From Tetraselmis striata (lineage: Eukaryota > Chlorophyta > Chlorodendrophyceae > Chlorodendrales > Chlorodendraceae), in assembly GCA_006384855.1 (NCBI GenBank), contig VCJN01002494.1:1-64000 (forward strand): 64,000 nucleotides of DNA, given 5' to 3'. The position numbers were made by a program, and so were the translations under genes. Every line of letters begins with the position of its first letter. Position 1 is the first letter of the stretch. Shown piece after piece: positions 1-64,000 of the stretch. The notes under the pieces are model-generated. The model made no database searches. It was not told where the DNA came from and was given only the letters and a program-made list of their open reading frames with translations.

Positions 1-124
1 TCTCGACCTCGATCAGCGAGGAGGTCAGCGCCTCAACGTCATCGGAATAGGGGGTGAACGTGGCGTCCAGCAGCTCGCCCTCCAGGAACAGCTCCGGCGC
101 CAGGGAAGGCGCGGCGAGCTCCAT
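1..124 (-). CDS. 5' end of an unidentified protein, cut by the window edge
   Basis: Reading the minus strand from an ATG at 124, the frame stays open to the left edge and gives about 41 residues. The peptide starts MELAAPSLAPELFLEG and continues with alternating acidic and hydrophobic residues, composition typical of real protein and unlike the arginine/alanine-rich translations of the other frames here. No domain can be recognised. It could be the first exon of a longer gene, and the start could lie upstream because the frame stays open for some distance beyond 124. The short length is the main weakness. Confidence 0.4.
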   Translation of the reverse strand, partial: MELAAPSLAPELFLEGELLDATFTPYSDDVEALTSSLIEVE

Positions 125-1265
125 CGTGACGGCGCGGAGAGTTCCCGGCCGGCGGTGGCTCGTCGGGCTGCCCGGCCCGCCCCCCCGGCCCGTCGCGGCA
201 CGGCAGACGGTCGTGCCGGTGGCGCGCCGCGAGGTGGAGGGCGACAGCGCGGGCACCACGGCGAAGCGCCCCGGCTCGGCGCCGGCCGGCACCAGCTCGC
301 GCGTAGGCAGGCGGGCAGACGGGGGCGCCGCCACCTGGCGCGCGCCGCACGCGCTACCCGCCTGCGCGTGGCTGTCCCGCCGGCCGGCTAGAGGCGCGCG
401 GAAAGGCACCGCGGTGGACATGGCGGAAGCAGCGCAGCTGTTTCCCCGGTGGAGGGTTGCGTGGTGCTGTTCGCGGTTGTGAGTCGGTGATGCCTCACGG
501 GAGTCGGTTGATGGAGCCTGGGTGGGGTGCGGGCAGCGCGCGCGGCTGGCGCTGCGCCCTGGGTACACTCGTAGGTCTAAGCCGCCGTCGCTAGATAGAC
601 TATAAGTAGAAGCCAGACCCGCCAATGCGCCACGTCCACTCGCTGAACACACTGCGAGAACGAGAAGCAAAGGGGTGGAGATGGATGCTTAGCATGCAGA
701 TGAGCAAGGGCGAAGGCTGCAAGCGAGTTTGGGCCTCAATGCGGCCGGCCGCCGGCATGACTGGGTTGCCGGGTGGCGGCGCGCAACAGGACATTGTACC
801 GGTAGGGCCGTAAGTACTGCGACGCCCAATGCGCCGCCCGACAGAGTGCTAGATATGCTTTTCACCACCTGTGTCTGCCACGCACTCACCTAGCTGACAA
901 ACCCGGGCAGCGGGATGGAGTTCTGTGGGCCCCGCTGCTCAACGGCCCGTGCAAAAGCGGGGAGGAACGGCGCCGTGAGGGAGAAGGGTGTGAGGATAAG
1001 TTTCCGACAGGTCGCCCCCATCTCGGCCCGCACTCACAGTCGTCTACCCCAGCCAGGCCGCCGGCAGGCCGGCGCGGGGGCCGCGCGGGCGCGCATTAGC
1101 AGCCAGCAGATGACACGACGCGACGCTACGCAACTTCGTTAATCTTATTTTAAAACTACAAACGATTATTAAGGATTATGTAACAATACGAGTAAATCCT
1201 GACAGGTATTCTACCAGCACCCGTACAGGTACGAGGTACGATGATGATATACCAGTATATTTACA
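125..1265. other. Intergenic, no supported gene
   Basis: GC-rich to about 1140, then abruptly AT-rich. Short open frames exist in several frames but none has a recognisable domain, splice structure or protein-like composition. It may hold the promoter of the minus-strand gene at the left edge; no specific site is visible. Confidence 0.5.
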
Positions 1266-1380
1266 TAAGGGCTTTCACAAAAGCGCACTACAAACAGAAC
1301 TAACGTCAACTGTGAAAGGTTGCCAGCAAAAGAGAGACATGAGCCTGAAACCAAGGTCGAGCAGGAGGACATGGAGCCAA
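1266..1380 (+). repeat. Dispersed repeat family R1, copy 1
   Basis: About 100 bp sharing the core 'gcgcactacaaacagaac', then 'aggttgccagcaaaagaga', with copies at 2194-2290 and 51264-51380, all in the same orientation. This copy and copy 3 also share the downstream 'aaggtcgagcaggagg' segment. No coding capacity or terminal structure is visible. It is probably a short non-autonomous element or the end of a larger transposon. Confidence 0.75.
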
Positions 1381-2193
1381 ATATATGATGATATACCAGC
1401 ACGAGTACAGCAGCAGACGGAATGGTACTGCTGAATTGCTGATACATGAGGATTATCATGCAGCGCAGGATAGTAGGTAACCCTATCCATTTTTATCCTT
1501 GCCCGTACCTGTACCATTGGGGCTTTATCATCTGTTTATCCACATACGAGTTTTTGCCTTTTAATTTGGTGATTTCCGATATCGCCTCCTGCTGCTAGCT
1601 CATGTATAAAATATGAGTTTTTGACTAAAGTCCAGCACGCGGTCGTATAGAGAAATGTGAATCGGGCGTGCGGACCACGCCACCAACCGGCGGGCGTCGC
1701 CGCTGGTACGTACTCGTACCGGTACCGCGTCATCGGTCGCTCGCACATCTGGTACAGGTACCGGTCCCAGTACCGCGATGTCTCACACACGAGCGCGTGT
1801 CAGCATGATGACGATGATATTTGACGGTGATGACGACGGTGACGATGGCGAGCAAGAACGCAAGAACGGCCTTGGGACGATGACAATTGAATGAGAAAAA
1901 AATACCCGTAATCCGTCAGCAGCCACGGATAGAGCAACTAAGGATTTATGGTCATCGCTAATCGTCTTTCCGTCTGTTTGTAGTCCTTAGCCCTCGATCA
2001 TTATCTCCACATTTTCGATCGGAATTCGGTGACAAATAAACCGAAGCAAAGGAAAAATATAGACTCTGCACCTACCGGCATACATGTGTTTATCATACTC
2101 AGCAAACGGAAATCAGATGTAGATGATGGTACGTAAGCCTTGCATGAACTAACACATGTACAGTTATAAATTCATGGATGGTATGTATATATG
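1381..2193. other. AT-rich intergenic spacer, no supported gene
   Basis: Contains scattered 'gtacc/ggtac' words (1500-1780) but no gene-like open frame and no further structure that I could identify. Confidence 0.5.
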
Positions 2194-2290
2194 TATTACA
2201 TCAGGGCTTAAACAAATGCGCACTACAAACAGAACTAAGAGCAACTATGAAAGGTTGCCAGCAAAAGAGATACACATAAGCTTGATCCCA
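2194..2290 (+). repeat. Dispersed repeat family R1, copy 2
   Basis: Begins 'tacatcagggctta' as copy 3 does, followed by the shared 'gcgcactacaaacagaac' core and 'aggttgccagcaaaagaga'. It diverges from the other copies after about 2285. Confidence 0.75.
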
Positions 2291-2786
2291 CTTTCCTACG
2301 GGTACTGCCATAGAATCAGCACGGTACAGCAGGTAGCTCTTAAGAGGTGCTTCGGCACCCGTACTACCCGACGTACGGGTATTAGTTTACCCGTACTACC
2401 CGAAGTACTCTACATCAGCTTATATTTTTGAGCGGCGGCTGCTGCTCGATCGCCACCACAAGTGATGCCCATCCTTTATTTCTCGGATGACACGTCGGAT
2501 GTATAACACGTGGCACCGCCAGTGACACGCAACAGCGTACGCTGTTGCAGCGTACGCACGTGCTTTATTCACATCGCAATTATCACGTGGATGGGCTATA
2601 GGCACTTTATTGCCTTGCCGATAAAACCCTAACTCCCTAAATCCTGGATCACCACTGCAGCAATTTCAACGGGAGGTAGCCAAGGGAGTTTAGCCGAAAA
2701 GTGCGCAGGCTTGGCGGATAGACGGAAACGGCGGGGGGCTTGCGGGAAAGAGCCACAAAAACGGAGGTAGGGCGGGTTGTGCGGGC

Positions 2787-3047
2787 AGGAGGCCAGCACA
2801 AAACTTAGATAGTGGTCCCATCTAGCGGACGATGATGGTTTTATAAGATTTGACAGGTACGGGGGTATCCGATGTTTTCTGCCGAGAGTGGCACGCAATG
2901 TGCTGCCGTACTTCGACATTTTAGTCCCAAAGCACCAAGACTGCTCGGGTGGCGTGCATTGCTTTGTGTGTGGCCGCCACGTCAAATCGATGTGGCGCAG
3001 AGGCCGTGGGCCGCCGGTGTCGACACCCGCAGACTTTAGGGTTAAGG
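2787..3047 (+). repeat. Direct repeat R2, left copy
   Basis: Similar, by eye, over about 250 bp to 4109-4360 in the same orientation. Shared blocks include 'gtggtcccatctagcgga', 'gatgatggttttat', 'gtggccgccacgtcaaat' and 'ccggtgtcgacacccgcag'. On the minus strand both copies encode a shared LIKPSSSARWDH peptide. Two direct copies about 1.3 kb apart could be diverged LTRs or copies of a dispersed element. Confidence 0.7.
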
Positions 3048-4108
3048 AATGCCCTCCCTTAACCCTAAAGTCCCGGAAAGGAACCCAAAGAACACGGCTC
3101 TAAACATTTCATCGGGAGGTATAGGTAAGGAAGTTTAGCCACCTCGCTCGGTCTTCAAGATTGTTCAACAGCTCGGTGAACTCGGGCTGCCCCATGTTCT
3201 CGGTACCGGGGCGCGAAGGTAGCGCTGTCGCACGTTTTCGACGGCGGAGATGTCGCCGTTGTCTATTTGTGTGTCCCATCGCTTGCAAGGGTAGGTCAGC
3301 AAGCGGAACCGATGGCCGCCGTTGAAGGCATACATGATGTGGACGACAACCCCAAGCCGCCGTCGTCCGAAATAAGCCGGCGTAATCCCGCAGGTGACGC
3401 ACGCATCAGCTAGCAACTTGCGCAGCTCGATGGCCGAGCACGATAAAAGCCCCGTAGCACGCGGCGTGGTAGCGACTAGTACTCGTCCGCTGCCGGTTGA
3501 AGACGATGTTACCAAGCAAGTATTTGACGAACACGTGATTTAGGGCGATAAAGCAAGCCCCGCCGGGCGGCGTAGACTATCGGGAGGCATCCCGATATCG
3601 AGAGCGGACACAACGATTGTGAGAGATATTTTCCAATAAAAGTAATGTTGTTCGCTCGTGGGATCGAATGTCGCACGGACGTTCTGGTCCTTACAACCGG
3701 TCGGGACTCGTTCCCGCCCGGAAAGGCGCCCTCTTCGCCGGCCGCAGCCGGCGGCGGCATAGGAGTCCTTGGGTAGCGAAGACACTAGCTAGAGAGTTGC
3801 TCCTTGATGAGCTTCCTCATTCCCGCCGCCCGCCTCACGACGCCCCGCCTCGATGCGCAGTTGAGCAGTGGCCGACGTCTCGCTCGACGCCCTCAATGAC
3901 GACGACCGCCGCCTTGCCGTCGTCGACCATCTTGTGATAGTCGGTGGCAAAAACCGCTAGGGAGCAGCGGGGAGAAGAGAGGTAAGAGCCTCGACTTGAG
4001 ATGATCATGTAGTAGCAGCGAGAGCGGAGGGTGGAAGGTTTTGTGCCGTTTTATTCCGGGGGGCTCTGTACTTTGAACGGTCCGAAACTGCGAGTTTGTG
4101 TTGTGTGC
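3048..4108. other. Segment between R2 copies with unassigned open frames
   Basis: Minus-strand open frames of 80-116 codons occur at 3109-3785, for example one at 3165-3515. I recognise no transposase, integrase or recombinase motif in them, and the frames shift repeatedly. If R2 copies are LTRs this would be a short, decayed internal region. That is inference only. Confidence 0.3.
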
Positions 4109-4360
4109 GTAGGAGGCCATGATCACAAAACTAAGACAGTGGTCCCATCTAGCGGAGGATGATGGTTTTATCAGACTCGACGGGAACTGGGGTGAGCGGT
4201 GTTTTTGACTAGATAGGGCGGCGGCACGCAAAGTGCCGTGCTTCGGCATTTTAGTGCTAAATCACCAGCCAAGACTGTCCAAGCGGTGTACATTGTTGTG
4301 TGGCCGCCACGTCAAATTGGACAGCCGGTGTCGACACCCGCAGACCCTAAGGCTAAGGGA
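4109..4360 (+). repeat. Direct repeat R2, right copy
   Basis: Second copy of the R2 repeat, with small insertions and deletions relative to 2787-3047. It ends at the shared 'ccggtgtcgacacccgcag' block followed by 'ccctaaggctaaggga'. Confidence 0.7.
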
Positions 4361-5062
4361 GGGAATAAAGGAAAGCGCGAGAATTCTGCTCTAAACATAA
4401 TGATATATGTCAAGGAGAGGGATTTATTAAACCCCATGTCGGGGTAAGACTTTCCGAAATCGAATTTGGCGTTGTCATTACGCAGTTATTGTATGCTATG
4501 ACATTTTAGCAGCAATGTTTACATATGTCCGGCGATAACTACGGGTCAAACATATGACAACTGCAATGATGAATTGGTCGTTGAGCGCACCATCATGGAT
4601 CCGGCGCTAGCCGCGCTGCCCGAGCACTCCACTCGCCCCCTCAACCGGGCCCCGCCCCGCCCCTCACCGGAAGCCTGAAACTTTGTCGCTGCCGCACCGA
4701 GACAAGGGAATGGACAGTCTTATGGTGTCGAAGTCCGGATCTCGCGGTGCGGTTTCGGCACTCACATGTGGCGACAAGCTGGTTGGATAGCCGTAGTTCC
4801 AGCCAACTTGTCTACGCACAGCATGAATTCTCACTCTCATCCCACCATCCGCCCCCTCCCACGACACAGCACACCGCTGCCTCAAGGCCCGATGAGGACG
4901 AGATCTTCATAGCTAGAGGCCACCCAAATATGTACGATTTCGGTGGCCGAAAGCGTCAGTTCGATGGGGGGTCGCTCAGCGTGCGTGTTCGCCAGCAGGC
5001 GGTGCTGGTCCAGATCTTGACCCGCTGGTATATGCCCAACTTGGCTGACAGCGGCCATCTCC
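4361..5062. other. Intergenic flank of the DNA transposon, no supported gene
   Basis: No gene-like open frame with recognisable content. The right end of this stretch is the insertion target of the transposon that begins at 5065. Confidence 0.5.
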
Positions 5063-5064
5063 AT

Positions 5065-5097
5065 AGAGTTTTTCCACAATAACGCTTAAGTACTAGC
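5065..5097 (+). repeat. Left terminal inverted repeat of the transposon
   Basis: 33 bp, exactly the reverse complement of 10979-11011. It starts AGAGTTTTTCCAC directly after the AT dinucleotide taken as the target duplication and ends in GTACTAGC. Confidence 0.93.
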
Positions 5098-5115
5098 GTC
5101 GCCCGGTGGGCCCCA

Positions 5116-5131
5116 GATTATTGGGTCGCAG
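5116..5131 (+). promoter_or_regulatory. Left subterminal inverted repeat, possible transposase binding site
   Basis: The 16 bases GATTATTGGGTCGCAG recur as an exact inverted copy at 10935-10950 near the other end. The segments between these blocks and the TIRs are only loosely similar, so the blocks were selectively conserved. Binding by the THAP-like or SWIM domain is inference. Confidence 0.6.
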
Positions 5132-5353
5132 CATCGCACCGAGTAGTCGCGACATTGTTAGCGACTAATCGCTACCCGCCGCCGCCTCGCTACCCGTCGA
5201 GCCTTTTGACCAGCGTTAGAATTTCTGCAGCACGCAGACTGATCTCGCACCCGCATCGCGCCGACCCTGCAGCAGGAGGGCACCATGGTAGGCGGCCCGT
5301 CGAAGCGGGGGCCGCGGTAATGCGCATGCGGGCACCCTAAGTGTGGAAAGCCG

Positions 5354-7276
5354 GTGGTGAGCGGCGGCCATCGGCTGTCGACATTGGACCCAGAACATTT
5401 GAAAGTCGGCGTCAACAAGCTGCTCCCGTGCCCGTGCCACGCCGACGACCGTGCACTAGTGCTCAGCAGCCCTTTCGAGTACCGAGTCCACACTTCGCAC
5501 TTCCTAGACACAGACAAGGTGTCGTCGCAAGGCGGTGGGAAGAAGCTGAAGCCCTTCGCTGCGCTGATCCCGTTTGGCACCCTTTTCAAAAACGAGCCCC
5601 CACTGAGAGGAGTGCAGCCCGCTGGTGCAGCTTCCAGAGGGTCCACCTCAGGGACAGCAAACAATGAAAACCTGAATCCTGTATCGAGCGCAGCCGCAAG
5701 CGCCACCACCATGCGCCGACCTGCTTATGAAGTGCCAAGACATGCCCTGGCCCCCCTGAATGGTCTAGGCGCGATTGCTCGACAGCCACAGCGTAGGGCA
5801 GCACCAAACTCCATTACAGCGATCAGACGCCGGCGGGTAGAATCTTACCGTGCTTCTGCCGCTGCGCAGGCATCACCGCGTAATAGGCAGCGCAACTCTG
5901 CTCCTGTACCTGCAGCCGTAACGGGCAGCCCAGCCCGCAGCCCAGCCCCATGGCTTCCGCCACGTTTCCCTGCACCGACGGCTGATATGTCTGGTCACTT
6001 CGCGGCGCTGCTGAACCGCACTGAGCGTTACCTGGAGACGGAGAGGGCAAACAACCGCAACAAGTCAGCGCTCATAGACCAATTGAAGGCCAAGATTGCA
6101 GAACTCGAAGCACAGGTCGCCGCAGAGCGTGCAGCTAAGGAGGCCGCAGAGCGACATGCGGCAGAGATGGAGGCGCTGCTAGAGCAATCCAGGGCAGAGA
6201 CAGAACTGGTTCAACAGACTCTCACTAAGCTGCAGGAGCGCACCAACCTAAAGCTGACGTGGGAGAACGTGATACAGAAAGACAGCCCCTGGTTTGATGT
6301 TATCCCCGATCTGACAGGCATGCACAATGCCGAGGTGTTGCATGCACTTTATAATTGGCTAAACTGGAACGGTCAAGCGCATCGCCTTCGTTACTGGAAC
6401 GGCAAAGCGACCATCAAGCGCATGCAGGCTGTGATCAATGGCAGTGCGAAGAGGAAGAGTGTGGGCAGACATCTCAAGGCTCTTACCCCAGAGGACGCCA
6501 TGCTGGCTACCCTTGTGAAGCTGCGCACTGGTCTGTCCACCAAGGTCATTAGTTCGTGGATGGGCGTACCTCTCGGGACTCTTTCCAGGATCTTTATGAC
6601 ATGGATCTCCTTCATGGACAGATTCTTCCGGTCCGAGTTCCCCATCCCCACAGTAGAGCAGATGCAGGGCCCTGAGATGGAGGAATGGAAGAATGCATAC
6701 GGTACAAATCGCATCAGGTTCATTCTGGATTGCACCGAGCTCAGGGTGCAACAGCCTTGCAACAGGAAGGCAAGCAGGACTCTTTTCAGCTACTACAAGC
6801 ATTACCATACTGCCAAGTTGTTGGCCGGCATCCTTCCACTCGGCGCGTATTACGGTACTTCAGAGGCCTACCCTGGCCGCATCGACGATCTGGAGATTTT
6901 CGAGCAGGCGCCCTTCAAGGACATCCTGCAGCGTGGAGATTGCATACCCACAGACAAGGGCTTTGACAAGCTCGCCGAGACCCTGCAGGGCATGGGCTGT
7001 CAAATGGTGGCTCCAGTGCGCAGGATGCAAGGCCGCAAGACCTACACATCAGATGAGCGAGCAGGGAACAAGGGCCAAAGCAACCTACGCATCCACGTGG
7101 AGCGACACTTCAGTCGCATGCAGGGCTGGGGATTTTTCAGCCAAAAGAAGATTCCACTGTTCTACACCGACATAATCGCAAAGATCTTCAATGTTGTGGG
7201 GCATCTGTGCAACCTTTACAAGCCCCTGAGGAACAAGGATGATGCTGGCGCACTGGCCGAGTCCATGCATGCCTAG
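5354..7276 (+). CDS. ISL2EU/Harbinger-type DDE transposase with THAP-like N-terminus
   Basis: A 640-codon frame without stops. Residues about 35-75 resemble the C-terminal half of a THAP zinc finger (VHTSHFLDTDKV, then KKLKPFAALIPFGTLF). A basic, proline/alanine-rich linker follows, then a coiled coil at about 225-295 rich in E-x-x-A-A-E heptads. The DDE_Tnp_4-like catalytic part covers about 300-635. Acidic triad candidates are D459 (FILDCTEL), D534 (CIPTDKGFD, equivalent to the usual ADRGF) and E583 (RIHVERHFSRM). 'LTPEDAMLATLVKLRTGLS' and 'SYYKHYHTAKLLAGI' match the family pattern. The enzyme would cut and join element ends at AT dinucleotides in the nucleus. The CxxC half of the THAP domain is not visible, so an upstream exon between 5098 and 5353 may be missing from this start. 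It converges with the nuclease gene. Confidence 0.9.
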   Translation: MVSGGHRLSTLDPEHLKVGVNKLLPCPCHADDRALVLSSPFEYRVHTSHFLDTDKVSSQGGGKKLKPFAALIPFGTLFKNEPPLRGVQPAGAASRGSTSGTANNENLNPVSSAAASATTMRRPAYEVPRHALAPLNGLGAIARQPQRRAAPNSITAIRRRRVESYRASAAAQASPRNRQRNSAPVPAAVTGSPARSPAPWLPPRFPAPTADMSGHFAALLNRTERYLETERANNRNKSALIDQLKAKIAELEAQVAAERAAKEAAERHAAEMEALLEQSRAETELVQQTLTKLQERTNLKLTWENVIQKDSPWFDVIPDLTGMHNAEVLHALYNWLNWNGQAHRLRYWNGKATIKRMQAVINGSAKRKSVGRHLKALTPEDAMLATLVKLRTGLSTKVISSWMGVPLGTLSRIFMTWISFMDRFFRSEFPIPTVEQMQGPEMEEWKNAYGTNRIRFILDCTELRVQQPCNRKASRTLFSYYKHYHTAKLLAGILPLGAYYGTSEAYPGRIDDLEIFEQAPFKDILQRGDCIPTDKGFDKLAETLQGMGCQMVAPVRRMQGRKTYTSDERAGNKGQSNLRIHVERHFSRMQGWGFFSQKKIPLFYTDIIAKIFNVVGHLCNLYKPLRNKDDAGALAESMHA

Positions 7277-7285
7277 TAGTCATGC

Positions 7286-9198
7286 CTAGTGTGTCTCAAC
7301 ATCACTACCTTCGCACCCGTCGCCTGACGCTGCAGCACTGCTCCCAGCCGAGCTGCAATCGGACTCGTCAGTGCTAGTGATGGAGTCGTCTGTAACCCAT
7401 TCCGAGTCGCTTCTACAACCCAAGAATTCTCTGATGTCATATGGCTCAACCGGCATGTTGGCGCCATCTTTTCCCTTGTATCCAGCTTCGGCTGCACATA
7501 TCCCCCCATTCGCATGATTTGAAGCACGCCACAGCCCCCACCTGGCAGACACTCTGAGGGGGTCGTTCCTGCTTTCGTCAACTGTCTCTAGATCAACATC
7601 CGCCATAGCCTCGAACTTGTTCCTCCAGCCGCTGGTTTCTGCAATCTGAGGCAGGGAGCGCAACAGCAACACATTGATATCGACCCGTGAGCAACCCACA
7701 ATTTTTTTTGGTAGCATTCACGCAATCACAGTTGCTGAATCAACATAATGCCTCACCTGCAGAATGCGGCGCCTCTCAGGCTGCCCAGAAGACTTCTTGC
7801 CACGCTTGCTCTTCTTGTGCTTCACACGCATAAAAGGGATGCTGGCCAGCGGGGTTCTGACATCGTAGATTTCCCCTCTGCCCGGATCAGCCCACGCGCA
7901 TAGCACAGAGGTGCTGGGCTGTTCCGTGGCTCCCACGATATGCTGGGGGCGAGGTAGCAGGTGTACTGCAAATGCGCACATGAGAATGTGCACACATTCT
8001 GTGGTGTGTCCCAGCGGGCAGTCGCAGCCACCGCCAACAACTTTGGTGGCAAAGGGGTGGCCGCCTGGGAACTTGGCCACCAAGCATTCCAGCCAGCATT
8101 TGTGCGCGGCGCCCATGCGCTGCGAGGCAGGCGCCATGAATCGAAAGTACACAGAGCGTTGCGAACCGCCATGCGTTGTGCGCGGCGTCGTTGCTTCCGT
8201 GTTGTCATGATAAGCGAACCCCACAAGCCGCGTCATCTCCATGACGCGGGAGAAGGCGTCGTCCAGGATGGTGCGCGTATTCTCTGCCACCTCAACGATG
8301 TATCTAGGGAATAAGCACATCGTTCACACTTTCAATAATAGGAGTTTTCATGTGCGACATGTAAGAAATCTCAGATTCACACACAAAGTGGAACGGCGGT
8401 ACCTCTCCCAATGACTGTATATCACCTGCCTCTCGAGAAAGGGAGCAACTGCGGCAATGTCATGCCTGCCAGTGATCCACTCAGATGTGGCGGGCAACGT
8501 TGTGAAATCCCCCTGCTCAGAAGGGAAGTGCCAGCAATGCCCAGACACCCGCTCCAGGAGATGCTTGTGGAGGCTGCGTCCGGACGGGTCACGCAGCATT
8601 ATGCTCTCTCCCCTCTGTTTCATCTCTGCCTCTAGGGCCATCCTGGTCTTCACAACATTGACAATCTCATCCCGAGTACTGCCGCTTTGCATACTCATTC
8701 CTAGCCGTGTAGACAGCCACTTCCTCATGGCCTGTTTCAAGAGCACATAAACATTGATTAAGACATATATGTAATCATGTCCCTCGTATTCAATTCTAAC
8801 AGAATTGGGCGCAGCATGTGCTAGGGCCTTACCTGCACTGTGGGTCGGTTAGAACGATCCCAGGGCCAGGAGGGCAAGCTCGCTCCATCAATCATCTCCT
8901 CTGTGAGGTGAGCCGGCATATGCATAGAAGCTGCTACACTAACATCAGGAAGCTCGCTCAACTCGCCTGTGGGTGTCATCAGACCGAGCGCCCTACGCTC
9001 AGCATCGTCCGCGGAGATTGCGCTTCCGAGGAACGGCCAGCGAATGCACGCGTCACTGCAGTCCGCTCCACTCTTTGTCTCAACCCGCATAGTATTGGGA
9101 TTATACGCAAGTGCGTGCTCAAACACTGTAAGCGCATCCCTCGCTTTTTGGGCCCATTTCTCAACATCCAGCCCTTCCGCCACAAACAAAGCAAACAT
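7286..9198 (-). CDS. SWIM zinc-finger part (and nuclease tail) of the transposon's accessory protein
   Basis: Four exons with matching phases: 9198-8833 (donor CAG|GTAAGG), 8731-8403 (acceptor AACAG, donor AG|GTACCG), 8303-7757 (acceptor CCTAG, donor CAG|GTGAGG) and 7645-7286, giving about 533 residues. Introns are 99-111 bp. The third exon contains GCDCPLGHTTECVHILMC, a CxC-x7-CxH SWIM finger, a putative DNA- or protein-binding module known from MULE-type transposases and ZSWIM proteins. A lysine-rich KHKKSKRGKK stretch, possibly a nuclear signal, follows. The first exon has ALTVFEHALAYNP, like the segment after the catalytic core in Exo1/XPG nucleases, so this is probably the 3' part of one gene that starts at 10138. 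The joining intron near 9350-9150 could not be fixed: a stop at 9224 lies only 26 bp from the ATG at 9198, too close for separate genes. The C-terminus is acidic and serine-rich. Confidence 0.75.
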
Positions 9199-9223
9199 AT
9201 TTCAGGGATGCCACACCCGGTCG

Positions 9224-10138
9224 CTAAGCATGCACCACAGGCATGGACAGCTTTGCGGCAACTTGCCTGGCGACGATTGCTTCATCTGACCAGCGATGTA
9301 TGTGGTCAGCCAGAAAGCCGAGGTGGGCACGTAGGTCCGAAAAAGCCGGCGTACCATGGCTGCACAGCAGAATCTTGCAAGCAGCCAGCGCCCTCCCAGA
9401 CCCAATGCCCCGGACTTTCGTATTGTAATCACATCCAACCGCCAATGTGTAGGCAGTCACGAACCCCAGCCCGCAGCGAGCCACCATCGTCAAAAAGTCC
9501 GTTTTCCACTTCTCTTCATTGGGCCAAGCTTGGCTGTTCTCAGCCACATAGTAGTCCCACATGGCAGCCCGCCCGCTGCGCCAAGAGACTCTGAAGAAGA
9601 CCCGCTCAATCCCATGGACGATGAAGTCAGCATCCACCGTTGCGACGGCCCAGACGACGCCTGCCTTGGCGAGCAAAGCCAGCTGCGAGTCTGCCTCGTA
9701 TGGCGCAATGAAGTATTTGATCCCGTGCTGCCGCAGAAGCCGCACCACGGCGGCTACTGCTAACCAGCCCAATGAGATGGCGGCCTTTATCGCAGCAGTC
9801 GAAGGTGTTACATCGTCACCGTGCATTACCTTGGCGAGTGCCATCGCGCGACGCCTCTGCCGCTCCTGGTCAGTGCAACGCTTGGCCGGGGTTGGTGCAC
9901 CATCGAAGACAAACACCAGCTCCACTCCCTGGCCGAGGGCGTACTGCGCCTGCTGTACAAACTCACGCGCCAAGGGCTCATAGTTCTTGTGGAAGACAAT
10001 ATCTTCAGCCCAGTGGTAGGCAAATTGATGAAGCCACACGTGCCCATCCACGCCGATGCACTTGCCCTCAGCTGCACTGTACAGGTTCGTGGTTCGTAGC
10101 AGGGGGCCAAGATGTTGAAGCAGCTTGGGCACCCCCAT
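9224..10138 (-). CDS. XPG/FEN1-like structure-specific nuclease domain encoded by the transposon
   Basis: From the ATG at 10138 (MGVPKLLQHLGP, the N-terminal glycine motif of the FEN1/XPG/Exo1 family) the frame runs 304 residues to a stop at 9224. Expected metal-binding acids are all present: D31 (IGVDGHVWLH), D79 (VFVFDGAPTPAKR), E148 and D150 (APYEADSQLALL), D169 and D171 (VATVDADFIVHG) and D237 (VGCDYNTKVRGIGSG, the helix-two-turn-helix). The start is supported by an apparent acceptor (CCCTTCACAG) nine bases upstream of the ATG and a donor (CAG|GTAACG) further 5', that is an intron in the leader. Such enzymes cut 5' flaps or single-strand/double-strand junctions, a plausible role in processing transposition intermediates. 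The last residues may be intronic, because the family's next segment appears at 9198 onward. Most likely it is the N-terminal half of an XPG-SWIM fusion. Confidence 0.88.
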   Translation of the reverse strand: MGVPKLLQHLGPLLRTTNLYSAAEGKCIGVDGHVWLHQFAYHWAEDIVFHKNYEPLAREFVQQAQYALGQGVELVFVFDGAPTPAKRCTDQERQRRRAMALAKVMHGDDVTPSTAAIKAAISLGWLAVAAVVRLLRQHGIKYFIAPYEADSQLALLAKAGVVWAVATVDADFIVHGIERVFFRVSWRSGRAAMWDYYVAENSQAWPNEEKWKTDFLTMVARCGLGFVTAYTLAVGCDYNTKVRGIGSGRALAACKILLCSHGTPAFSDLRAHLGFLADHIHRWSDEAIVARQVAAKLSMPVVHA

Positions 10139-10686
10139 CTCCCATTCACCTGTGAAGGGCACAGAATTTCGCACGTAAGGGCGACCGAGTGCGTTGATTT
10201 GCGTTACCTGGACCACGGTCGTTAAGGATGCGACCGGCGCTTACCTTACATGTGACCCAGCAGCACGAAACTGTGCGCCTCGATCCGATGCCTCGTTTGC
10301 GCCGCCTACCAGCCTAAGCGGGCAGCGCTGAGTCGTCTTGCACTCTTGCAGTCCCGCTCCTCTGCGACAGCACCGGCAGGGCAAGGGTAAGTGTGTGCCG
10401 GATTCCGGGGCGTTGACCGGACCGGATCGCGGACGTTAAAACTTCTGACTAAACTTACTACCTGGTAGGTGTTGAGGTTGCAGAAGGCCTCTGCCCAACG
10501 CCCATGCGTCGCCCGAACGTCGCAAGGCGCGCTTCCGTCCACCCGCACTCGCCTCGCCTGCCACGGCACACGCACGGTACGGATAATAGAGAATCTCTTG
10601 GGCGTTGACCCGGCGAGATCGCGGCAGATACAGGGAGAACCGGCACTTACCGGGCAACTCAGGCAGCGGATTGAGGACGGAGCGGC
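10139..10686 (-). promoter_or_regulatory. Probable 5' leader of the XPG-SWIM gene with introns
   Basis: On the minus strand a consensus donor (CCCG|GTAAGTGCC) lies near 10650, another (CACCTACCAG|GTAGTAAG) near 10467, and a third (GTCCAG|GTAACG) near 10208, followed by the acceptor just before the ATG at 10138. This suggests a spliced 5' untranslated leader or short upstream coding exons. The exact arrangement cannot be settled without transcripts. Confidence 0.4.
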
Positions 10687-10935
10687 TCAGTGACCGCCCG
10701 CTTGAGCATCGCTGGCGCGCCTCAGGCCCAGCGCCTCGCTCACGTCGCCCACGTACCTGACGTCACGAAACCCGCAGTCCAAGGGTTGGGGTTTGCCCTT
10801 GGAGTGCTTTATGAGGCAGGATCGTGGGAGATGTCGGCACAACAGGCACTTGCGGATGGGCGAGGCGCGGCGAGTTCTGTGCGCCGTGTGTCTCGCCGCG
10901 CAGCTTTTGAACTGCTTGCCGCCTCCTCGCAACAC
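10687..10935 (-). CDS. Small Cys-containing open frame inside the transposon, uncertain
   Basis: A minus-strand frame of 82 codons contains RKCLLCRHLPRSCLIKH and a lysine/proline segment, then stops just before the 5' leader of the nuclease gene. The CxxC plus third cysteine hints at a small zinc-binding peptide, and the composition is more protein-like than the antisense frames. No family is recognised. It might be a third element protein, an upstream exon of the nuclease gene, or chance. It lies beside the subterminal inverted repeat. Confidence 0.3.
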   Translation of the reverse strand: MLRGGGKQFKSCAARHTAHRTRRASPIRKCLLCRHLPRSCLIKHSKGKPQPLDCGFRDVRYVGDVSEALGLRRASDAQAGGH

Positions 10936-10950
10936 TGCGACCCAATAATC
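10935..10950 (-). promoter_or_regulatory. Right subterminal inverted repeat
   Basis: Exact inverted copy of the 16-bp block at 5116-5131. It sits 61 bp from the right end against 51 bp on the left. Candidate binding site for element proteins. Confidence 0.6.
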
Positions 10951-10978
10951 CAGCCTCCACTGGCCGGGGTGCCAAAAA

Positions 10979-11011
10979 GCTAGTACTTAAGCGTTATTGT
11001 GGAAAAACTCT
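10979..11011 (-). repeat. Right terminal inverted repeat of the transposon
   Basis: Exact reverse complement of 5065-5097 and followed by AT (11012-11013), matching the AT before the left repeat. Confidence 0.93.
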
Positions 11012-11135
11012 ATACCCGTTCCCCGCCCAAGCCTGCTAGATAAAACAATAAAACCGGAGTTTATAATCGTTGGATGGGGGGATCATTGGTAACTTGCTTG
11101 GGGATTAGTGGTAGCGCGTTCTTGGGTGAGAGGGC

Positions 11136-11226
11136 GGGGGGGGGGGGGGGGGGGGGGGGTTGGACGGCGGAAGGGTAGACCTACAATGCGGGTACCTGGT
11201 GAGAAGCCCCCCCCCCCCCCCCCCCC
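11136..11226. repeat. Long G tract followed by long C tract, potential hairpin
   Basis: A run of more than 20 G ends near 11159, and a run of about 17 C follows at about 11210-11226, separated by roughly 50 bp. The two could pair as a long G:C hairpin, or the G run could form a quadruplex. The rest of 11012-11360 shows no gene. Confidence 0.7.
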
Positions 11227-11360
11227 TTCACCCTCCCCCCGCCCCCTGCCCGGCCGCCGCCACCGCTCCCACCATAAACTATTTCTAGAGCTGAATTATG
11301 GCGAGCATGCGTGCGTGTGTTCCACCTTCTAAACGGCAGTATGGTGCTGATAACCAATGG

Positions 11361-11636
11361 TGGGTGGATGCACAGAGCTGTGTCCACCTATCTTGCTAGC
11401 ATGTATGTGACGACAAGAACAAGAGACTTATTTGCTGGTGAGACCGAAGAAGTGAGCTTACAAGGGGCTGTAGCACATCTCAGGCTCTAGCGAGCTGGAG
11501 CTCCAAGCGGGTCATGCATAGGTAGTACCGATACGGCGCGCGCGCCCGCATGCTAATTGCTTGCTTCCCCGCGCTAATCCGTTGATAGCAGCAGCGCAGC
11601 ATGACACATCTATGCATCATTGTAATCTATATAACA
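11361..11636 (-). repeat. 3' LTR of the Copia element
   Basis: Aligns with 17231-17531 through blocks 'cttgctagc', 'gaagtgagcttaca', 'agtaccgatacggcg', 'cccgc..atgctaatt' and 'tgcatcattgtaatctat'. Several short indels separate the copies. In element orientation it begins TGTTATATAG at 11636. Confidence 0.8.
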
Positions 11637-11790
11637 GACGACACAAGCATGTGGTGTATGTCCATGCCTAGCAGGTCGCCGACAAGTTGTCGGAGGTGCA
11701 TCGCCTCATGCACAGCGAGAATGAGGGCGGAGTACTCCGCCTCCATGGAGGAGACGGCAACGACATTGTGGAGTTTTGACTTCTAGCTCA
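11637..11790 (-). pseudogene. Copia RNase H C-terminal fragment
   Basis: The minus strand reads KLHNVVAVSSMEAEYSALI, then LRQLVGDLLG. This is the SS-x-EAEY-x-AL motif that ends Copia RNase H, with the 3' LTR directly downstream. A stop lies upstream of the fragment, so it is not part of an intact polyprotein. This locates the end of the internal coding region and fixes the element's orientation. Confidence 0.75.
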
Positions 11791-11997
11791 CGGTGCCGTA
11801 CTCACCAAGGAAGAAGAGGTACCCGGACTTGGACCTCCGAGTCTCAAAGTCGCGGGCGTGGTCGGAGTCGTAGTTGCAGAGCCGATGCATACTGCCATGT
11901 GAGCCGCCGAGCGTAAGCCCCTTATGCCGAGTGCCCTCGAGCATCTGCCTGCCTTTTTAAGAGCGTTCATATGCTTTACGGAGGGCTGCTTCTGCAC

Positions 11998-12971
11998 CTA
12001 GCCCATGATGCTGAGGGCCGAGCTGATGTCCGGGCGAGTGCCGCAGCCGATGAAGAGCAGCTTGCCCAATAACGAAGCGTACGCCTCCCTGTCTTCAACA
12101 CCCAGTGAGGGGGATTCGGGGGCAGTCTCGGGGAGCATGTTCCGATAGTAGTATTTATCCATGGGCAGGGCAACATGGTAGCAATCAAACAGTTCGAACT
12201 CATGCAGAATATCACCAATCTTGCTGGACTGATTGAGAGTCGAGGTGCGATCGGCTATTTTTGTTCCTATTGACCCACCTACCCCGCAGAAACTGCAAGT
12301 CACCCAAACACTCAGAGATCTTGAAGCGTCGCTTCAACTACCGCTTGATCGGGGCTGTCTAAATGGGGCAGGTGAATGCCAGAGGCATGTCATCCAAGTA
12401 GAGGCCCGGCATGGCAATGGCGCCATCCATACGATTATAACAGTACATGCAAGGGTCTTTGACGCAGCGGATCTAGCCGCTGTCGGCAAGCCACTTGCTG
12501 ATCAGCTTGTACTATTTTTGGGAGGCTGCTTGAGGACATAGAGGGAGTTGAGCCGTTGCAAGACTCGTTTAGACCCATCACTGAACCCCTTGCTTGGGCA
12601 AGTACATCACCTTCTTCTGATCGGAGTGTAGGAAGGCAGTGTCAACATTGAGTTGATGCAGCCCCATGTCCACTGCAACAACGATGGTCAACATGACACG
12701 GAGACCCGAGTGCCGGATCACATGTGAGAAGATACATCTATAGTCTACATCCGCATGCTGACGACTCCAACCTTTAAGCAACCAGTACGGCCTTGAACTT
12801 GGCGACTACGCCGCCATGGTCATGTTTATTTTGGAAGACCCAATTGCAATTCATCGCCTTTCGCCCCGAGGGAACGAAGGTCAACCAGTTCGGCATCATA
12901 GGAGCCGTTGGCAATCTGAGCGGCATACTCCTTCGAGGTGCCAATTTGCCACTCCTTGGCATGAGGGTCAA
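11998..12971 (-). pseudogene. Copia reverse transcriptase remnants
   Basis: Minus-strand frames carry, in order, MNCNWVFQNKHDHGGVV (12774-12971), VAVDMGLHQLNVDTAFLH (12578-12781) and, nearer RNase H, YASLLGKLLFIGCGTRPDI (11998-12303). These match the K-x-NCKWVFK, DVKTAFL and LLG-x-L-Y-x-x-x-TRPD landmarks of Copia polymerase. The pieces lie in different frames with stops between them, so no active enzyme can be made. The catalytic YVDD segment was not found, probably lost in the damaged stretch between 12303 and 12578. Confidence 0.8.
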
Positions 12972-13100
12972 TGACTACCTCAGTGCAGGTGCGTGGCTCG
13001 GACACATCCTTGGCAGCCAAAAGGACAACCACTTAACCACCGGGCAGGTGAGCCTCCGCAAGCACTACTGTTGTCCAGTCATCACCAATGCCTGCCCGCA

Positions 13101-13667
13101 TTATCTGAAAGTCGTTACGAACCCGCGCAGGGAGATGGCGAGCTCGGATAGGGCGTCCACCGGACTCATGCTCAGGAATTCTGCAGTGTACGTCGACATG
13201 ATCCTCAGCAATAACATAGCCATAACGTCGGCCATTGCCATCGCTGTCCCCATCAGCGTTATCCTTAGATTCAAGCTGAATGTCAGAGGAAAAGCTTGGC
13301 GGGGTGAGTTGCTGAAGCCCGGTGTGCTCTCATTAAGGCGCAGATGGACAGTGTTGACAATACGGCATGTGGCCAGGTTGTAGATTTTATACCCGACAGA
13401 GTCCTTATCACAGCCAACCATCACACCGCAATATGACTTCACATCCATCTTGCTGCACTCATTGTGAGGAATTTCGACCAAAATCCGCACAACCAAACAC
13501 ATGAGCACCACCGACATTCGGTATCCGCCATGATTCCAGAAGACACGGAACTCCTCGAATTGTCGGCAACCCTGTTGTAGGTGCGCTCCCTCACTACCCA
13601 GTTGGCAGCTGAGAATGCCAAAGTCCACATCCATATATGCACATTTATGGCGTGCCTCATGGTGCAT
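13101..13667 (-). pseudogene. Copia integrase C-terminal remnant
   Basis: The 188-codon minus-strand frame contains ECSKMDVKSYCGVMVGCD followed by VGYKIYNLATCRIVNTVHLR. This is the KLDPKS-G-x-LVGYD...GYRI pattern of the region downstream of the Copia integrase core. Frames before and after are disrupted. The catalytic core of the integrase and the protease were not recognised in 13700-15400. Confidence 0.7.
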
Positions 13668-15411
13668 GCTGCCGCCCTAAGTACCGCAGCTGCGGCCTCT
13701 CAGCCTTGCCCGACATGTTGTGTTGATGTGGAGTTGACCATTGTGGGCCAAACCCCTCATATGTCACCGAAATCTCTTGCACATACTCAGCAAAGAAGGA
13801 GGCCAGGAGGGATATGGTTATTCGAACTTGAGCAATGACGCAAAACAAGGTTTGTCACCATTATGTAAATGATGCTGAAATCTGATCTTACGCAGAATTA
13901 TGCGCAGATGCCGCTCAACCTCACATGTTAAGTTGTACTTGAGTTATCCGAGTCATTGATTATTTGTGTAATGATGAGCAAGTGACAAGCAATGCACAGC
14001 GCAGCCCATGTGGAGATAACACCCGGATTGGCCCCCATAGTCGACAGAGAAGCGTTGGAGCGGGACATCACCTTCGCATGCTGTTTGTTCCGCGGCGCTG
14101 CGCATGCGTTGTTCACTAGGCAATCAGCATGACATAGATGATGTATGTAGTCTGATATTACAAGGAAACTTAGGGATGCTAGTCACCGCATGTCCATATT
14201 GCTGCATCTGATGGCCATCCAAGTGTAGGTGGCACAGCTTTCCATGCCATATGACAGAGAGAGTCTGACTATGATAGCAATGTAACATGATCTATGCCAT
14301 ATCTGAGCCTGACCCCGCCTCATCAGTTTCAGCAATATCAAAAGTGCCCGAGGCCTCGGTTACAACAGCAAAGGCTTCGGGCAAACTCGCCGCAGTGGCG
14401 CACTGCCTCTGCATGGTCCGGATAGCTCTCAAGGAAGTTCTCATCCGGGCCAAGTAGGATGTACAAGCCGTTCTCCACTTTTATGCCCGTCATGCATGCA
14501 TCCATCATCACCAACCCGTATAGTCTTTAGACTTGGGATAAATATGAAGGTCATGTCCCGATGTTGTTGAAACTATGACTAATGGCCAAGTTACCGGGCG
14601 ACCCAATTATTGTAATAATAGGGCAGAAGTGTAAATATATGTTCTCTCGACAAACTCGCAGCCCACAGTCGCAAGAGGAAATGCAACCTCGACTGTCCTA
14701 ATCCATGCGATGCCGACGTCCACACCGGAAACTGAGCGTTCCCCCTTCAGATATCGCAGAGTTTTGAACTCGTCGCGATGGGCGGTAAGGCTCAGATTGC
14801 AGCCCCATCCCTGACGCCCCATCGAGCACACCGAACCGATGCACCGCTAGTGCCGCTCGAGTTAGTAGTAACATCAATCCTATAGTGAGATCGAGTCGCC
14901 ACAAAGGCTGTGGGTGGACTACGACTTCGGCTGGGTGTGTTGGTAAAAGTCGGAGCGACCCCCCCCCCCCCCCCCCCCCCGCCGGCCGCCCCCCCCCCCC
15001 CCCCCCCCCTCCCCCACGGCGGAGCTACGGCAGGTTCGACGGGTCGACTAGGCTCAACTGGCTCGAACGATGTTGTAGGTGGGTTCGGCAACGTCCGTAC
15101 TACTTCCTCATGTTCGGCCTGATCGATGGCCGCGAAATCGCGATGTCCTCCTCCTCGTCCGCAACACCGAGATCGTCGTCACACTCATCCACTGCGGTGA
15201 GGTGTGCAGTTGCTCCACTAGCGGGCAGCTAGTCCTTGCGGCCGTACTGCTTGTTCAGAAAGGCACGCCTATCGTCATAGTCCCTGCTCAGGATGTGAAG
15301 CTTTGGATTCACGACTGCCATTATGGTTCCGGGATTCACACCTGCTGAAGCTTTCCGCAGTGAAGGAGGTCATGGGTGATTTTCTCCGTCCCCCGCCTCG
15401 CTGACCGGCAG

Positions 15412-16638
15412 TTATGAAGGCTTCCGGTGCGACGATAGTGTGCTTGCTGCGGCTGCCACATGATGATCCCGAAGATTTACCGACATGCACAAGGAGGCGG
15501 TCGCCGATGCGGCGCGGGTCCAGTAGCTCGCGGACGCCGTCATTATTGGCAGTGAGCACAACTCACCAAGACCGATGGCATGTTGGCCAGCCGGCAATCC
15601 ACTGAACATGACAAGCCCAAGAAAGTGCTCACGCATGAGTGTCTGGCCGGCAAGTAACATACCGGTGACCGAGTCATTCAGCTCGCGAAAGGCTTTGTGC
15701 TTCGCGGCGACAAAGTCCTTTATACTTTGTTTGCCATGGTCGAGCTTGCCGAGAAGGTTGTCACCCAGCTCAACGCTGCGAGCCGCATAGTAGCGGCCGA
15801 ACTTCTCTTGTAGGATGGTCCAAGCGAGTGCTCCTCTGTTGTCAGCCGAGCGAGGCGGCATCTCCAAAAGAGTGTCCATGCCATGCTTGCACTTATGCAT
15901 ACTCATAGTGAGCATGTTGAAAAGACCATTCTGCGCACCACAACAGTCGACACCATGGTGTCCGGTGGGAAGTGAGGCATGGTATAGGAGATGCATGGCC
16001 TTGATGCCAAACCACACTAGACAAAGATATTCCACTCGGTCATAGAAAGATGTTTCGCGAAAACTCGAAATTCTCACGAGCGAGCGTCGTTTGCACTATA
16101 CCCTAACCGGCCCCGCTACGGGAGACCGCGGCGCGGCCACCCGACTCGATTTCGAATGGAGAAAGAGTATGACAACTTGAACTACTAAGTAGTGCGAGTG
16201 ACAGCTGCAGCTGAAACTGTCGGCGGAGCCGGCCTCCGCGCTGCGAGTTTGGAAACGGAGATTGGAGCTTACCGAGCCTCTATCTCGTCGTATTTGCCGA
16301 ACATGTGCGAGGTATACTCGGCACCACGCACGTGACTGATCCTTGCCAATGCGATTCCTCGTATTGACCTCATCGTCTCGATGGGGTTGGAGGATGGCAG
16401 ATTTGCCAGCCTAGAGCTCACTAAGTTGCCGCTTGTGATGCTGTTGCCACCTCTTCAACAAGTCGTTGTCGGCTGCTGCCAACACAAGGTGTGTTTTGGT
16501 CGGCATGAATGCCACGGCTACTACGGGTGCCATGTTTACCCGAAGGTCCTCGACTGGTTTGACGACTGCCACGCTCCGATCACGAGTAGTGAAGCCGGGA
16601 GGAGGTGAGATTGAGGAGTCGTTGTCGTTTCCCGCCAT
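15412..16638 (-). pseudogene. Copia gag remnant
   Basis: An N-terminal piece begins MAGNDNDSSISPPPGF at 16638. A second frame (16077-15412) holds the gag core: ALAWTILQEKFGRYYAAR, LGDNLLGKLDHGKQSIKDFV, HFLGLVMFSGLPAGQ. These fit the UBN2-type gag pattern (AW-x-x-L, then L-x-L, then LL-x-GLP). A stop and frame change separate the two pieces, and no intact zinc knuckle was found downstream. Confidence 0.75.
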
Positions 16639-17230
16639 TGGACGAACCCAGAGGGTGTCATGTGCAACTCAGTCGACTGTGTACTGTGCGGGAATGCGTT
16701 AGCGACGGCCCAAGAAAGGTCCGTACCGCCGACCCTTCGCCCTTCGCCGAGGGAAGCCATGCTCTCACGACTCCTTTTCATACCATCGGTAGATGCACAT
16801 GCGAGCATGAAAGCACCTGATGCTGTCATATGTCATGACGCTAATTGAGCCGACGTGCAACATGTTGTCATGCCATCGCCACTCCGTCCCACCCGGTGCC
16901 CCCACCTGTTCCCGCTGGTTACCTGATAGTGCCACCTATGTGATAGCTCCGGCTGTCCTAGACGAGGTCGTACCAAGGATGATGAGGATGATGATGTGGT
17001 TGGAGACCTCAAGTGGGTTGGAACGTCGACACCACGAGTCCGTCCAACAATGAGACTGCGAATGTGTCTCGTAGTCTGCTCCGCGTATGCACGGACAAGT
17101 TTGTAAAGTCCTAGGCCGCTCCGAATCATGTGCTCTCAGCTCGCCCGTTTAACGCCACTCGATAGGCGACGGACTTGTGTCTGGCTAGCTGTAAAGCCTC
17201 TAACAATGCACAGCCTCGGAGGTCCCATCT

Positions 17231-17531
17231 TGAGTTGTGATGCGCATAGCTCTGTCCATTTGTCTTGCTAGCGTGAGTGTGACAACAAGAGCAAGACTAT
17301 GCGGGTGCGACCAATGAAAGAAGTGAGCTTACATGCTGGGGCGGGAGCACACTACTCACATATGAGTTTCCAACGAGCTAGAGCTCCTGCTAGCGGGCCA
17401 ACATATGCATAGCCAGTACCGATACGGCGTGCACGCCCGCGGCATGCTAATTTGTTGTCGCGCGCGTTCGCACGCTAATTTGTTGATAACAACCAATGAC
17501 ACAGCTATGCATCATTGTAATCTATATAACA
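17231..17531 (-). repeat. 5' LTR of the Copia element
   Basis: Partner of 11361-11636. In element orientation it starts TGTTATATAG at 17531, with the candidate primer-binding site just inside its other end. Confidence 0.8.
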
Positions 17532-17687
17532 AGCCGAGATAAGCAATCCGTGTCAGTCATCTGTCGTCAACAATGGCTGTCGGTGCGGTGGACCGGGGGG
17601 TGGTCCGCTCTGCGCGCTTTTGGCCCCATTGGCCCGATCATTTGCGCCGTGCGGTGCGTGGCCGATCGAGCCGCTCGAAAGCCGGGG

Positions 17688-17918
17688 TGCGACAGTCTCA
17701 ACAGGATAGAGACCGCAGGGACAAACAAAGGTGGGTGTGCAGTGGTGGTGCAAAGGCGAGAGGCTACAGTGTTTTTCAGCATAGAACAATTGTTGTTTAA
17801 CACAACGCTTACCACACGGCAGCATTATACAGTACATATACTCGTAGTCTCAGGTACACATTGTACTAGTACACACAGGTACTAACTCGTAGTACATCGT
17901 ACTCGTATAATTGTCACA
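17688..17918 (-). repeat. 3' LTR of the TRIM element
   Basis: 231 bp identical to 18045-18275 as far as I can read it. Confidence 0.9.
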
Positions 17919-17944
17919 CTACATTCCGCCCCCCCTGCGAGAAT

Positions 17945-18044
17945 TCAATTCTCGACATCAGCGGGGTTCGAACTGGTGAACCTTACATCAGGATGCTGGC
18001 GCCTTGTAACAATTGAGGCGGTATCAATCCGGCTCCGAAGCCAG
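17945..18044 (-). other. tRNA-like segment and primer-binding site inside the TRIM
   Basis: On the minus strand the internal region reads like a degenerate tRNA: a D-arm-like GCCTCAATTGTTACAAGGC, a loop CATCCTGATGTAAGG and a B-box-like AGTTCGAACCCCG. The stems do not pair well, so this is not a functional tRNA gene. A similar D-arm-like hairpin occurs at about 38870-38895. Confidence 0.35.
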
Positions 18045-18275
18045 TGCGACAGTCTCAACAGGATAGAGACCGCAGGGACAAACAAAGGTGGGTGTGCAGT
18101 GGTGGTGCAAAGGCGAGAGGCTACAGTGTTTTTCAGCATAGAACAATTGTTGTTTAACACAACGCTTACCACACGGCAGCATTATACAGTACATATACTC
18201 GTAGTCTCAGGTACACATTGTACTAGTACACACAGGTACTAACTCGTAGTACATCGTACTCGTATAATTGTCACA
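18045..18275 (-). repeat. 5' LTR of the TRIM element
   Basis: 231 bp identical to 17688-17918; the primer-binding site lies immediately inside it. Confidence 0.9.
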
Positions 18276-18279
18276 GGGG

Positions 18280-18961
18280 TAGCTCATTAGAACAAGTGTA
18301 AAGAAGAGCTTTCCGGGGCTAGAGGGACCGGCAGGGGCCCCTCTGAGGCCCACATTGTGTCGTTATCATTAGTTTAATGCTTAAAACGCGTTAACCGTCT
18401 CCCAACGTTCGGGAGCAAGAACACTTTGGTACATTATCTGCACTTCGCTATGTGTTGACTACGGCGGGGATGCAGGGCCTTAGCACAATTAACTTTTTGG
18501 TTACAGGGAGAGCGTCCTTAGCACAATTCCGGCGGCGGTACCTGTACCTGCTAGGTGGGTCCCAAAACATGCGACCGTACGGATATGGGGTTTGTTCCCA
18601 ACATTTATTTCTTTCCCGTTCAGCCGCGCGTCTTTTCCCTCTCGAAAGAGTTTCCTTTTTCCCGCCTGCCGCGCCGCGCCGGTGAATACTGCTTCTTAAT
18701 CTCGCAGATACCCGTACCTGATGTACGTGTCTATACGGCACCCAGCGCTCCGACAAACTCGAAAGCATGCGAGAGTCGTGATGGGGTTGGTCGTTTTTCG
18801 TCGCGAAGCAGTGCGCAATAAGCAGCTCGCTTCCTTGCATGTCCGCTGCGTATACGCATTCCGATGCTTCCCAGGTCACCAGTAGGTACACTTTAGCTCT
18901 GGTTACATGCGCGTGACGCGTGGCCTCGTACTCGGCGCAACAGGCGCGCGGTTTAGTCGGC
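18280..18961. other. Intergenic, presumed promoter side of the 18962 gene
   Basis: No convincing gene. It contains 'aggtacctgtacctg'-type words also seen near 1700 and 25440. No TATA box or initiator could be assigned. Confidence 0.4.
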
Positions 18962-21900
18962 ATGCCGCCGTCCGCCCCCGACCCGCTGCTATACACGCTA
19001 TTCAAGGGATCCTTCGCCGCAGCAGAGGCGCGAGAGCCCAGGCACGCAGCGGCGGCGCGCGACGCTGTGCTATCCTGGGGGTCATCCAGTAGCGCGTGGT
19101 CGCTGCTGTGGCGCGAGACCGGCGGGCGAGCCGACTACGCGCCGGCCGCGGAGGTGTCGTCGCAGGCGACCAGCTGCCGGCAGCGGCGGCCCGTCGCCTG
19201 CACAGTTGACACGTTTGTGCAGGCCGCGGTAAATGGCGGGGGAGGCTTCTTGCAGGTGCGGGTGGTTTCTCTGCCCGTAAATGCCTGCCCAGCCCGCCTC
19301 ACTGGCGCCTGGCGCCGAGCCCGGCGTTCCTGAGGCGGCAGGGATTCAGCGGTTGTAGTTTCGGAGTTCAGGGGTTTATGACGTCAAGTGCTGACCACAC
19401 TGCGTGTTGACGACAGGTGCCTACGTGGGGCTATGGAGGCGGACGTGGGGAGAAAGTCACAGGCTCGATACGGAGCCGCGTGGTGGAGCAGGTGATGGAT
19501 GGCGCGGCGGTGGTGGTACATGTTGAGGGGCTGCGTGGCAAGGAGGGAGGCGAGAAGGGGGGCGGGGAGGTGCTGTGGGAGCGCGTGCTGCTCTGGTGGT
19601 GGTCCAGCGCTGTTGGCGGAAAGGCCGTCATTACGGCGTGGCCCGTCGACCACCCGGATGTACCACTGCGTAAGAAGATCCTGCGCGACCGCGAGGTGTT
19701 GTTGATTGTGGCCAATGAGCAGGTGGGCCCAGCTTCGCCCTGATTAATCAGGAATGGCGCACATCACTACCCCGCTGTGCTGTACGTAGCCGTGATAACG
19801 TTCGGAGTGCTAATTACTGTGTGGCTGCCGTAATGCCTCCAGGCGATGCACGAGAATGCAGGTACCGTGAACACCACGATCGACATCGCTACCATAAACT
19901 ACCTGCCGAAACGGTTCCGCTTTCTATCCGGAGGGTTTCGGCATGACTGGGCGAGAAAGCGTGCGCAGCAGCTGCTTCTCAAGCTGCAAGAGGCGATGGC
20001 GGCGCAGCAGAAGCCGGCGGCGATTGGGCTTGGCGCAATGGTGAGCAAGATTATGGGCCACACGAAAGGTGAGCTCTCACACCATCGCAAGCAGATCCAC
20101 AAGCACAGGATTCCCTACGCTGGTAATGACTTACGCAACTCGACGCCGCGCTGCTCTTACTACTTGCGATACCTGGACAGGCGGCGGGCAATAACATGTC
20201 TCGGAGTTTGATCAATATTATCATTATATGGAGTTGTTGTTGGTAACCTGCATACGTGCCCGGCTGTCGTGTGTCTCTGGCAAGCGACAACCGGAGGGGG
20301 CGCTGGTGTTGGCCTCCTTGAATGGTAATGGGTGCCGCAGGGAATGGCGCACACGCAGAGGAGTGGAATGCGCAGTGCGAATGTCTGCTCCAGCGTGCCA
20401 CGGAAAGCCTGGCTGCCTGGGAGGAGATTGAGCCCGACGGCATTGAAACTATGAAGCTAGCTGTGAAGCAGCATCTGGAGGAGTCCACCATGGACCTCCA
20501 GCACATGCTGAAGCACATACCAAGCTTTGGCGGTGACCATGTCAGCCCCGGTCACGCCAACACAGAGCCGATGGAGCCTCACAGCTTACCGCGACTGTTC
20601 CAACGATACTGCGCATTTGGCAGCGGCCTCGCCGCCGTTGGCGACGCCAAGCTTTATAGCGTGCAGGTGCGGTTCAGCCCCGTCTGCAAATTCCAGTCCT
20701 CCACGAGGTCGTGGGTAATGCCTCCCTAGTGTTGCCGCCAGTCACACTGATCACTGACAGCGGATCTGGCCGGGGCATCCACCTGCGGGGCTGCGCAACA
20801 GGTCCGGCTGCAGAGCAGCGCCGCCCATACCATTTTCACGGCGATGCGGAAAGGGGCTTTCTGGGCATCTTATAGCCCGGTGCCAAACACCAAGAGCGTG
20901 CAGCGGACTCTCACACCCTGCGCGCTGCTGCCGGACACTCAGGTTGCTGGTCACCTCGCCCTGAACACACGTTAGCGCCACCCCCTCTGCGTGCAGGCCA
21001 CACACAGTGGATTCTTTAGAATCATAATGACATTGTTCCCCAGCTGAGGTGATGACTGGCGCAGGCGGTGCTGCTCCGGCTGGAGAAGGACAAGTGGGCG
21101 ATGAGCAGCCGGAAGGGACCCAATGCGGGCGTTAATGTGTGGCGTGGGGTGAGGCTCCTGCGCAGTTTGCTCAAACGTTTGCTCCAGCATGTCACCCGTT
21201 GTTGTCGTTCTGACGGGCAAGGCCTGCATGCAGATACAAACGAGCAGGGAGATCAAGTCTGGCAGGTACCTTGTGGTGATTGCCTCAGGCACTGCACTGG
21301 TGGAAGCTGTGCTGAAGAGCGAGCAGATGCCCGCCTCCATGCGGACAGGGAGGACATCTCGGCAAACTGCCGAGTCCTCATCCGGCTTGTTCACCCACAT
21401 AGCCTTCCACATCGTTTCCACGGTGAGCGGGCCCACCGTCACCCCGTCACTCTGTGCCCTCAGCATGACAGAACCTGCATGTGTTTCTTCTCCGTGGCTG
21501 TTGATGCATGTGGCAGAGATTGTGATGCATTGAGACCGGTGCTCGGGCCCACTGTTGCAGGGAAGCCACACGGATGTCACCATTGTGGCCGTCAGCCCCT
21601 CGCCCTGCCTGGCACCCTTTCCCGCCATGTCGCATGTCGTCACCAGTTTCGAGGCCGGGCTGCACAGCGCGGAGGGCCTGAAGCACGGCTCTCCACGCAT
21701 GCAGGCCCGATCCGTGCGAGCGTCACGCGCGCAGAGTGACCTCCTCCATCAGCAGGCAAATCAGCCTTCTAGCGATGCGTGTGGCTGCTCCGCGATCATA
21801 GACATACTGCCGCCGGGGCTGCGGCAGATGGCGAGGATGATGACCTTCCAGTTCTAGTGCATATGCAGATGGTATATGGCATCGATGCCAAGCGGATGCC

Positions 21901-22796
21901 CCTCCGTGGCCACCACTTGCACAGGTGGTTGCCGGATCTGTATCAAGAGAAAACAACTCATACAATGGCAACCCGTCAGTGAATGTATTTGTAATACACA
22001 ATGAAATACGCGTTGAATTTCCAGCCTTCGGGAGCGCCGGGCTTTGCATCCAGCATGTGGTTTTGTAACTACTCAAAAACGTATCGAACGATAATCACAG
22101 CATCAGCGATATTGCAGCAAGTTGTGATACGTATTGTTTCTCGTTGCCACAAGGAAGAAAATATATTCACCAATCAACAATGCTTCAGATGTGCTGATTG
22201 ATGTATGCACCATGGGTAGCAGTGTTCCGTAGTATTGTTGGACCCACTCAATCACGCAGCAGCAATCACATGTTGTACTGTACCTCTTTTCTGGCAGTCC
22301 ATCCGTGCATTGTAAACACATTGACATACGGATGTGCATAAGCGCTGGTGGCGGATGTGCAATATAGAGGGGGGGGGGGGGGGGCATGTAATCCGACCAA
22401 TAACGTACATGTAAATTTAGATCTGCCGGGAACGTCCATTGTCCTAGCTAGTCTCGTCTAGCCGTAGCCAAAAATAGATGTTTGGGTTATGTGCTTTGCG
22501 TGCTCTGTTACTCTGTATGTAACTGCGAATCAGCCCCGGCTGGAGATATAATTATGATTGGGGGTTCAGCAGATGATAATTCATTATTTATTGTGTTCAC
22601 TTGGGGTATTCATGCCAACACCTGACTGCGAGGCGACGGACGATTATTAACGCTGCTCTCCTACGGTACAAGTACCGGTATTACGACTATCTTCATACAT
22701 ACTTATCGTCGTATCACGGCGGTGCAGGATTTTGTGGCGGACGCGACCTCGGAGGACAAGGCGGCGCTCAAGGCCGCCGGCATTATCATGGAGTAA
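18962..22796 (+). CDS. Six-exon gene of unknown function, about 434 aa
   Basis: Exons 18962-19255, 19417-19722, 19843-20068, 20341-20666, 21065-21148 and 22728-22796 all have AG acceptors and GTG donors with matching phases, and end in DKAALKAAGIIME-stop. The first exon starts MPPSAPDPLLYTLF. Exon 2 is glycine/valine-rich with WERVLLWWWSSAVGG. Exon 3 contains a basic helix (HDWARKRAQQLLLKLQEA), exon 4 an acidic helical stretch and LPRLFQRYCAFGSG, exon 5 LLRLEKDKWAMSSRKGP. I recognise no domain. There is no signal peptide or obvious membrane segment apart from the Trp-rich patch. The last intron is 1.6 kb and could hide another exon. Consistent phases and protein-like composition make this a real gene; the function is open. 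Confidence 0.65.
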
Positions 22797-23800
22797 CAGC
22801 CGTAACCGTTGCGCCCCCGGAATCCTGCTGGCACACGAAATAGACCGCACTGCCAAGGATATCGAGGCACAGTGATAGTCGGCCATGACACGCTGTTGAT
22901 CAGACAAGGCGTCCTTCGTCTTATTGTTGTTGTTGTTGTTGGGTAATATTCATATTTCCGTTGATGGGGGCAAGACCCACACATTCAAGGCTTACTGCTA
23001 GCGGATATGCTGCCACTGCGCGCCGCCCTTGATGCCCTCCCTCCCCCCGCCCCCGGCCTGGGATTGCTGACATAACGTAAGGCGTCCGTAGTCGCTGTAC
23101 GGGATATGTCGAGAGGCTGTCAGCAGCGCATCGGCCAGCAGCCGCTGGCGAGTACTGGAGCTGTCTCCCGGGAGCAGTAGTCGCTGCGTCGCGCCTGAAT
23201 TGGGTGGGTAAACCCATCAATCATCCACAATCTGGGTGCGGTAGCTCACCATTCCCATACCGCCCATCAGCAGCACCGCACTCCCCACCATCGTCCAGCA
23301 ACTTCCGGCCTTGTATTTCCGAAATAAGGACTTTGTTCGGAGACATGACTGGCAAGGCATCTACCGATACTTTGCGCTACTGCTCAACTGTCCTGGGGCG
23401 ACAGACTACCGCCGCCCGGGCTGCATCAAGTACGGCCAAGGTGACGCCCTTATTCCGGTTATAACACATGCAGGCAGTGCATGAGACACGGCTTCAGCGA
23501 CACACGTTCGCTTGTCTGTGGCCAGCATGATGACTTACACTGCCCGTGGTTCTGACCCTTTGCTGCGTAGCAAGACAATAGAATCAGATAAGAAACTCGC
23601 CGATATCGCAAATCGCGGTGCGGTATACAGAATACGCTACATTTACATCAGCAATACTTTTTCGTTGGGGGCATTAGGTTTTATTTTCCATGTTGTGTAT
23701 TTCGAATATATAAATAGTAACTAATGCCGATAAGATGACCATCCCATTAGCGATTGCAAGTTGTATTTTGATGATGCAATTTCATTTTCTATATTTTTTT
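22797..23800. other. Intergenic, no supported gene
   Basis: Contains a short (TTG)n microsatellite at about 22922-22941 and otherwise unremarkable sequence that becomes AT-rich after 23560. Confidence 0.5.
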
Positions 23801-23970
23801 CGCCCCCGGGACGGGACTGGCACCAGTGAAACCTTTGCAGCGTCTCTACGACGGCCGTTTAGGCAGCGATCCACTTACAGGATGCCCTGGGTAGGCGACG
23901 CTCGGTTCTAGTCGACAATCAGATTGCAGATGCATTCTGCAAGACTATTTGGAGGCCATTGCCGGAATTC
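23801..23970 (+). repeat. Dispersed repeat R3, copy 1
   Basis: About 170 bp shared with 25263-25430, same orientation: 'cgcccccgggac.ggactgg', 'caccagtgaaacc', 'gacggccgtt.aggcagc', 'ctgggtaggcgacgctc', 'gcattctgcaagactattt'. No open frame of note. It is probably an end or fragment of a transposable element. Confidence 0.75.
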
Positions 23971-25262
23971 CCCACACTGTTGGATCACCGTATAACACAC
24001 TGCCATCAAAATACCCGACACTGACCACGAAAGGTCTGCCCTACCCTACGACGCGTTCAAGCGTCGGCCCATTCGAGTAAGGCGGGTTGGGGCAAGCCCC
24101 ATCCCACGGAGCAAAGCATTTCGGGCGGGGTGCGATCTATACGCTATACCAATCAAGCGCGGGGTACATTCCGCAATGATTGCAACACTCCGCACTACTC
24201 GCAAAAGCTGTAATAGGTCACGGCCGGTGCCATCCGCCCCTATCCCATGACCCCGTGCAACAGCGCAAATTGTACTATATTATAGCGCCGGTCGCTTTCT
24301 GAAATGTTATGAATGAACACATTGAGTACGTTATCACCAGTAGCGCTACATCTTGTCGTCACCACCTTGCAATAATGGGCTTTCGTGGCCTCGTAGTAAA
24401 CATAAATACGGCGACGATGAGATGTCGTCTCGGCATGGGCCGTGATATAGGTTCATGCGTACTCGCGTATGGCATGTATAGTAGTCGTCGCTACATAGAT
24501 TTAAACATAGACGGAATACTGATGCAGTAGACAAGCACGCAACAAGTAGCGCCGGCGGTATGTAATATTTACCGCACAAGCAATAATAAATAAGGTGTGC
24601 TCATCGCGTTGTTGCATGCCAGTCTCATCGCGGTTTCCTGCAAGTCCGCCAGCAAGCAATGTCCCGGGCCAGCCGGGCCGAGGGCGGGAAAAAGGGTTTC
24701 ACTCCGCCTATTTCGCTTAAAAAATGTAGCTCGCGCGCGCTAAGGATTACAGGTACTTGGGATTACACACATGCAAAAGTCAGCACAACGATCTGGAGAG
24801 AACAATACGGCACGCCCCTGTCCCAGGGCGGAAAAAAAAGGCGCAGCTCGTACTACATAACCGGTAGTTGTCATAACCCGTACCATACCGCGTTCTTTAA
24901 TATTATTATTCATTCGCGGCGTGCCTGTAGGTGCATACAGTCACTATTAAGTCAAGAATGCATCGGCGCACGCAGCATGGCGGCGATGCAGATCCGGTGG
25001 CGATATCGCAAACAATAAGGATTCTCTCCGAAGCTTTTTCGATAGCGACTACTTCCTCGCCATTTCCACCGATTTATATAAACTAGATCGTTTCTATCCG
25101 AGCATGTGGCCATCCAAGTCTGTTGTCCCGTACTGGCAGTTGTTGTAATATTGCATCACGTGCTCAGCTGTGGCTCAGCTCAGCGCAGTCAAAGCGACGA
25201 AGGCTTGGCGACTACACCGCGCGGGGCGCATATAGTCGCTACCTCGTTTGTTTCTTTTTTCC
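23971..25262. other. Spacer between R3 copies, no supported gene
   Basis: Mixed composition. Short open frames at 24309-24530 and 24659-25018 have no recognisable domain or splice context, so I do not call them. Confidence 0.45.
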
Positions 25263-25430
25263 CGCCCCCGGGACAGGACTGGCACCAGTGAAACCCTTAT
25301 TTATTGCAGCGACGGCCGTTCAGGCAGCAATCCAGTTACGGAAAGGCCTGGGTAGGCGACGCTCCGTCATAGGCATCAAGCAAATTGCCGAAGCATTCTG
25401 CAAGACTATTTGAAGGCCAGTGTCGGAGTT
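25263..25430 (+). repeat. Dispersed repeat R3, copy 2
   Basis: Second copy of the 23801-23970 repeat, with indels around the 'tttattgcagc' segment. It is preceded by the same T-rich stretch. Confidence 0.75.
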
Positions 25431-25950
25431 TCCAACGCTACCTGCTCGTACCTGCTGGATGGGTTTGGTTCCTGACCTACCCGTACTGCGTCGCTGTCTG
25501 ACGCGATGCCAGCGCGCGCCGTCTTCAGCATGCTGAAGGATTATCTGCCCCTGATTTAGCCAAGCAGGCAGCGCCTGTAGTCTGACACCACAGTTCCTTC
25601 CACAGTCGCTACGCCCTCACTGACGTAGCTACGTAGCTACGTCCACAGGCTTATCCGCCATCACACGCGATTCCCTCATCTCCTCGTCAATCCCTTCGAT
25701 ATCCGCCCTTGCTTCGTATCGTGGGCGCGGCCCCGGGTTCGGGGCCAAGGGAGTGCGGCGGCGGTGCGCGATGCGGCGGCTCAACGGGGTTGTGGCTGGC
25801 GGGTAAGCGCGGTAGTAGACGCACGGCGAGCAGGGCGGGGCAGGGCGGTCCCATCGACCCAACGCGCGGCGGAAGGGGGCGCGAGAGAGCGGGAGAGTGC
25901 GCAAGGACGGAAGCAGCAGAGCCGGCGGGGTTCGTCCCTCGCTGGGCGGG

Positions 25951-28900
25951 ATGAAGCTGCCGGTGTACCAAGTTGGCTTGCTGGCGCTCGTCTCGCTGGT
26001 GGCCAGCCTGGAGATGTACTACGAATTCGGTGACCCCCCCCCCCCCCCCCCCCCTCTTTAAACAAGCGCGTGCACGCACTCGCACACACACCCCTCTCGT
26101 GCGCGCTTTGCCAGGCTGCTGGCGCCTCACACCATCGACAAGAGAGAGCCAGCCACCCAGCCAGAGAGAGGGGGGGGGGGGGGGGGGGAGAGAGAGAGAG
26201 AGAGAGAGAGAGTTATATATTGTTCTCTTCCACTCCACTTTCCATTCCGCTACGTGCCGATGGTTGAAGGGCATTATAACTACAGCATCATCACCAATTA
26301 TCACATAGCCACTCTTCTCACCGGCAAGGGCAACTGCGCCGCTATTGCGGCAGAGATTCCCAGATGGTAGCCAGCAGGGTACCCTCCAAAAGCCGCGAAC
26401 AATCGGAGGCGAGGGGGGGGGGGGGGGGGGGGGGGCGACCTGGACAAACTTTGTGATTGGGTGGGCTGCCCTTGGTTCTCTGCTCGGTACGTGATCTTTG
26501 GGCTGGCTTGGTATCGGAGCTGTGCAGACGATTATCGGGTCTCTGTGTGGCTGCTAGCGCATGTGATCATGGCTGGAGGCAGCGGGGTGGGATGTGTGAC
26601 TATTGCAAAGGGGGTTGGGGGAACGGTCACGCTGCCAGGCGGAGTGGTGCGCATGTGGGAGGTGGCGGCGCATGACATGGGGCAAATGTGGCGTCCCATC
26701 CTGGCGCAGTTGGGTCGCAGCCGGACGGCATCCCGCGGGGCCCAAAGCCGCAGCCGCGCGACACAGTGATGAGCAATCTGAAGAAGGAGCTAGGTGCGTG
26801 CCGGGGCTACCCCGGGGACTGCGCGGCCGGGGGTTGCCTGCAGGGGGGTGCATGCTACACGATGGCTGCCGGTGTTTCCTGTGGAGGGAAGGGCGGCCTG
26901 AGCCGGCGCGCTGCCCGGCCCGACGCAGGCACGCAGCACCGCTTCCCGCTGCTGACCAAGCACCTGACCAAGGGGCTCAACGGCGGCCGGCTGAACACCA
27001 GCGGGCTGGTGCTGCACGGTCGCCTCGGCGACAAGGAGGCCAAGGCGTTGCAGCTCACTGAGTCTGGTGCCCCCCCCCCCCCCCACACACACACTAACCG
27101 CCCCCAACAGCAACAATCAACTTGGCTTCGAGCCGTGACACCTGCATCCTCCTCGGCACCCCTCGATCTGCCCGCAGAGGCGCACGAGATCAACCAGATC
27201 CTCCCCGAGGCGGACTTCAACCACCAGTACAGCAGCTGCGCGGTCGTGGGCAACAGCGCCAGCCTCATGCAGTACCAGGCGCGCCCCCCCGACCCCCCCC
27301 CCCCCCCCCCCCCCCCTCCTATTGCACACATCCACACATACAGCACCCATGGGTGTGTGTGTTTGGGGGGGGGGGGGGGGGGGGGCTGGAGGGGGGGTGC
27401 CCGTCTCTACCCGGCGGGAGTCCCTCCCATCCAGCCTCCCCCCCCCCCCCCCCCCTGCCTCCCCCTGCGCCCCCGCACAGTATGGCAACGAGATCGACGG
27501 CCACGACGTGGTGCTGCGCTTCAACGACGCGCCCACGCGCACGTTTGAGGAGCACACGGGCCGCCGCTGCACCTTCCGCGCCATCAGCCACGAGCACACG
27601 CGGCAGCTGATCGGGCTCAGCAAGGTGCCGGAGCGCGGAGGTGCCCCCGCCCCCCCCCCCCCCCCCCCCCTCCCCCACCTCCTCGCTGCTCCCGCACTCC
27701 CCGGTATGCAAAGTTTTCAAGCCACATGATCATCATGCCTGGGTGCATCCCGAGCTGTCAGCCGTTCAGTCAAACCACCCATCTCAGGATGCTGGCCACT
27801 TGGCGTTTTTCAATTTAGTGCCAAGGCGACGCCGCAAAGTATGCCGAAACGATGACATAAATCGCGGATCTCGATCTGAAATCAGAACCCGTGGGAAACC
27901 ATGCATCTGGTATACTTCCTTCAGGAATAACTCAGCTGAGGAGTACAATTCACCAGTCACAGTTTTAGTCGTCGGAATGAAAGACGCTTGACGGGCCAGA
28001 TGTCACAGGGCCACCAGCATTGCACCATTACTCACATTACTCACAGGTAAATCGGTAATGAGGTCCAAACCATCGCTGGGGCGCCATGCCATTGCCGTCC
28101 AAATCGGAATTGGAACTGAAATATGCTACAGCTTCATTCCGGCCAGTTTTCCAGCTACGCGGGCCAGCTGCCGCACGGCCCGGCTGCATCAGCCCGCATA
28201 GGGTCGGCCGTAGCCGGTAGCACGCAGCCCTCTGAAGGCCAGGTTTCTTTACGGCCGTCCAAATGCTATGGGGCTTGGCTGGTCCGATGGGCAGTTTCGC
28301 TGTGCTTGGCGGCAAGGCGTGCAGGTCGTTGCTCAAGTGGCACGGACGCAGTTTTCACGTGCGATGTTTGGTCGCGGGAGTACCCCCCAGACTGGTGAAA
28401 GTGCGATCCAATGCGCCTAATGTATCGGAGGATAAGGGCTCAGGTCTATAAACTGGCCGAGGTCGGTGGAGTGATGGATGGAGGATCAGGGATGGGCGGG
28501 CGAGCGGGAGCCTGAAACCATTATTTTCTCGGTAAATCCAACATATGGGAGACCTCGCGGACCCCTTCACACAACGCTGCAGTGCTGGAGCCAAGGCAGC
28601 CGTCGAGTAAGGGGCGCATGCGATGGCGGATGCGCGACCCAAAGTCGGCAACGGCTGGCTCCAAGGGCGCGCCCTGAGCCCAGCATGCCATGTGGCGCCG
28701 CCACGCAGACGCGCACAAGGGGAAGGGCGCCATCAAGCCGGGCGCGCGCACGGTGCTGGTCATGCCGGACACGCCGCTGCGCTACTACGCGGACCTGCGG
28801 CACAAGTTCCCGGAGAACGTCATCATGTACATGAAGCCGGAGGTGCGCAATGGGGGGTGTGCGGGGTGGGTGGTTCGGGGGAGTGGGGGCCCCACTGCCC

Positions 28901-30261
28901 AAACGTAACCCCCCCCCCCCCCCCCCCCCCCCCCCGTTACGGTTACGGGGTGGAGAGTGGGCCACCTGTCGTCAGTCGGTTCGACACCGGTCATGTCCGG
29001 GGCGGGGCGTGAGTCCGTGCACGCCGACTTCACTTGATTGCGTGAAGTTATGTTCACTTCCTGTAAACAGCGTACGCGTAACGTTTGAGAATTATTACAG
29101 CTGCTTTTCTGGTAGTTTTACGTTACGCAGGCCAGCTGTCTCGCGGCCCGGCTGCGTACATCCACATAGGATCGGCTGCTTGCGCATTGCCCTCTGAGCA
29201 TGCATGCAGCCGTCCGAGGCGAAGTTTCGGGGGACCCCGCTTAGTGATAAGTAACTAGTGCACTTCCGTGCCCCCCAAAAGCTCCGTCGTCCATGTTGAG
29301 GGTCGCTTAGCTCAAGTGGGTTGGCTCAATTTAGTTGAGCAGCGTAGCAAAATAGTACTTACCCGGGTATGCACAGTCCTGGCTCGGTCGAGGAATCCGT
29401 CACGCACGACGGGCCACACCTGGTTTCACGGGTGTGGAATCTCAGTGGAACTTCTTCCTAAACCTTTATCCCCGCCTCAAAGATGATCCATTCGGTGGGT
29501 GTTGTGAAGGAGGCGGTCAAACATTGAGCCCGGCGGTCCGCGCCCGCTTCTCGGGAACTTTATAAATGAAACACTTACAAAAACGCAGGGCCGGGGGGGG
29601 GGGGGGGGGGGGCTCTACCGGGGCCGCTTCCATGCTGTCCTTTCAGACACTCGTGGGCTTCCCCGCCCAACGTGACGCGGTTTCATTCGCCGATGCAGAT
29701 GGCGGCGGCGGCCAACAAGCTGTACCAGCAGGTGGTCGACAGGTTGGCGCGGCTGGGGGAGCGGGAGGCGATGCACGCGGACGATCACCCCACCGGCCTC
29801 GTGGCGGTGCTGTTCCTCATGCAGGTGGGCCCGTGCCGCCCCCACTGCCGCCGCGCAAAGGCTGCGCCCCGCCCGTGCCCTCTGCCCCACCTAGCGATTC
29901 AACGGTCGCCGTGTCGGCAAGACATGACAAGCAGACATCGGACAGACACCTCACAGCCTCAACGAGTTTCAGATCCTCACTGATTGCATCAAACAGCAAT
30001 CATATGCTGCTGGACATCTAACTTTCAGGGATGTCCTTGGCAACGCCCCCCCCCCCCCCCCCCCCCGGCTTCTTCCGGCAGGTTTGCCGCAAGGTGTCGC
30101 TGTACGGCTTCCAGCCCACCGCCCCGCCGCGCGGCTCCTCCATGCCGAGCGCGATGTACTACGACAAGGTGCTCACCGACTCGGACATCACGGCCTCGCC
30201 CGTCAACTTTCTCTTCTGGCGCGTCCTCAACACGGAGAACTTGGTCCGCCTGCGGTGCTGA
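25951..30261 (+). CDS. GT29 sialyltransferase-like protein, type II Golgi membrane protein
   Basis: Exon 1 (25951-26029) encodes MKLPVYQVGLLALVSLVA, a short cytoplasmic tail plus signal-anchor. Further exons by phase: 26270-26366; an exon ending at 26793; 26929-27066; 27178-27278; 27481-27640; 28709-28842; 29699-29824; 30082-30261 (stop TGA). The link between 26366 and about 26700 is unresolved. Sialyl motif L is SSCAVVGNSASLMQYQ + YGNEIDGHDVVLRFNDAPT across an exon junction. Motif S is around HPTGLVAVLFLMQ + VCRKVSLYGF, and motif III is SAMYYDK. In the C-terminal motif VS the usual His-x4-Glu is not evident (VNFLFWRVLNTEN). The family transfers sialic acid or related nonulosonic acids from CMP donors to glycans in the Golgi lumen. 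Several introns contain C or G tracts of 15-27 bases, and one donor may be GC (27279). A sialidase-like gene follows on the same strand. Confidence 0.85.
26164..26212 (+). repeat. G tract plus (GA)n microsatellite in sialyltransferase intron 1
   Basis: A run of about 20 G followed by about 12 GA repeats, inside the first intron, just upstream of the exon 2 acceptor at 26268-26269. Confidence 0.85.
28909..28935 (+). repeat. 27-base C tract in a sialyltransferase intron
   Basis: One of the longest of many homopolymer C/G tracts within introns of this gene. Others lie at about 26034, 26413 (G), 27069, 27294, 27365 (G), 27440, 27650, 29592 (G) and 30046. Confidence 0.9.
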
Positions 30262-33200
30262 TCTCCTCAGGCCAGCCGCCCCGGCGTGCATGGCCACTGC
30301 GGCAGCCGATCGCCCGCGGATATTCCGCACGGCTGTATGCCATGGTCAGGCGCCCCCGGCCTGTCGAATGAGGATCAATGCAATTCCGAAGCGCAGTGCC
30401 ATAGTCATGCAGTGCTCAGGCACTGTTGAGGCAGTGCGATACTGGCCACTTCCTCAACAACTGTAACAACCTGTGTTGTCGTTTTGCAATCCTTCATTTG
30501 ATGCTGCTGTGACTGCCTTAAGTGTGGTTTATTGCATTTTTTGCTGGTTGGACTGGCATTGCCCCCAAGCTGTACTCCGCTCATCCCGGCAATATATACA
30601 GTCAAGGGCAGCTCTTATGCGAGCAATGCATATAAAAATGTAAATGTAAAAAATAGATATACAAATGCTATGTTATAACTATATAAGTAAAAATCAATAT
30701 ACAAATATATATATACATACATGTATATGTATATAAATACACATACATATATATCACTCAGACACCATATCCATCATTCTGCCGTCAGCAACAATGTCTT
30801 TAGCCGTGTCAGTCGTAATTATTGCATACGACGAGCCCCCTGGGAACATATGCAATCTGAGTACAAAGTACTGCAGTGCATGAGAAATAAGACAGCAATG
30901 TATATATCGTATAGACATAAACTATCGATAGAGTTGGAATTACATTCAGCGTAGGGCCGATTAAATCCTATAAGGCATCACAGAGGTATGGAACATTAGC
31001 CCAAGCCCCCCATCACGAACGGCGAGCACTAAAGAAAGCATCATGATATAGTGACGGTGGAAGAAGTTCCCGAAGGAATTGAAGAGAAAGTGGTGCTATC
31101 GCCCACTTCCGATTATGCCCCACCCCATTTGCTAGCAGCTGCACATCACACCCACATACATCACCAAGCCGCAACGGGGGCGTATTCCAACTGTGAGAGA
31201 ACGACCCCACCCAACCTCTCACAGTCCCTCGATGACTCCACTCAACACTGTGCACTCGCCTCAAGCAGGACGCCGTCGTCTGCGGCCATGAAGGTGGAGG
31301 CCATGGAGCGAGCATGGCAAGCCGCACATGGAAATCAAAGCGAGCCCACACATCCAACTTGAAGGCACCGCACGGAGTTTGTACACAAATACAAATCGAA
31401 AAAGTCCGAAAAGCTAGGAGGGGCATGAGAGTTACCTCCCTATCTATGTCATATGCTTGAGAAGTTACTAGTTTAACACCCCTCCCCCCCCCCCCCCCGC
31501 CCGGACCGACGTTAACAAACCAAGTAGGGCCCACTTGCGGCATTTGAGGGGTAGACTGAGTGCCGGGGCCGTGTGCGAGGGGGGGGGGGGCGGGGGGGTT
31601 CAGGTAATTACTTGAGTAGTTGCTGGCTTACCTCTACCTGGATTTCACATGTAAGAGGCAGCTCGCGTCCTAGTGAATGCATGCTGTTGTGACTTGACTT
31701 TGGACGCTAGAACCCATGCCTCGTGGCCATCACTTGAAACGCAAAGAACCAACATACACTATACTTAAGAATCCGTACACGAGGGAATATAGCAGGATGG
31801 CGATTGGCGACGTCGGGTGGCGATTTGGTTAAGTCGTGCCTACTTGGTGGGCCATTCCGCATGCAATTCTTTTAATCTTTTCATTAGTCACTTCAAGATG
31901 TAACATTAATTGCAGCACTTACATGGCAAAAAAATGCACAGCGCCTATATTGCTGGAGAAGGGGCGTAAACGGCGAGAGGCCTGAGTGATGTGAGCAGCA
32001 TAAGGATGAAACGCCACCCCAACTACGTCGGAGACAAAAACAGATCAACCTGGCATTTAAATAAATTATGCAGACTCACCCAAGCAAAGCCGCAGGGTTT
32101 TGGCAATGCACCATCGAATAGGGATGAAAACGAATTTAGTGAAAGCGAGGGCGCAATTCCACCGGCAGTAAACAAATCAAATTACGGGGATGTGGTCACT
32201 TGAACCTGGTCAAAAGAATACATACTGCCGTCCGCCGACCAAAGTTAATACCAGTATCATCGGACAGAATTGAAAAATTCAATGAATTTGAATCTCCGGG
32301 CTTCCCGAAAGGACTGGGGCGTCTAAAGTAGGATCAGCACACGGCCACCGCGCGACCGAGCGGTCAAGGAATGTAGCGCTACAGGTAATCTTACCTGTAT
32401 AAGGATTACTTATGTTTCGGTTACTTGGTTGCGTGGGTTATTCTGAAATCAGAACGTTTGAAGTCAGCGTGCGGTCGTTTTAAAGCTCCGCCGAGAAAAT
32501 TCTGTAGGTCCATGAAACACCCGCCCTACAAATATTATTTACAGGTGTCGCCTGATCAGTCGCTGGCAACTACCGTCGTACTGATGATTATATTCCGAAA
32601 TTAAGACAACCATCGACGATTAGACGCCGGATCTTCCAGATTTTTATAATAAGAATACCGGCAATATAAAGACCGGAATGGAAAAAACATCCAAGCAGCG
32701 GATAACCGCGGATTTTAGACAGGCGCAGGCAGATAGTAAAAGCCTCCTACAAAGCGGCACCGGCCGGGGTACAGGTAGGTGGCAGCAAAGCAGCGCGGCG
32801 ACTAAAAATGACACGTGACATGCCACAGTAGTGCTTGGGTACGGGTATGGTAGTACGACTCGGGAACGTTGCGACTTGTCATGTATCGCGTATGTATGCC
32901 GATGTTATTGGTGCCGTCGTCCAATGGCGGGCCCAGCAGTTGAAACTGTCGCAGTGGCCCGTCGCGGGCCACCAGCACAGGCGGGTCACGGAGAACGCTG
33001 CAAGCAACCACGGCCTCTGCCGTGGCAGCAGGTATCTGCACTACTATCGTAGCTCGTGCGGGGAGAAGTGGATGGGCGAGCAGTGAACAGAGCTCAGCAC
33101 GGCGTGTCGGCAGATGGAAGTCATCATGACATGCATTTTGTTGTTGGACCGCGCCGCAGCTGGACGCCGCTAACCACCGCGAGCAGGCGGCCGCGTCGCG

Positions 33201-33264
33201 AGCCGCGCTGACGCCGCCGGCGGGCGGGCGCGGACGTGCCGTGGCCTGGGTGGCGGGAACAGCG
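30262..33264. other. Intergenic between sialyltransferase and sialidase-like genes
   Basis: Mostly AT-rich, with a TATA-type microsatellite stretch at about 30645-30760 and short C/G tracts near 31485 and 31580. Open frames such as 31013-31543 (minus) and 31991-32203 (plus) have no recognisable domain. No gene is supported. Confidence 0.5.
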
Positions 33265-34997
33265 ATGGAGGCGTCGGCGGCGCGGACGCGGCGCCCCGCG
33301 GAGCTGCCGGTCGGCGAGGACGGGGCGGCGCACCCGGGCTGCGGCTCGGCGGGGCGGCGATGGGAGGCGAAGGGCGACCCAGTCGTAGGGCCGGGCGTGC
33401 CCCCTGCCCGGCCGTCGCCCGCGCTCGCCAGGCGCCAGGCGCGACGAGGGGGGCGGGACGGCGCCGCCATCGGCTGGCTCGGCTTGGCGGCGCTCTTCGC
33501 GGTTGCCTCGGCACTGGTCCGCTGCGACTCCACCCGTATCCTCATCTCGCTCTCTTGCTCTGCGACTTTTTTCCCTTCCGCTCCTCTGACCAACTGCCCC
33601 GCACGCGGCCTCCGCGCACAGTTCCTTACCGACCCTGGCGCGCGGCTGGCAGCGTGGCGGCTCGGCAAGCCATACTCGGAGGTCCGGCAGGTTAGTGGCA
33701 CCACTTGCGGGCCTGCTGGTGGATGCCAGGAAAGGGGGAAGAAGGGGGAGCGCCAGGGAGAGGAAGGGGGGTTTATGCGACTTATTCGTGCGCTGACCCC
33801 GCGCCCCCAGGTGAACCGCAAGCCGCTGCCCTCGCTGGAGGAGGATCCGGAGGTGGTGGGCATCTTCTCCGACCTGCTGTCTGCGGTGCGCGCCGCCGCC
33901 TGGGCACAGGGGGAGCGGGGCTTGTTGGAAGGGGACTATGGTGGCGGGGGCAAGGGGAAGTGGGGGGTAGGGGTGAGGGGCATGGGATGAAACAGGGGTG
34001 CGCAGAATGGGGGAGCACGCGTTGCCGCAGCGGCGAATGAGGGGAGCGCCTACTGCTGTGGCCGGCGGCGCAGGAGTCGGACTTTGCCTCGATGGTGAAG
34101 AAGTTTGAGAGCGGCGTGGAGGAGTTCGGTGCGTCGCCGCCGCCGCAGCTGATCTGTACGCTGCCTCGCAGCGAGGCGGGGCGTGCGCAGCTCACGTACC
34201 TCCTTCCCTCCCCCCCCCCCCCCCCCCCCCCCCCAATCTCTTTCCCGCACACGCCAGACGAGTTTAGCGCCAAGCTGGAGGCGGAGGCGGAGCGGCGGCG
34301 GCAGGAGGAGGACATCCTGGATGAGCGCTACAAGGAGCTGATGTACGACCAGGAGGTGGGTGCAAGGGGCGGAGTGTGGGGGGGGGGGGGGGGGGGGGCA
34401 CATGGCCCGCTGGCGATACGCTGCTTCTGTTGAGGCAGGAGTTTGCAGGACGGGCGAGTAAGGTGCGGGCGCGGGCTGAGCGGAATGGCTTTTGGGGTGG
34501 GGTGGGGTGGGGGGGCAGATGGCGCAGGAGCGGATGGCGGAGGAGGAGACAGCGGTGGAGGGGCTGTTCCTGGCCAAGGGGGACTCGCGGGGGGAGGTAC
34601 TCATCTCGCAGCACGAGGTGGGCGAGGACGGCGACGGCGGGCTGGCGGGGTGCGGCACCTGCACCCTCTACCCGCCCCTCCCCGCCCCCCTCTCCACCCA
34701 CAGGCAGCGCCATCGTCTCTCAACTGCCCCCCCCCCCCGCCCCCAACCCCCCACCCTCGCGCGCCCCGCACACTCTGGTAGGTACGACGTGCATCAGATT
34801 CTGCAGGCGGCAGCGGCGCCTCTGGAGGTGCGCACGTCACGCTGCTCCCGGTGGGAGGCTGGGAGTGGTGAGGGGGGGCATGGCGTCTTGCGTGCGGCTG
34901 TGGCCATCTTCATCCTCTTGCGCGCGTAGGTCGCGCGCATCAGCTGCGAGCGCTGGTGGTCCAGCATGATAAGCTTGACTCATGCATGAGGGAGAGC

Positions 34998-35031
<34 letters not shown>

Positions 35032-38000
35032 CGTTGTCAGCGGTCATCGCGAAAGGGTGTGGGGCCGCGTGGAATGCCTCGTGCGGTGCGGCGCGTGAAG
35101 GTTTGATTGGCATCCGGGAGTGTCCCTCCCTTCACCCCCCCCCCCCCCCCCCCCCCCCGGGGCCGACACACAGGCGCACTTTTTCGTAGAGGAGAACGGG
35201 ACGGTGCACACGCCGCCCACCGCGGCCGTCTCATTCAGCAGCACCATCTCGGTGGACTCCCTCGGAGCCGGCGGCGGTGCGGTGGACGACAAGTGAGCAG
35301 CCCCTCCCGCCCCCCTTTACACCATCTGACCCTCCCAGCCCTCCCGGCGGGAGGAAACATCGGTGCAAGTGTTGGTAATAGTCTCAGGGGGTGGCGGGAG
35401 GGCAAGTGCGAACATTCACGACAATCACAACAGTGAAGGGAGCCTCCCCTAATTGAGGCACAGGTCGCAGAAGTGTATAAACAGAGGACAGTAAACGTGA
35501 CATTATTGCAGGGGACAGGCATCTTGTACATACATCTAGATATAGTTGTACGTCTATAGTTAGTTATATACAATGAGTCATACATTTAGGTATAGTTACA
35601 TAGAGCTCAATAGTAATATAGTTAGTTATATAGGTATTTATTCACAATAAGTTATGGTCTTTAGTTATACTCCAGCCGCTACTCGTTGCACAAGGCCGAT
35701 AGGCACGCACCAATGTGCATGAAACACGTGGCGCCACAACACCAAGCCGCTCACAAGGCACTGGTTGGTGCGGCGGTAATGCGTGCGGTCGGCTGCGTTG
35801 CATGTGCCGCTGGTCCCCTGGAGTGCCGGCCTGAGCTTTGCTCTCGCGGTGCGGCAGCTTGGTGTGGGCGCGCAGCCCGAGTGTCGTGAGCTGGGACCCG
35901 CCGGACCTGCGGGAGACGGTGCTTGTCGCGGCGTGGCAGGCGTCCGGGCAGGATGCCGGCGCCGGCTGGTGCGCGCCCCCCCCCCCCCCCCCCTCTCTCC
36001 CCGGCGCCCCCTTGCAAACACAGCCACTCAACGTGAGGAAGTCGCGCAACCTTTTGCGTGTTTGATGGCTCACGCCGCCCCGCCTCGCTCGGTTGCGGCA
36101 GGGTGGAGGGCGCCAGCGGGCAGGCGCTGTACTGGGCAGTCTCCTACGACGACGGCAACAACTGGGAGGTGCCCCCCCCCCCCCCCCCCCCTTTGGCATC
36201 GATCTTGAGCTCTCAGAGGAAGAGTGCGCGCTTAGAGACGGACGATGCACTCAGCCTCACTGCTTCTTATTCGTAGAAAACAATTGCATATTTAAAACAC
36301 AACACCCCGACTTGAGCATCCGCCGCTATGTATGTTCCACATTCACCGATGGGTTGCGGTGCGCTGACGGGGCGCCATCCCCCCCCTCGCCCCTCGCCCC
36401 CGGCCTCGCCGCGCCACAGCGCCCGCAGCGAGCGGTGCACAGCATCAGCCACGCGCTCTGGGGCCCGCAGCTGCACGTGGACGCCGACGGCGTGCTGTGG
36501 TTGTTCCACACGCGCTCCAACATCTGCTTCCGGGAGGTCAGCTGGGTGAGCGCCCCGCGCCCCTTGCCCCACCATCCCTCAAGTCCCACCCGTGATGCCC
36601 TATTATGATAATGGGATGCCACGCCACCCCCGAGGTTGCCACTGCAAACGCCCGAATCAAGTTATGCTCATGTTGATTCATACGCAGAACCGGTGAAGTT
36701 CCCCGTCGGTCGTAGCCCCCCCCCCCCCCTCTCCCTCCCGGAACGACTGGCTTGACAGTGCACGTAATCTCTCTCAGTCATTTTCAACCCGAACACCACG
36801 TTTCCATTATGCAAGTGAATCGGGCCTGCACTGCAAATACAGCTGCCCCGGTTGCTCCCAGGATTCGCAATGAGACTGGCTCCCCTGCGCATGGGGCAGG
36901 CAGGGGGGGGGGGGGGGGGGGGGGGGTTGCATGGCAGCAGGTGGTGCCATCTCCTGGCCGGCCCACCTTCCCCGCCATTGAGCATCCGTGCCCCCTGCTC
37001 CACATGATGTCATATCCCCCTCAGCAACGCCTGCAGTACAAGCTCTTGATAGGATGGCGATCCCGGATGCGCAACCTTACAATGCACTGCCTGCGGCCGA
37101 GCCTCGCGTCCTTAAGCCCCCCCCCCCCCCCCCCCCTCCCCATCCCCCCCTTTAAGATTCTTAACCCCGCCCCCTCCCCCCCCCCCCCCCCCTCCGCACA
37201 CACACATATTCCTCCCCCTTTCTTTCCGCCCCCCAGGCTCCCGGCGGCGATGTGATGGCGTCACGGCTTGACCGGTTGCGCTCCGGCGCCTGGAGCCAGC
37301 CGGCGATGGTGATGGAGCAGCAGCCCGGGCGGCCGCCCTTCCAGCTGGGCGGGCCGCCGAGTGCGCAGGAGGGCGTCCTGGCGGTGCCGGTCTTTCTCGA
37401 GCACCGGCAGGGGCAGTCGCCGTGCGCAGACCCCTCCCCCCCCCCCCCCCCCCCCCCCCCCTCCTTACTCCTTTCTACAATTTGCAGGCCTGTCTTTGTG
37501 GAGATCCATACCCGTCGCAGTAAAATTTGATTAGGCTCACGCGGGTCCAGAAAATGATGAATCGTTTTGCAGCAGCGGGTCGGAATATCCGCGTGACATT
37601 AACGGTGTATTCTGTCGTACTCCAAGATTATTGCAGATGTTGTCCCTCTTTGCGAGAGAGGGGGGTGTCAAAGAACAATGTGGTCAACGAACAACATCAC
37701 GTAGTATATTAGCCCGTACGTGGCAAATACTATAAACGGGGATGCGTGGCCGTGTTTTGCCACCCGTCTAGCGTTTTGTGTTTTATATTCTGTTCTATTC
37801 TGCATATATTCGATTCCCTTATTATTATTGCTGATGTTACATAGGGGGGAGTAAAGGGGCTAAGAGAGATGTTGTATACACCGCGCCGCGAACTTAAGGC
37901 GTGCTGGTTTCGGTATGCACATGATCTTCCTTGCAGGTCTACAGCATGCCTCCCTGAAACCCTAACCCCAAAGTCCCAAACCCAGAATCACACCCGTACA

Positions 38001-41000
38001 ACCATAATCCCCAACCCTAAACGGGACGCCTGACATGCTGAGGGCGGTCATGCTGTGCACGTGGCATGCCCCACGTACACATCGGACGGTTGTCCATCTG
38101 GGTATCTCAGCATGCTGAGATTGTCAAGCTAGATAGGCACAGGCTTCGGAGCATCGATCCCTCTGGGCTGATGTAGTAATAAGCGCATGAAGCATACGCA
38201 AGCATGAGCTGTGCTGAGGACAGGGGCCCATTGGCGGCCACTTGACTGAGGATATAGCTCCTTGCCTGCCCAATAATGCCCACGCAGATGCACCAGCGGC
38301 TCCGAGTTTCAGGACGTGGACGACGGCACGAGCTTCGAGAGCTCCGCTGGTGCGCCCCTCCGCGACCCCTGTCCAGCCCGCCGCTCGACGCATTCCGCGC
38401 ATTTGACCGGTGTACATGTCGCCGTTGACGTTGGCGTTTCGACTGTCGGTGCAGGCGTGGTGGTGTCACAGGACGGCGGCGCCACCTGGAAGCTGTCCAG
38501 CTACGTGCCGGACGTGGGCGTCCCGCTGATGGGCGGCGCTCTCATCACGGTGCCTGCGCCGGTGAGGCCCAACCCGCCAGGGCGGCACAGTCGACACCAC
38601 GCTTGTGTCTTTCCGGGATGGGGCGTCTACCGTCCTTTGCAGGAAGAATATGATACACCATTAATGCCTGCCCTGACCCTTCGCCATTCCGATTTATTTC
38701 TTGCGGATCTTTTGTGAAAGAATCAGGTCGAATTATTGTTGTTCGCCCACCTTGGATGTGCCGGTGGGCACACTCGGTCGACGTCGGAAGCCGGGATCGA
38801 AAAAAACATTGGGTGAGAAAGTGTGATTCAACATAACCGCACAGGCCGGCTCAAGCTTCGCGGCCATCCTCGCTCCTCGTAACAATCGAGGCGACATTCG
38901 CAATGCTTGGCCCCAGGGCAGCGCGATATATATACATATATATATATATACATGTAGATGTATATATATGTATATATATATGCATATATATATATACAAA
39001 TATATATCGCCTATATATACAGCAATTGTACTCGTAGCATTAATTATAATACATATCGTAGTTGTCAAATTGTGGCTGTCCAGCGTGAGCGCCCCCGGTA
39101 ACTCCCCCCCCCCCCCCCCTCCCCCCCCCCCCCCCCTCTTCTCGCCAGGCCGCGCTGGACCTCATGGTGGCGTACGACGAGCTCGTCCTGTTTCTCCACT
39201 CGACCGACGGCGCACTGTTCCGCACCAGCTCCATGGACCTGGGCCACAACTGGTCCTGGCCCGACCTGCTGCAGGTGCGCTGCAGCCCGCAACACTGTAA
39301 ATGCTAATCACCCCCAGCCAGGCAACCTGCGAACACTGCCCCACTGAAATGATGCTTGATGTGAATTTGTCGCGAAGTCGTGACCAATAATGTGTACATA
39401 TATGCGTTTATAGCACATATGATATCGGCGTTGTCGAATGGTTAATCCATGCAGAATATGTTCACCATTAAGGCTTGTTTCTAAAGTTTTTTATTGAAGT
39501 AAAATACAAGGCGCTCTTTCCCAATATATTGTAATTGAGTTCAACGTGTCGTCCTATGAAATATTGACCGCAAACGGGAAATAAGTCGCCGCTTCATGCT
39601 GCAGTCGCAGGATTCATGGCAAAGTTGTTATTACTTGTTTCTTCATAAGCCCTGAGATTGATGTAGCTCATTCGCTTACTCGGGAGTCATTCTTTCCGCG
39701 CCTCGCCAATTTACCTCTGTCGTTCTGCGAAGCGGTACTGACGACCTTCCCATCATGGCATGAATTCAGGTGCCGACGCCCGGCGCTAGGGTGGCGGTGC
39801 TACAGGCGCGCCCGAGCAACCTGCTCGTGATGGCCTTCAACAACTATCCTATCGCCGGGCGCACCCCAAGCCAGCCAGGTGGGGACCCCAGCCCCGTCGA
39901 CATCGGCGACCCGCCGTCCACCCAAGGCTGCGCACTCGGCAATTGTCGGTCAATCGCCGTGTCGATGGGACGATGGAATGGCGTTGCTATCGGCCTTTCG
40001 CCTTCTCGGCTGGGCACGTACGATCTCGACCCGATGCCAACTTGGAATAATGAAAACTTTCGAGGATGCCGCCCGATACCCTCAACCATCGAATCCATTC
40101 CTCACGAGTGAGACTTGCGACATTACCTGCTGGCGCATCCCCACCACGGTTATCTCACGGTGTCGAATCGATGTCCCGAGACGTTCCAATCAGGGCTCCT
40201 TGGGCGGTACAGGCGCATGATAGGCTGCGAGCGCTGTTCGGCCGGTATCGGGGAAGTGGGGCAACGGGGCTTTGGCCTCGGCACTTGGAAACGGGCGAGG
40301 CGGCGAATCTCACAATGGTATCGGAACAGCCAAGTTGGCATCTCAATGTTGCCCTGGCATGCCTTAGGTATAATCAATCAGGTTTTGTTCATGTGCGCAG
40401 GCAGCTGCCAGAATTGCAGGCCGAAGCTGTCGACCGCCGTCTCGCGCGACCGCGGACTCAGCTGGAGCCTGCTTGGCACCGTGGACGCGAGCAACAAGGA
40501 CGGGACCTGGGTCTCCTCACCCGCGCTGGTGCAGGTGAGTCATTCGCTCCCCGCGAGTCGGTGACCACGACAGCATCGATGACTGCCGGCCGAGCTCGTC
40601 TACTTCTCGCCTCCCCATCCCTGATCCGCCCTGGTCCCCCACTCCATTGCCTTGTCCCGTAGTTCGATAACTTCAAAGCACGACAGGTACTGGCACATCT
40701 AAGGCGAGCGTCTTTCCATTTTAATAGTAAACACATCTTTGTTAATGACTTTACAAATGTCGCTGTGTGTCGCAGATCTCCGATTCCGAGATCGGGGTCG
40801 GGTACGCGAAGACCTACACCAAGGAGGCCTCCGAGGCCATTCTGCCGGGGATCTACTACGCCAGGCTGGACGCCGGTGCCGTCATAGGTGAGGGCCCAAC
40901 CCGAATATTACTGCCTGTCGTAGGGATCGCTTGCTGCTCGGCACCGCGGACGCGAGACTGTCACTTGTCTCGTCAAGGCAGTATTCTGACATTCAGCTGG

Positions 41001-41578
41001 TCAAACTGGGACTCTCGGCGTCGACTCGTGTCGGTCCGAGTCGATGTCTCAGATAGTGGGGGCCGTCAAGGACATATTTTCGGCATGAGAGCGCCATTGT
41101 GAGAGTGTTTTTGTCGCCGCTTTTAAGTGGCGCCCGGTTTGTCCCTGCAGAGTCCACGCTGCCGGTCGTCAGCCCCCAAAAGGCGGTGAAACTCAGGCAG
41201 ACTACCCTCACGCTCGTCGTCGACCACTTTCTCCGCCAGCAGGTGCGTCGACCGCCCTGCGCTATTCCTCACCCCCTATCGCGCGCGCCCTTCCAATGGC
41301 ACCGCTCCAAACAGAGCAATCAATCTTTAGTGTTTAGTATTTGTTTTATAACCTGTGAAATATGGAGTAAATTTGTTCATAATCATTGTCATTGTTCATA
41401 ACTCAGCCTCGCGTTATTGCCCGCTGATCGCTGTGCCGTTTTGCTGCCCCGCCCCGAACTCTGTCACGATATGCAGCGACGCACGGAGCTGCTCCGCCTC
41501 AAAATGAACGACGTCCCCTGGGCTGACATAGCCAAGCGCATTTACCAAAGGTGCGTCCAGCGGGCGGAGTACGCGTGA
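33265..41578 (+). CDS. Membrane-anchored sialidase-like (BNR/Asp-box) protein
   Basis: Exons join in phase from ATG 33265. N-terminal part: 33265-33690, 33811-33885, 34074-34128, 34258-34355, 34439-34462, 34519-34649, 34782-34827, one near 34930 (junction unresolved) and 35174-35292. Beta-propeller part: 35876-35968, 36102-36168, 36420-36545, 37237-37421, 38288-38349, 38455-38561, 39149-39274, 39770-39878, 40401-40534, 40776-40887, 41151-41242, 41477 onward. Exon 1 has a hydrophobic segment (GWLGLAALFAVASAL), suggesting type II anchoring. Exons 3-6 encode a charged coiled coil. Four Asp boxes are visible: SYDDGNNW, SMDLGHNW, SQDGGATW and SRDRGLSW. VAVLQ...NLLVMAFNNYPIAGRTP resembles the BNR_2 sialidase family. 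It would release sialic acid-like sugars or bind glycans. If the last exon reads through, the stop is at 41576-41578; a splice at 41550 could extend the protein to 42989. The acid/base and arginine-triad residues were not assigned. Confidence 0.78.
35000..35030 (+). repeat. 31-base G tract in a sialidase-like gene intron
   Basis: The longest pure homopolymer in the window. Related tracts in the same gene lie at about 34210-34234 (C), 34378 (G), 35137 (C), 35978 (C), 36172 (C), 36902 (G), 37119 (C), 37438 (C) and 39104-39136 (C). Confidence 0.9.
38790..38900 (-). repeat. Possible tRNA-derived (SINE-like) fragment in an intron
   Basis: On the minus strand a D-arm/A-box-like GCCTCGATTGTTACGAGG (about 38895-38878) is followed some 75 bp later by a B-box-like TTCGATCCCGGCTTCC. 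The A-box-like hairpin closely resembles the one in the TRIM at 17945-18044. Weak evidence. Confidence 0.3.
38926..39020 (+). repeat. TA/TATG microsatellite in a sialidase-like gene intron
   Basis: About 95 bp of (TA)n interrupted by CA and TG units, lying between exons 38455-38561 and 39149-39274. Confidence 0.9.
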
Positions 41579-41889
41579 TGGGTGGTAACGGAGCGTGCGA
41601 ATTCCGCAATTCCATCAGGGTTAGATATGGCGTCTACCAATGTTCTTGTTATTACGCCATTCGATTAAGGCATGATGCTTTAGATGTATCATCCAGCGAA
41701 GCGTCGATTTTTCGGCGGTGAGCTTTATTGCCATACGGGTACCCGTAATTTGCAGCGGATCGGGCCTATAGGTGCATGACTAAAGCGCTTATCTACTGGA
41801 ATGTACTACTAAGTGCTATAATCCACCCACCCGCCCACGGTCCTTAATTACACAGCCGTCCGATTACAATCTCACGGCTGGGAGGCTAT

Positions 41890-42040
41890 GAGTACTGGTA
41901 CTCGCTGCTGGTAATGGAAAAAAAACTCTGGTACTTCAAAGCGCTGGCAATGCGAACGCTCGCTGCTGGTACTGCTGGTACTGGTACTCGCTACTCGCTG
42001 CTGGTAATGGAAAAAAAAACTCTGGTACTTCAAAGCGCAA
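41890..42040 (+). repeat. Local direct repeat of about 45 bp
   Basis: The segment 'ctcgctgctggtaatgg', an A run and 'ctctggtacttcaaagcgc' occurs at about 41900-41945 and again at 41994-42040, separated by further 'ctggtactgctggtactgg' units. It is a short tandem array. Confidence 0.85.
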
Positions 42041-42411
42041 TGCAAGGCAATGCAATTCATGGAACTGTAAGCCAGTGATATAGAACCCGTTCTTTTAAAA
42101 ATTTCTCAAAAATCGACGCATTGCTGATTCAACTATCAAGTTACTTCATATATATTTATATTTATTTAGGAGTCATGACATCCATGGCGGCGAGATTTGA
42201 CGCGTAGGACACGCACAGACATCGCGGTGGGCGCGCGATTAGAGCTTAGTTGTCACTTGCCAGTAGCGGTGCTTCATATTCTACTATTTCTCATCTCGCG
42301 ATTCGTCGACCGACAAGTACCTGTCTCTGCGAGACGGCGTACCACGCTGTGTGACGCACCAATTTTCACGGCCGCCACCTCGCTATTCCGCCCTTGCCAC
42401 GCCTCACACAG

Positions 42412-42989
42412 GTACCTGATCCCGGGTATTTCGAGCAGCCAGCCGCTAGTCCGAAACTCAGGACTGCGCCACTACTTTGGCAAGTCGCTCGCGTCGCATC
42501 TGAATGGAGGTGAGCGGGCTTCGTTGCAACATCACACGCCACTGCTTCCGCATTCTCGGATGGGCCCGGCACCGTCGACGACAATTTATGTGACCGCAAT
42601 CATTCAATTCGCGCACAGATCGCGCGAAGGACGACAAGCGCTGGCTACAGAACAGCCATCGTGCGAAGGATAGCGGGCTGGACAAGATCGGTGTCGACAA
42701 CATTGGCACGGTCGACCTGCGCGCCGCGAGGGAGGAGGACGACAAGGCCGCCGAGAAGAGCAAGCAGCGTCACAGGCGCGCTGGCGGCGCGGGCGGGGCG
42801 CTCGTCGACGACCGCACAGAAGACGAGGTGGCGGCGGCGGCGGCCGTGGAGGCGGCGCTCGCGGCGGAGGCGGAGGCGGCAGCGGAGCTGTGCGTGGACA
42901 TGCCCTGCTGCCGAGACTACGGCCCCAATTGCGCGCACATTCCGCACTGCGATGCACGCATCTGCGCCGTGCGGCCATGCTGCTCGTAA
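42412..42989 (+). CDS. Two further exons: tail of the sialidase-like gene or a small separate gene
   Basis: Exon 42412-42509 (acceptor CACACAG, donor GGAG|GTGAGC) joins in phase 1 to exon 42619-42989 (acceptor GCGCACAG, stop TAA). The second encodes RAKDDKRWLQNSHRAKDSG, an acidic/alanine-rich helix (DEVAAAAAVEAALAAEAEA) and a cysteine-rich end (VDMPCCRDYGPNC, then ICAVRPCCS). The first exon's entry phase (2) equals the exit phase of the donor at 41550, so this may be the C-terminus of the sialidase-like protein, across an 861-bp intron. Phase agreement has a one-in-three chance of being accidental. No domain recognised. Confidence 0.45.
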
Positions 42990-43899
42990 TATCAACGTGG
43001 AACTGTTCCCTCATATGGCGATGTGGGTCGCGTCTTGCTCGCAGCCGATTGTACGACATCTCTAGGGCTCTAGTCTTGCGTCATAACATAATGCGGAAAA
43101 GGCCAGGGCAGGCCAACATACCACCACTCGGCGGAGAGCAGAAAATATCGCCCTTATTGTAATCGATTCGGAGTTTCCAACACTTCAACATATGTCGACC
43201 GTCTATTGGCACCGACGGCCTCGTTGGGGAGGACAGCGCATCGACAGCGACCCGGGCGGCCACGAGCAGACTCCGCGGCGGCGGCCACTCCTGGTGAAGG
43301 CTCGGGGCACCTGATTGACTGATCGCAGGCAGCGACTGTTGTCTGAAATCTGGAGGCCATAAAGGAAGTGACAATTAGTGGACTATCGCCAAGGCGATCG
43401 ACGCGTTTACTCAGCGTGAGGGTGTTTTTAGAGTCAAGCCTGGCCCGCGGCATCGCTCAGCCTCTGGACCAGGCTAGGCGCTCCAAGGCGTGAGCGGTGC
43501 GTAGGCTGCGGCTGGCTCGCCCCCCCCCAGCCGTGCTGTTTGGTGGTCGTCGAAGCGCTCGTCGCCCATTACCAGCACAAGGATATGTGGAGTGGTAGAT
43601 CTTGCACTTTCATCGCGCCCGCGCAGCGCCCACGCGCGTGCCCGTGCTGAGCCAAAACGCTCGATGATCCCCCGACAACGTCGCTCACACTGCCACTCGA
43701 CCAGCGCCTCAGTGACGCATGCTCGTCAAGCCGCCCACCACTCCACCAGCCCATGCTGGGGCCAAGCTGACGGAGTAATTCCCCACAAGACGTGCGTTAC
43801 AGCTCTCAGGCTCAAAACGACCTACTCTTTGCCGCGCACACATCCCGCGTCGGCCCCGCGCAAAGCAGCGAAGAAGACCCAAAAACTGTTTCCAAGGCG
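42990..43899. other. Intergenic, no supported gene
   Basis: Overlapping open frames on both strands (43081-43453, 43569-43957) look like GC-rich shadows; none has a domain or convincing splice context. Confidence 0.4.
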
Positions 43900-46480
43900 G
43901 GCGGCAGGTGTGGCGTCGACGTATGCCAGGTGCCGGTGCCCTCCGAGGAGGCGGCAACGGGCAGCGACGACCGCTATGTCACCGTGAGCTTCGAGGTCGG
44001 CCCCTCGTCGCGGGGCGTTGGCGGCAGCGTGGACGCTTCGTTGGATGAGTGCTGGTTAGGAACGCATGCCGCGGGTGGGTTGCCGCATGAAGTGGACGAG
44101 GTGGAGGCGGCCAAAGGCAAGTGGGCGTCGCCTTCGTGGCCGCGGGCGACCTACGCCCGGCGCTCGCCCTCTACGGGCACACCCTGGAGCTGGCCAGCAA
44201 CGGTCTGGGACACCTCTCTGCTGCCACAAGCGCCGTACTTTACTGCAACCGAAGCAAGGTGCCCGCCGGCCACGATCGCAGCGCGGGAGGCTCCTTTGGC
44301 TGGTTATTTTTGGACTATTGTATGAATTCAAGCTTTTGTTACTAGCTGTAGTATATATATTTTATATAGTAATATGTGTATTATTCTTCAATTTCGCTTA
44401 TTATTGATCATTATTATAATCATGATAATGATCATCCTAGCTTATTCTAGTACATCCTACTACCGCCATGCCGTGCAAGATTCGTGCCGTGCAGCCCTGG
44501 CTGGTGCGCCTTCCCGATCTCTCCCTTGTCGTCCTCCTCCTCCAACCGCTCTTCTCCGCTTCTCCCTCTGCATCTGAGCAGCCCCTGCCTCCCCTGCGGT
44601 GCCCACCGCCGTGTGAATGCCGGCCCGGGCAGCTGGCGCGCCGCGTCTAGCGACGTACACATGGGCGTCATGCTGGGCAAGAGCCACGCCAAGGCGCTCT
44701 ACCGCTGGGGGTTGGCGTGCCGGGCCACGTGCTGATGACCGCCCGGATCGGCGCGGACGCGGTGCGGGTTATAGAGTTTAGATCCTTACATCCTCAACCT
44801 AACACCCTTACCACCCTAACCGTGGGGAAGGACGACTGCGATGTGCACGCCGGCCACCAGCATGGGGAACGCGGGCCCTATAGAGTTTAGATCCTTACAT
44901 CCTCAACCTAACACCCTTACCACCCTAACCGTGGGGAAGGACGACTGCGATGTGCACGCCGGCCACCAGCATGGGGAACGCGGTGGGCCCGAGCGGGAGC
45001 AGCTTCGTCGAGGGGACCGAGTTGATTGTGTCTGCTCTCCCCCCCCCCCCCCCCCCTCCCCGGAGTACCAGTACGACTTCCGGGCCCTCATGGCCTCCGT
45101 CGGTTGTCAACTTCATGTTCTTTGCCAGGGGTCTTACTGGCATATCCCACCGAGTGCGGGACATACATGTCGAGGCCTACAACATTACTCAGCAGGTGTA
45201 CCGAGAGAAGGGGCGTGCCGGACGGCGCTGGCAGAGCCAATGCTCCGCGGAGCTGTCGCTGGCGGAGCGTTCCATGCTGAGGCAGCGCCGGAATGGGCTT
45301 TGTGGTGGAACTGGCCGAGGGCGCGGCGCCCCCCCCCCCCCCCCCCCCGGTGTCGATGGATGAGCTGCAGGCCGGCAAGTGCACCGGCGGGCCGGGGCTT
45401 GCGGCGCGGCTGGAGAAGTACGAGGAGGGACTGGCGCGTATCGCGCGGGAGGGGCTGCAGCCGAGCCTGACCTTCGGGGAGACGAGGAAGCTGCACCTCA
45501 TGGTGACCCTTGGGGAAGCGCTGCCTCATCTAGGGGCCACGGGCCTGCCCCCTGCTGCAGCACCTCCGCATCGAGAGCATGGCGTGCTACCTGGTGGACT
45601 CCCGGCCCTCGATCCGGGCCGACCCCCAGCGGCGGGACAAGGACAGAGACAAGTTGGAACGGTTCACCGGCGCCGTCCCGGGCGAGCAGTGCCCACCCAC
45701 TGTCCGGCTCCTGCTGGAGCCCCTGCTCCCCCTGCTGCGCGATGCCTGAAGCCTTGCCCGGACCAACGTGCGGAATGCCAGGGGGGGGGGGGGGGGGGGG
45801 GCAGCTGCGGGTGCTCCGGCCCGCCCGAGTGCTACCCTCAGCAGCCCAAACAATGCAGGGGTTGCCGTGGGGCTTGGTACTGCGGCCCGCTGCGCCAGCA
45901 AGTTCAGTAGCAGAAGCTTGGCCACCGCGGTGAGGGCGACCAGTAGCGGGTGGGACGAGGCAGGGGGAGGCGAGACATGGGGACACCCGGGAATGGCGTT
46001 GACGAGTGGCGTCGACACCCATGCGCCGAGCGCCGCAAACATCGGCGTTGCTCCGAAACTAGCAGGATACATTTTAATTATTTATCCCACGCGCAGTGGG
46101 CCCCTACCGAGGCATCCCGATGCTGCCTGGGCCGACGTTACCGCAGTCGTCGCCACGAAACCGGTAGCAGACATGCCGCGTAGTCATGGCGCTGTTGTAC
46201 GCTGCCGTGGAAAGGGTATCGTGTGTACGGCCGTCGATGCAAGTACGTGGGTACACCGTAGTAATCGAGTGATATGATAGCAGGTCGATGATTCATCGTA
46301 ATCACCAGTGTCGCGTCGGCAGCCGGACAAGGCCGAGCACCTGTACCTGGGCGCCATCAAGGCATCAACAAGCCGCGACATTCCGATGCAGGTTATCTTG
46401 GGCGAATACCGCAAGCTTCGCGGCCGGCGTGGCCTCGCGACATGTCTGCCTGGCGTTGCATGTCCGGTTTGGGGGGCGCG
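43900..46480 (+). CDS. TPR protein with MYND-like cysteine cluster, structure poorly resolved
   Basis: Recognisable pieces in order: VPVPSEEAATGSDDRYVTV and EVDEVEAAKGK (to 44120); a TPR-like segment GVAFVAAGDLRPALALYG + LELASN + AVLYCNRSK ending at a GTGCCC donor; a second TPR-like piece SHAKALYRWGLACRA (about 44655-44725); an exon with DELQAGKCTGGPGLAARL and FGETRKLHLMVTLGEA (45357-45530); HLRIESMACYLVDSRPSI...LLRDA-stop (45560-45749); and a MYND-like QCRGCRGAWYCG (about 45855-45895). The TPR-like segment needs a one-base shift or an unseen intron at 44119-44121, and the MYND-like cluster runs into TAG. The gene may therefore be decayed or carry unrecognised introns; two neighbouring genes are also possible. 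TPR plus MYND would suggest a chaperone-adaptor or SMYD-type protein. Confidence 0.4.
44374..44460 (+). repeat. AT-rich, palindrome-rich intron segment
   Basis: Dense TTATTATTGATCATTATTATAATCATGATAATGATCA-like self-complementary sequence, abruptly different from the GC-rich flanks; probably within an intron. The full palindrome lies at about 44398-44435. Confidence 0.6.
44770..44987 (+). repeat. 109-bp tandem duplication
   Basis: The segment beginning 'tatagagtttagatcctt' (44770) is repeated at 44879 with an offset of 109 bp. The two copies appear identical through 'caccagcatggggaacgcgg'. It includes a telomere-like 'ccttaccaccctaacc' and a downstream coding-like part, so one copy may duplicate an intron/exon boundary of the TPR-like gene. 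Confidence 0.95.
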
Positions 46481-46523
46481 CGGCGCTGTGCTTCGCCGAG
46501 GCGGCTGCGTATCGAGCGCGCCG

Positions 46524-49500
46524 TCACGCCAGTGTGGCAGGATCCTTGCCGGAGAGTAGGCGGGCAACCTCTTCGTGTCCCATGGCGCGGGCGTAGGCAA
46601 AGGCAGTGCGGCCCGTCGCGTCCACCACGTCGCGCCGTGTGCTCGGGTGCCGTAGCAAGAGGTCGACAACCGATGAGTGGCCGCGTACGGCGGCGAAGTG
46701 GAGCGCCGAGAAGGAGCGCCCGTCTGTCGAGGGGCCGCCGCTGCACACAGTGTTGACCTCGCACCCCTCGGCGGCCAGCAGCGCTGCGACTGTCTCGTTC
46801 CGACCGGCTCCTGCGGCAAGCATGAGCGCCGTCACCCCCGCCCCCTTTGACTTCACGTTGACATCGGCGCCGGCGGCGAGAAGCGCCTCCACGCAGGCGG
46901 TTCGCCCTCGCTGGGCGGCCGACAGCAGCAGCGCCTCGCCACCTTCCTCTTCGGCGCCGCGGACCGGCGCTCCGGCACTGAGCAGGGTCTCGACCGCGCG
47001 GCTAGCACCGCTGTCCACCGCGAGACGCAGCGCGCGAATGAGGTCGGCTCGGGAGCGGTGCTCCGGGCGCGTCCCGGCTAGCAGCGCCTTCAAGCAGTCC
47101 GGGTGCCCCGCCATCGCGGCCTGGCAAAGCGGCGTTAGGCCTCTCGCGTCAGGTGCGCCGGCGTCGACGTCAGGAGCGGTGAGCAGCAGTGAGACGATGG
47201 ACGCATGGCCGCCGTCGATGGCCTCCATCAGCGCGGTCCGCTGGAGCCCATTCCGTTCACGGGCCTGCCAACACCAAACGGCATCGACGGCGCCAGGGGA
47301 AGCTGCTGTCAGAGTTTTGCAACCGGGCTTAAGCTCACACACCCTCAACCATGATGCGTCAGGGATGATGACTTGGAATGTTTGCCTCGCTACGCTGCTC
47401 ATATTCATCGCAGCACTATGTCTATATTAGAGTACGTGTTCGGCCATGTACTTCAATGTGCGTGGTACCCGCGGCATGTTGTTCCGCCAATAACTCGCAG
47501 GTAGGCGACCGAAACCTAAGGATGACGCATGCACAGCGCCGGCCAAGCAGGCTTTGATGAACACCTTCCTGAGGGGTAGGCACACGAGCATCACACTGCT
47601 TTCCTGCCTCGAAATAGTAGCCGCTGCATTAACATCATCCAGTCACCACTACACACCGCAACTATACCAATCCCCCGCCGGCCGCCGTGAACCATCGTGG
47701 ACATGGGGGCGTGCCCAGAAGGATGAGAGGTGGGACAATTCGTGTCCCGGCAAGCTTAACCCCCCCCCCCCCCCTATCGTAACATTCTCGTCCTGCCATT
47801 TACCACTAACATGCCTCCTTTCATATCCCAGCAAAGTAGGCAACCTCCAGCCACGATCCTCTCGCTTATGACGCCGCCAACACGATATTATCAAAGGTAG
47901 AGACTGAGGGACCACAACATTACCTAGGACTGGGACCAATGCCAGCCGTAGACACTGAAGCAGGCATGTAAAGGGCAGGGTCAGGGGTGAGGACCGTGCA
48001 CAATTTTCATACCATCCAAGGCTGCCATGTGCTATACTTTTAACATTATCATGAACATCACCATCATTGTCTGGCTTCTGCTGCATTGCACACACAGATG
48101 CATCTCAATCATGTTGTGGTCCCTCAGTCTCTAGTAGTGATTATGTCATAAAATTATCATCACCATAGCAATATAATTACAATACAACATAATTACAATA
48201 ATATCACTATCATTCTTATGATAACGATAATGCACATCATGTCAGAGGTCAAATGCAAACGGCTGTGTCGCAAACCCATAGCGAATGCTTCTACAGCAGG
48301 CGGCGCATGCAGCACCGATTTCCATATCATATTACGGCGGGATGGCAAGTGTGAATCGACGCGTCGGCATCCATACAAAGCACACTCACATTGCCAACCA
48401 TGGCAGCGGCGCGGGCGGTGGCTCGGTGGCGCACCACGTTCACGTCGACCCCCTCGCACGCCAGCAGCGCCGCCACACACTGCGTCCGGCCCTTTGCGGC
48501 AGCGAGGATGAGCGGCGTGGCGCCGTCCGGGCGGGTGCGCGCGTTGGCGTCGGTGCCGGGCGCGGCCAGGAGCGCCGCCACCACGCCCGCGTGGCCCCGG
48601 CCGGCGGCCTCGTGGAGCGCTGTGGCGGAGCTGTGCGCGGAGGGCAGGTTGGGGTTGATGCGCCGGTGCGCCAGCAGGAGCTGCGCCGCCTCCAGCTGGC
48701 CGGCGCGCGCCGCGGCGTGCAGCGCGCTGGTGCCGTCGGGGATGGTGGTCTCGTTTACGTTGGTGCCCGGGGCGGCCAGGATCTCCCGCACCTGGCCAAG
48801 CCGTGGGGAGGGGAGGGGCGCTGCATGGTCAGACCAACATGCAGCTCGGGCTGATTGGGGCTGACTCAGTAGAGGCTGATTGCAACCCCAAACTTCGCTG
48901 GACTAAAGGATATCGTAAAGACTGGAATTCAGTCTGAATTCACCCGAATTCTGCCCGGACAAGTTCTGCCATCTTTGTCATGGCACCCATTGGACAACAT
49001 GAATTGAGATTCCATACTTTCACTTACCCAGGAGTGGCTCCCAGCTGAGAAGCGAACTCAGGGGGTCAGGGGAATTGTGTGGCCGGAATTCAGCCTCATC
49101 CATGCACGTGCATGCTCTGAAGCTGAGGGATGCCAGTGCCGCGTCAAAAGGCTAAAGTCGGTGCAGCGGTCTAATACCTCTAATACAGAACATCTGTCGG
49201 CCAGGGAGGAAACTTGTAAACGTAGACTGCGACAGAGGATAAGGGACTGGGGGGCATGAAACGATGGAACCAGGGAGAGCACTGAAAGTAAGCCTGGCAA
49301 ATGTAAAAATTCCATGGCGGAAACTCCAGCGGCACGCTAGCCGGCTTGCGAACGTGGGCCGCTCGGCATGACGCACCTTGTCGGCCTGCCCCGCCAGCGC
49401 CGCCTCCACCAGCGGCGGTCGCCCGTTGTCCGGCCGGCAGCGGTTGATGGCGGTGCTCGACAGCCTCGGCTTGCCCCCCCCTGCGCCGCCGGGCCCGGCG

Positions 49501-49589
49501 GCGTCGTCCAGCCCCCCTAGCAGCGCCTCTAGCAGCTCCGCGTCCCCCAGCGCGGCGGCCAGCTGCAGCGTGGACGCCCGCGCCTCCAT
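46524..49589 (-). CDS. Ankyrin-repeat protein, three exons, about 436 aa
   Basis: Exons in phase 0 throughout: 49589-49377 (starts MEARASTLQLAAALGDAELL, donor AAG|GTGCGT), 48791-48435 (donor GTG|GTGCGC) and 47264-46524 (stop). Nearly the whole protein is ankyrin repeats: TSALHAAARAGQLEAAQLLL, ATALHEAAGRGHAGVVAALL, ATPLILAAAKGRTQCVAALL, TALMEAIDGGHASIVSLLL, LTPLCQAAMAGHPDCLKALL, EALLLSAAQRGRTACVEALL, TALMLAAGAGRNETVAALL, SALHFAAVRGHSSVVDLLL and a final capping unit. Such proteins mediate protein-protein contacts; partner and location cannot be inferred. Joining exons 2 and 3 restores a perfect repeat across the junction, which supports the model. The introns are long (about 585 and 1170 bp). 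It converges with the TPR-like gene ending near 46480. Confidence 0.88.
48120..48245. repeat. AT-rich simple sequence in an ankyrin gene intron
   Basis: ATTAT/ATAATTACAATA-type repeats with abrupt low GC inside the intron between exons 48791-48435 and 47264-46524. Confidence 0.6.
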
Positions 49590-51263
49590 CGCCCGCACCT
49601 GCCCGCCGCCCCGCCGCCCGCCGCTTTCACCCCGGGCAAGCGTTTCGTGGTATCCACGGTGAGCACAAGAAACGGCCCTCTGGAGCTGGCGGCCTGTCGT
49701 GCAACCCCGCATCCGCACTGGGCACAGAACCGAAGAGAATGCCGCGCCTGGGAAGTGGAGCAGCGCGGCGCCTACTGCCTCTCGCGCTCGCGCGTGTTCG
49801 CGCGCAGATGCTCGGCGTACGCGCTCGTCCTCTGCGCGAGATGACGAGGCGAATACCAGTACACATTTGTTATATTATTTCGCCTTTCAGTCGCGCTATC
49901 CCCGCCCCGGTACTAATATACACCCCTCCACGTAAGTCCGGGTTTTGCATTTTCGATCGCAAAGCGCATGCATGGGCGAGGATAACGCCGGCTGCATGTG
50001 CATACATGCTAACTACAGTGGGAATAGTTCGGGCGAACGCCTATCGCGCGCTTTATACCCACCCGCGCGACAACACGACCATTTGTGGGCGCCCTTTAAA
50101 AAACGCGAAATCAGTGCATGATGCGTTGCGCCGGAAAATTGTGGGTTGCGCCAACCGTCCAAACGTATGGAAAAAACCGCACTCGTCGCACCAAACTCGG
50201 TGAATACGCCCCTTGGCACAAGTTGCACACACCGTGCGTGTAGGCAACTGAAAACATGTCGCTATAGGCACGACGTGACACCCCAACGACAAGTTGGCCA
50301 CTGTGGGGAGCAGTTTTGGGGTGAAAATGCTGCTGTTTCTGTGGCGAACGCACGTAGGAGAGGCGCTCGATGGGCCCCTTGGCGTAGGGCGATGCTCTAC
50401 TATGGGGGCGCGTGGTGGAATGCCAGTTGCACCGTTTCGTGGGCGGGGTGGCGCGGTAGGGGCGTGGAGTTTAATTAGTATGAAATTCCTTGAAAAATGC
50501 TGTGGAAAATGGCATTTTGGCTGGTAGATGTGTGTATCGCTAGGAGGCGGCACATGCCAAGTGTTGGTGGTCCGTGGTCATCCACACACATAACGCTCTC
50601 GCACACCCGAGTATGGGGCTTAGACACGCACTTGGCGCAAAGCCACGCGCCCGATCGACATGGGTGGGCACATGAGGCAGTTAGGGGCAACTTGGATGAT
50701 CATCTTTGGGGAATTTTTCCGGGGCCCCAAAAATCGATTTTTTGATTTTGGAAGATTGTTTTCGGCGCAGATTTGAACGAGCAATTGCGTGGTAGTTTTA
50801 AAACAATTTTCTGAGCAAACCCTGAGAAGTTATAGCGTTTTAAAGCCAAGGGGGTGTTGATGAGCGTGGCCGACACTGATGCCATGCCAGTATCGCAACG
50901 CGAGATGTACTAGCCGCCGCCCACACGGCTGCACCCCAACCAAATGCACCCGAGCCCCTCGCCAATGTGTTTCCTCACGCGTTCATGGCCATCCCGCCGT
51001 TTGGTTGCCTATGCACGCGCGTCGGCGTGTGCGTGATACCGACCCTGGTTTTTGTGCAGTTGCACATCCACGCACCGAGTGCAGCGTGATTCCCTAGTCA
51101 AAGGTCTTTAAGCTTCGGTGTCAGCCCCTCATCATGCAGGTTTTATAAAACCCTCTGAGATTCCAGGGTCTCATCTCATATGCCCTACGTTCAGGTACCC
51201 TAGACTTCTGAAGTCTTGAGACTGCCGAAAAGGGACCCCAAACTTATGTGCAGGGGTGTATTT
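49590..51263. other. Intergenic, no supported gene
   Basis: A 166-codon minus-strand frame (50553-50053) contains CATCAKGRIHRVWCDEC, but it has no splice context or family match, so I do not call it. Otherwise featureless; the AT-rich stretch 50690-50850 holds no gene. Confidence 0.4.
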
Positions 51264-51380
51264 TTTACATCAGGGCTTTTTCATATGCGCACTACAATAA
51301 ACAGAACTAACAGCAACTATGAAAAATTCCCAACAAAAGAGAGACATAAGCCTGAAGCCAAGGTCGAGCAGGAGGCCAGG
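51264..51380 (+). repeat. Dispersed repeat family R1, copy 3
   Basis: Shares 'tacatcagggctt' with copy 2 and 'aggtcgagcaggagg' with copy 1 around the common 'gcgcactacaa' core. It lies immediately beside the reverse-transcriptase remnant at 51471-52690, so R1 may belong to that element's end. Confidence 0.75.
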
Positions 51381-51470
51381 GAGCCAAGAACCAAGGGAGA
51401 GCCAAGGGAACCACGAAGTTGCCAAGCAAGATGCCAGGAACCATAGGGACCAACGCCCCGGGGTAGGCCA

Positions 51471-52690
51471 TTAGCCGCGGCGAGGATGCTTGCAACCAAT
51501 GACCCGGCTCATAGCAACACAGGCCGACGAGCGATGCGACGCAGGCGCAGAAGCACCATCACGTGCCGCGCGCGCGGCCGCGACCCCGCCAAGAACGTTG
51601 TCTGCATGTGCCATGTTGATGAGCAAGGAGAAAGGCGGCGACACGCACGCAGACAAGGGCTGGCCGATTATTTGGCAAATGTGTGTGTGGCTAGCTTTTG
51701 CGAGCTCCATTAAGAAGTCCTCAGCGTGTGGGGCCAGCGAGCCGAACTCGGAAACGGTGAAAGGAACAAAGCGAAGCATGCCGGCGGCGTTTCGGACACC
51801 CTTGTCATACTTCTGGATTTTGTGGCGCTCTGCAACCCGCAATGCAATCGTTGGATCCGAGCTTGACACGCCGAGGATAGGAGCAATGGTGGTATCGACA
51901 GCAACCGTGTTCCCGCGGATACCACCATACTCAAAAAGCCCAACATCGGCCGGCCGGCCGGCGCTGCCCTTCGGAAGAGAAACAAGCACCGACGGGTCCG
52001 TGAGGATCTGGACACCCACGCCCAGGGCGGACTTCACGTCGTGGCAAACGTCTGAAAGGCCATGTGCCGCCCACTCGTGTGCGGCGTCATTGGAGTCGCC
52101 CCCAGAGCAACGTGCCACGTGATCAGCGTATGCGACCGCCCAAGCTGAAGGAGTGATTTCCACGTCAACTTCCTCAAAACGGGCCAGCATGCCTTGTACC
52201 GAGAAGGAGCAAAAGCACAAGGGCATGGGTCGCCAAGGGAGAGGACAGGAGCCGCCGGAAGGCCAAATGGGCGGCAAGCGGCAACGCGGAACATGGAATC
52301 GTAGTACTCAGGGGAACGCTCACGGACTTCATCAAGGCGACCCTCACTTGGAGGATCCTCAGTCACCAGGAACGCTGTCGCAGCGCGTAAGAGGCGGCCC
52401 CGGAAGCGGTTACTGTCAGGGCCGCTTGTAGGCATACGCGCAGCAAGCTTTGCGAAGCGGACCGTGTGAATGCGGTGGCTCATGATGGTTTCCTGGACTT
52501 TTTGCATGGAGTGCAAGGGGAAGTCCGAGTAATGCGGGATAGCTTGCTTTGGAGGTCGGCCGCCGAGCGCACCGCAGACGCCGGCTCAGCCCCAGCGGCC
52601 GAGCAGCCGGCACGGGCAACGTGAGAGCGCTTGGAGGGGAGCAACTTTAGGGCAGAGGCCAACGGCCCCGCTAGATCCTCGAGCACCCCC
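51471..52690 (-). pseudogene. C-terminal remnant of a retroelement reverse transcriptase/nuclease protein
   Basis: Minus strand, three frames in succession: ADLQSKLSRITRT (about 52690-52510), then HRIHTVRFAKLAARMPTSG and RLLRAATAFLVTEDP (52516-52290), then the frame ending at 51471 with RPADVGLFEYGG, TVAVDTTIAPILG, HKIQKYDKGVRNAAG and FVPFTVSEFGSLAPHAEDFL. The last part matches the 'RPADV...AVDVT...KY...F-P-x-x-x-ETFG' region that follows reverse transcriptase in many algal and oomycete retroelements; this is recalled, not searched. At least two frameshifts make it a pseudogene. The polymerase domain itself is absent, consistent with a truncated copy; the 3' end lies near the R1 repeat. Confidence 0.65.
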
Positions 52691-53491
52691 GGTATTGTAT
52701 GTCACATTACGACTGCTCGCGGCTCGTACCAGTATTGTACTTCCACCGATCCGATCCATACTTCCACTGCTCACGGCCCGTGTTTCGGCCCGTCATCACA
52801 GCGCCGCCCACATCACATCAGCCACTGGGTCGCCTCCTACGCAAGGACCGAGGCCACAAGAAGCATGTACCTCCATAGGTGGCCTAAACCAGCACGGGCC
52901 CACGGTGCGTTGGCACTGGCTCGGTCGTGTCGCACCGCCGGCCGGTAGTTTCGCCCACATGACTGCGCGTCAACACTCGGCGGTGAATGAAGCATCGTCG
53001 CCTTGTGCTTGTTTACACGCCGAGTCACCGCCCGCTGTACCTGTACAATCGTAGTTAAGCCACAGCGGCGCCATCGATGCGCACACCGCATGCATCGGGC
53101 AGTGCCGTGGATTGATCAGCGTTTGAATTTAATATTTGTATTGCGTCTGGCATCCGGCATGACGGGCGGCTAGGCAGGGGTCAAAGGAGCATGCAAGACT
53201 CGTGTCATCAAAAGTAGACATGGCGGTACTGGTATCTGGGAAATCCCTTCCTTTTCAGTGTGCAAGGCGAGACAAACACTCATGTCTAAGATTGGTGCTG
53301 TTTTCATGAAGATACGCCTTGCTATGTCAGTGCTGCCCGTGATATATATGTGAAAATTGCAGTCTCAAGAATACAGTCTCAGCTGCATCTAGAATTTAGA
53401 ATGGCCTATACGTATATATGTATATGTATATAAACTTTTATACATAGATTGCATCTACTTGCATACATACATAACTTTGAATCTCACGCAG
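52691..53491. other. Upstream of the kinase/U-box exons, no kinase exons found
   Basis: Expected 5' exons for a kinase catalytic domain are not visible. AT-rich from 53100 on, with a short 'gtatatatgtatatg' tract near 53410-53430. Confidence 0.45.
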
Positions 53492-54165
53492 CCTTCTGAG
53501 CGATGCTAGCGTGGTTGTGCCGGGCAGGGACCCCGCCGGTATTGTTGACGAGGTGAAGGACGCCAAGCTGGATGACGAGGAGATGAACCTGCTGGACCGC
53601 CGCCGTGGCGCCGGTGACTGGGACACCGAGAAGGCCGCCAGCCTGATGAGCCTGGCGCTGGCATGCGCGCACTCCAGACACACTCGCAGGTGGGACGCTG
53701 ACCCAGCAGCAGCATCCCCTGAGCACAAGGGGGTGAACCACTAAGATGCCGCAGCTTCAGCTGTTTGGGCAATATTTGGTGCCGATGGTCGGCATGGCTG
53801 TGTTTAGGCCGAGCTTGGCAGAGGTGGTGGAGCAGCTGGGAGAGTTCAAGGACGCGATGCCGGCGCAGCCCAACCTGTGTGCCTGTGGCGCCCAGCTCGC
53901 CGCGGGGCCCACGATCTCCGACATGGAGAAGTGGCTGGCGTGCCCGATCACGCACGAGCTGATGGAGGAGCCCGTGCTGGCGGAGGACGGCTTCACATAC
54001 GAGCGGGTGTCCATCGAGGCGCACCTCCGCGCCCGCGCCGTGTCGCCCATGACCAACCTGCGCATGGGCACCACCGTGATCCAGAACCACATGGTCAAGT
54101 CGCTGACCAGACAAGTCAAGGAGCGGTGCGGGCCGGCGCCGCCCGTGGTTGCCCCCTGGCGGTAG
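53492..54165 (+). CDS. 3' part of a protein kinase/U-box ubiquitin ligase fusion gene
   Basis: Exon 53492-53689 (acceptor CACGCAG, donor CGCAG|GTGGGA) joins in phase 2 to exon 53808-54165 (acceptor TTTAG, stop TAG). The first exon encodes the end of a kinase C-lobe: GIVDEVKDAKLDD, EKAASLMSLALACAHSR, completed across the junction by RRPSLAEVVEQLGEF. The second exon carries a U-box: WLACPITHELMEEPVLAEDG, FTYERVSIEAHLRARAVSPM, TNLRMGTTVIQNHMVKSLTR. This is the arrangement of plant U-box kinases, where the U-box recruits E2 enzymes for ubiquitin transfer. The acceptor phase at 53491 requires at least one upstream exon, yet none is seen in about 800 bp. The gene is therefore either 5'-truncated or has a long upstream intron reaching past the retroelement remnant. 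Confidence 0.75.
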
Positions 54166-55559
54166 TGGAGAGCATGCCGGCGTTGCCCACCGAGGGGGTG
54201 CTGAGTATTGTTGCGGTGGGTGCCTGTGGCTCGCGCAGGTTGAGCAGGAGCGGCGGCTAGGTGGGACCGGGTAGGGCATGGATGGGGCGCATTGCGCGAC
54301 GCCCTCCACGCGGGTGGCGATCCGAGGTGCACCAACTCCATCACTGCTGCCAGTGCACCTAGCTCACGTTGAAACAAGCAACGGTGCAGCAAGTAGAGTG
54401 TGAGCTGAAGAATGGCGCGGTTCAGCAGTGCTTTGGTGACAGGGCCGACTAAGACACAAATAGCAAGCTCCCATAACCAGGCTGGTCATATATCTGACAG
54501 GCCCGGTGTCAGCGCCTGTGGTCTACACGCTGTACTGGCTTGCATCGAGCCAAACACCAAACCCCTCTCGCACTTGCCAAATCCAAAACATAACTTGCTA
54601 GACTCCACACCTCTTCGAGGGCTGTCCTGGCCCAGACTCTAGTGGGTGTTGTCGCCCCATCTTCGAGTCTCAGCCTACACTCGAAGGCCAACACCTGAAG
54701 TATAGGCCTTCGAGTCTTAGTACCCCGGGGTACCCCGACAATGGCACATCGCGGATCTGTGCGGCATTGGCACTCATCCCGCGGATGATTAATTTACGTA
54801 CCGTACAAACACAAACGGTCTGCGGATGAATATCGTTATCGACCTACCGCTCAGGGGGAAAACTATTGAAACGTAGAAACTGGTCACAATGCATCACGAA
54901 TACATTACGAGAATTCAGACGCGAAGATGCAGAATAACTCATTTTTTGGGCCCCGCAGACCGCATTTAATTGAGCGTGCTGTAATCAGCTCCAGCTATTG
55001 CAAGGGGCATGACCGCACGCCACAAGTGCGGGTCGCTGAGGGGAATGTGGTGTGCCGCATCAGAGCATGTTCCCGCAATGTTCCCGCCGCCGCCTTCACC
55101 GCCGCCTTTCTGCCTCACCATCTATTTGGTCATGAAAGAGCTGTTTATGACCGAACATGGCGGCACCGTAGCCCCCCCCCCCCCCCCCCCCTTCTCTTTC
55201 TTCGCGGTGCATACATACCAATGGTTTAGTTGGGTTGTCAATTTTACATTTTTGCGCACATTGTCTGTGTTCACAAACACAGCAGTGGGTAGCAGGGGTT
55301 GTTGGCATTAACTGCTCTTATCCACATTGGAGCGCCACAGCAGGCAAGCCATCCATGCGCACCAGAGTACGTCCTACAGCGGCTGGTTGGCAGTTAAGCA
55401 TACACTTGCAAGTGTTGATTTGCAAGTACTGATGGCGGCAATGCCATGGCCAGTGACTCATCTACTCACCGGATACTTAACCCCATGGCCCCTCCCCTAC
55501 GCCCAATCCCGCCTGTGCTCAGGGGATCACGGCAGGCTATTATTGACTGCAGCTAGTGC
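54166..55559. other. Intergenic, no supported gene
   Basis: Contains a C tract of about 20 bases at 55172-55191. Open frames on both strands here are short or antisense to the U-box exon. Confidence 0.45.
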
Positions 55560-57413
55560 TCACTCGCCCCCGCTGGGCCTGCTGTAACCCGAACGGTCAT
55601 ACGTAGTTCCGTAGTCAATGTACAGCTCCTCGCCCGCCGCTATGTCGCGGAGCGCGTAGAACTCGACCCGTCGCCAGCCGTCCACTGTCTCCGGCTCCAC
55701 GTTGACGGAGGCGCCGGCGGGCGGCTCGTTGACGCGCGCCAGTGTGGTGTCCACCGGCATCGGCCACAGTGGCATCGGTTGCGAGGAAACATGCCCGTAC
55801 ATGTCTGTGGGGTCCAGCGCTACGCCTGCATCTGCACCACCAGCAGCAGTGATACAAGAGGATGTTCAGAAGAGACAGTGATGGATAGTACCTCAACATC
55901 ATCACCCATTCCGCCACAACAACACCATCCATTCATCCAATGTCCGCCGATACATAGTGCGCCGTCGCAACAAGTACTGATGCGCTACATAGTCTCTGAA
56001 AACTACTACCATCTGGGGGTTTCGTGTAACGAGCACTGCGCAGCCGTAATGCATATAGTAAACTGCGTCCAGTAACACATATACCGCTATGAGGTATACT
56101 GGCATCTGCCGCGGCGTGAATAAAACAACCAGCGCCTGTGATGTAAAATGGAGTGACGCTACATCAGTGACGATACTATCGCAGCCACGGCTACCGGAAT
56201 GAGCCAGTAGGGTGCCAGACTGAGAGGCACGTCGACCATATAGCTCCGAAACCAGCGCGTCGCTGCGACATTAGTCGTTTTGCCTTAAACCACAGTCGGT
56301 CTCCATTGCTGCTAGTCATGGTCAGCTCCGGACGGCTCGGGTCGTTACATAGCGAGTTGTAGTCGCGTATACGGATTGCAGGCCGTCGTCGACCGATAAG
56401 TGCCAAGTGCATGATGAGTAGCAATGTCGAGGGGAATATGCGAGCTCGTCTGACACGGCGGCACAACACTAGCGGTAGCTGGGAATTTCGGAACGCTCCG
56501 AAACCACTGCGCCGCCGTGTCTCTCCGGCTGCTCCTAGAAAGCGGCATCCCGCCCGCCTGGTTTGCGAGGCGGGGCCGGCATTCGTGGCGGACACGGGCA
56601 CCTGTGACGAAGCAGTAGTCCTTAGCGCCGGGCGCTGTGGCTGCTTTGGCCACCATCTCTGCGGGGCTGCGCGGCACACCCGGGTAGGTGCCCAGCCGCG
56701 TGTTGGCGGCGATGTCCGCCACCGCGAACACGCCCTTGCCGTGGATTGACGACTCGCGCACCTGGGCAAAGCGGTAGGGGTACCGGCCGGGCGTGACTGG
56801 GTAAAATTATATGGGCCCCCAAGGGGCGGTCACCTCTGTAGTGCGCGTAAGCTAGTGGCCCCAACAGGTCACCCGGTTGTACTGCTGCAGAAGTCGCTAT
56901 TCCTTGCAAGACAAACTGTACCTCGATTGCGCGGCAGCTGTCTCCCAGCGGTCGGCGAGACCACACGGCCGCAGTTGCCGCCAACAAGGTCGCTACGCCC
57001 GCCTGAGGTACCAGGCACGATGCCACACATCGGTTGAGCCTCGGGTGGGCGAGTTGGCGACTGCCACCAGCAGCATAAGGCACATACTTGGGTTAATTTC
57101 CCCTCGGCAAACACAGGCAGGCGCCCACCTCTGTCGCACACGTCTGCGGACTGAACCGCAGCAGGGAGTCAGGCGCACGGCTGAGCATGTCGGCAGCGTC
57201 TTCGCCCATCAGCGCCAGCACAGGAGCTGCCAAGGGCGCGCGCCTGGGAGATGGAGCCCTATGCTGCCGTCGGTGCGCGGGCAGCCTGTGCTGAGCCGAG
57301 AATGCTGCGTGTCGCGGCGGCACCGCTCGTGCGCATCGAGGGGAATCGCCCCGCAAGTGGAGGCCCAGCGAGGGCGCCCGCTGGCTGGCCAGCATGGCGG
57401 AGGGTGCTGCCAT
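55560..57413 (-). CDS. SET-domain protein, probable lysine methyltransferase, three exons
   Basis: Exons 57413-57129 (phase 0, donor AGAG|GTGGGC), 56761-56602 (phase 0 to 1, donor ACAG|GTGCCC) and 55825-55560 (stop) give about 236 residues. Exon 1 begins MAAPSAMLASQRAPSLG and is rich in Ser, Arg and Ala with few acids for about 60 residues, resembling a plastid or mitochondrial transit peptide. Exon 2 starts the SET domain: RESSIHGKGVFAVADI, RLGTYPGVPRS, KDYCFVTG. Exon 3 completes it: ALDPTDMYGHV, TLARVNEPPAGASVNVEP, and LRDIAAGEELYIDYGTTYDR, with the substrate-lysine tyrosine motif. The asparagine in ARVNEP corresponds to the cofactor-contacting NH-type motif, with Glu replacing His. It would use S-adenosylmethionine to methylate a lysine. 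Another exon within 56800-57080 cannot be excluded. Confidence 0.82.
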
Positions 57414-58149
57414 CAGTAGCCAGGACAGGGAATGCGACTGGCGGCGGGAGTGCGCTCTGCGTGACGAGCCGCTACCCCCTACTGCAAGATGTTCGCTGCA
57501 CGAGTTCAATGTTGGGTGCCACCAGAGGGTGTCGCAGGGGATGGCGGGAAAAAAAGGGGGGGCGGCACAGGCAGCATGCACCAGTCGTTCGTCCCAGGAG
57601 CCTTGCACCTTGCATGTTCTTTGCCGAAAGTGGGTCGCTAGTGGTTACATAGTTGCGCGTACCCGCGCCGGTGCAAATCTTTATTTGCAAGTCCTGTCCC
57701 GCCGGGGCCGAAAATAATGTTTTAAATTGCGAGCTAGCTAGCTACGTAAGCGACACTTCCACGTAGCGACCAAGGCTCTCCTATTTATTTATGTTTAGCC
57801 AATCCCCCCCCACCTCCACGATTCGTCCCCGGTTTCTGCACTGCTTATTGTGTCAGTCAGAGCCGTCCAATACCGCGTAAAGTACTGGGATTGGTCCGAT
57901 AAATTCACATATTTTAATGCGCATGTAGCTGCATATTGCCGCCTTTTGTGCAATAATGCATGTGCCGGGGTACCCATGGGAGTGCATGACAATGGCAGCA
58001 TGTCAGATATAGTGCATAAATTGTGTAACCAATGCATGTTGTTGTAGCTACGCCCCTTAATAACCCTCCCGGCTTGGCGGCCTACATTAGCAGTGAGACG
58101 GTGTATTATTGCATGTCGGCACGTTGTCTAGCTCATCACGCCACTTTCA
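57414..58149. other. Intergenic, no supported gene
   Basis: Presumed upstream region of the SET gene. The minus-strand open frame continues to about 57608, so the start at 57413 could be further upstream. Nothing else is assigned. Confidence 0.4.
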
Positions 58150-58850
58150 CTGCCGGCGTCTTCTTCCTCTGCTACTTCAAGCATCTCCCTCTCACGGTCA
58201 ATCCGGAGCTCCTACAGCTGTTGCTCATGCATGCGCTCTACCTCGTTCTCATCAGTCGAGTTGAGGTCCGCAATCTCGTCCTCCGTTGCCATGGCGGCAG
58301 CCGCTGCCGCGCCCCTGATGCTGCCGAGCTGCTAAGTAATTTCGCCGCCGCACGAGCTGCTACCGCCTTGCGCACCTCCTTACGCCCTAACGCTTGAAAC
58401 AACGCCTTGATATTGGACTTCCTACCAGGCACCATCTCCTTTGCCGTTTGCCTTTAATTAATTTGCATGTGGGGCACACTTGAAGCTAGGACGGCGTTGT
58501 AGATGCGAACCAGCCCCAAATCCACAATGCCGTCCTCGTGGTTGGCACCGGCGCAAGGATAATACAATGGTCGGGGGATACAACAATCAGGTAGCGCTTG
58601 CCGAGAGGCACGTCGTCCCACTTGACACGTCCGGCATGTAGTTCCTAGGTCGATTATCACGAGGCGTGCCATCCTTGTCCGCCATTTTGCCGGGCGAAGT
58701 TGTACCGATAGGGTTGGCGGGCATCGTGGCTGAGGCCGGGGTATAATGACATAACTGAAAATGAAATTGAATTACAACATGCTAGTTCGATGCTATCCGC
58801 TTCCCGGACCAATTGCTTTGAGGGCATGCCATCTAACCACAATAGGGGTA
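58150..58850 (-). pseudogene. Decayed coding remnant, possibly transposon-derived
   Basis: On the minus strand, pieces in different frames read like protein: HAGRVKWDDVPLGKRYLIVV (about 58640-58580), then KSNIKALFQALGRKEVRKAV (about 58425-58365), then MATEDEIADLNSTDENEVER (about 58290-58230) followed by a stop and EREMLEVAEEEDAGSE. The abundance of protein-like segments broken by frameshifts suggests a dead gene. I do not recognise the family; a transposase or host gene relic are both possible. Confidence 0.35.
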
Positions 58851-60013
58851 CACAAGTGTATTACTAACAGCTCCGGCTACCGGCCTTCCTCGTTTGTTTC
58901 CGTCCTCTGATAACATATGATGTATTGAAAGTGGGCCGCCCGCCGCTATGCCACACGCGCCCACTGCCACACGCTGTGCGCTGACGATGCGCGCGCGGTC
59001 ACGCGCTGAATCATCAACGGTCAGGGGATTATAGCGGTAAAAGTACTGGACGGTTCAATCCTTGAAAACGTGTTCCCATCAAAATACCCCCCCCCCCCCC
59101 CCCCCCAGGTTTTCCGGAAATATCGCTGGCTAAACCAACCTATGAAGTCGTGATAGCCTAAGTAGCGAATATGGGTTTTCGATCGACATACCCATAGGTA
59201 GCAATATTGGGGCCAATAAGGAAAGGCGCGCGTAAATGCATTTTGTACACAGACTATGTATAAAAGGGTTACATGTGAAACACTCGCTTTGACGAAAGCG
59301 TATAAGACGGTCATGCATTGATGGCCTAGTCGTGCCACGCATGCAAAAGGCGGAGCCGCGCCGCGCCGCATGCCGGCATTCTCGAAAATGCCAAAAGCTC
59401 CGCGCGAACCTTGTTGTGGCGCTGATAGCACTGCTATAAATGCGAGCCTACCGTTGTGCCTACCATCCATGTAGTACTTGAAAAGCTATATATCATGGGT
59501 CGTATTGTCTCATCGCAATACGGGCGTACGGGTATGATGGCGCTATCAATTACTATTGGATTGTGTGTCGAGACGCCAACATGATGCATGCGTTTCATTT
59601 ATGCATGCGTGTTATTTAGGTTGTGGGGCAAATCTCTTTGGCCCTATGGAAAAACCCTTTGCCACATACAAAGGCTTCGTATCGATTCCGTTGTTGTATG
59701 GTCATATCGGTAATATTGAGGTTTGAATGATGACACCGGGCAAACGGCCGCTTCGTATTCCGCTAGCAACGCCGCGATGTCTAGGTAACGCCGATGACCA
59801 GCGGCGCACGTACGCGCGAGCTTCAGTCAGCCCTGCTACATGACGCTCCGGGGTAGCGATTGACAGGAGTCCACCTTATGCCTTTGCGCCACCTTAACTG
59901 CATGCGCGACGGCATCGCCTCTCTCGTAGGAGCGCAAGGTGTGACTACTCGTCGCGAGTGTACGGTACCGACCGACTCACCCACTCCCTACACTTTCCAC
60001 CCCAGCTAGTACG
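58851..60013. other. Intergenic, no supported gene
   Basis: Holds a C tract at about 59089-59106 and no gene-like frame. May include the 5' terminal sequence of the retroelement that follows, but no LTR could be matched. Confidence 0.45.
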
Positions 60014-61369
60014 ATGGCGGGCGGTAAGAAGGCGGGCGATTCCTCGAACGACCAGCCCACAGAGAAATCCCCGACGACGCCAAGACGCCGGAGCCGGTGG
60101 AGCAACAGACTGCAGAGGCAACGCTTACGATTTTGCAAGCGGTAAAACTGCATTTCCACAGCCAATCCACCCGGCTAGACGAACAATAGGAGGTCAACAA
60201 GCAACGTGCCAATGAATCCCGCGACCGACGAGGACAAGGACGAGGGTGGTAACAACCCAGTGCACGACGCCCGAGCAGCAACTGCGACGGAGGACGACAA
60301 CGGCGACGACTGCGACGAATTCTTCTATCCCCGCGATTGGGTAGGCGACCTACCCCGCGCCTAGTACGAAGACATCCTCCTCCCTTTGGGCGTGCGACGC
60401 TCCATCATCTTCAAGCCCCGTCGCGACGAGGCGGATCTCTACTTCACAGAGGCGAAGAATACGGAATCCCGGACGAGTACCGACACGTCATGTGCTATTA
60501 ATGGCCCATTCCACGACGAGGCCGCTTAGTCGGCGGCAACAATAACAACTATGGCAACGCTTCGGGCGCCCAATGCCACCACCCGCACCAAGACAGATGC
60601 CCTCGACTTACTCTACACCGCGCTTCGCACGTTTGCAGCAGCTGGCGACGCGCACGAGGCCCGGGTCACCTACCTACGCCGCTTCAAGGCCAGGCAGACA
60701 CTCACCGGCGAAGAGCAAGTCGCGAAGCGCCTCATCTACTCCGCCCGCGTCTTCGACCCCGCTGAGCACGAGCGCTCCGCCAACGTCGTCGACGGCCTCC
60801 TCGCCGCCCTCGAAGACAAGCGCGTCAAGGTCGTCGGCTCGCCGCTGCTGCCAAGGCACATGCAGCGGCACAGTTCAAGAAGAAGGAGCGGGAGGAGGAC
60901 CCCGACACCGCCGCCTCAGCGGGAAGGAGGACAAGACAGCGCGCGAGAAGCGTGAGTGGGAGCGCCGTGAGGCGCGGAGGCCAAGAAGAACAATAACGGC
61001 AAGCGCGACAATGGCAAGGGCAAGGCCAACGACTGACGGTGTGGCGCGCCGTACCGACTGCTGTAGTCCCGGCTCAAACTTTATGCGACACCGCGTGCGT
61101 CGAAGCTGGCGACGATGGCGAGACATCGACTCGAGCGCGCAAGTGCATAGCTGGATATGGGAGATGAAGTCGACGTACGATTATCTTTCCGCATCGGCCG
61201 CCCAGCCCCAAGATTCAACCAAGGCGTCTCCTTCCATAACGCAACCCAAGTCCAACTCCAGTTCCTCTACTCCGAGCTATAACGCTTCACGACAGCCAGC
61301 GCGCGGGAGCGGTCGACGTGCGCGTGGTGGGTGTCGCGGGCCTTTTTCGTACCGGAGCCCGGCGACAAA

Positions 61370-61980
61370 AGTGGTTGGCGGCTCATCATCGACCTACGCA
61401 TGCTCAACACCTAATTCGATCGGAAGCGCCTCCGGATGGAGACGCTCATGGGTGTGCGACACATAACCAAGAAGCGGATTACATGTTTATTTCCTTCGAC
61501 ATTCAAGACGGCTTCGTGTACGCCTTTGGCATCGCGCCCTTAGACCGAGACCACTTCATGTTAACATCCGCGGCGAACAATTTTACCGGCTTTGCGGCCT
61601 ACCGATGGGGTGGTCGCTGAGCCCCTAGTGCTTTGTCACCTTCACCATGACGTTCGTGCGGCACCTACGCTCCCCATGCTACTCCTACGCCGGTTGACAA
61701 CGTGCCCCGCTCGCGCCGCTGGCTTCAGAGGGAGCGGTCAAGGGGAGCACGCATCTTACCGTACGTGGGCAACTTCTTGCTGTTCGCCTCGTCGGAGCTA
61801 GAAGCGCTGGAACTTCGCCAGCGCGTCGCCGACCTGCGGGACGGTTTGGGGCTACAACGCAACCCCACGAAGGGGCCGTGGCAGCCCGTCCAGTACGGAC
61901 AGCACATGGGTGTGCACTTGACACGGCTACCGGTATTTCTTTCTGCCCCGGAGGCCAAGCTGGCCAAGCTGTCGCGGCAG
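61370..61980 (+). pseudogene. Reverse transcriptase remnant
   Basis: Carries the K/R-LI-x-DLR-x-LN motif, FISFDIQDGFYAF-like palm motif and the degenerate YVGNF box, followed by ALELRQRVADLRDGLGLQ and NPTKGPWQPVQYGQHMGVHL. Frames change at least twice, with stops around 61615. The catalytic second aspartate is replaced by asparagine and the first by glycine. Confidence 0.75.
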
Positions 61981-62199
61981 ACCAAGCAACTGTTGCCGCG
62001 GGTCACTCGCCCGCAACGCGCGCCGACTGCCCGTCCGAGAGTAAGTTGCAGTCGTCCCTGGCAATTCCGGCCGCCCGCTTCTTCTTGCGGAAGCTCCACG
62101 ACATCGCGGGCTCTAATTGGGGCGGCCGCGTCCAAGTGACGCCGAAGCTTAGTCGGGATATGTAGTGTTGGACACATGTTCCCGCTCAGCCCACCGGGG

Positions 62200-62660
62200 A
62201 GCCCGTCCACTGGCCCATCGAGACCGCCTACACTCACTGCGAGAGCTCGGGCTACGGATGGGGAGCGGTGCTCAACGGCCATCTCGAGGCGCGGGGCTTT
62301 TGGGGGCCGGGGGCGAGCGGCAACACATCACCGTTCTGTAAGGAGCTCAACCCCGTCCAGCTGGCGCTGGAGTTCTTATTGCCGCACCCCGCCGGTCGCC
62401 GCGTGTTGTTGCACGAGGACAATCATGCGGTGTGCAGCGTCCGCGCCGGGGCCACCTCCCGGTCCCCGGAGATGGATGATGGCGGAGCTGCGCCGGCTGG
62501 GGTACCTGCGGAACAGCTACAAACGGCATACACGTCAGGGCGCGCTAAATCCGGTCGGCCGCTAACGTGTGGGCGGACCGCCGGAGCATTCACTTATACA
62601 GCGACGACTGGTAGTTGGACCTCGTGCTCTTCGTGGAGCTCTGGCCCGAGTGGGGCCGCA
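62200..62660 (+). pseudogene. RNase H remnant of the retroelement
   Basis: ESSGYGWGAVLNGHLEARGF, KELNPVQLALEFLLPH, VLLHEDNHAVCSV, TSRSPEM, then in shifted frames AANVWADRRSIHLYSDDW. The order matches retroelement RNase H (D-S-S-x-x-GWG, E-L-x-A-V, E-D-N, W-A-D). At least two single-base shifts break the frame around 62470 and 62560. Confidence 0.7.
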
Positions 62661-62950
62661 CTCCATCGCTCGCTCACGGTAGTCGGCCCTGAATGCGATG
62701 CTACCCCGCTACAACGCGGCGTGGATGGACCCAGGCTGCGACGAGCTAGGCGGTGGACGTCTCCATTTACCTGTCCGATCCGAGCTGTTGGGTGGGGAAC
62801 AAGTACGTACTGCAATTCGCCATGCATGCATGCTCCTGCCCGACTTGGTGTTGAAGCTGCGGCAGACTGGAGCCGCGCCGCCATCATCGTGGCGCCCCGG
62901 TGACGGGAGGGCAAGGTCTGGCACCGGGCACTCATCGAGATGGCCGTCGC

Positions 62951-64000
62951 CGACCCCACCCCCATCGACTTGTGCAAAACAAACATATATAGCCCTTTGC
63001 CGACATGTTTTGTCGGGGACCCGTGATCATCCACCCATGCAAGTACTATACTGTCAATATATGTGCGCGGCGGACGGTCCGTATCGGGCGCCAACCCCTG
63101 CTGATGCACGGTGAGTGCTTTGAATATCGGAAACTACGCCCGAAATGGCGCCACCTACGAACCAACAAAATAATCGTGTTGCGCGAGTTCAAGGGCCATA
63201 AATAACAGGTCATCCAGGAAACCCTAAGATGACAATATCTGAACATACTGCTATAACTTACCAGGCGGGTTTCAGGTCATATAATCTGTAGGTGTAACTT
63301 ACCCAGCACTGCCGTTGCGAATATGTTTATTCGACATCGCGCCAAAAGGAGCCCGGAGCTTATGTGGAAAGGTGTAGGTGTAGTAGTTCCGATATTAATT
63401 ATAATATATTCCTACTGCCAGCAGCGGCAGCTGCAGTAGTACAGCAGCCTGCTGCGAAATATAGCGACCTGTGAGGAAATAATGCTGTATCTCCATAGTT
63501 TCATCAGAGGCCTACCCGGGATCATATGTTCCCCGAGCAGGAGTGCCGACACTGCACCCCATGCATTCCGATTTACAGGTGATGATTGGCGTGGGCGGTG
63601 ATGCTCAGTCCATTATCAATTAAAACATCGGACGGCTGCCGTGCCGTAGCACGAGTAGGCAGAAACATGCGCGTCGGATGCTGACGACGAGACTACGGCG
63701 ATGGAATAGTTCCAAAGGCGGGCGCACGGTGCATCCAAGGCTCGTTCTCGCCGCTCTCACCGGCCAACGTGCTATTGTAGCGCGATTGCGCCACCCGTAC
63801 TAACAAAAAGATTACTACCCTAACAATACGCAAGACACGAGCGAAGCAAACGCTCGGGCGTCCTGGCCTTGCTTCTGTTAGGGTTTGATAGGGCCAGTAG
63901 GTCCCGAATGCTGGGTGGCGGGCCGAAGTGCCAGATTAGATTTCTGTGCTGGCGGGTGTTGTTCCATGCTCGTTCATGCTTGCCTGGCGTTTGCGGTTCC
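62951..64000. other. Intergenic, no supported gene
   Basis: AT-richer tail with a (CAGCAG)-like patch at 63418-63450 and a TTAGGG-like 'gttagggtttgatagggc' near 63879. No open frame with recognisable content. Confidence 0.45.

Follow-up and report, generated by a model that had tools for sequence, protein, structure and literature searches.

Pairing of an ISL2EU-type transposase with a predicted Exo1-like XPG nuclease in a probable two-gene DNA transposon of the green alga Tetraselmis striata

The window, i.e., the whole stretch of 64,000 nucleotides of Tetraselmis striata contig VCJN01002494.1 that was analysed here, contains at positions 5065..11011 an element that, with a probability of roughly 70%, belongs to a cut-and-paste DNA transposon with two genes from the ISL2EU side of the PHIS superfamily and constitutes a damaged copy of it. 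Its second gene, convergent with the DDE transposase gene, is predicted from sequence comparison and structure modelling to encode an XPG nuclease of the Exo1-like kind, the C-terminus of which is SWIM-like. As the pairing recurs in related elements, XPG-SWIM protein and transposase look like a stable working partnership and not like an accident. The features of the element are compiled in Table 1.

Table 1. Features of the element and of its insertion site in the window.
Feature	Position	Strand	Evidence or remark
Target duplication AT, left copy	5063..5064		Single AT in paralogous empty site at C586
Left terminal inverted repeat (TIR), 33 bp, starts AGAG	5065..5097	+	Perfect complement
Subterminal inverted repeat, imperfect (78%)	5100..5131	+	Partner 10935-10966
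Likely transposase start ATG 5285, then in-frame stop 5318-5320	5285..5320	+	Sisters L009 and L010 open here
651-codon frame of the DDE transposase, with THAP-like N-terminus, helical middle part, HTH_Tnp_4 and DDE_Tnp_4	5321..7276	+
HTH_Tnp_4 (PF13613)	6479..6619	+	Pfam E=7.5e-9
DDE_Tnp_4 (PF13359)	6725..7213	+	Pfam E=1.1e-25
XPG-SWIM exon 5, acidic C-terminus, stop	7286..7645	-	Gene model and sister comparison
XPG-SWIM exon 4, bears SWIM-like motif	7757..8303	-	Gene model and sister comparison
CxC-x7-CxH motif (SWIM-like)	7988..8026	-	Sequence; kept in 6/7 aligned relatives
XPG-SWIM exon 3	8403..8731	-	GT-AG, in phase
XPG-SWIM exon 2	8833..9173	-	Junction homologous to spliced junction in family-2 transcript product P0001
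XPG-SWIM exon 1, predicted Exo1-like nuclease (XPG_N and XPG_I)	9291..10138	-	Pfam; sister copies
Subterminal inverted repeat, imperfect	10935..10966	-	Partner 5100-5131
Right TIR, 33 bp	10979..11011	-	Pairs with left TIR
Target duplication AT, right copy	11012..11013		Sequence and empty-site comparison

Ends and target site

The preliminary description had reported perfect 33-bp TIRs flanked by AT on both sides, and both statements hold: the repeats are fully complementary, and the complementarity stays at 100% over 35 nt if the flanking AT is counted. For a 23-base end pattern, with no more than 3 mismatches allowed, two occurrences were counted in the window compared to 0 expected in 100 shuffles, and TIRs of families 1 and 2 start with AGAG. 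The search for further copies in the host genome, which had been proposed earlier, did yield such copies, and for 6/10 insertions tested, the window element included, a paralogous empty site with a single AT was found. According to these empty sites, insertion is the gain of the element plus AT, which supports the AT as a target duplication. Among the ends listed, AT is present at 13/15 forward-reading and 13/14 reverse-reading element ends. The forward-reading ends are preceded by T-AT (12/15), by T-GT (two more) or, in the window copy, by C-AT, and the reverse-reading ends are followed by AT-A in all cases (13/14) except one with GT-A; the target consensus of the alga elements is T-AT-A and thereby TATA-like.

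Other readings of the target site were considered. A TA duplication with ends GAG..CTC was dropped because the empty sites would then have to be 2 bp longer, and a 4-bp duplication TATA is ruled out by the C in front of the left AT of the window copy and by the empty sites. Formally, an AT duplication is equal to the insertion of a T...A-ended element between A and T without any duplication.

The transposase gene

The identity of the forward-strand product as DDE transposase, stated in the preliminary description, stands: DDE_Tnp_4 and HTH_Tnp_4 are found in 22/22 aligned members, the window transposase counted, and the invariant catalytic-domain residues D470 (6728), D545 (6953), and E594 (7100) are all present in the window transposase. 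However, the frame is not intact as had been supposed, as the stop lies 11 codons past the likely start ATG and is absent from two sister copies; the 651-codon frame has its first Met at residue 131. In the N-terminus, C-x4-C ... V-H-T-S-H-F aligns with the C ... V-C-S-K-H-F of THAP domains. These matches are weak, with Pfam THAP in 3/22 members and an hhalign probability of 20%; THAP is annotated in the relatives P0022, P0025, and P0026. PDB profile searches with the N-terminus returned no THAP chain and nothing meaningful, and those with the transposase likewise returned nothing meaningful.

A transposase tree, as proposed earlier, was built from 27 sequences with no named reference among them, so that placements rest on long branches. 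Therein, the 23 HTH_Tnp_4-type transposases are separated with a support of 100/99 from four further DDE_Tnp_4 transposases in the T. striata genome, which we take to be Harbinger-like. Fifteen alga-like transposases form one group (support 99/95), separated from the rest by a long branch of 1.3-2.2 changes per column. The window transposase groups with THAP-bearing ISL2EU-like transposases and apart from the four others. The tree, the HTH_Tnp_4 domain and the AT duplication all support the earlier assignment as ISL2EU-type transposase.

The XPG-SWIM gene

The second gene was described earlier as spliced and convergent, in agreement with the five exons found here on the minus strand, tail-to-tail with the transposase gene. 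In its exon 1 frame, Pfam matches to XPG_N and XPG_I were obtained, and the XPG motifs GVDGHVWLH, VFDG, APYEAD, TVDADF, and GCDY are present and align with Exo1, the conserved acidic residues of the N and I regions included. The nearest solved structure by sequence is Exo1 (2e-22), while flap endonuclease reaches 1.7e-11 or weaker, and the 15 best Foldseek matches of the predicted fold are all Exo1. The structure model of P0002 is of medium quality, with a mean pLDDT of 58.5; the nuclease blocks are mostly at 70-88, but confidence drops around residues 81-120. Of the earlier proposal of a FEN1/XPG nuclease, the complete XPG motif set is thus retained, but not the flap endonuclease, to which Exo1 is to be preferred by sequence. 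Human Exo1, closest by sequence and predicted fold, is a host repair enzyme, and the construct for which its structure was solved corresponds to no more than the nuclease part.

The C-terminal part is best termed SWIM-like, an assignment suggested by the motif, by the predicted fold and by sub-threshold Pfam matches in relatives. Besides the window and the aligned relatives that keep it (Table 1), CxC-x7-CxH is present in P0030 and P0031, while P0006 is without that stretch. The SWIM finger of the preliminary description therefore survives as a motif, while Pfam SWIM is found only below threshold in 4/5 relatives scanned (best E=0.0088; none in P0008) and, with an E cutoff of 1, the window SWIM exon had no Pfam hit. 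P0030 and P0031, for which the Pfam scan gave no XPG match, are taken for single exons called as genes. Five exon frames were scanned with an E cutoff of 1, and Myb/SANT was not among the hits. The C-terminal part of P0002, used as query for other nuclease partners, returned five matches including the query among the best 7992 candidates, all of them relatives of the same kind.

Compared to both sister copies, exon 1 of the window copy has a surplus of 4 bases close to its 3' end, and with the splice site supported by the sisters the product stops at residue 286, beyond the nuclease part. A gene model of 812 aa with GT-AG throughout was rejected, as its first splice pair has no support in the sister copies; because the homologous junction ends the product at residue 286, this model does not indicate that the gene is intact. 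The model served as query of the search that yielded the protein relatives, metagenomic ones among them. The window copy is damaged in both genes and probably not autonomous, while the sister copy C2683 (L010) is open in both and encodes a 663-aa transposase and an 806-aa XPG-SWIM protein.

Recurrence and constraint of the pair

For 22/150 DDE_Tnp_4 matches in the genome, XPG, SWIM or both are matched at a distance of no more than 8 kb. Each of these 22 pairs is arranged tail-to-tail, and 14 of them have both XPG and SWIM matches nearby, which argues against a one-off capture. Every HTH_Tnp_4 match (10/10) has an XPG match in convergent orientation no further than about 3 kb away, and a transposase is found downstream at 6/7 further XPG loci examined. 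Among 54 XPG contigs, 35 are without a DDE_Tnp_4 match within 8 kb; a minority of these was followed up, and many are decayed copies. The question raised earlier, whether related elements carry the same nuclease gene, can be answered positively, with the pair found in at least three families. Relatives are also present in metagenomic sequences. In viral contigs, two scans with a few short patterns each detected no relatives.

By sequence comparison, the nuclease exon is constrained between families, with pS of 0.76-0.77 and pN of 0.15-0.18 for family 2 versus family 3. The recent copies C2226 and C1116 show no constraint over their few changes (pS 0.015, pN 0.011).

Comparison with known systems

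ISL2EU elements were surveyed in 25 families from 14 animal species, and this survey describes them as confined to animals, with a YqaJ second ORF, a TIR usually starting with GG and the target A-AT-T (PMC4482050; Han et al., 2015). In common with the alga element, they have a DDE transposase with HTH, an AT target duplication and two genes with a nuclease as second product. The alga element differs in encoding a putative XPG/Exo1-type nuclease with a SWIM-like region instead of YqaJ, in its AGAG terminus, in its T-AT-A target and in its green algal host. Furthermore, ISL2EU transposases contain THAP, whereas the N-terminus here is THAP-like. YqaJ matches in the T. striata genome amount to two, in C2605 and C613, and neither contig bears paired transposases.

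PIF/Harbinger elements share the DDE_Tnp_4 catalytic domain and the two genes. They are given a 3-bp TWA duplication and a Myb/SANT second protein (PMC4482050), in contrast to the 2-bp AT and XPG-SWIM described here. Spy, also PHIS, has the PHIS transposase and inserts into short AT-rich palindromes as well, but is described with one gene, no target duplication and insertion within AAATTT (PMC4482050), while the alga element has two genes and a TATA-like target. In some members of Dada, a different superfamily, the transposase itself includes a 3'-5' exonuclease domain of the DnaQ type (PMC3706591).

Among the titles listed by a literature search on XPG in Academ none was on the subject, a search on YqaJ, SWIM and transposon gave no title on the subject, and a full-text search of the literature found no paper pairing an ISL2EU-type transposase with an XPG-SWIM nuclease. 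By description, Academ DNA transposons have a nuclease of the XPG type in common with the alga element, their transposase being of a different superfamily.

Proposed role of the nuclease and alternative readings

In the proposed mechanism, the transposase would bind the TIRs via its THAP-like and HTH parts, excise the element and join it at TATA-like sites. The XPG-SWIM protein would be the second transposition protein, brought to the element DNA by its SWIM-like part, and may trim or resect 5' ends, more probably those of the donor break than those of the excised element. Such resection in 5'-to-3' direction would promote a homology-directed repair that refills the donor site, and copies would thereby be gained. 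Both the role of the nuclease in transposition and the step at which it acts are what we infer from sequence. The YqaJ nuclease, of the lambda-exonuclease type, may do the equivalent job in animal ISL2EU elements. XPG and YqaJ folds are both known for 5'-to-3' exonuclease activity, which would explain that one can stand in for the other, and the XPG nuclease may have taken the place of YqaJ. As a tentative generalization, against which the odds still weigh, ISL2EU-type transposons would need a 5'-to-3' nuclease as obligate second protein, a slot filled at least twice by unrelated folds, YqaJ in animals and Exo1-like XPG-SWIM in green algae. If so, 5' resection of the donor break or end-flap trimming would be the missing function of the second ORF, which is stated as unknown for PHIS transposons in the survey (PMC4482050). 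A different nuclease fold beside an equivalent transposase, in fixed orientation and under constraint between families, suggests that what is required and conserved is the nuclease activity as such, and the YqaJ- and XPG-bearing lineages would constitute a matched pair for experiments. The host range of ISL2EU-like elements is no longer restricted to animals, as it now includes a green alga and, judging by the metagenomic relatives, other hosts.

In a rival reading, with a chance only slightly below even, the element would represent a PHIS group of its own beside ISL2EU that gained its nuclease independently, so that nothing replaced YqaJ. The long branch between the alga-like clade and the others would fit, as would the differences in TIR start, target and host, whereas the features in common with ISL2EU, i.e., HTH_Tnp_4, the AT duplication and a second ORF of the nuclease type, speak against it. 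It is rather unlikely that the XPG-SWIM gene, as a genuine part of the element, has a role other than strand processing in transposition, e.g., in countering host silencing or repair or in aiding spread. SWIM regions can bind DNA or proteins, which would suit such a role. In fungal DNA transposons, TET/JBP accessory genes with a speculative link to DNA methylation are described in one report (PMC12730594). However, the complete XPG motif set is kept and constrained here, and a nuclease is also the second ORF in other ISL2EU elements (PMC4482050).

Very improbable is the capture of a host EXO1/FEN1-like gene as passenger by one copy, which would make the pairing meaningless: all hosts have XPG nucleases among their repair genes, and gene capture by transposons does occur, but the nearby pairs are uniformly tail-to-tail, 14 with both XPG and SWIM matches, the constrained nuclease exons of different families are only 48% alike, metagenomic relatives exist, and an unsystematic look saw no full-length related element without the gene. 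The probability that the XPG-SWIM gene is a neighbour without relation to the element, or part of a nested element enclosed by the TIRs, is negligible, as copies of two families have both genes within a single TIR pair and nothing was found in favour of this reading; it and host-gene capture were dropped because the pair recurs in fixed orientation (22/22).

The open sister copy, the identity of 98.8-99.0% among the long copies and the spliced transcript product P0001, which matches the related family 2, together suggest that the lineage of the element was recently active.

Copies, ends and target site

The ISL2EU-type element in the window carries two convergent genes between terminal inverted repeats (TIRs). 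The preliminary description had called these repeats perfect, and the two arms are indeed identical.

Features of the window
Feature	Position	Strand	Length	Remark
Left TIR	5065-5097		33 bp	identical to right arm; 35 bp counting the flanking AT
DDE transposase	5321-7276	+		
XPG-SWIM nuclease gene	10138-7286	-		five exons
Right TIR	10979-11011		33 bp	identical to left arm; 35 bp counting the flanking AT
Facing G and C runs	11136-11226			immediately right of the element
Tandem duplication	44770-44983		109-bp unit	2.0 copies, 100% matches
Ankyrin-repeat ORF	46527-47426	-	300 aa	Ank_2 E=1.2e-35

In the genome of Tetraselmis striata (Chlorodendrophyceae; 224 Mb in 2903 contigs), 33 matches to a 136-bp terminal query were found and 20 of these places were fetched. 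Two hold near full-length copies, L009 on C1259 and L010 on C2683, which are 98.8% and 99.0% identical to the window element over 5947 bp. Eight others are derivatives of about 4 kb that lack the catalytic region of the transposase as well as portions of the nuclease gene. On C418 there is a 3.4-kb deletion copy, and at the remaining nine places only pieces or a single end are left. The eight derivatives (L011-L014, L016, L017, L019, L020) are an amplified non-autonomous lineage of this family (family 1). In them other DNA, repetitive-looking in L014, takes the place of the transposase catalytic part, and their nuclease gene is decayed.

Among the ends listed in the genome, 13 of 15 forward-reading ones have AT and the other 2 GT; of the 14 reverse-reading ends, 13 have AT and 1 has GT. 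The usual context is TAT/.../ATA. The flanks of ten copies were joined and searched against the genome, with the best 40 of 4128 candidates scored, and among the matches listed a paralogous uninterrupted site was found for six of the ten insertions. The empty site of the window copy differs in 4 of 180 columns and the others in 6 to 15, while the shorter site of L019 differs in 35, mostly at an unaligned end; for L010, L012, L014 and L016 no uninterrupted site is among these best 40 candidates. In all seven empty-site loci fetched, exactly one AT is present against two in the filled site, so insertion adds the element plus AT. The 2-bp AT duplication of the preliminary description is thus borne out, and the further copies that it proposed to look for exist. 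As AT is its own reverse complement, a T...A-ended element without duplication is formally equivalent.

Pairing of transposase and nuclease genes

Related elements in the genome carry the same kind of nuclease gene, a point that the preliminary description had raised. In a DDE_Tnp_4 scan, in which the best 150 of 187 candidates were scored, 22 matches have XPG or SWIM at a distance of no more than 8 kb, tail-to-tail in all 22 cases (XPG and SWIM in 14, XPG only in 5, SWIM only in 3); these counts include copies of the same family and are hence not independent, with at least three families represented. All ten HTH_Tnp_4 matches found have a convergent XPG match no more than about 3 kb away. Downstream DNA was examined at seven further XPG loci, and six of them have a convergent transposase, the seventh (C1619) a weak transposase fragment only. 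In family 2 (C2226, C1116 and others) the TIR is 122 bp long with arms 99% identical and, like that of family 1, starts with AGAG; it is complete on C2226, the left end on C1116 being interrupted in the assembly. The transposase of family 3 (C1590, C1508, C1293) shows 58-62% identity to that of family 2 over the best stretch.

Against the pairing, no DDE_Tnp_4 match lies within 8 kb on 35 of 54 XPG contigs and 8 of 25 SWIM contigs. These include decayed derivatives and C1445, where the locus search did find a transposase, and some of the remainder are possibly fragments or genes for host DNA repair. The other 128 of the 150 DDE_Tnp_4 matches have no XPG or SWIM match within 8 kb; these numerous further PHIS/Harbinger-type transposase matches include several repeated open frames of 458-568 aa. 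Two YqaJ matches were found (C2605:161037-161417 and C613:237838-238221), neither of them on a contig that bears a paired transposase; they are perhaps host organellar nucleases, as known from plants.

The XPG-SWIM nuclease

Exon 1 of the nuclease gene encodes XPG_N and XPG_I domains (Pfam), in agreement with the proposed XPG-like nature, but the nearest PDB sequence is Exo1 (2e-22), with flap endonucleases further off (1.7e-11 or weaker), and the 15 best hits of the predicted structure of the relative P0002 are all human Exo1. The CxC-x7-CxH motif described as a SWIM finger is present in the C-terminal part between predicted strands and a helix; Pfam SWIM, however, gave sub-threshold matches only, in four of the five relatives scanned.

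In L010 both genes are open; the five exons of its nuclease gene join in phase at GT-AG junctions and encode 806 aa. The first junction is homologous to one spliced in P0001 (...NRRG-DFDADAW...), an MMETSP transcript product of family 2, of which 633 of 677 20-residue words match the C2226 locus; by position, the others span the splice junction or lie beyond the end of the locus sequence. Part of the nuclease gene is also contained in P0007, a second Tetstr1 protein (78% across 11% of the query). The window copy is damaged in both genes, which the preliminary description had no means of showing. Its transposase, previously described as open, has a stop 11 codons past the likely start that is absent from L009 and L010, and exon 1 of its nuclease gene has 4 surplus bp at its end, so that the product would stop at residue 286 if the sister-supported splice site is used. 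The transposase of L009 has an exchange at its second catalytic D, and one splice pattern was not found in the nuclease gene of this copy.

Between families 1 and 2 the nuclease exon has 48% amino-acid identity with pS 0.77 and pN 0.38, and between family 2 and three copies of family 3, two of them with one stop, 72-77% with pS 0.76-0.77 and pN 0.15-0.18. Synonymous change has reached saturation but protein change has not, so the nuclease has been constrained during divergence of the families. The two recent family-2 copies show no sign of constraint (pS 0.015, pN 0.011), as few changes together with post-insertion decay would give.

A search with the XPG-SWIM protein (best 7993 candidates scored) yielded at least eight proteins, of which P0002, P0003 and P0005 combine nuclease and SWIM-like motif; P0030 and P0031 were added by a search with the C-terminal half of P0002. 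Also among the eight is the distant metagenomic P0008 with XPG and CxC..CxH, a protein of 1038 aa that is 26% identical over 29% of the query and may indicate that a further lineage of elements has XPG-SWIM proteins. The longest contigs of P0002 and of the transposase P0017 agree in length (5736), as do those of P0030 and the transposase P0014 (10722), which hints that the pairing also occurs in metagenomes.

The transposase and a possible mechanism

The window transposase matches DDE_Tnp_4 (E 1.1e-25) and HTH_Tnp_4 (E 7.5e-9), both found in all 22 aligned members, and has the catalytic triad D470-D545-E594. Its N-terminus resembles a THAP finger in which histidine is the third ligand, but tests of this likeness gave weak results. 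All 10-residue words of P0009, a Tetraselmis protein of 429 aa (jgi/Tetstr1), are found in the L009 transposase frame; with P0007 and P0001 this makes T. striata very probably the host. In an unrooted tree of 27 transposases with long branches, four that represent the DDE_Tnp_4 matches of this genome lacking a nearby XPG separate from the rest (support 100/99), 15 alga-like ones form one group (99/95) and the remaining eight, including THAP-bearing ones, a second (96/92). This tree sets the element apart from four other DDE_Tnp_4 transposases of its genome, but contains no named ISL2EU, Harbinger or Spy reference.

Beside the observed structure, target site, pairing and nuclease constraint, a division of labor may be proposed: judged from the families, the DDE transposase would excise and join the element, and the XPG-SWIM protein would, with moderate likelihood, process 5' ends at the break. 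The YqaJ protein of animal elements may likewise act there.

Relation to described elements

In PMC4482050, ISL2EU is characterized by AT duplication, a YqaJ second ORF, a TIR usually starting with GG and animal hosts, the function of additional ORFs being given as unknown; the YqaJ description recurs in PMC9179366. XPG, YqaJ and SWIM are absent from the main text of PMC12730594. Literature searches, mostly without subscription papers, returned no paper on ISL2EU with XPG, nor any joining XPG, SWIM and transposase in a transposon, Harbinger, XPG, Academ and nuclease, or DNA transposon, flap endonuclease and Harbinger transposase; no title on an XPG-SWIM/ISL2EU pairing is among the matches listed for Academ, XPG and transposon.

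Other features of the window

The facing G and C runs to the right of the element have at least 20 bases each and are possibly assembly- or replication-prone. The ankyrin-repeat ORF seems to be either a gene of the host or a repeat protein, and the tandem duplication is perfect.
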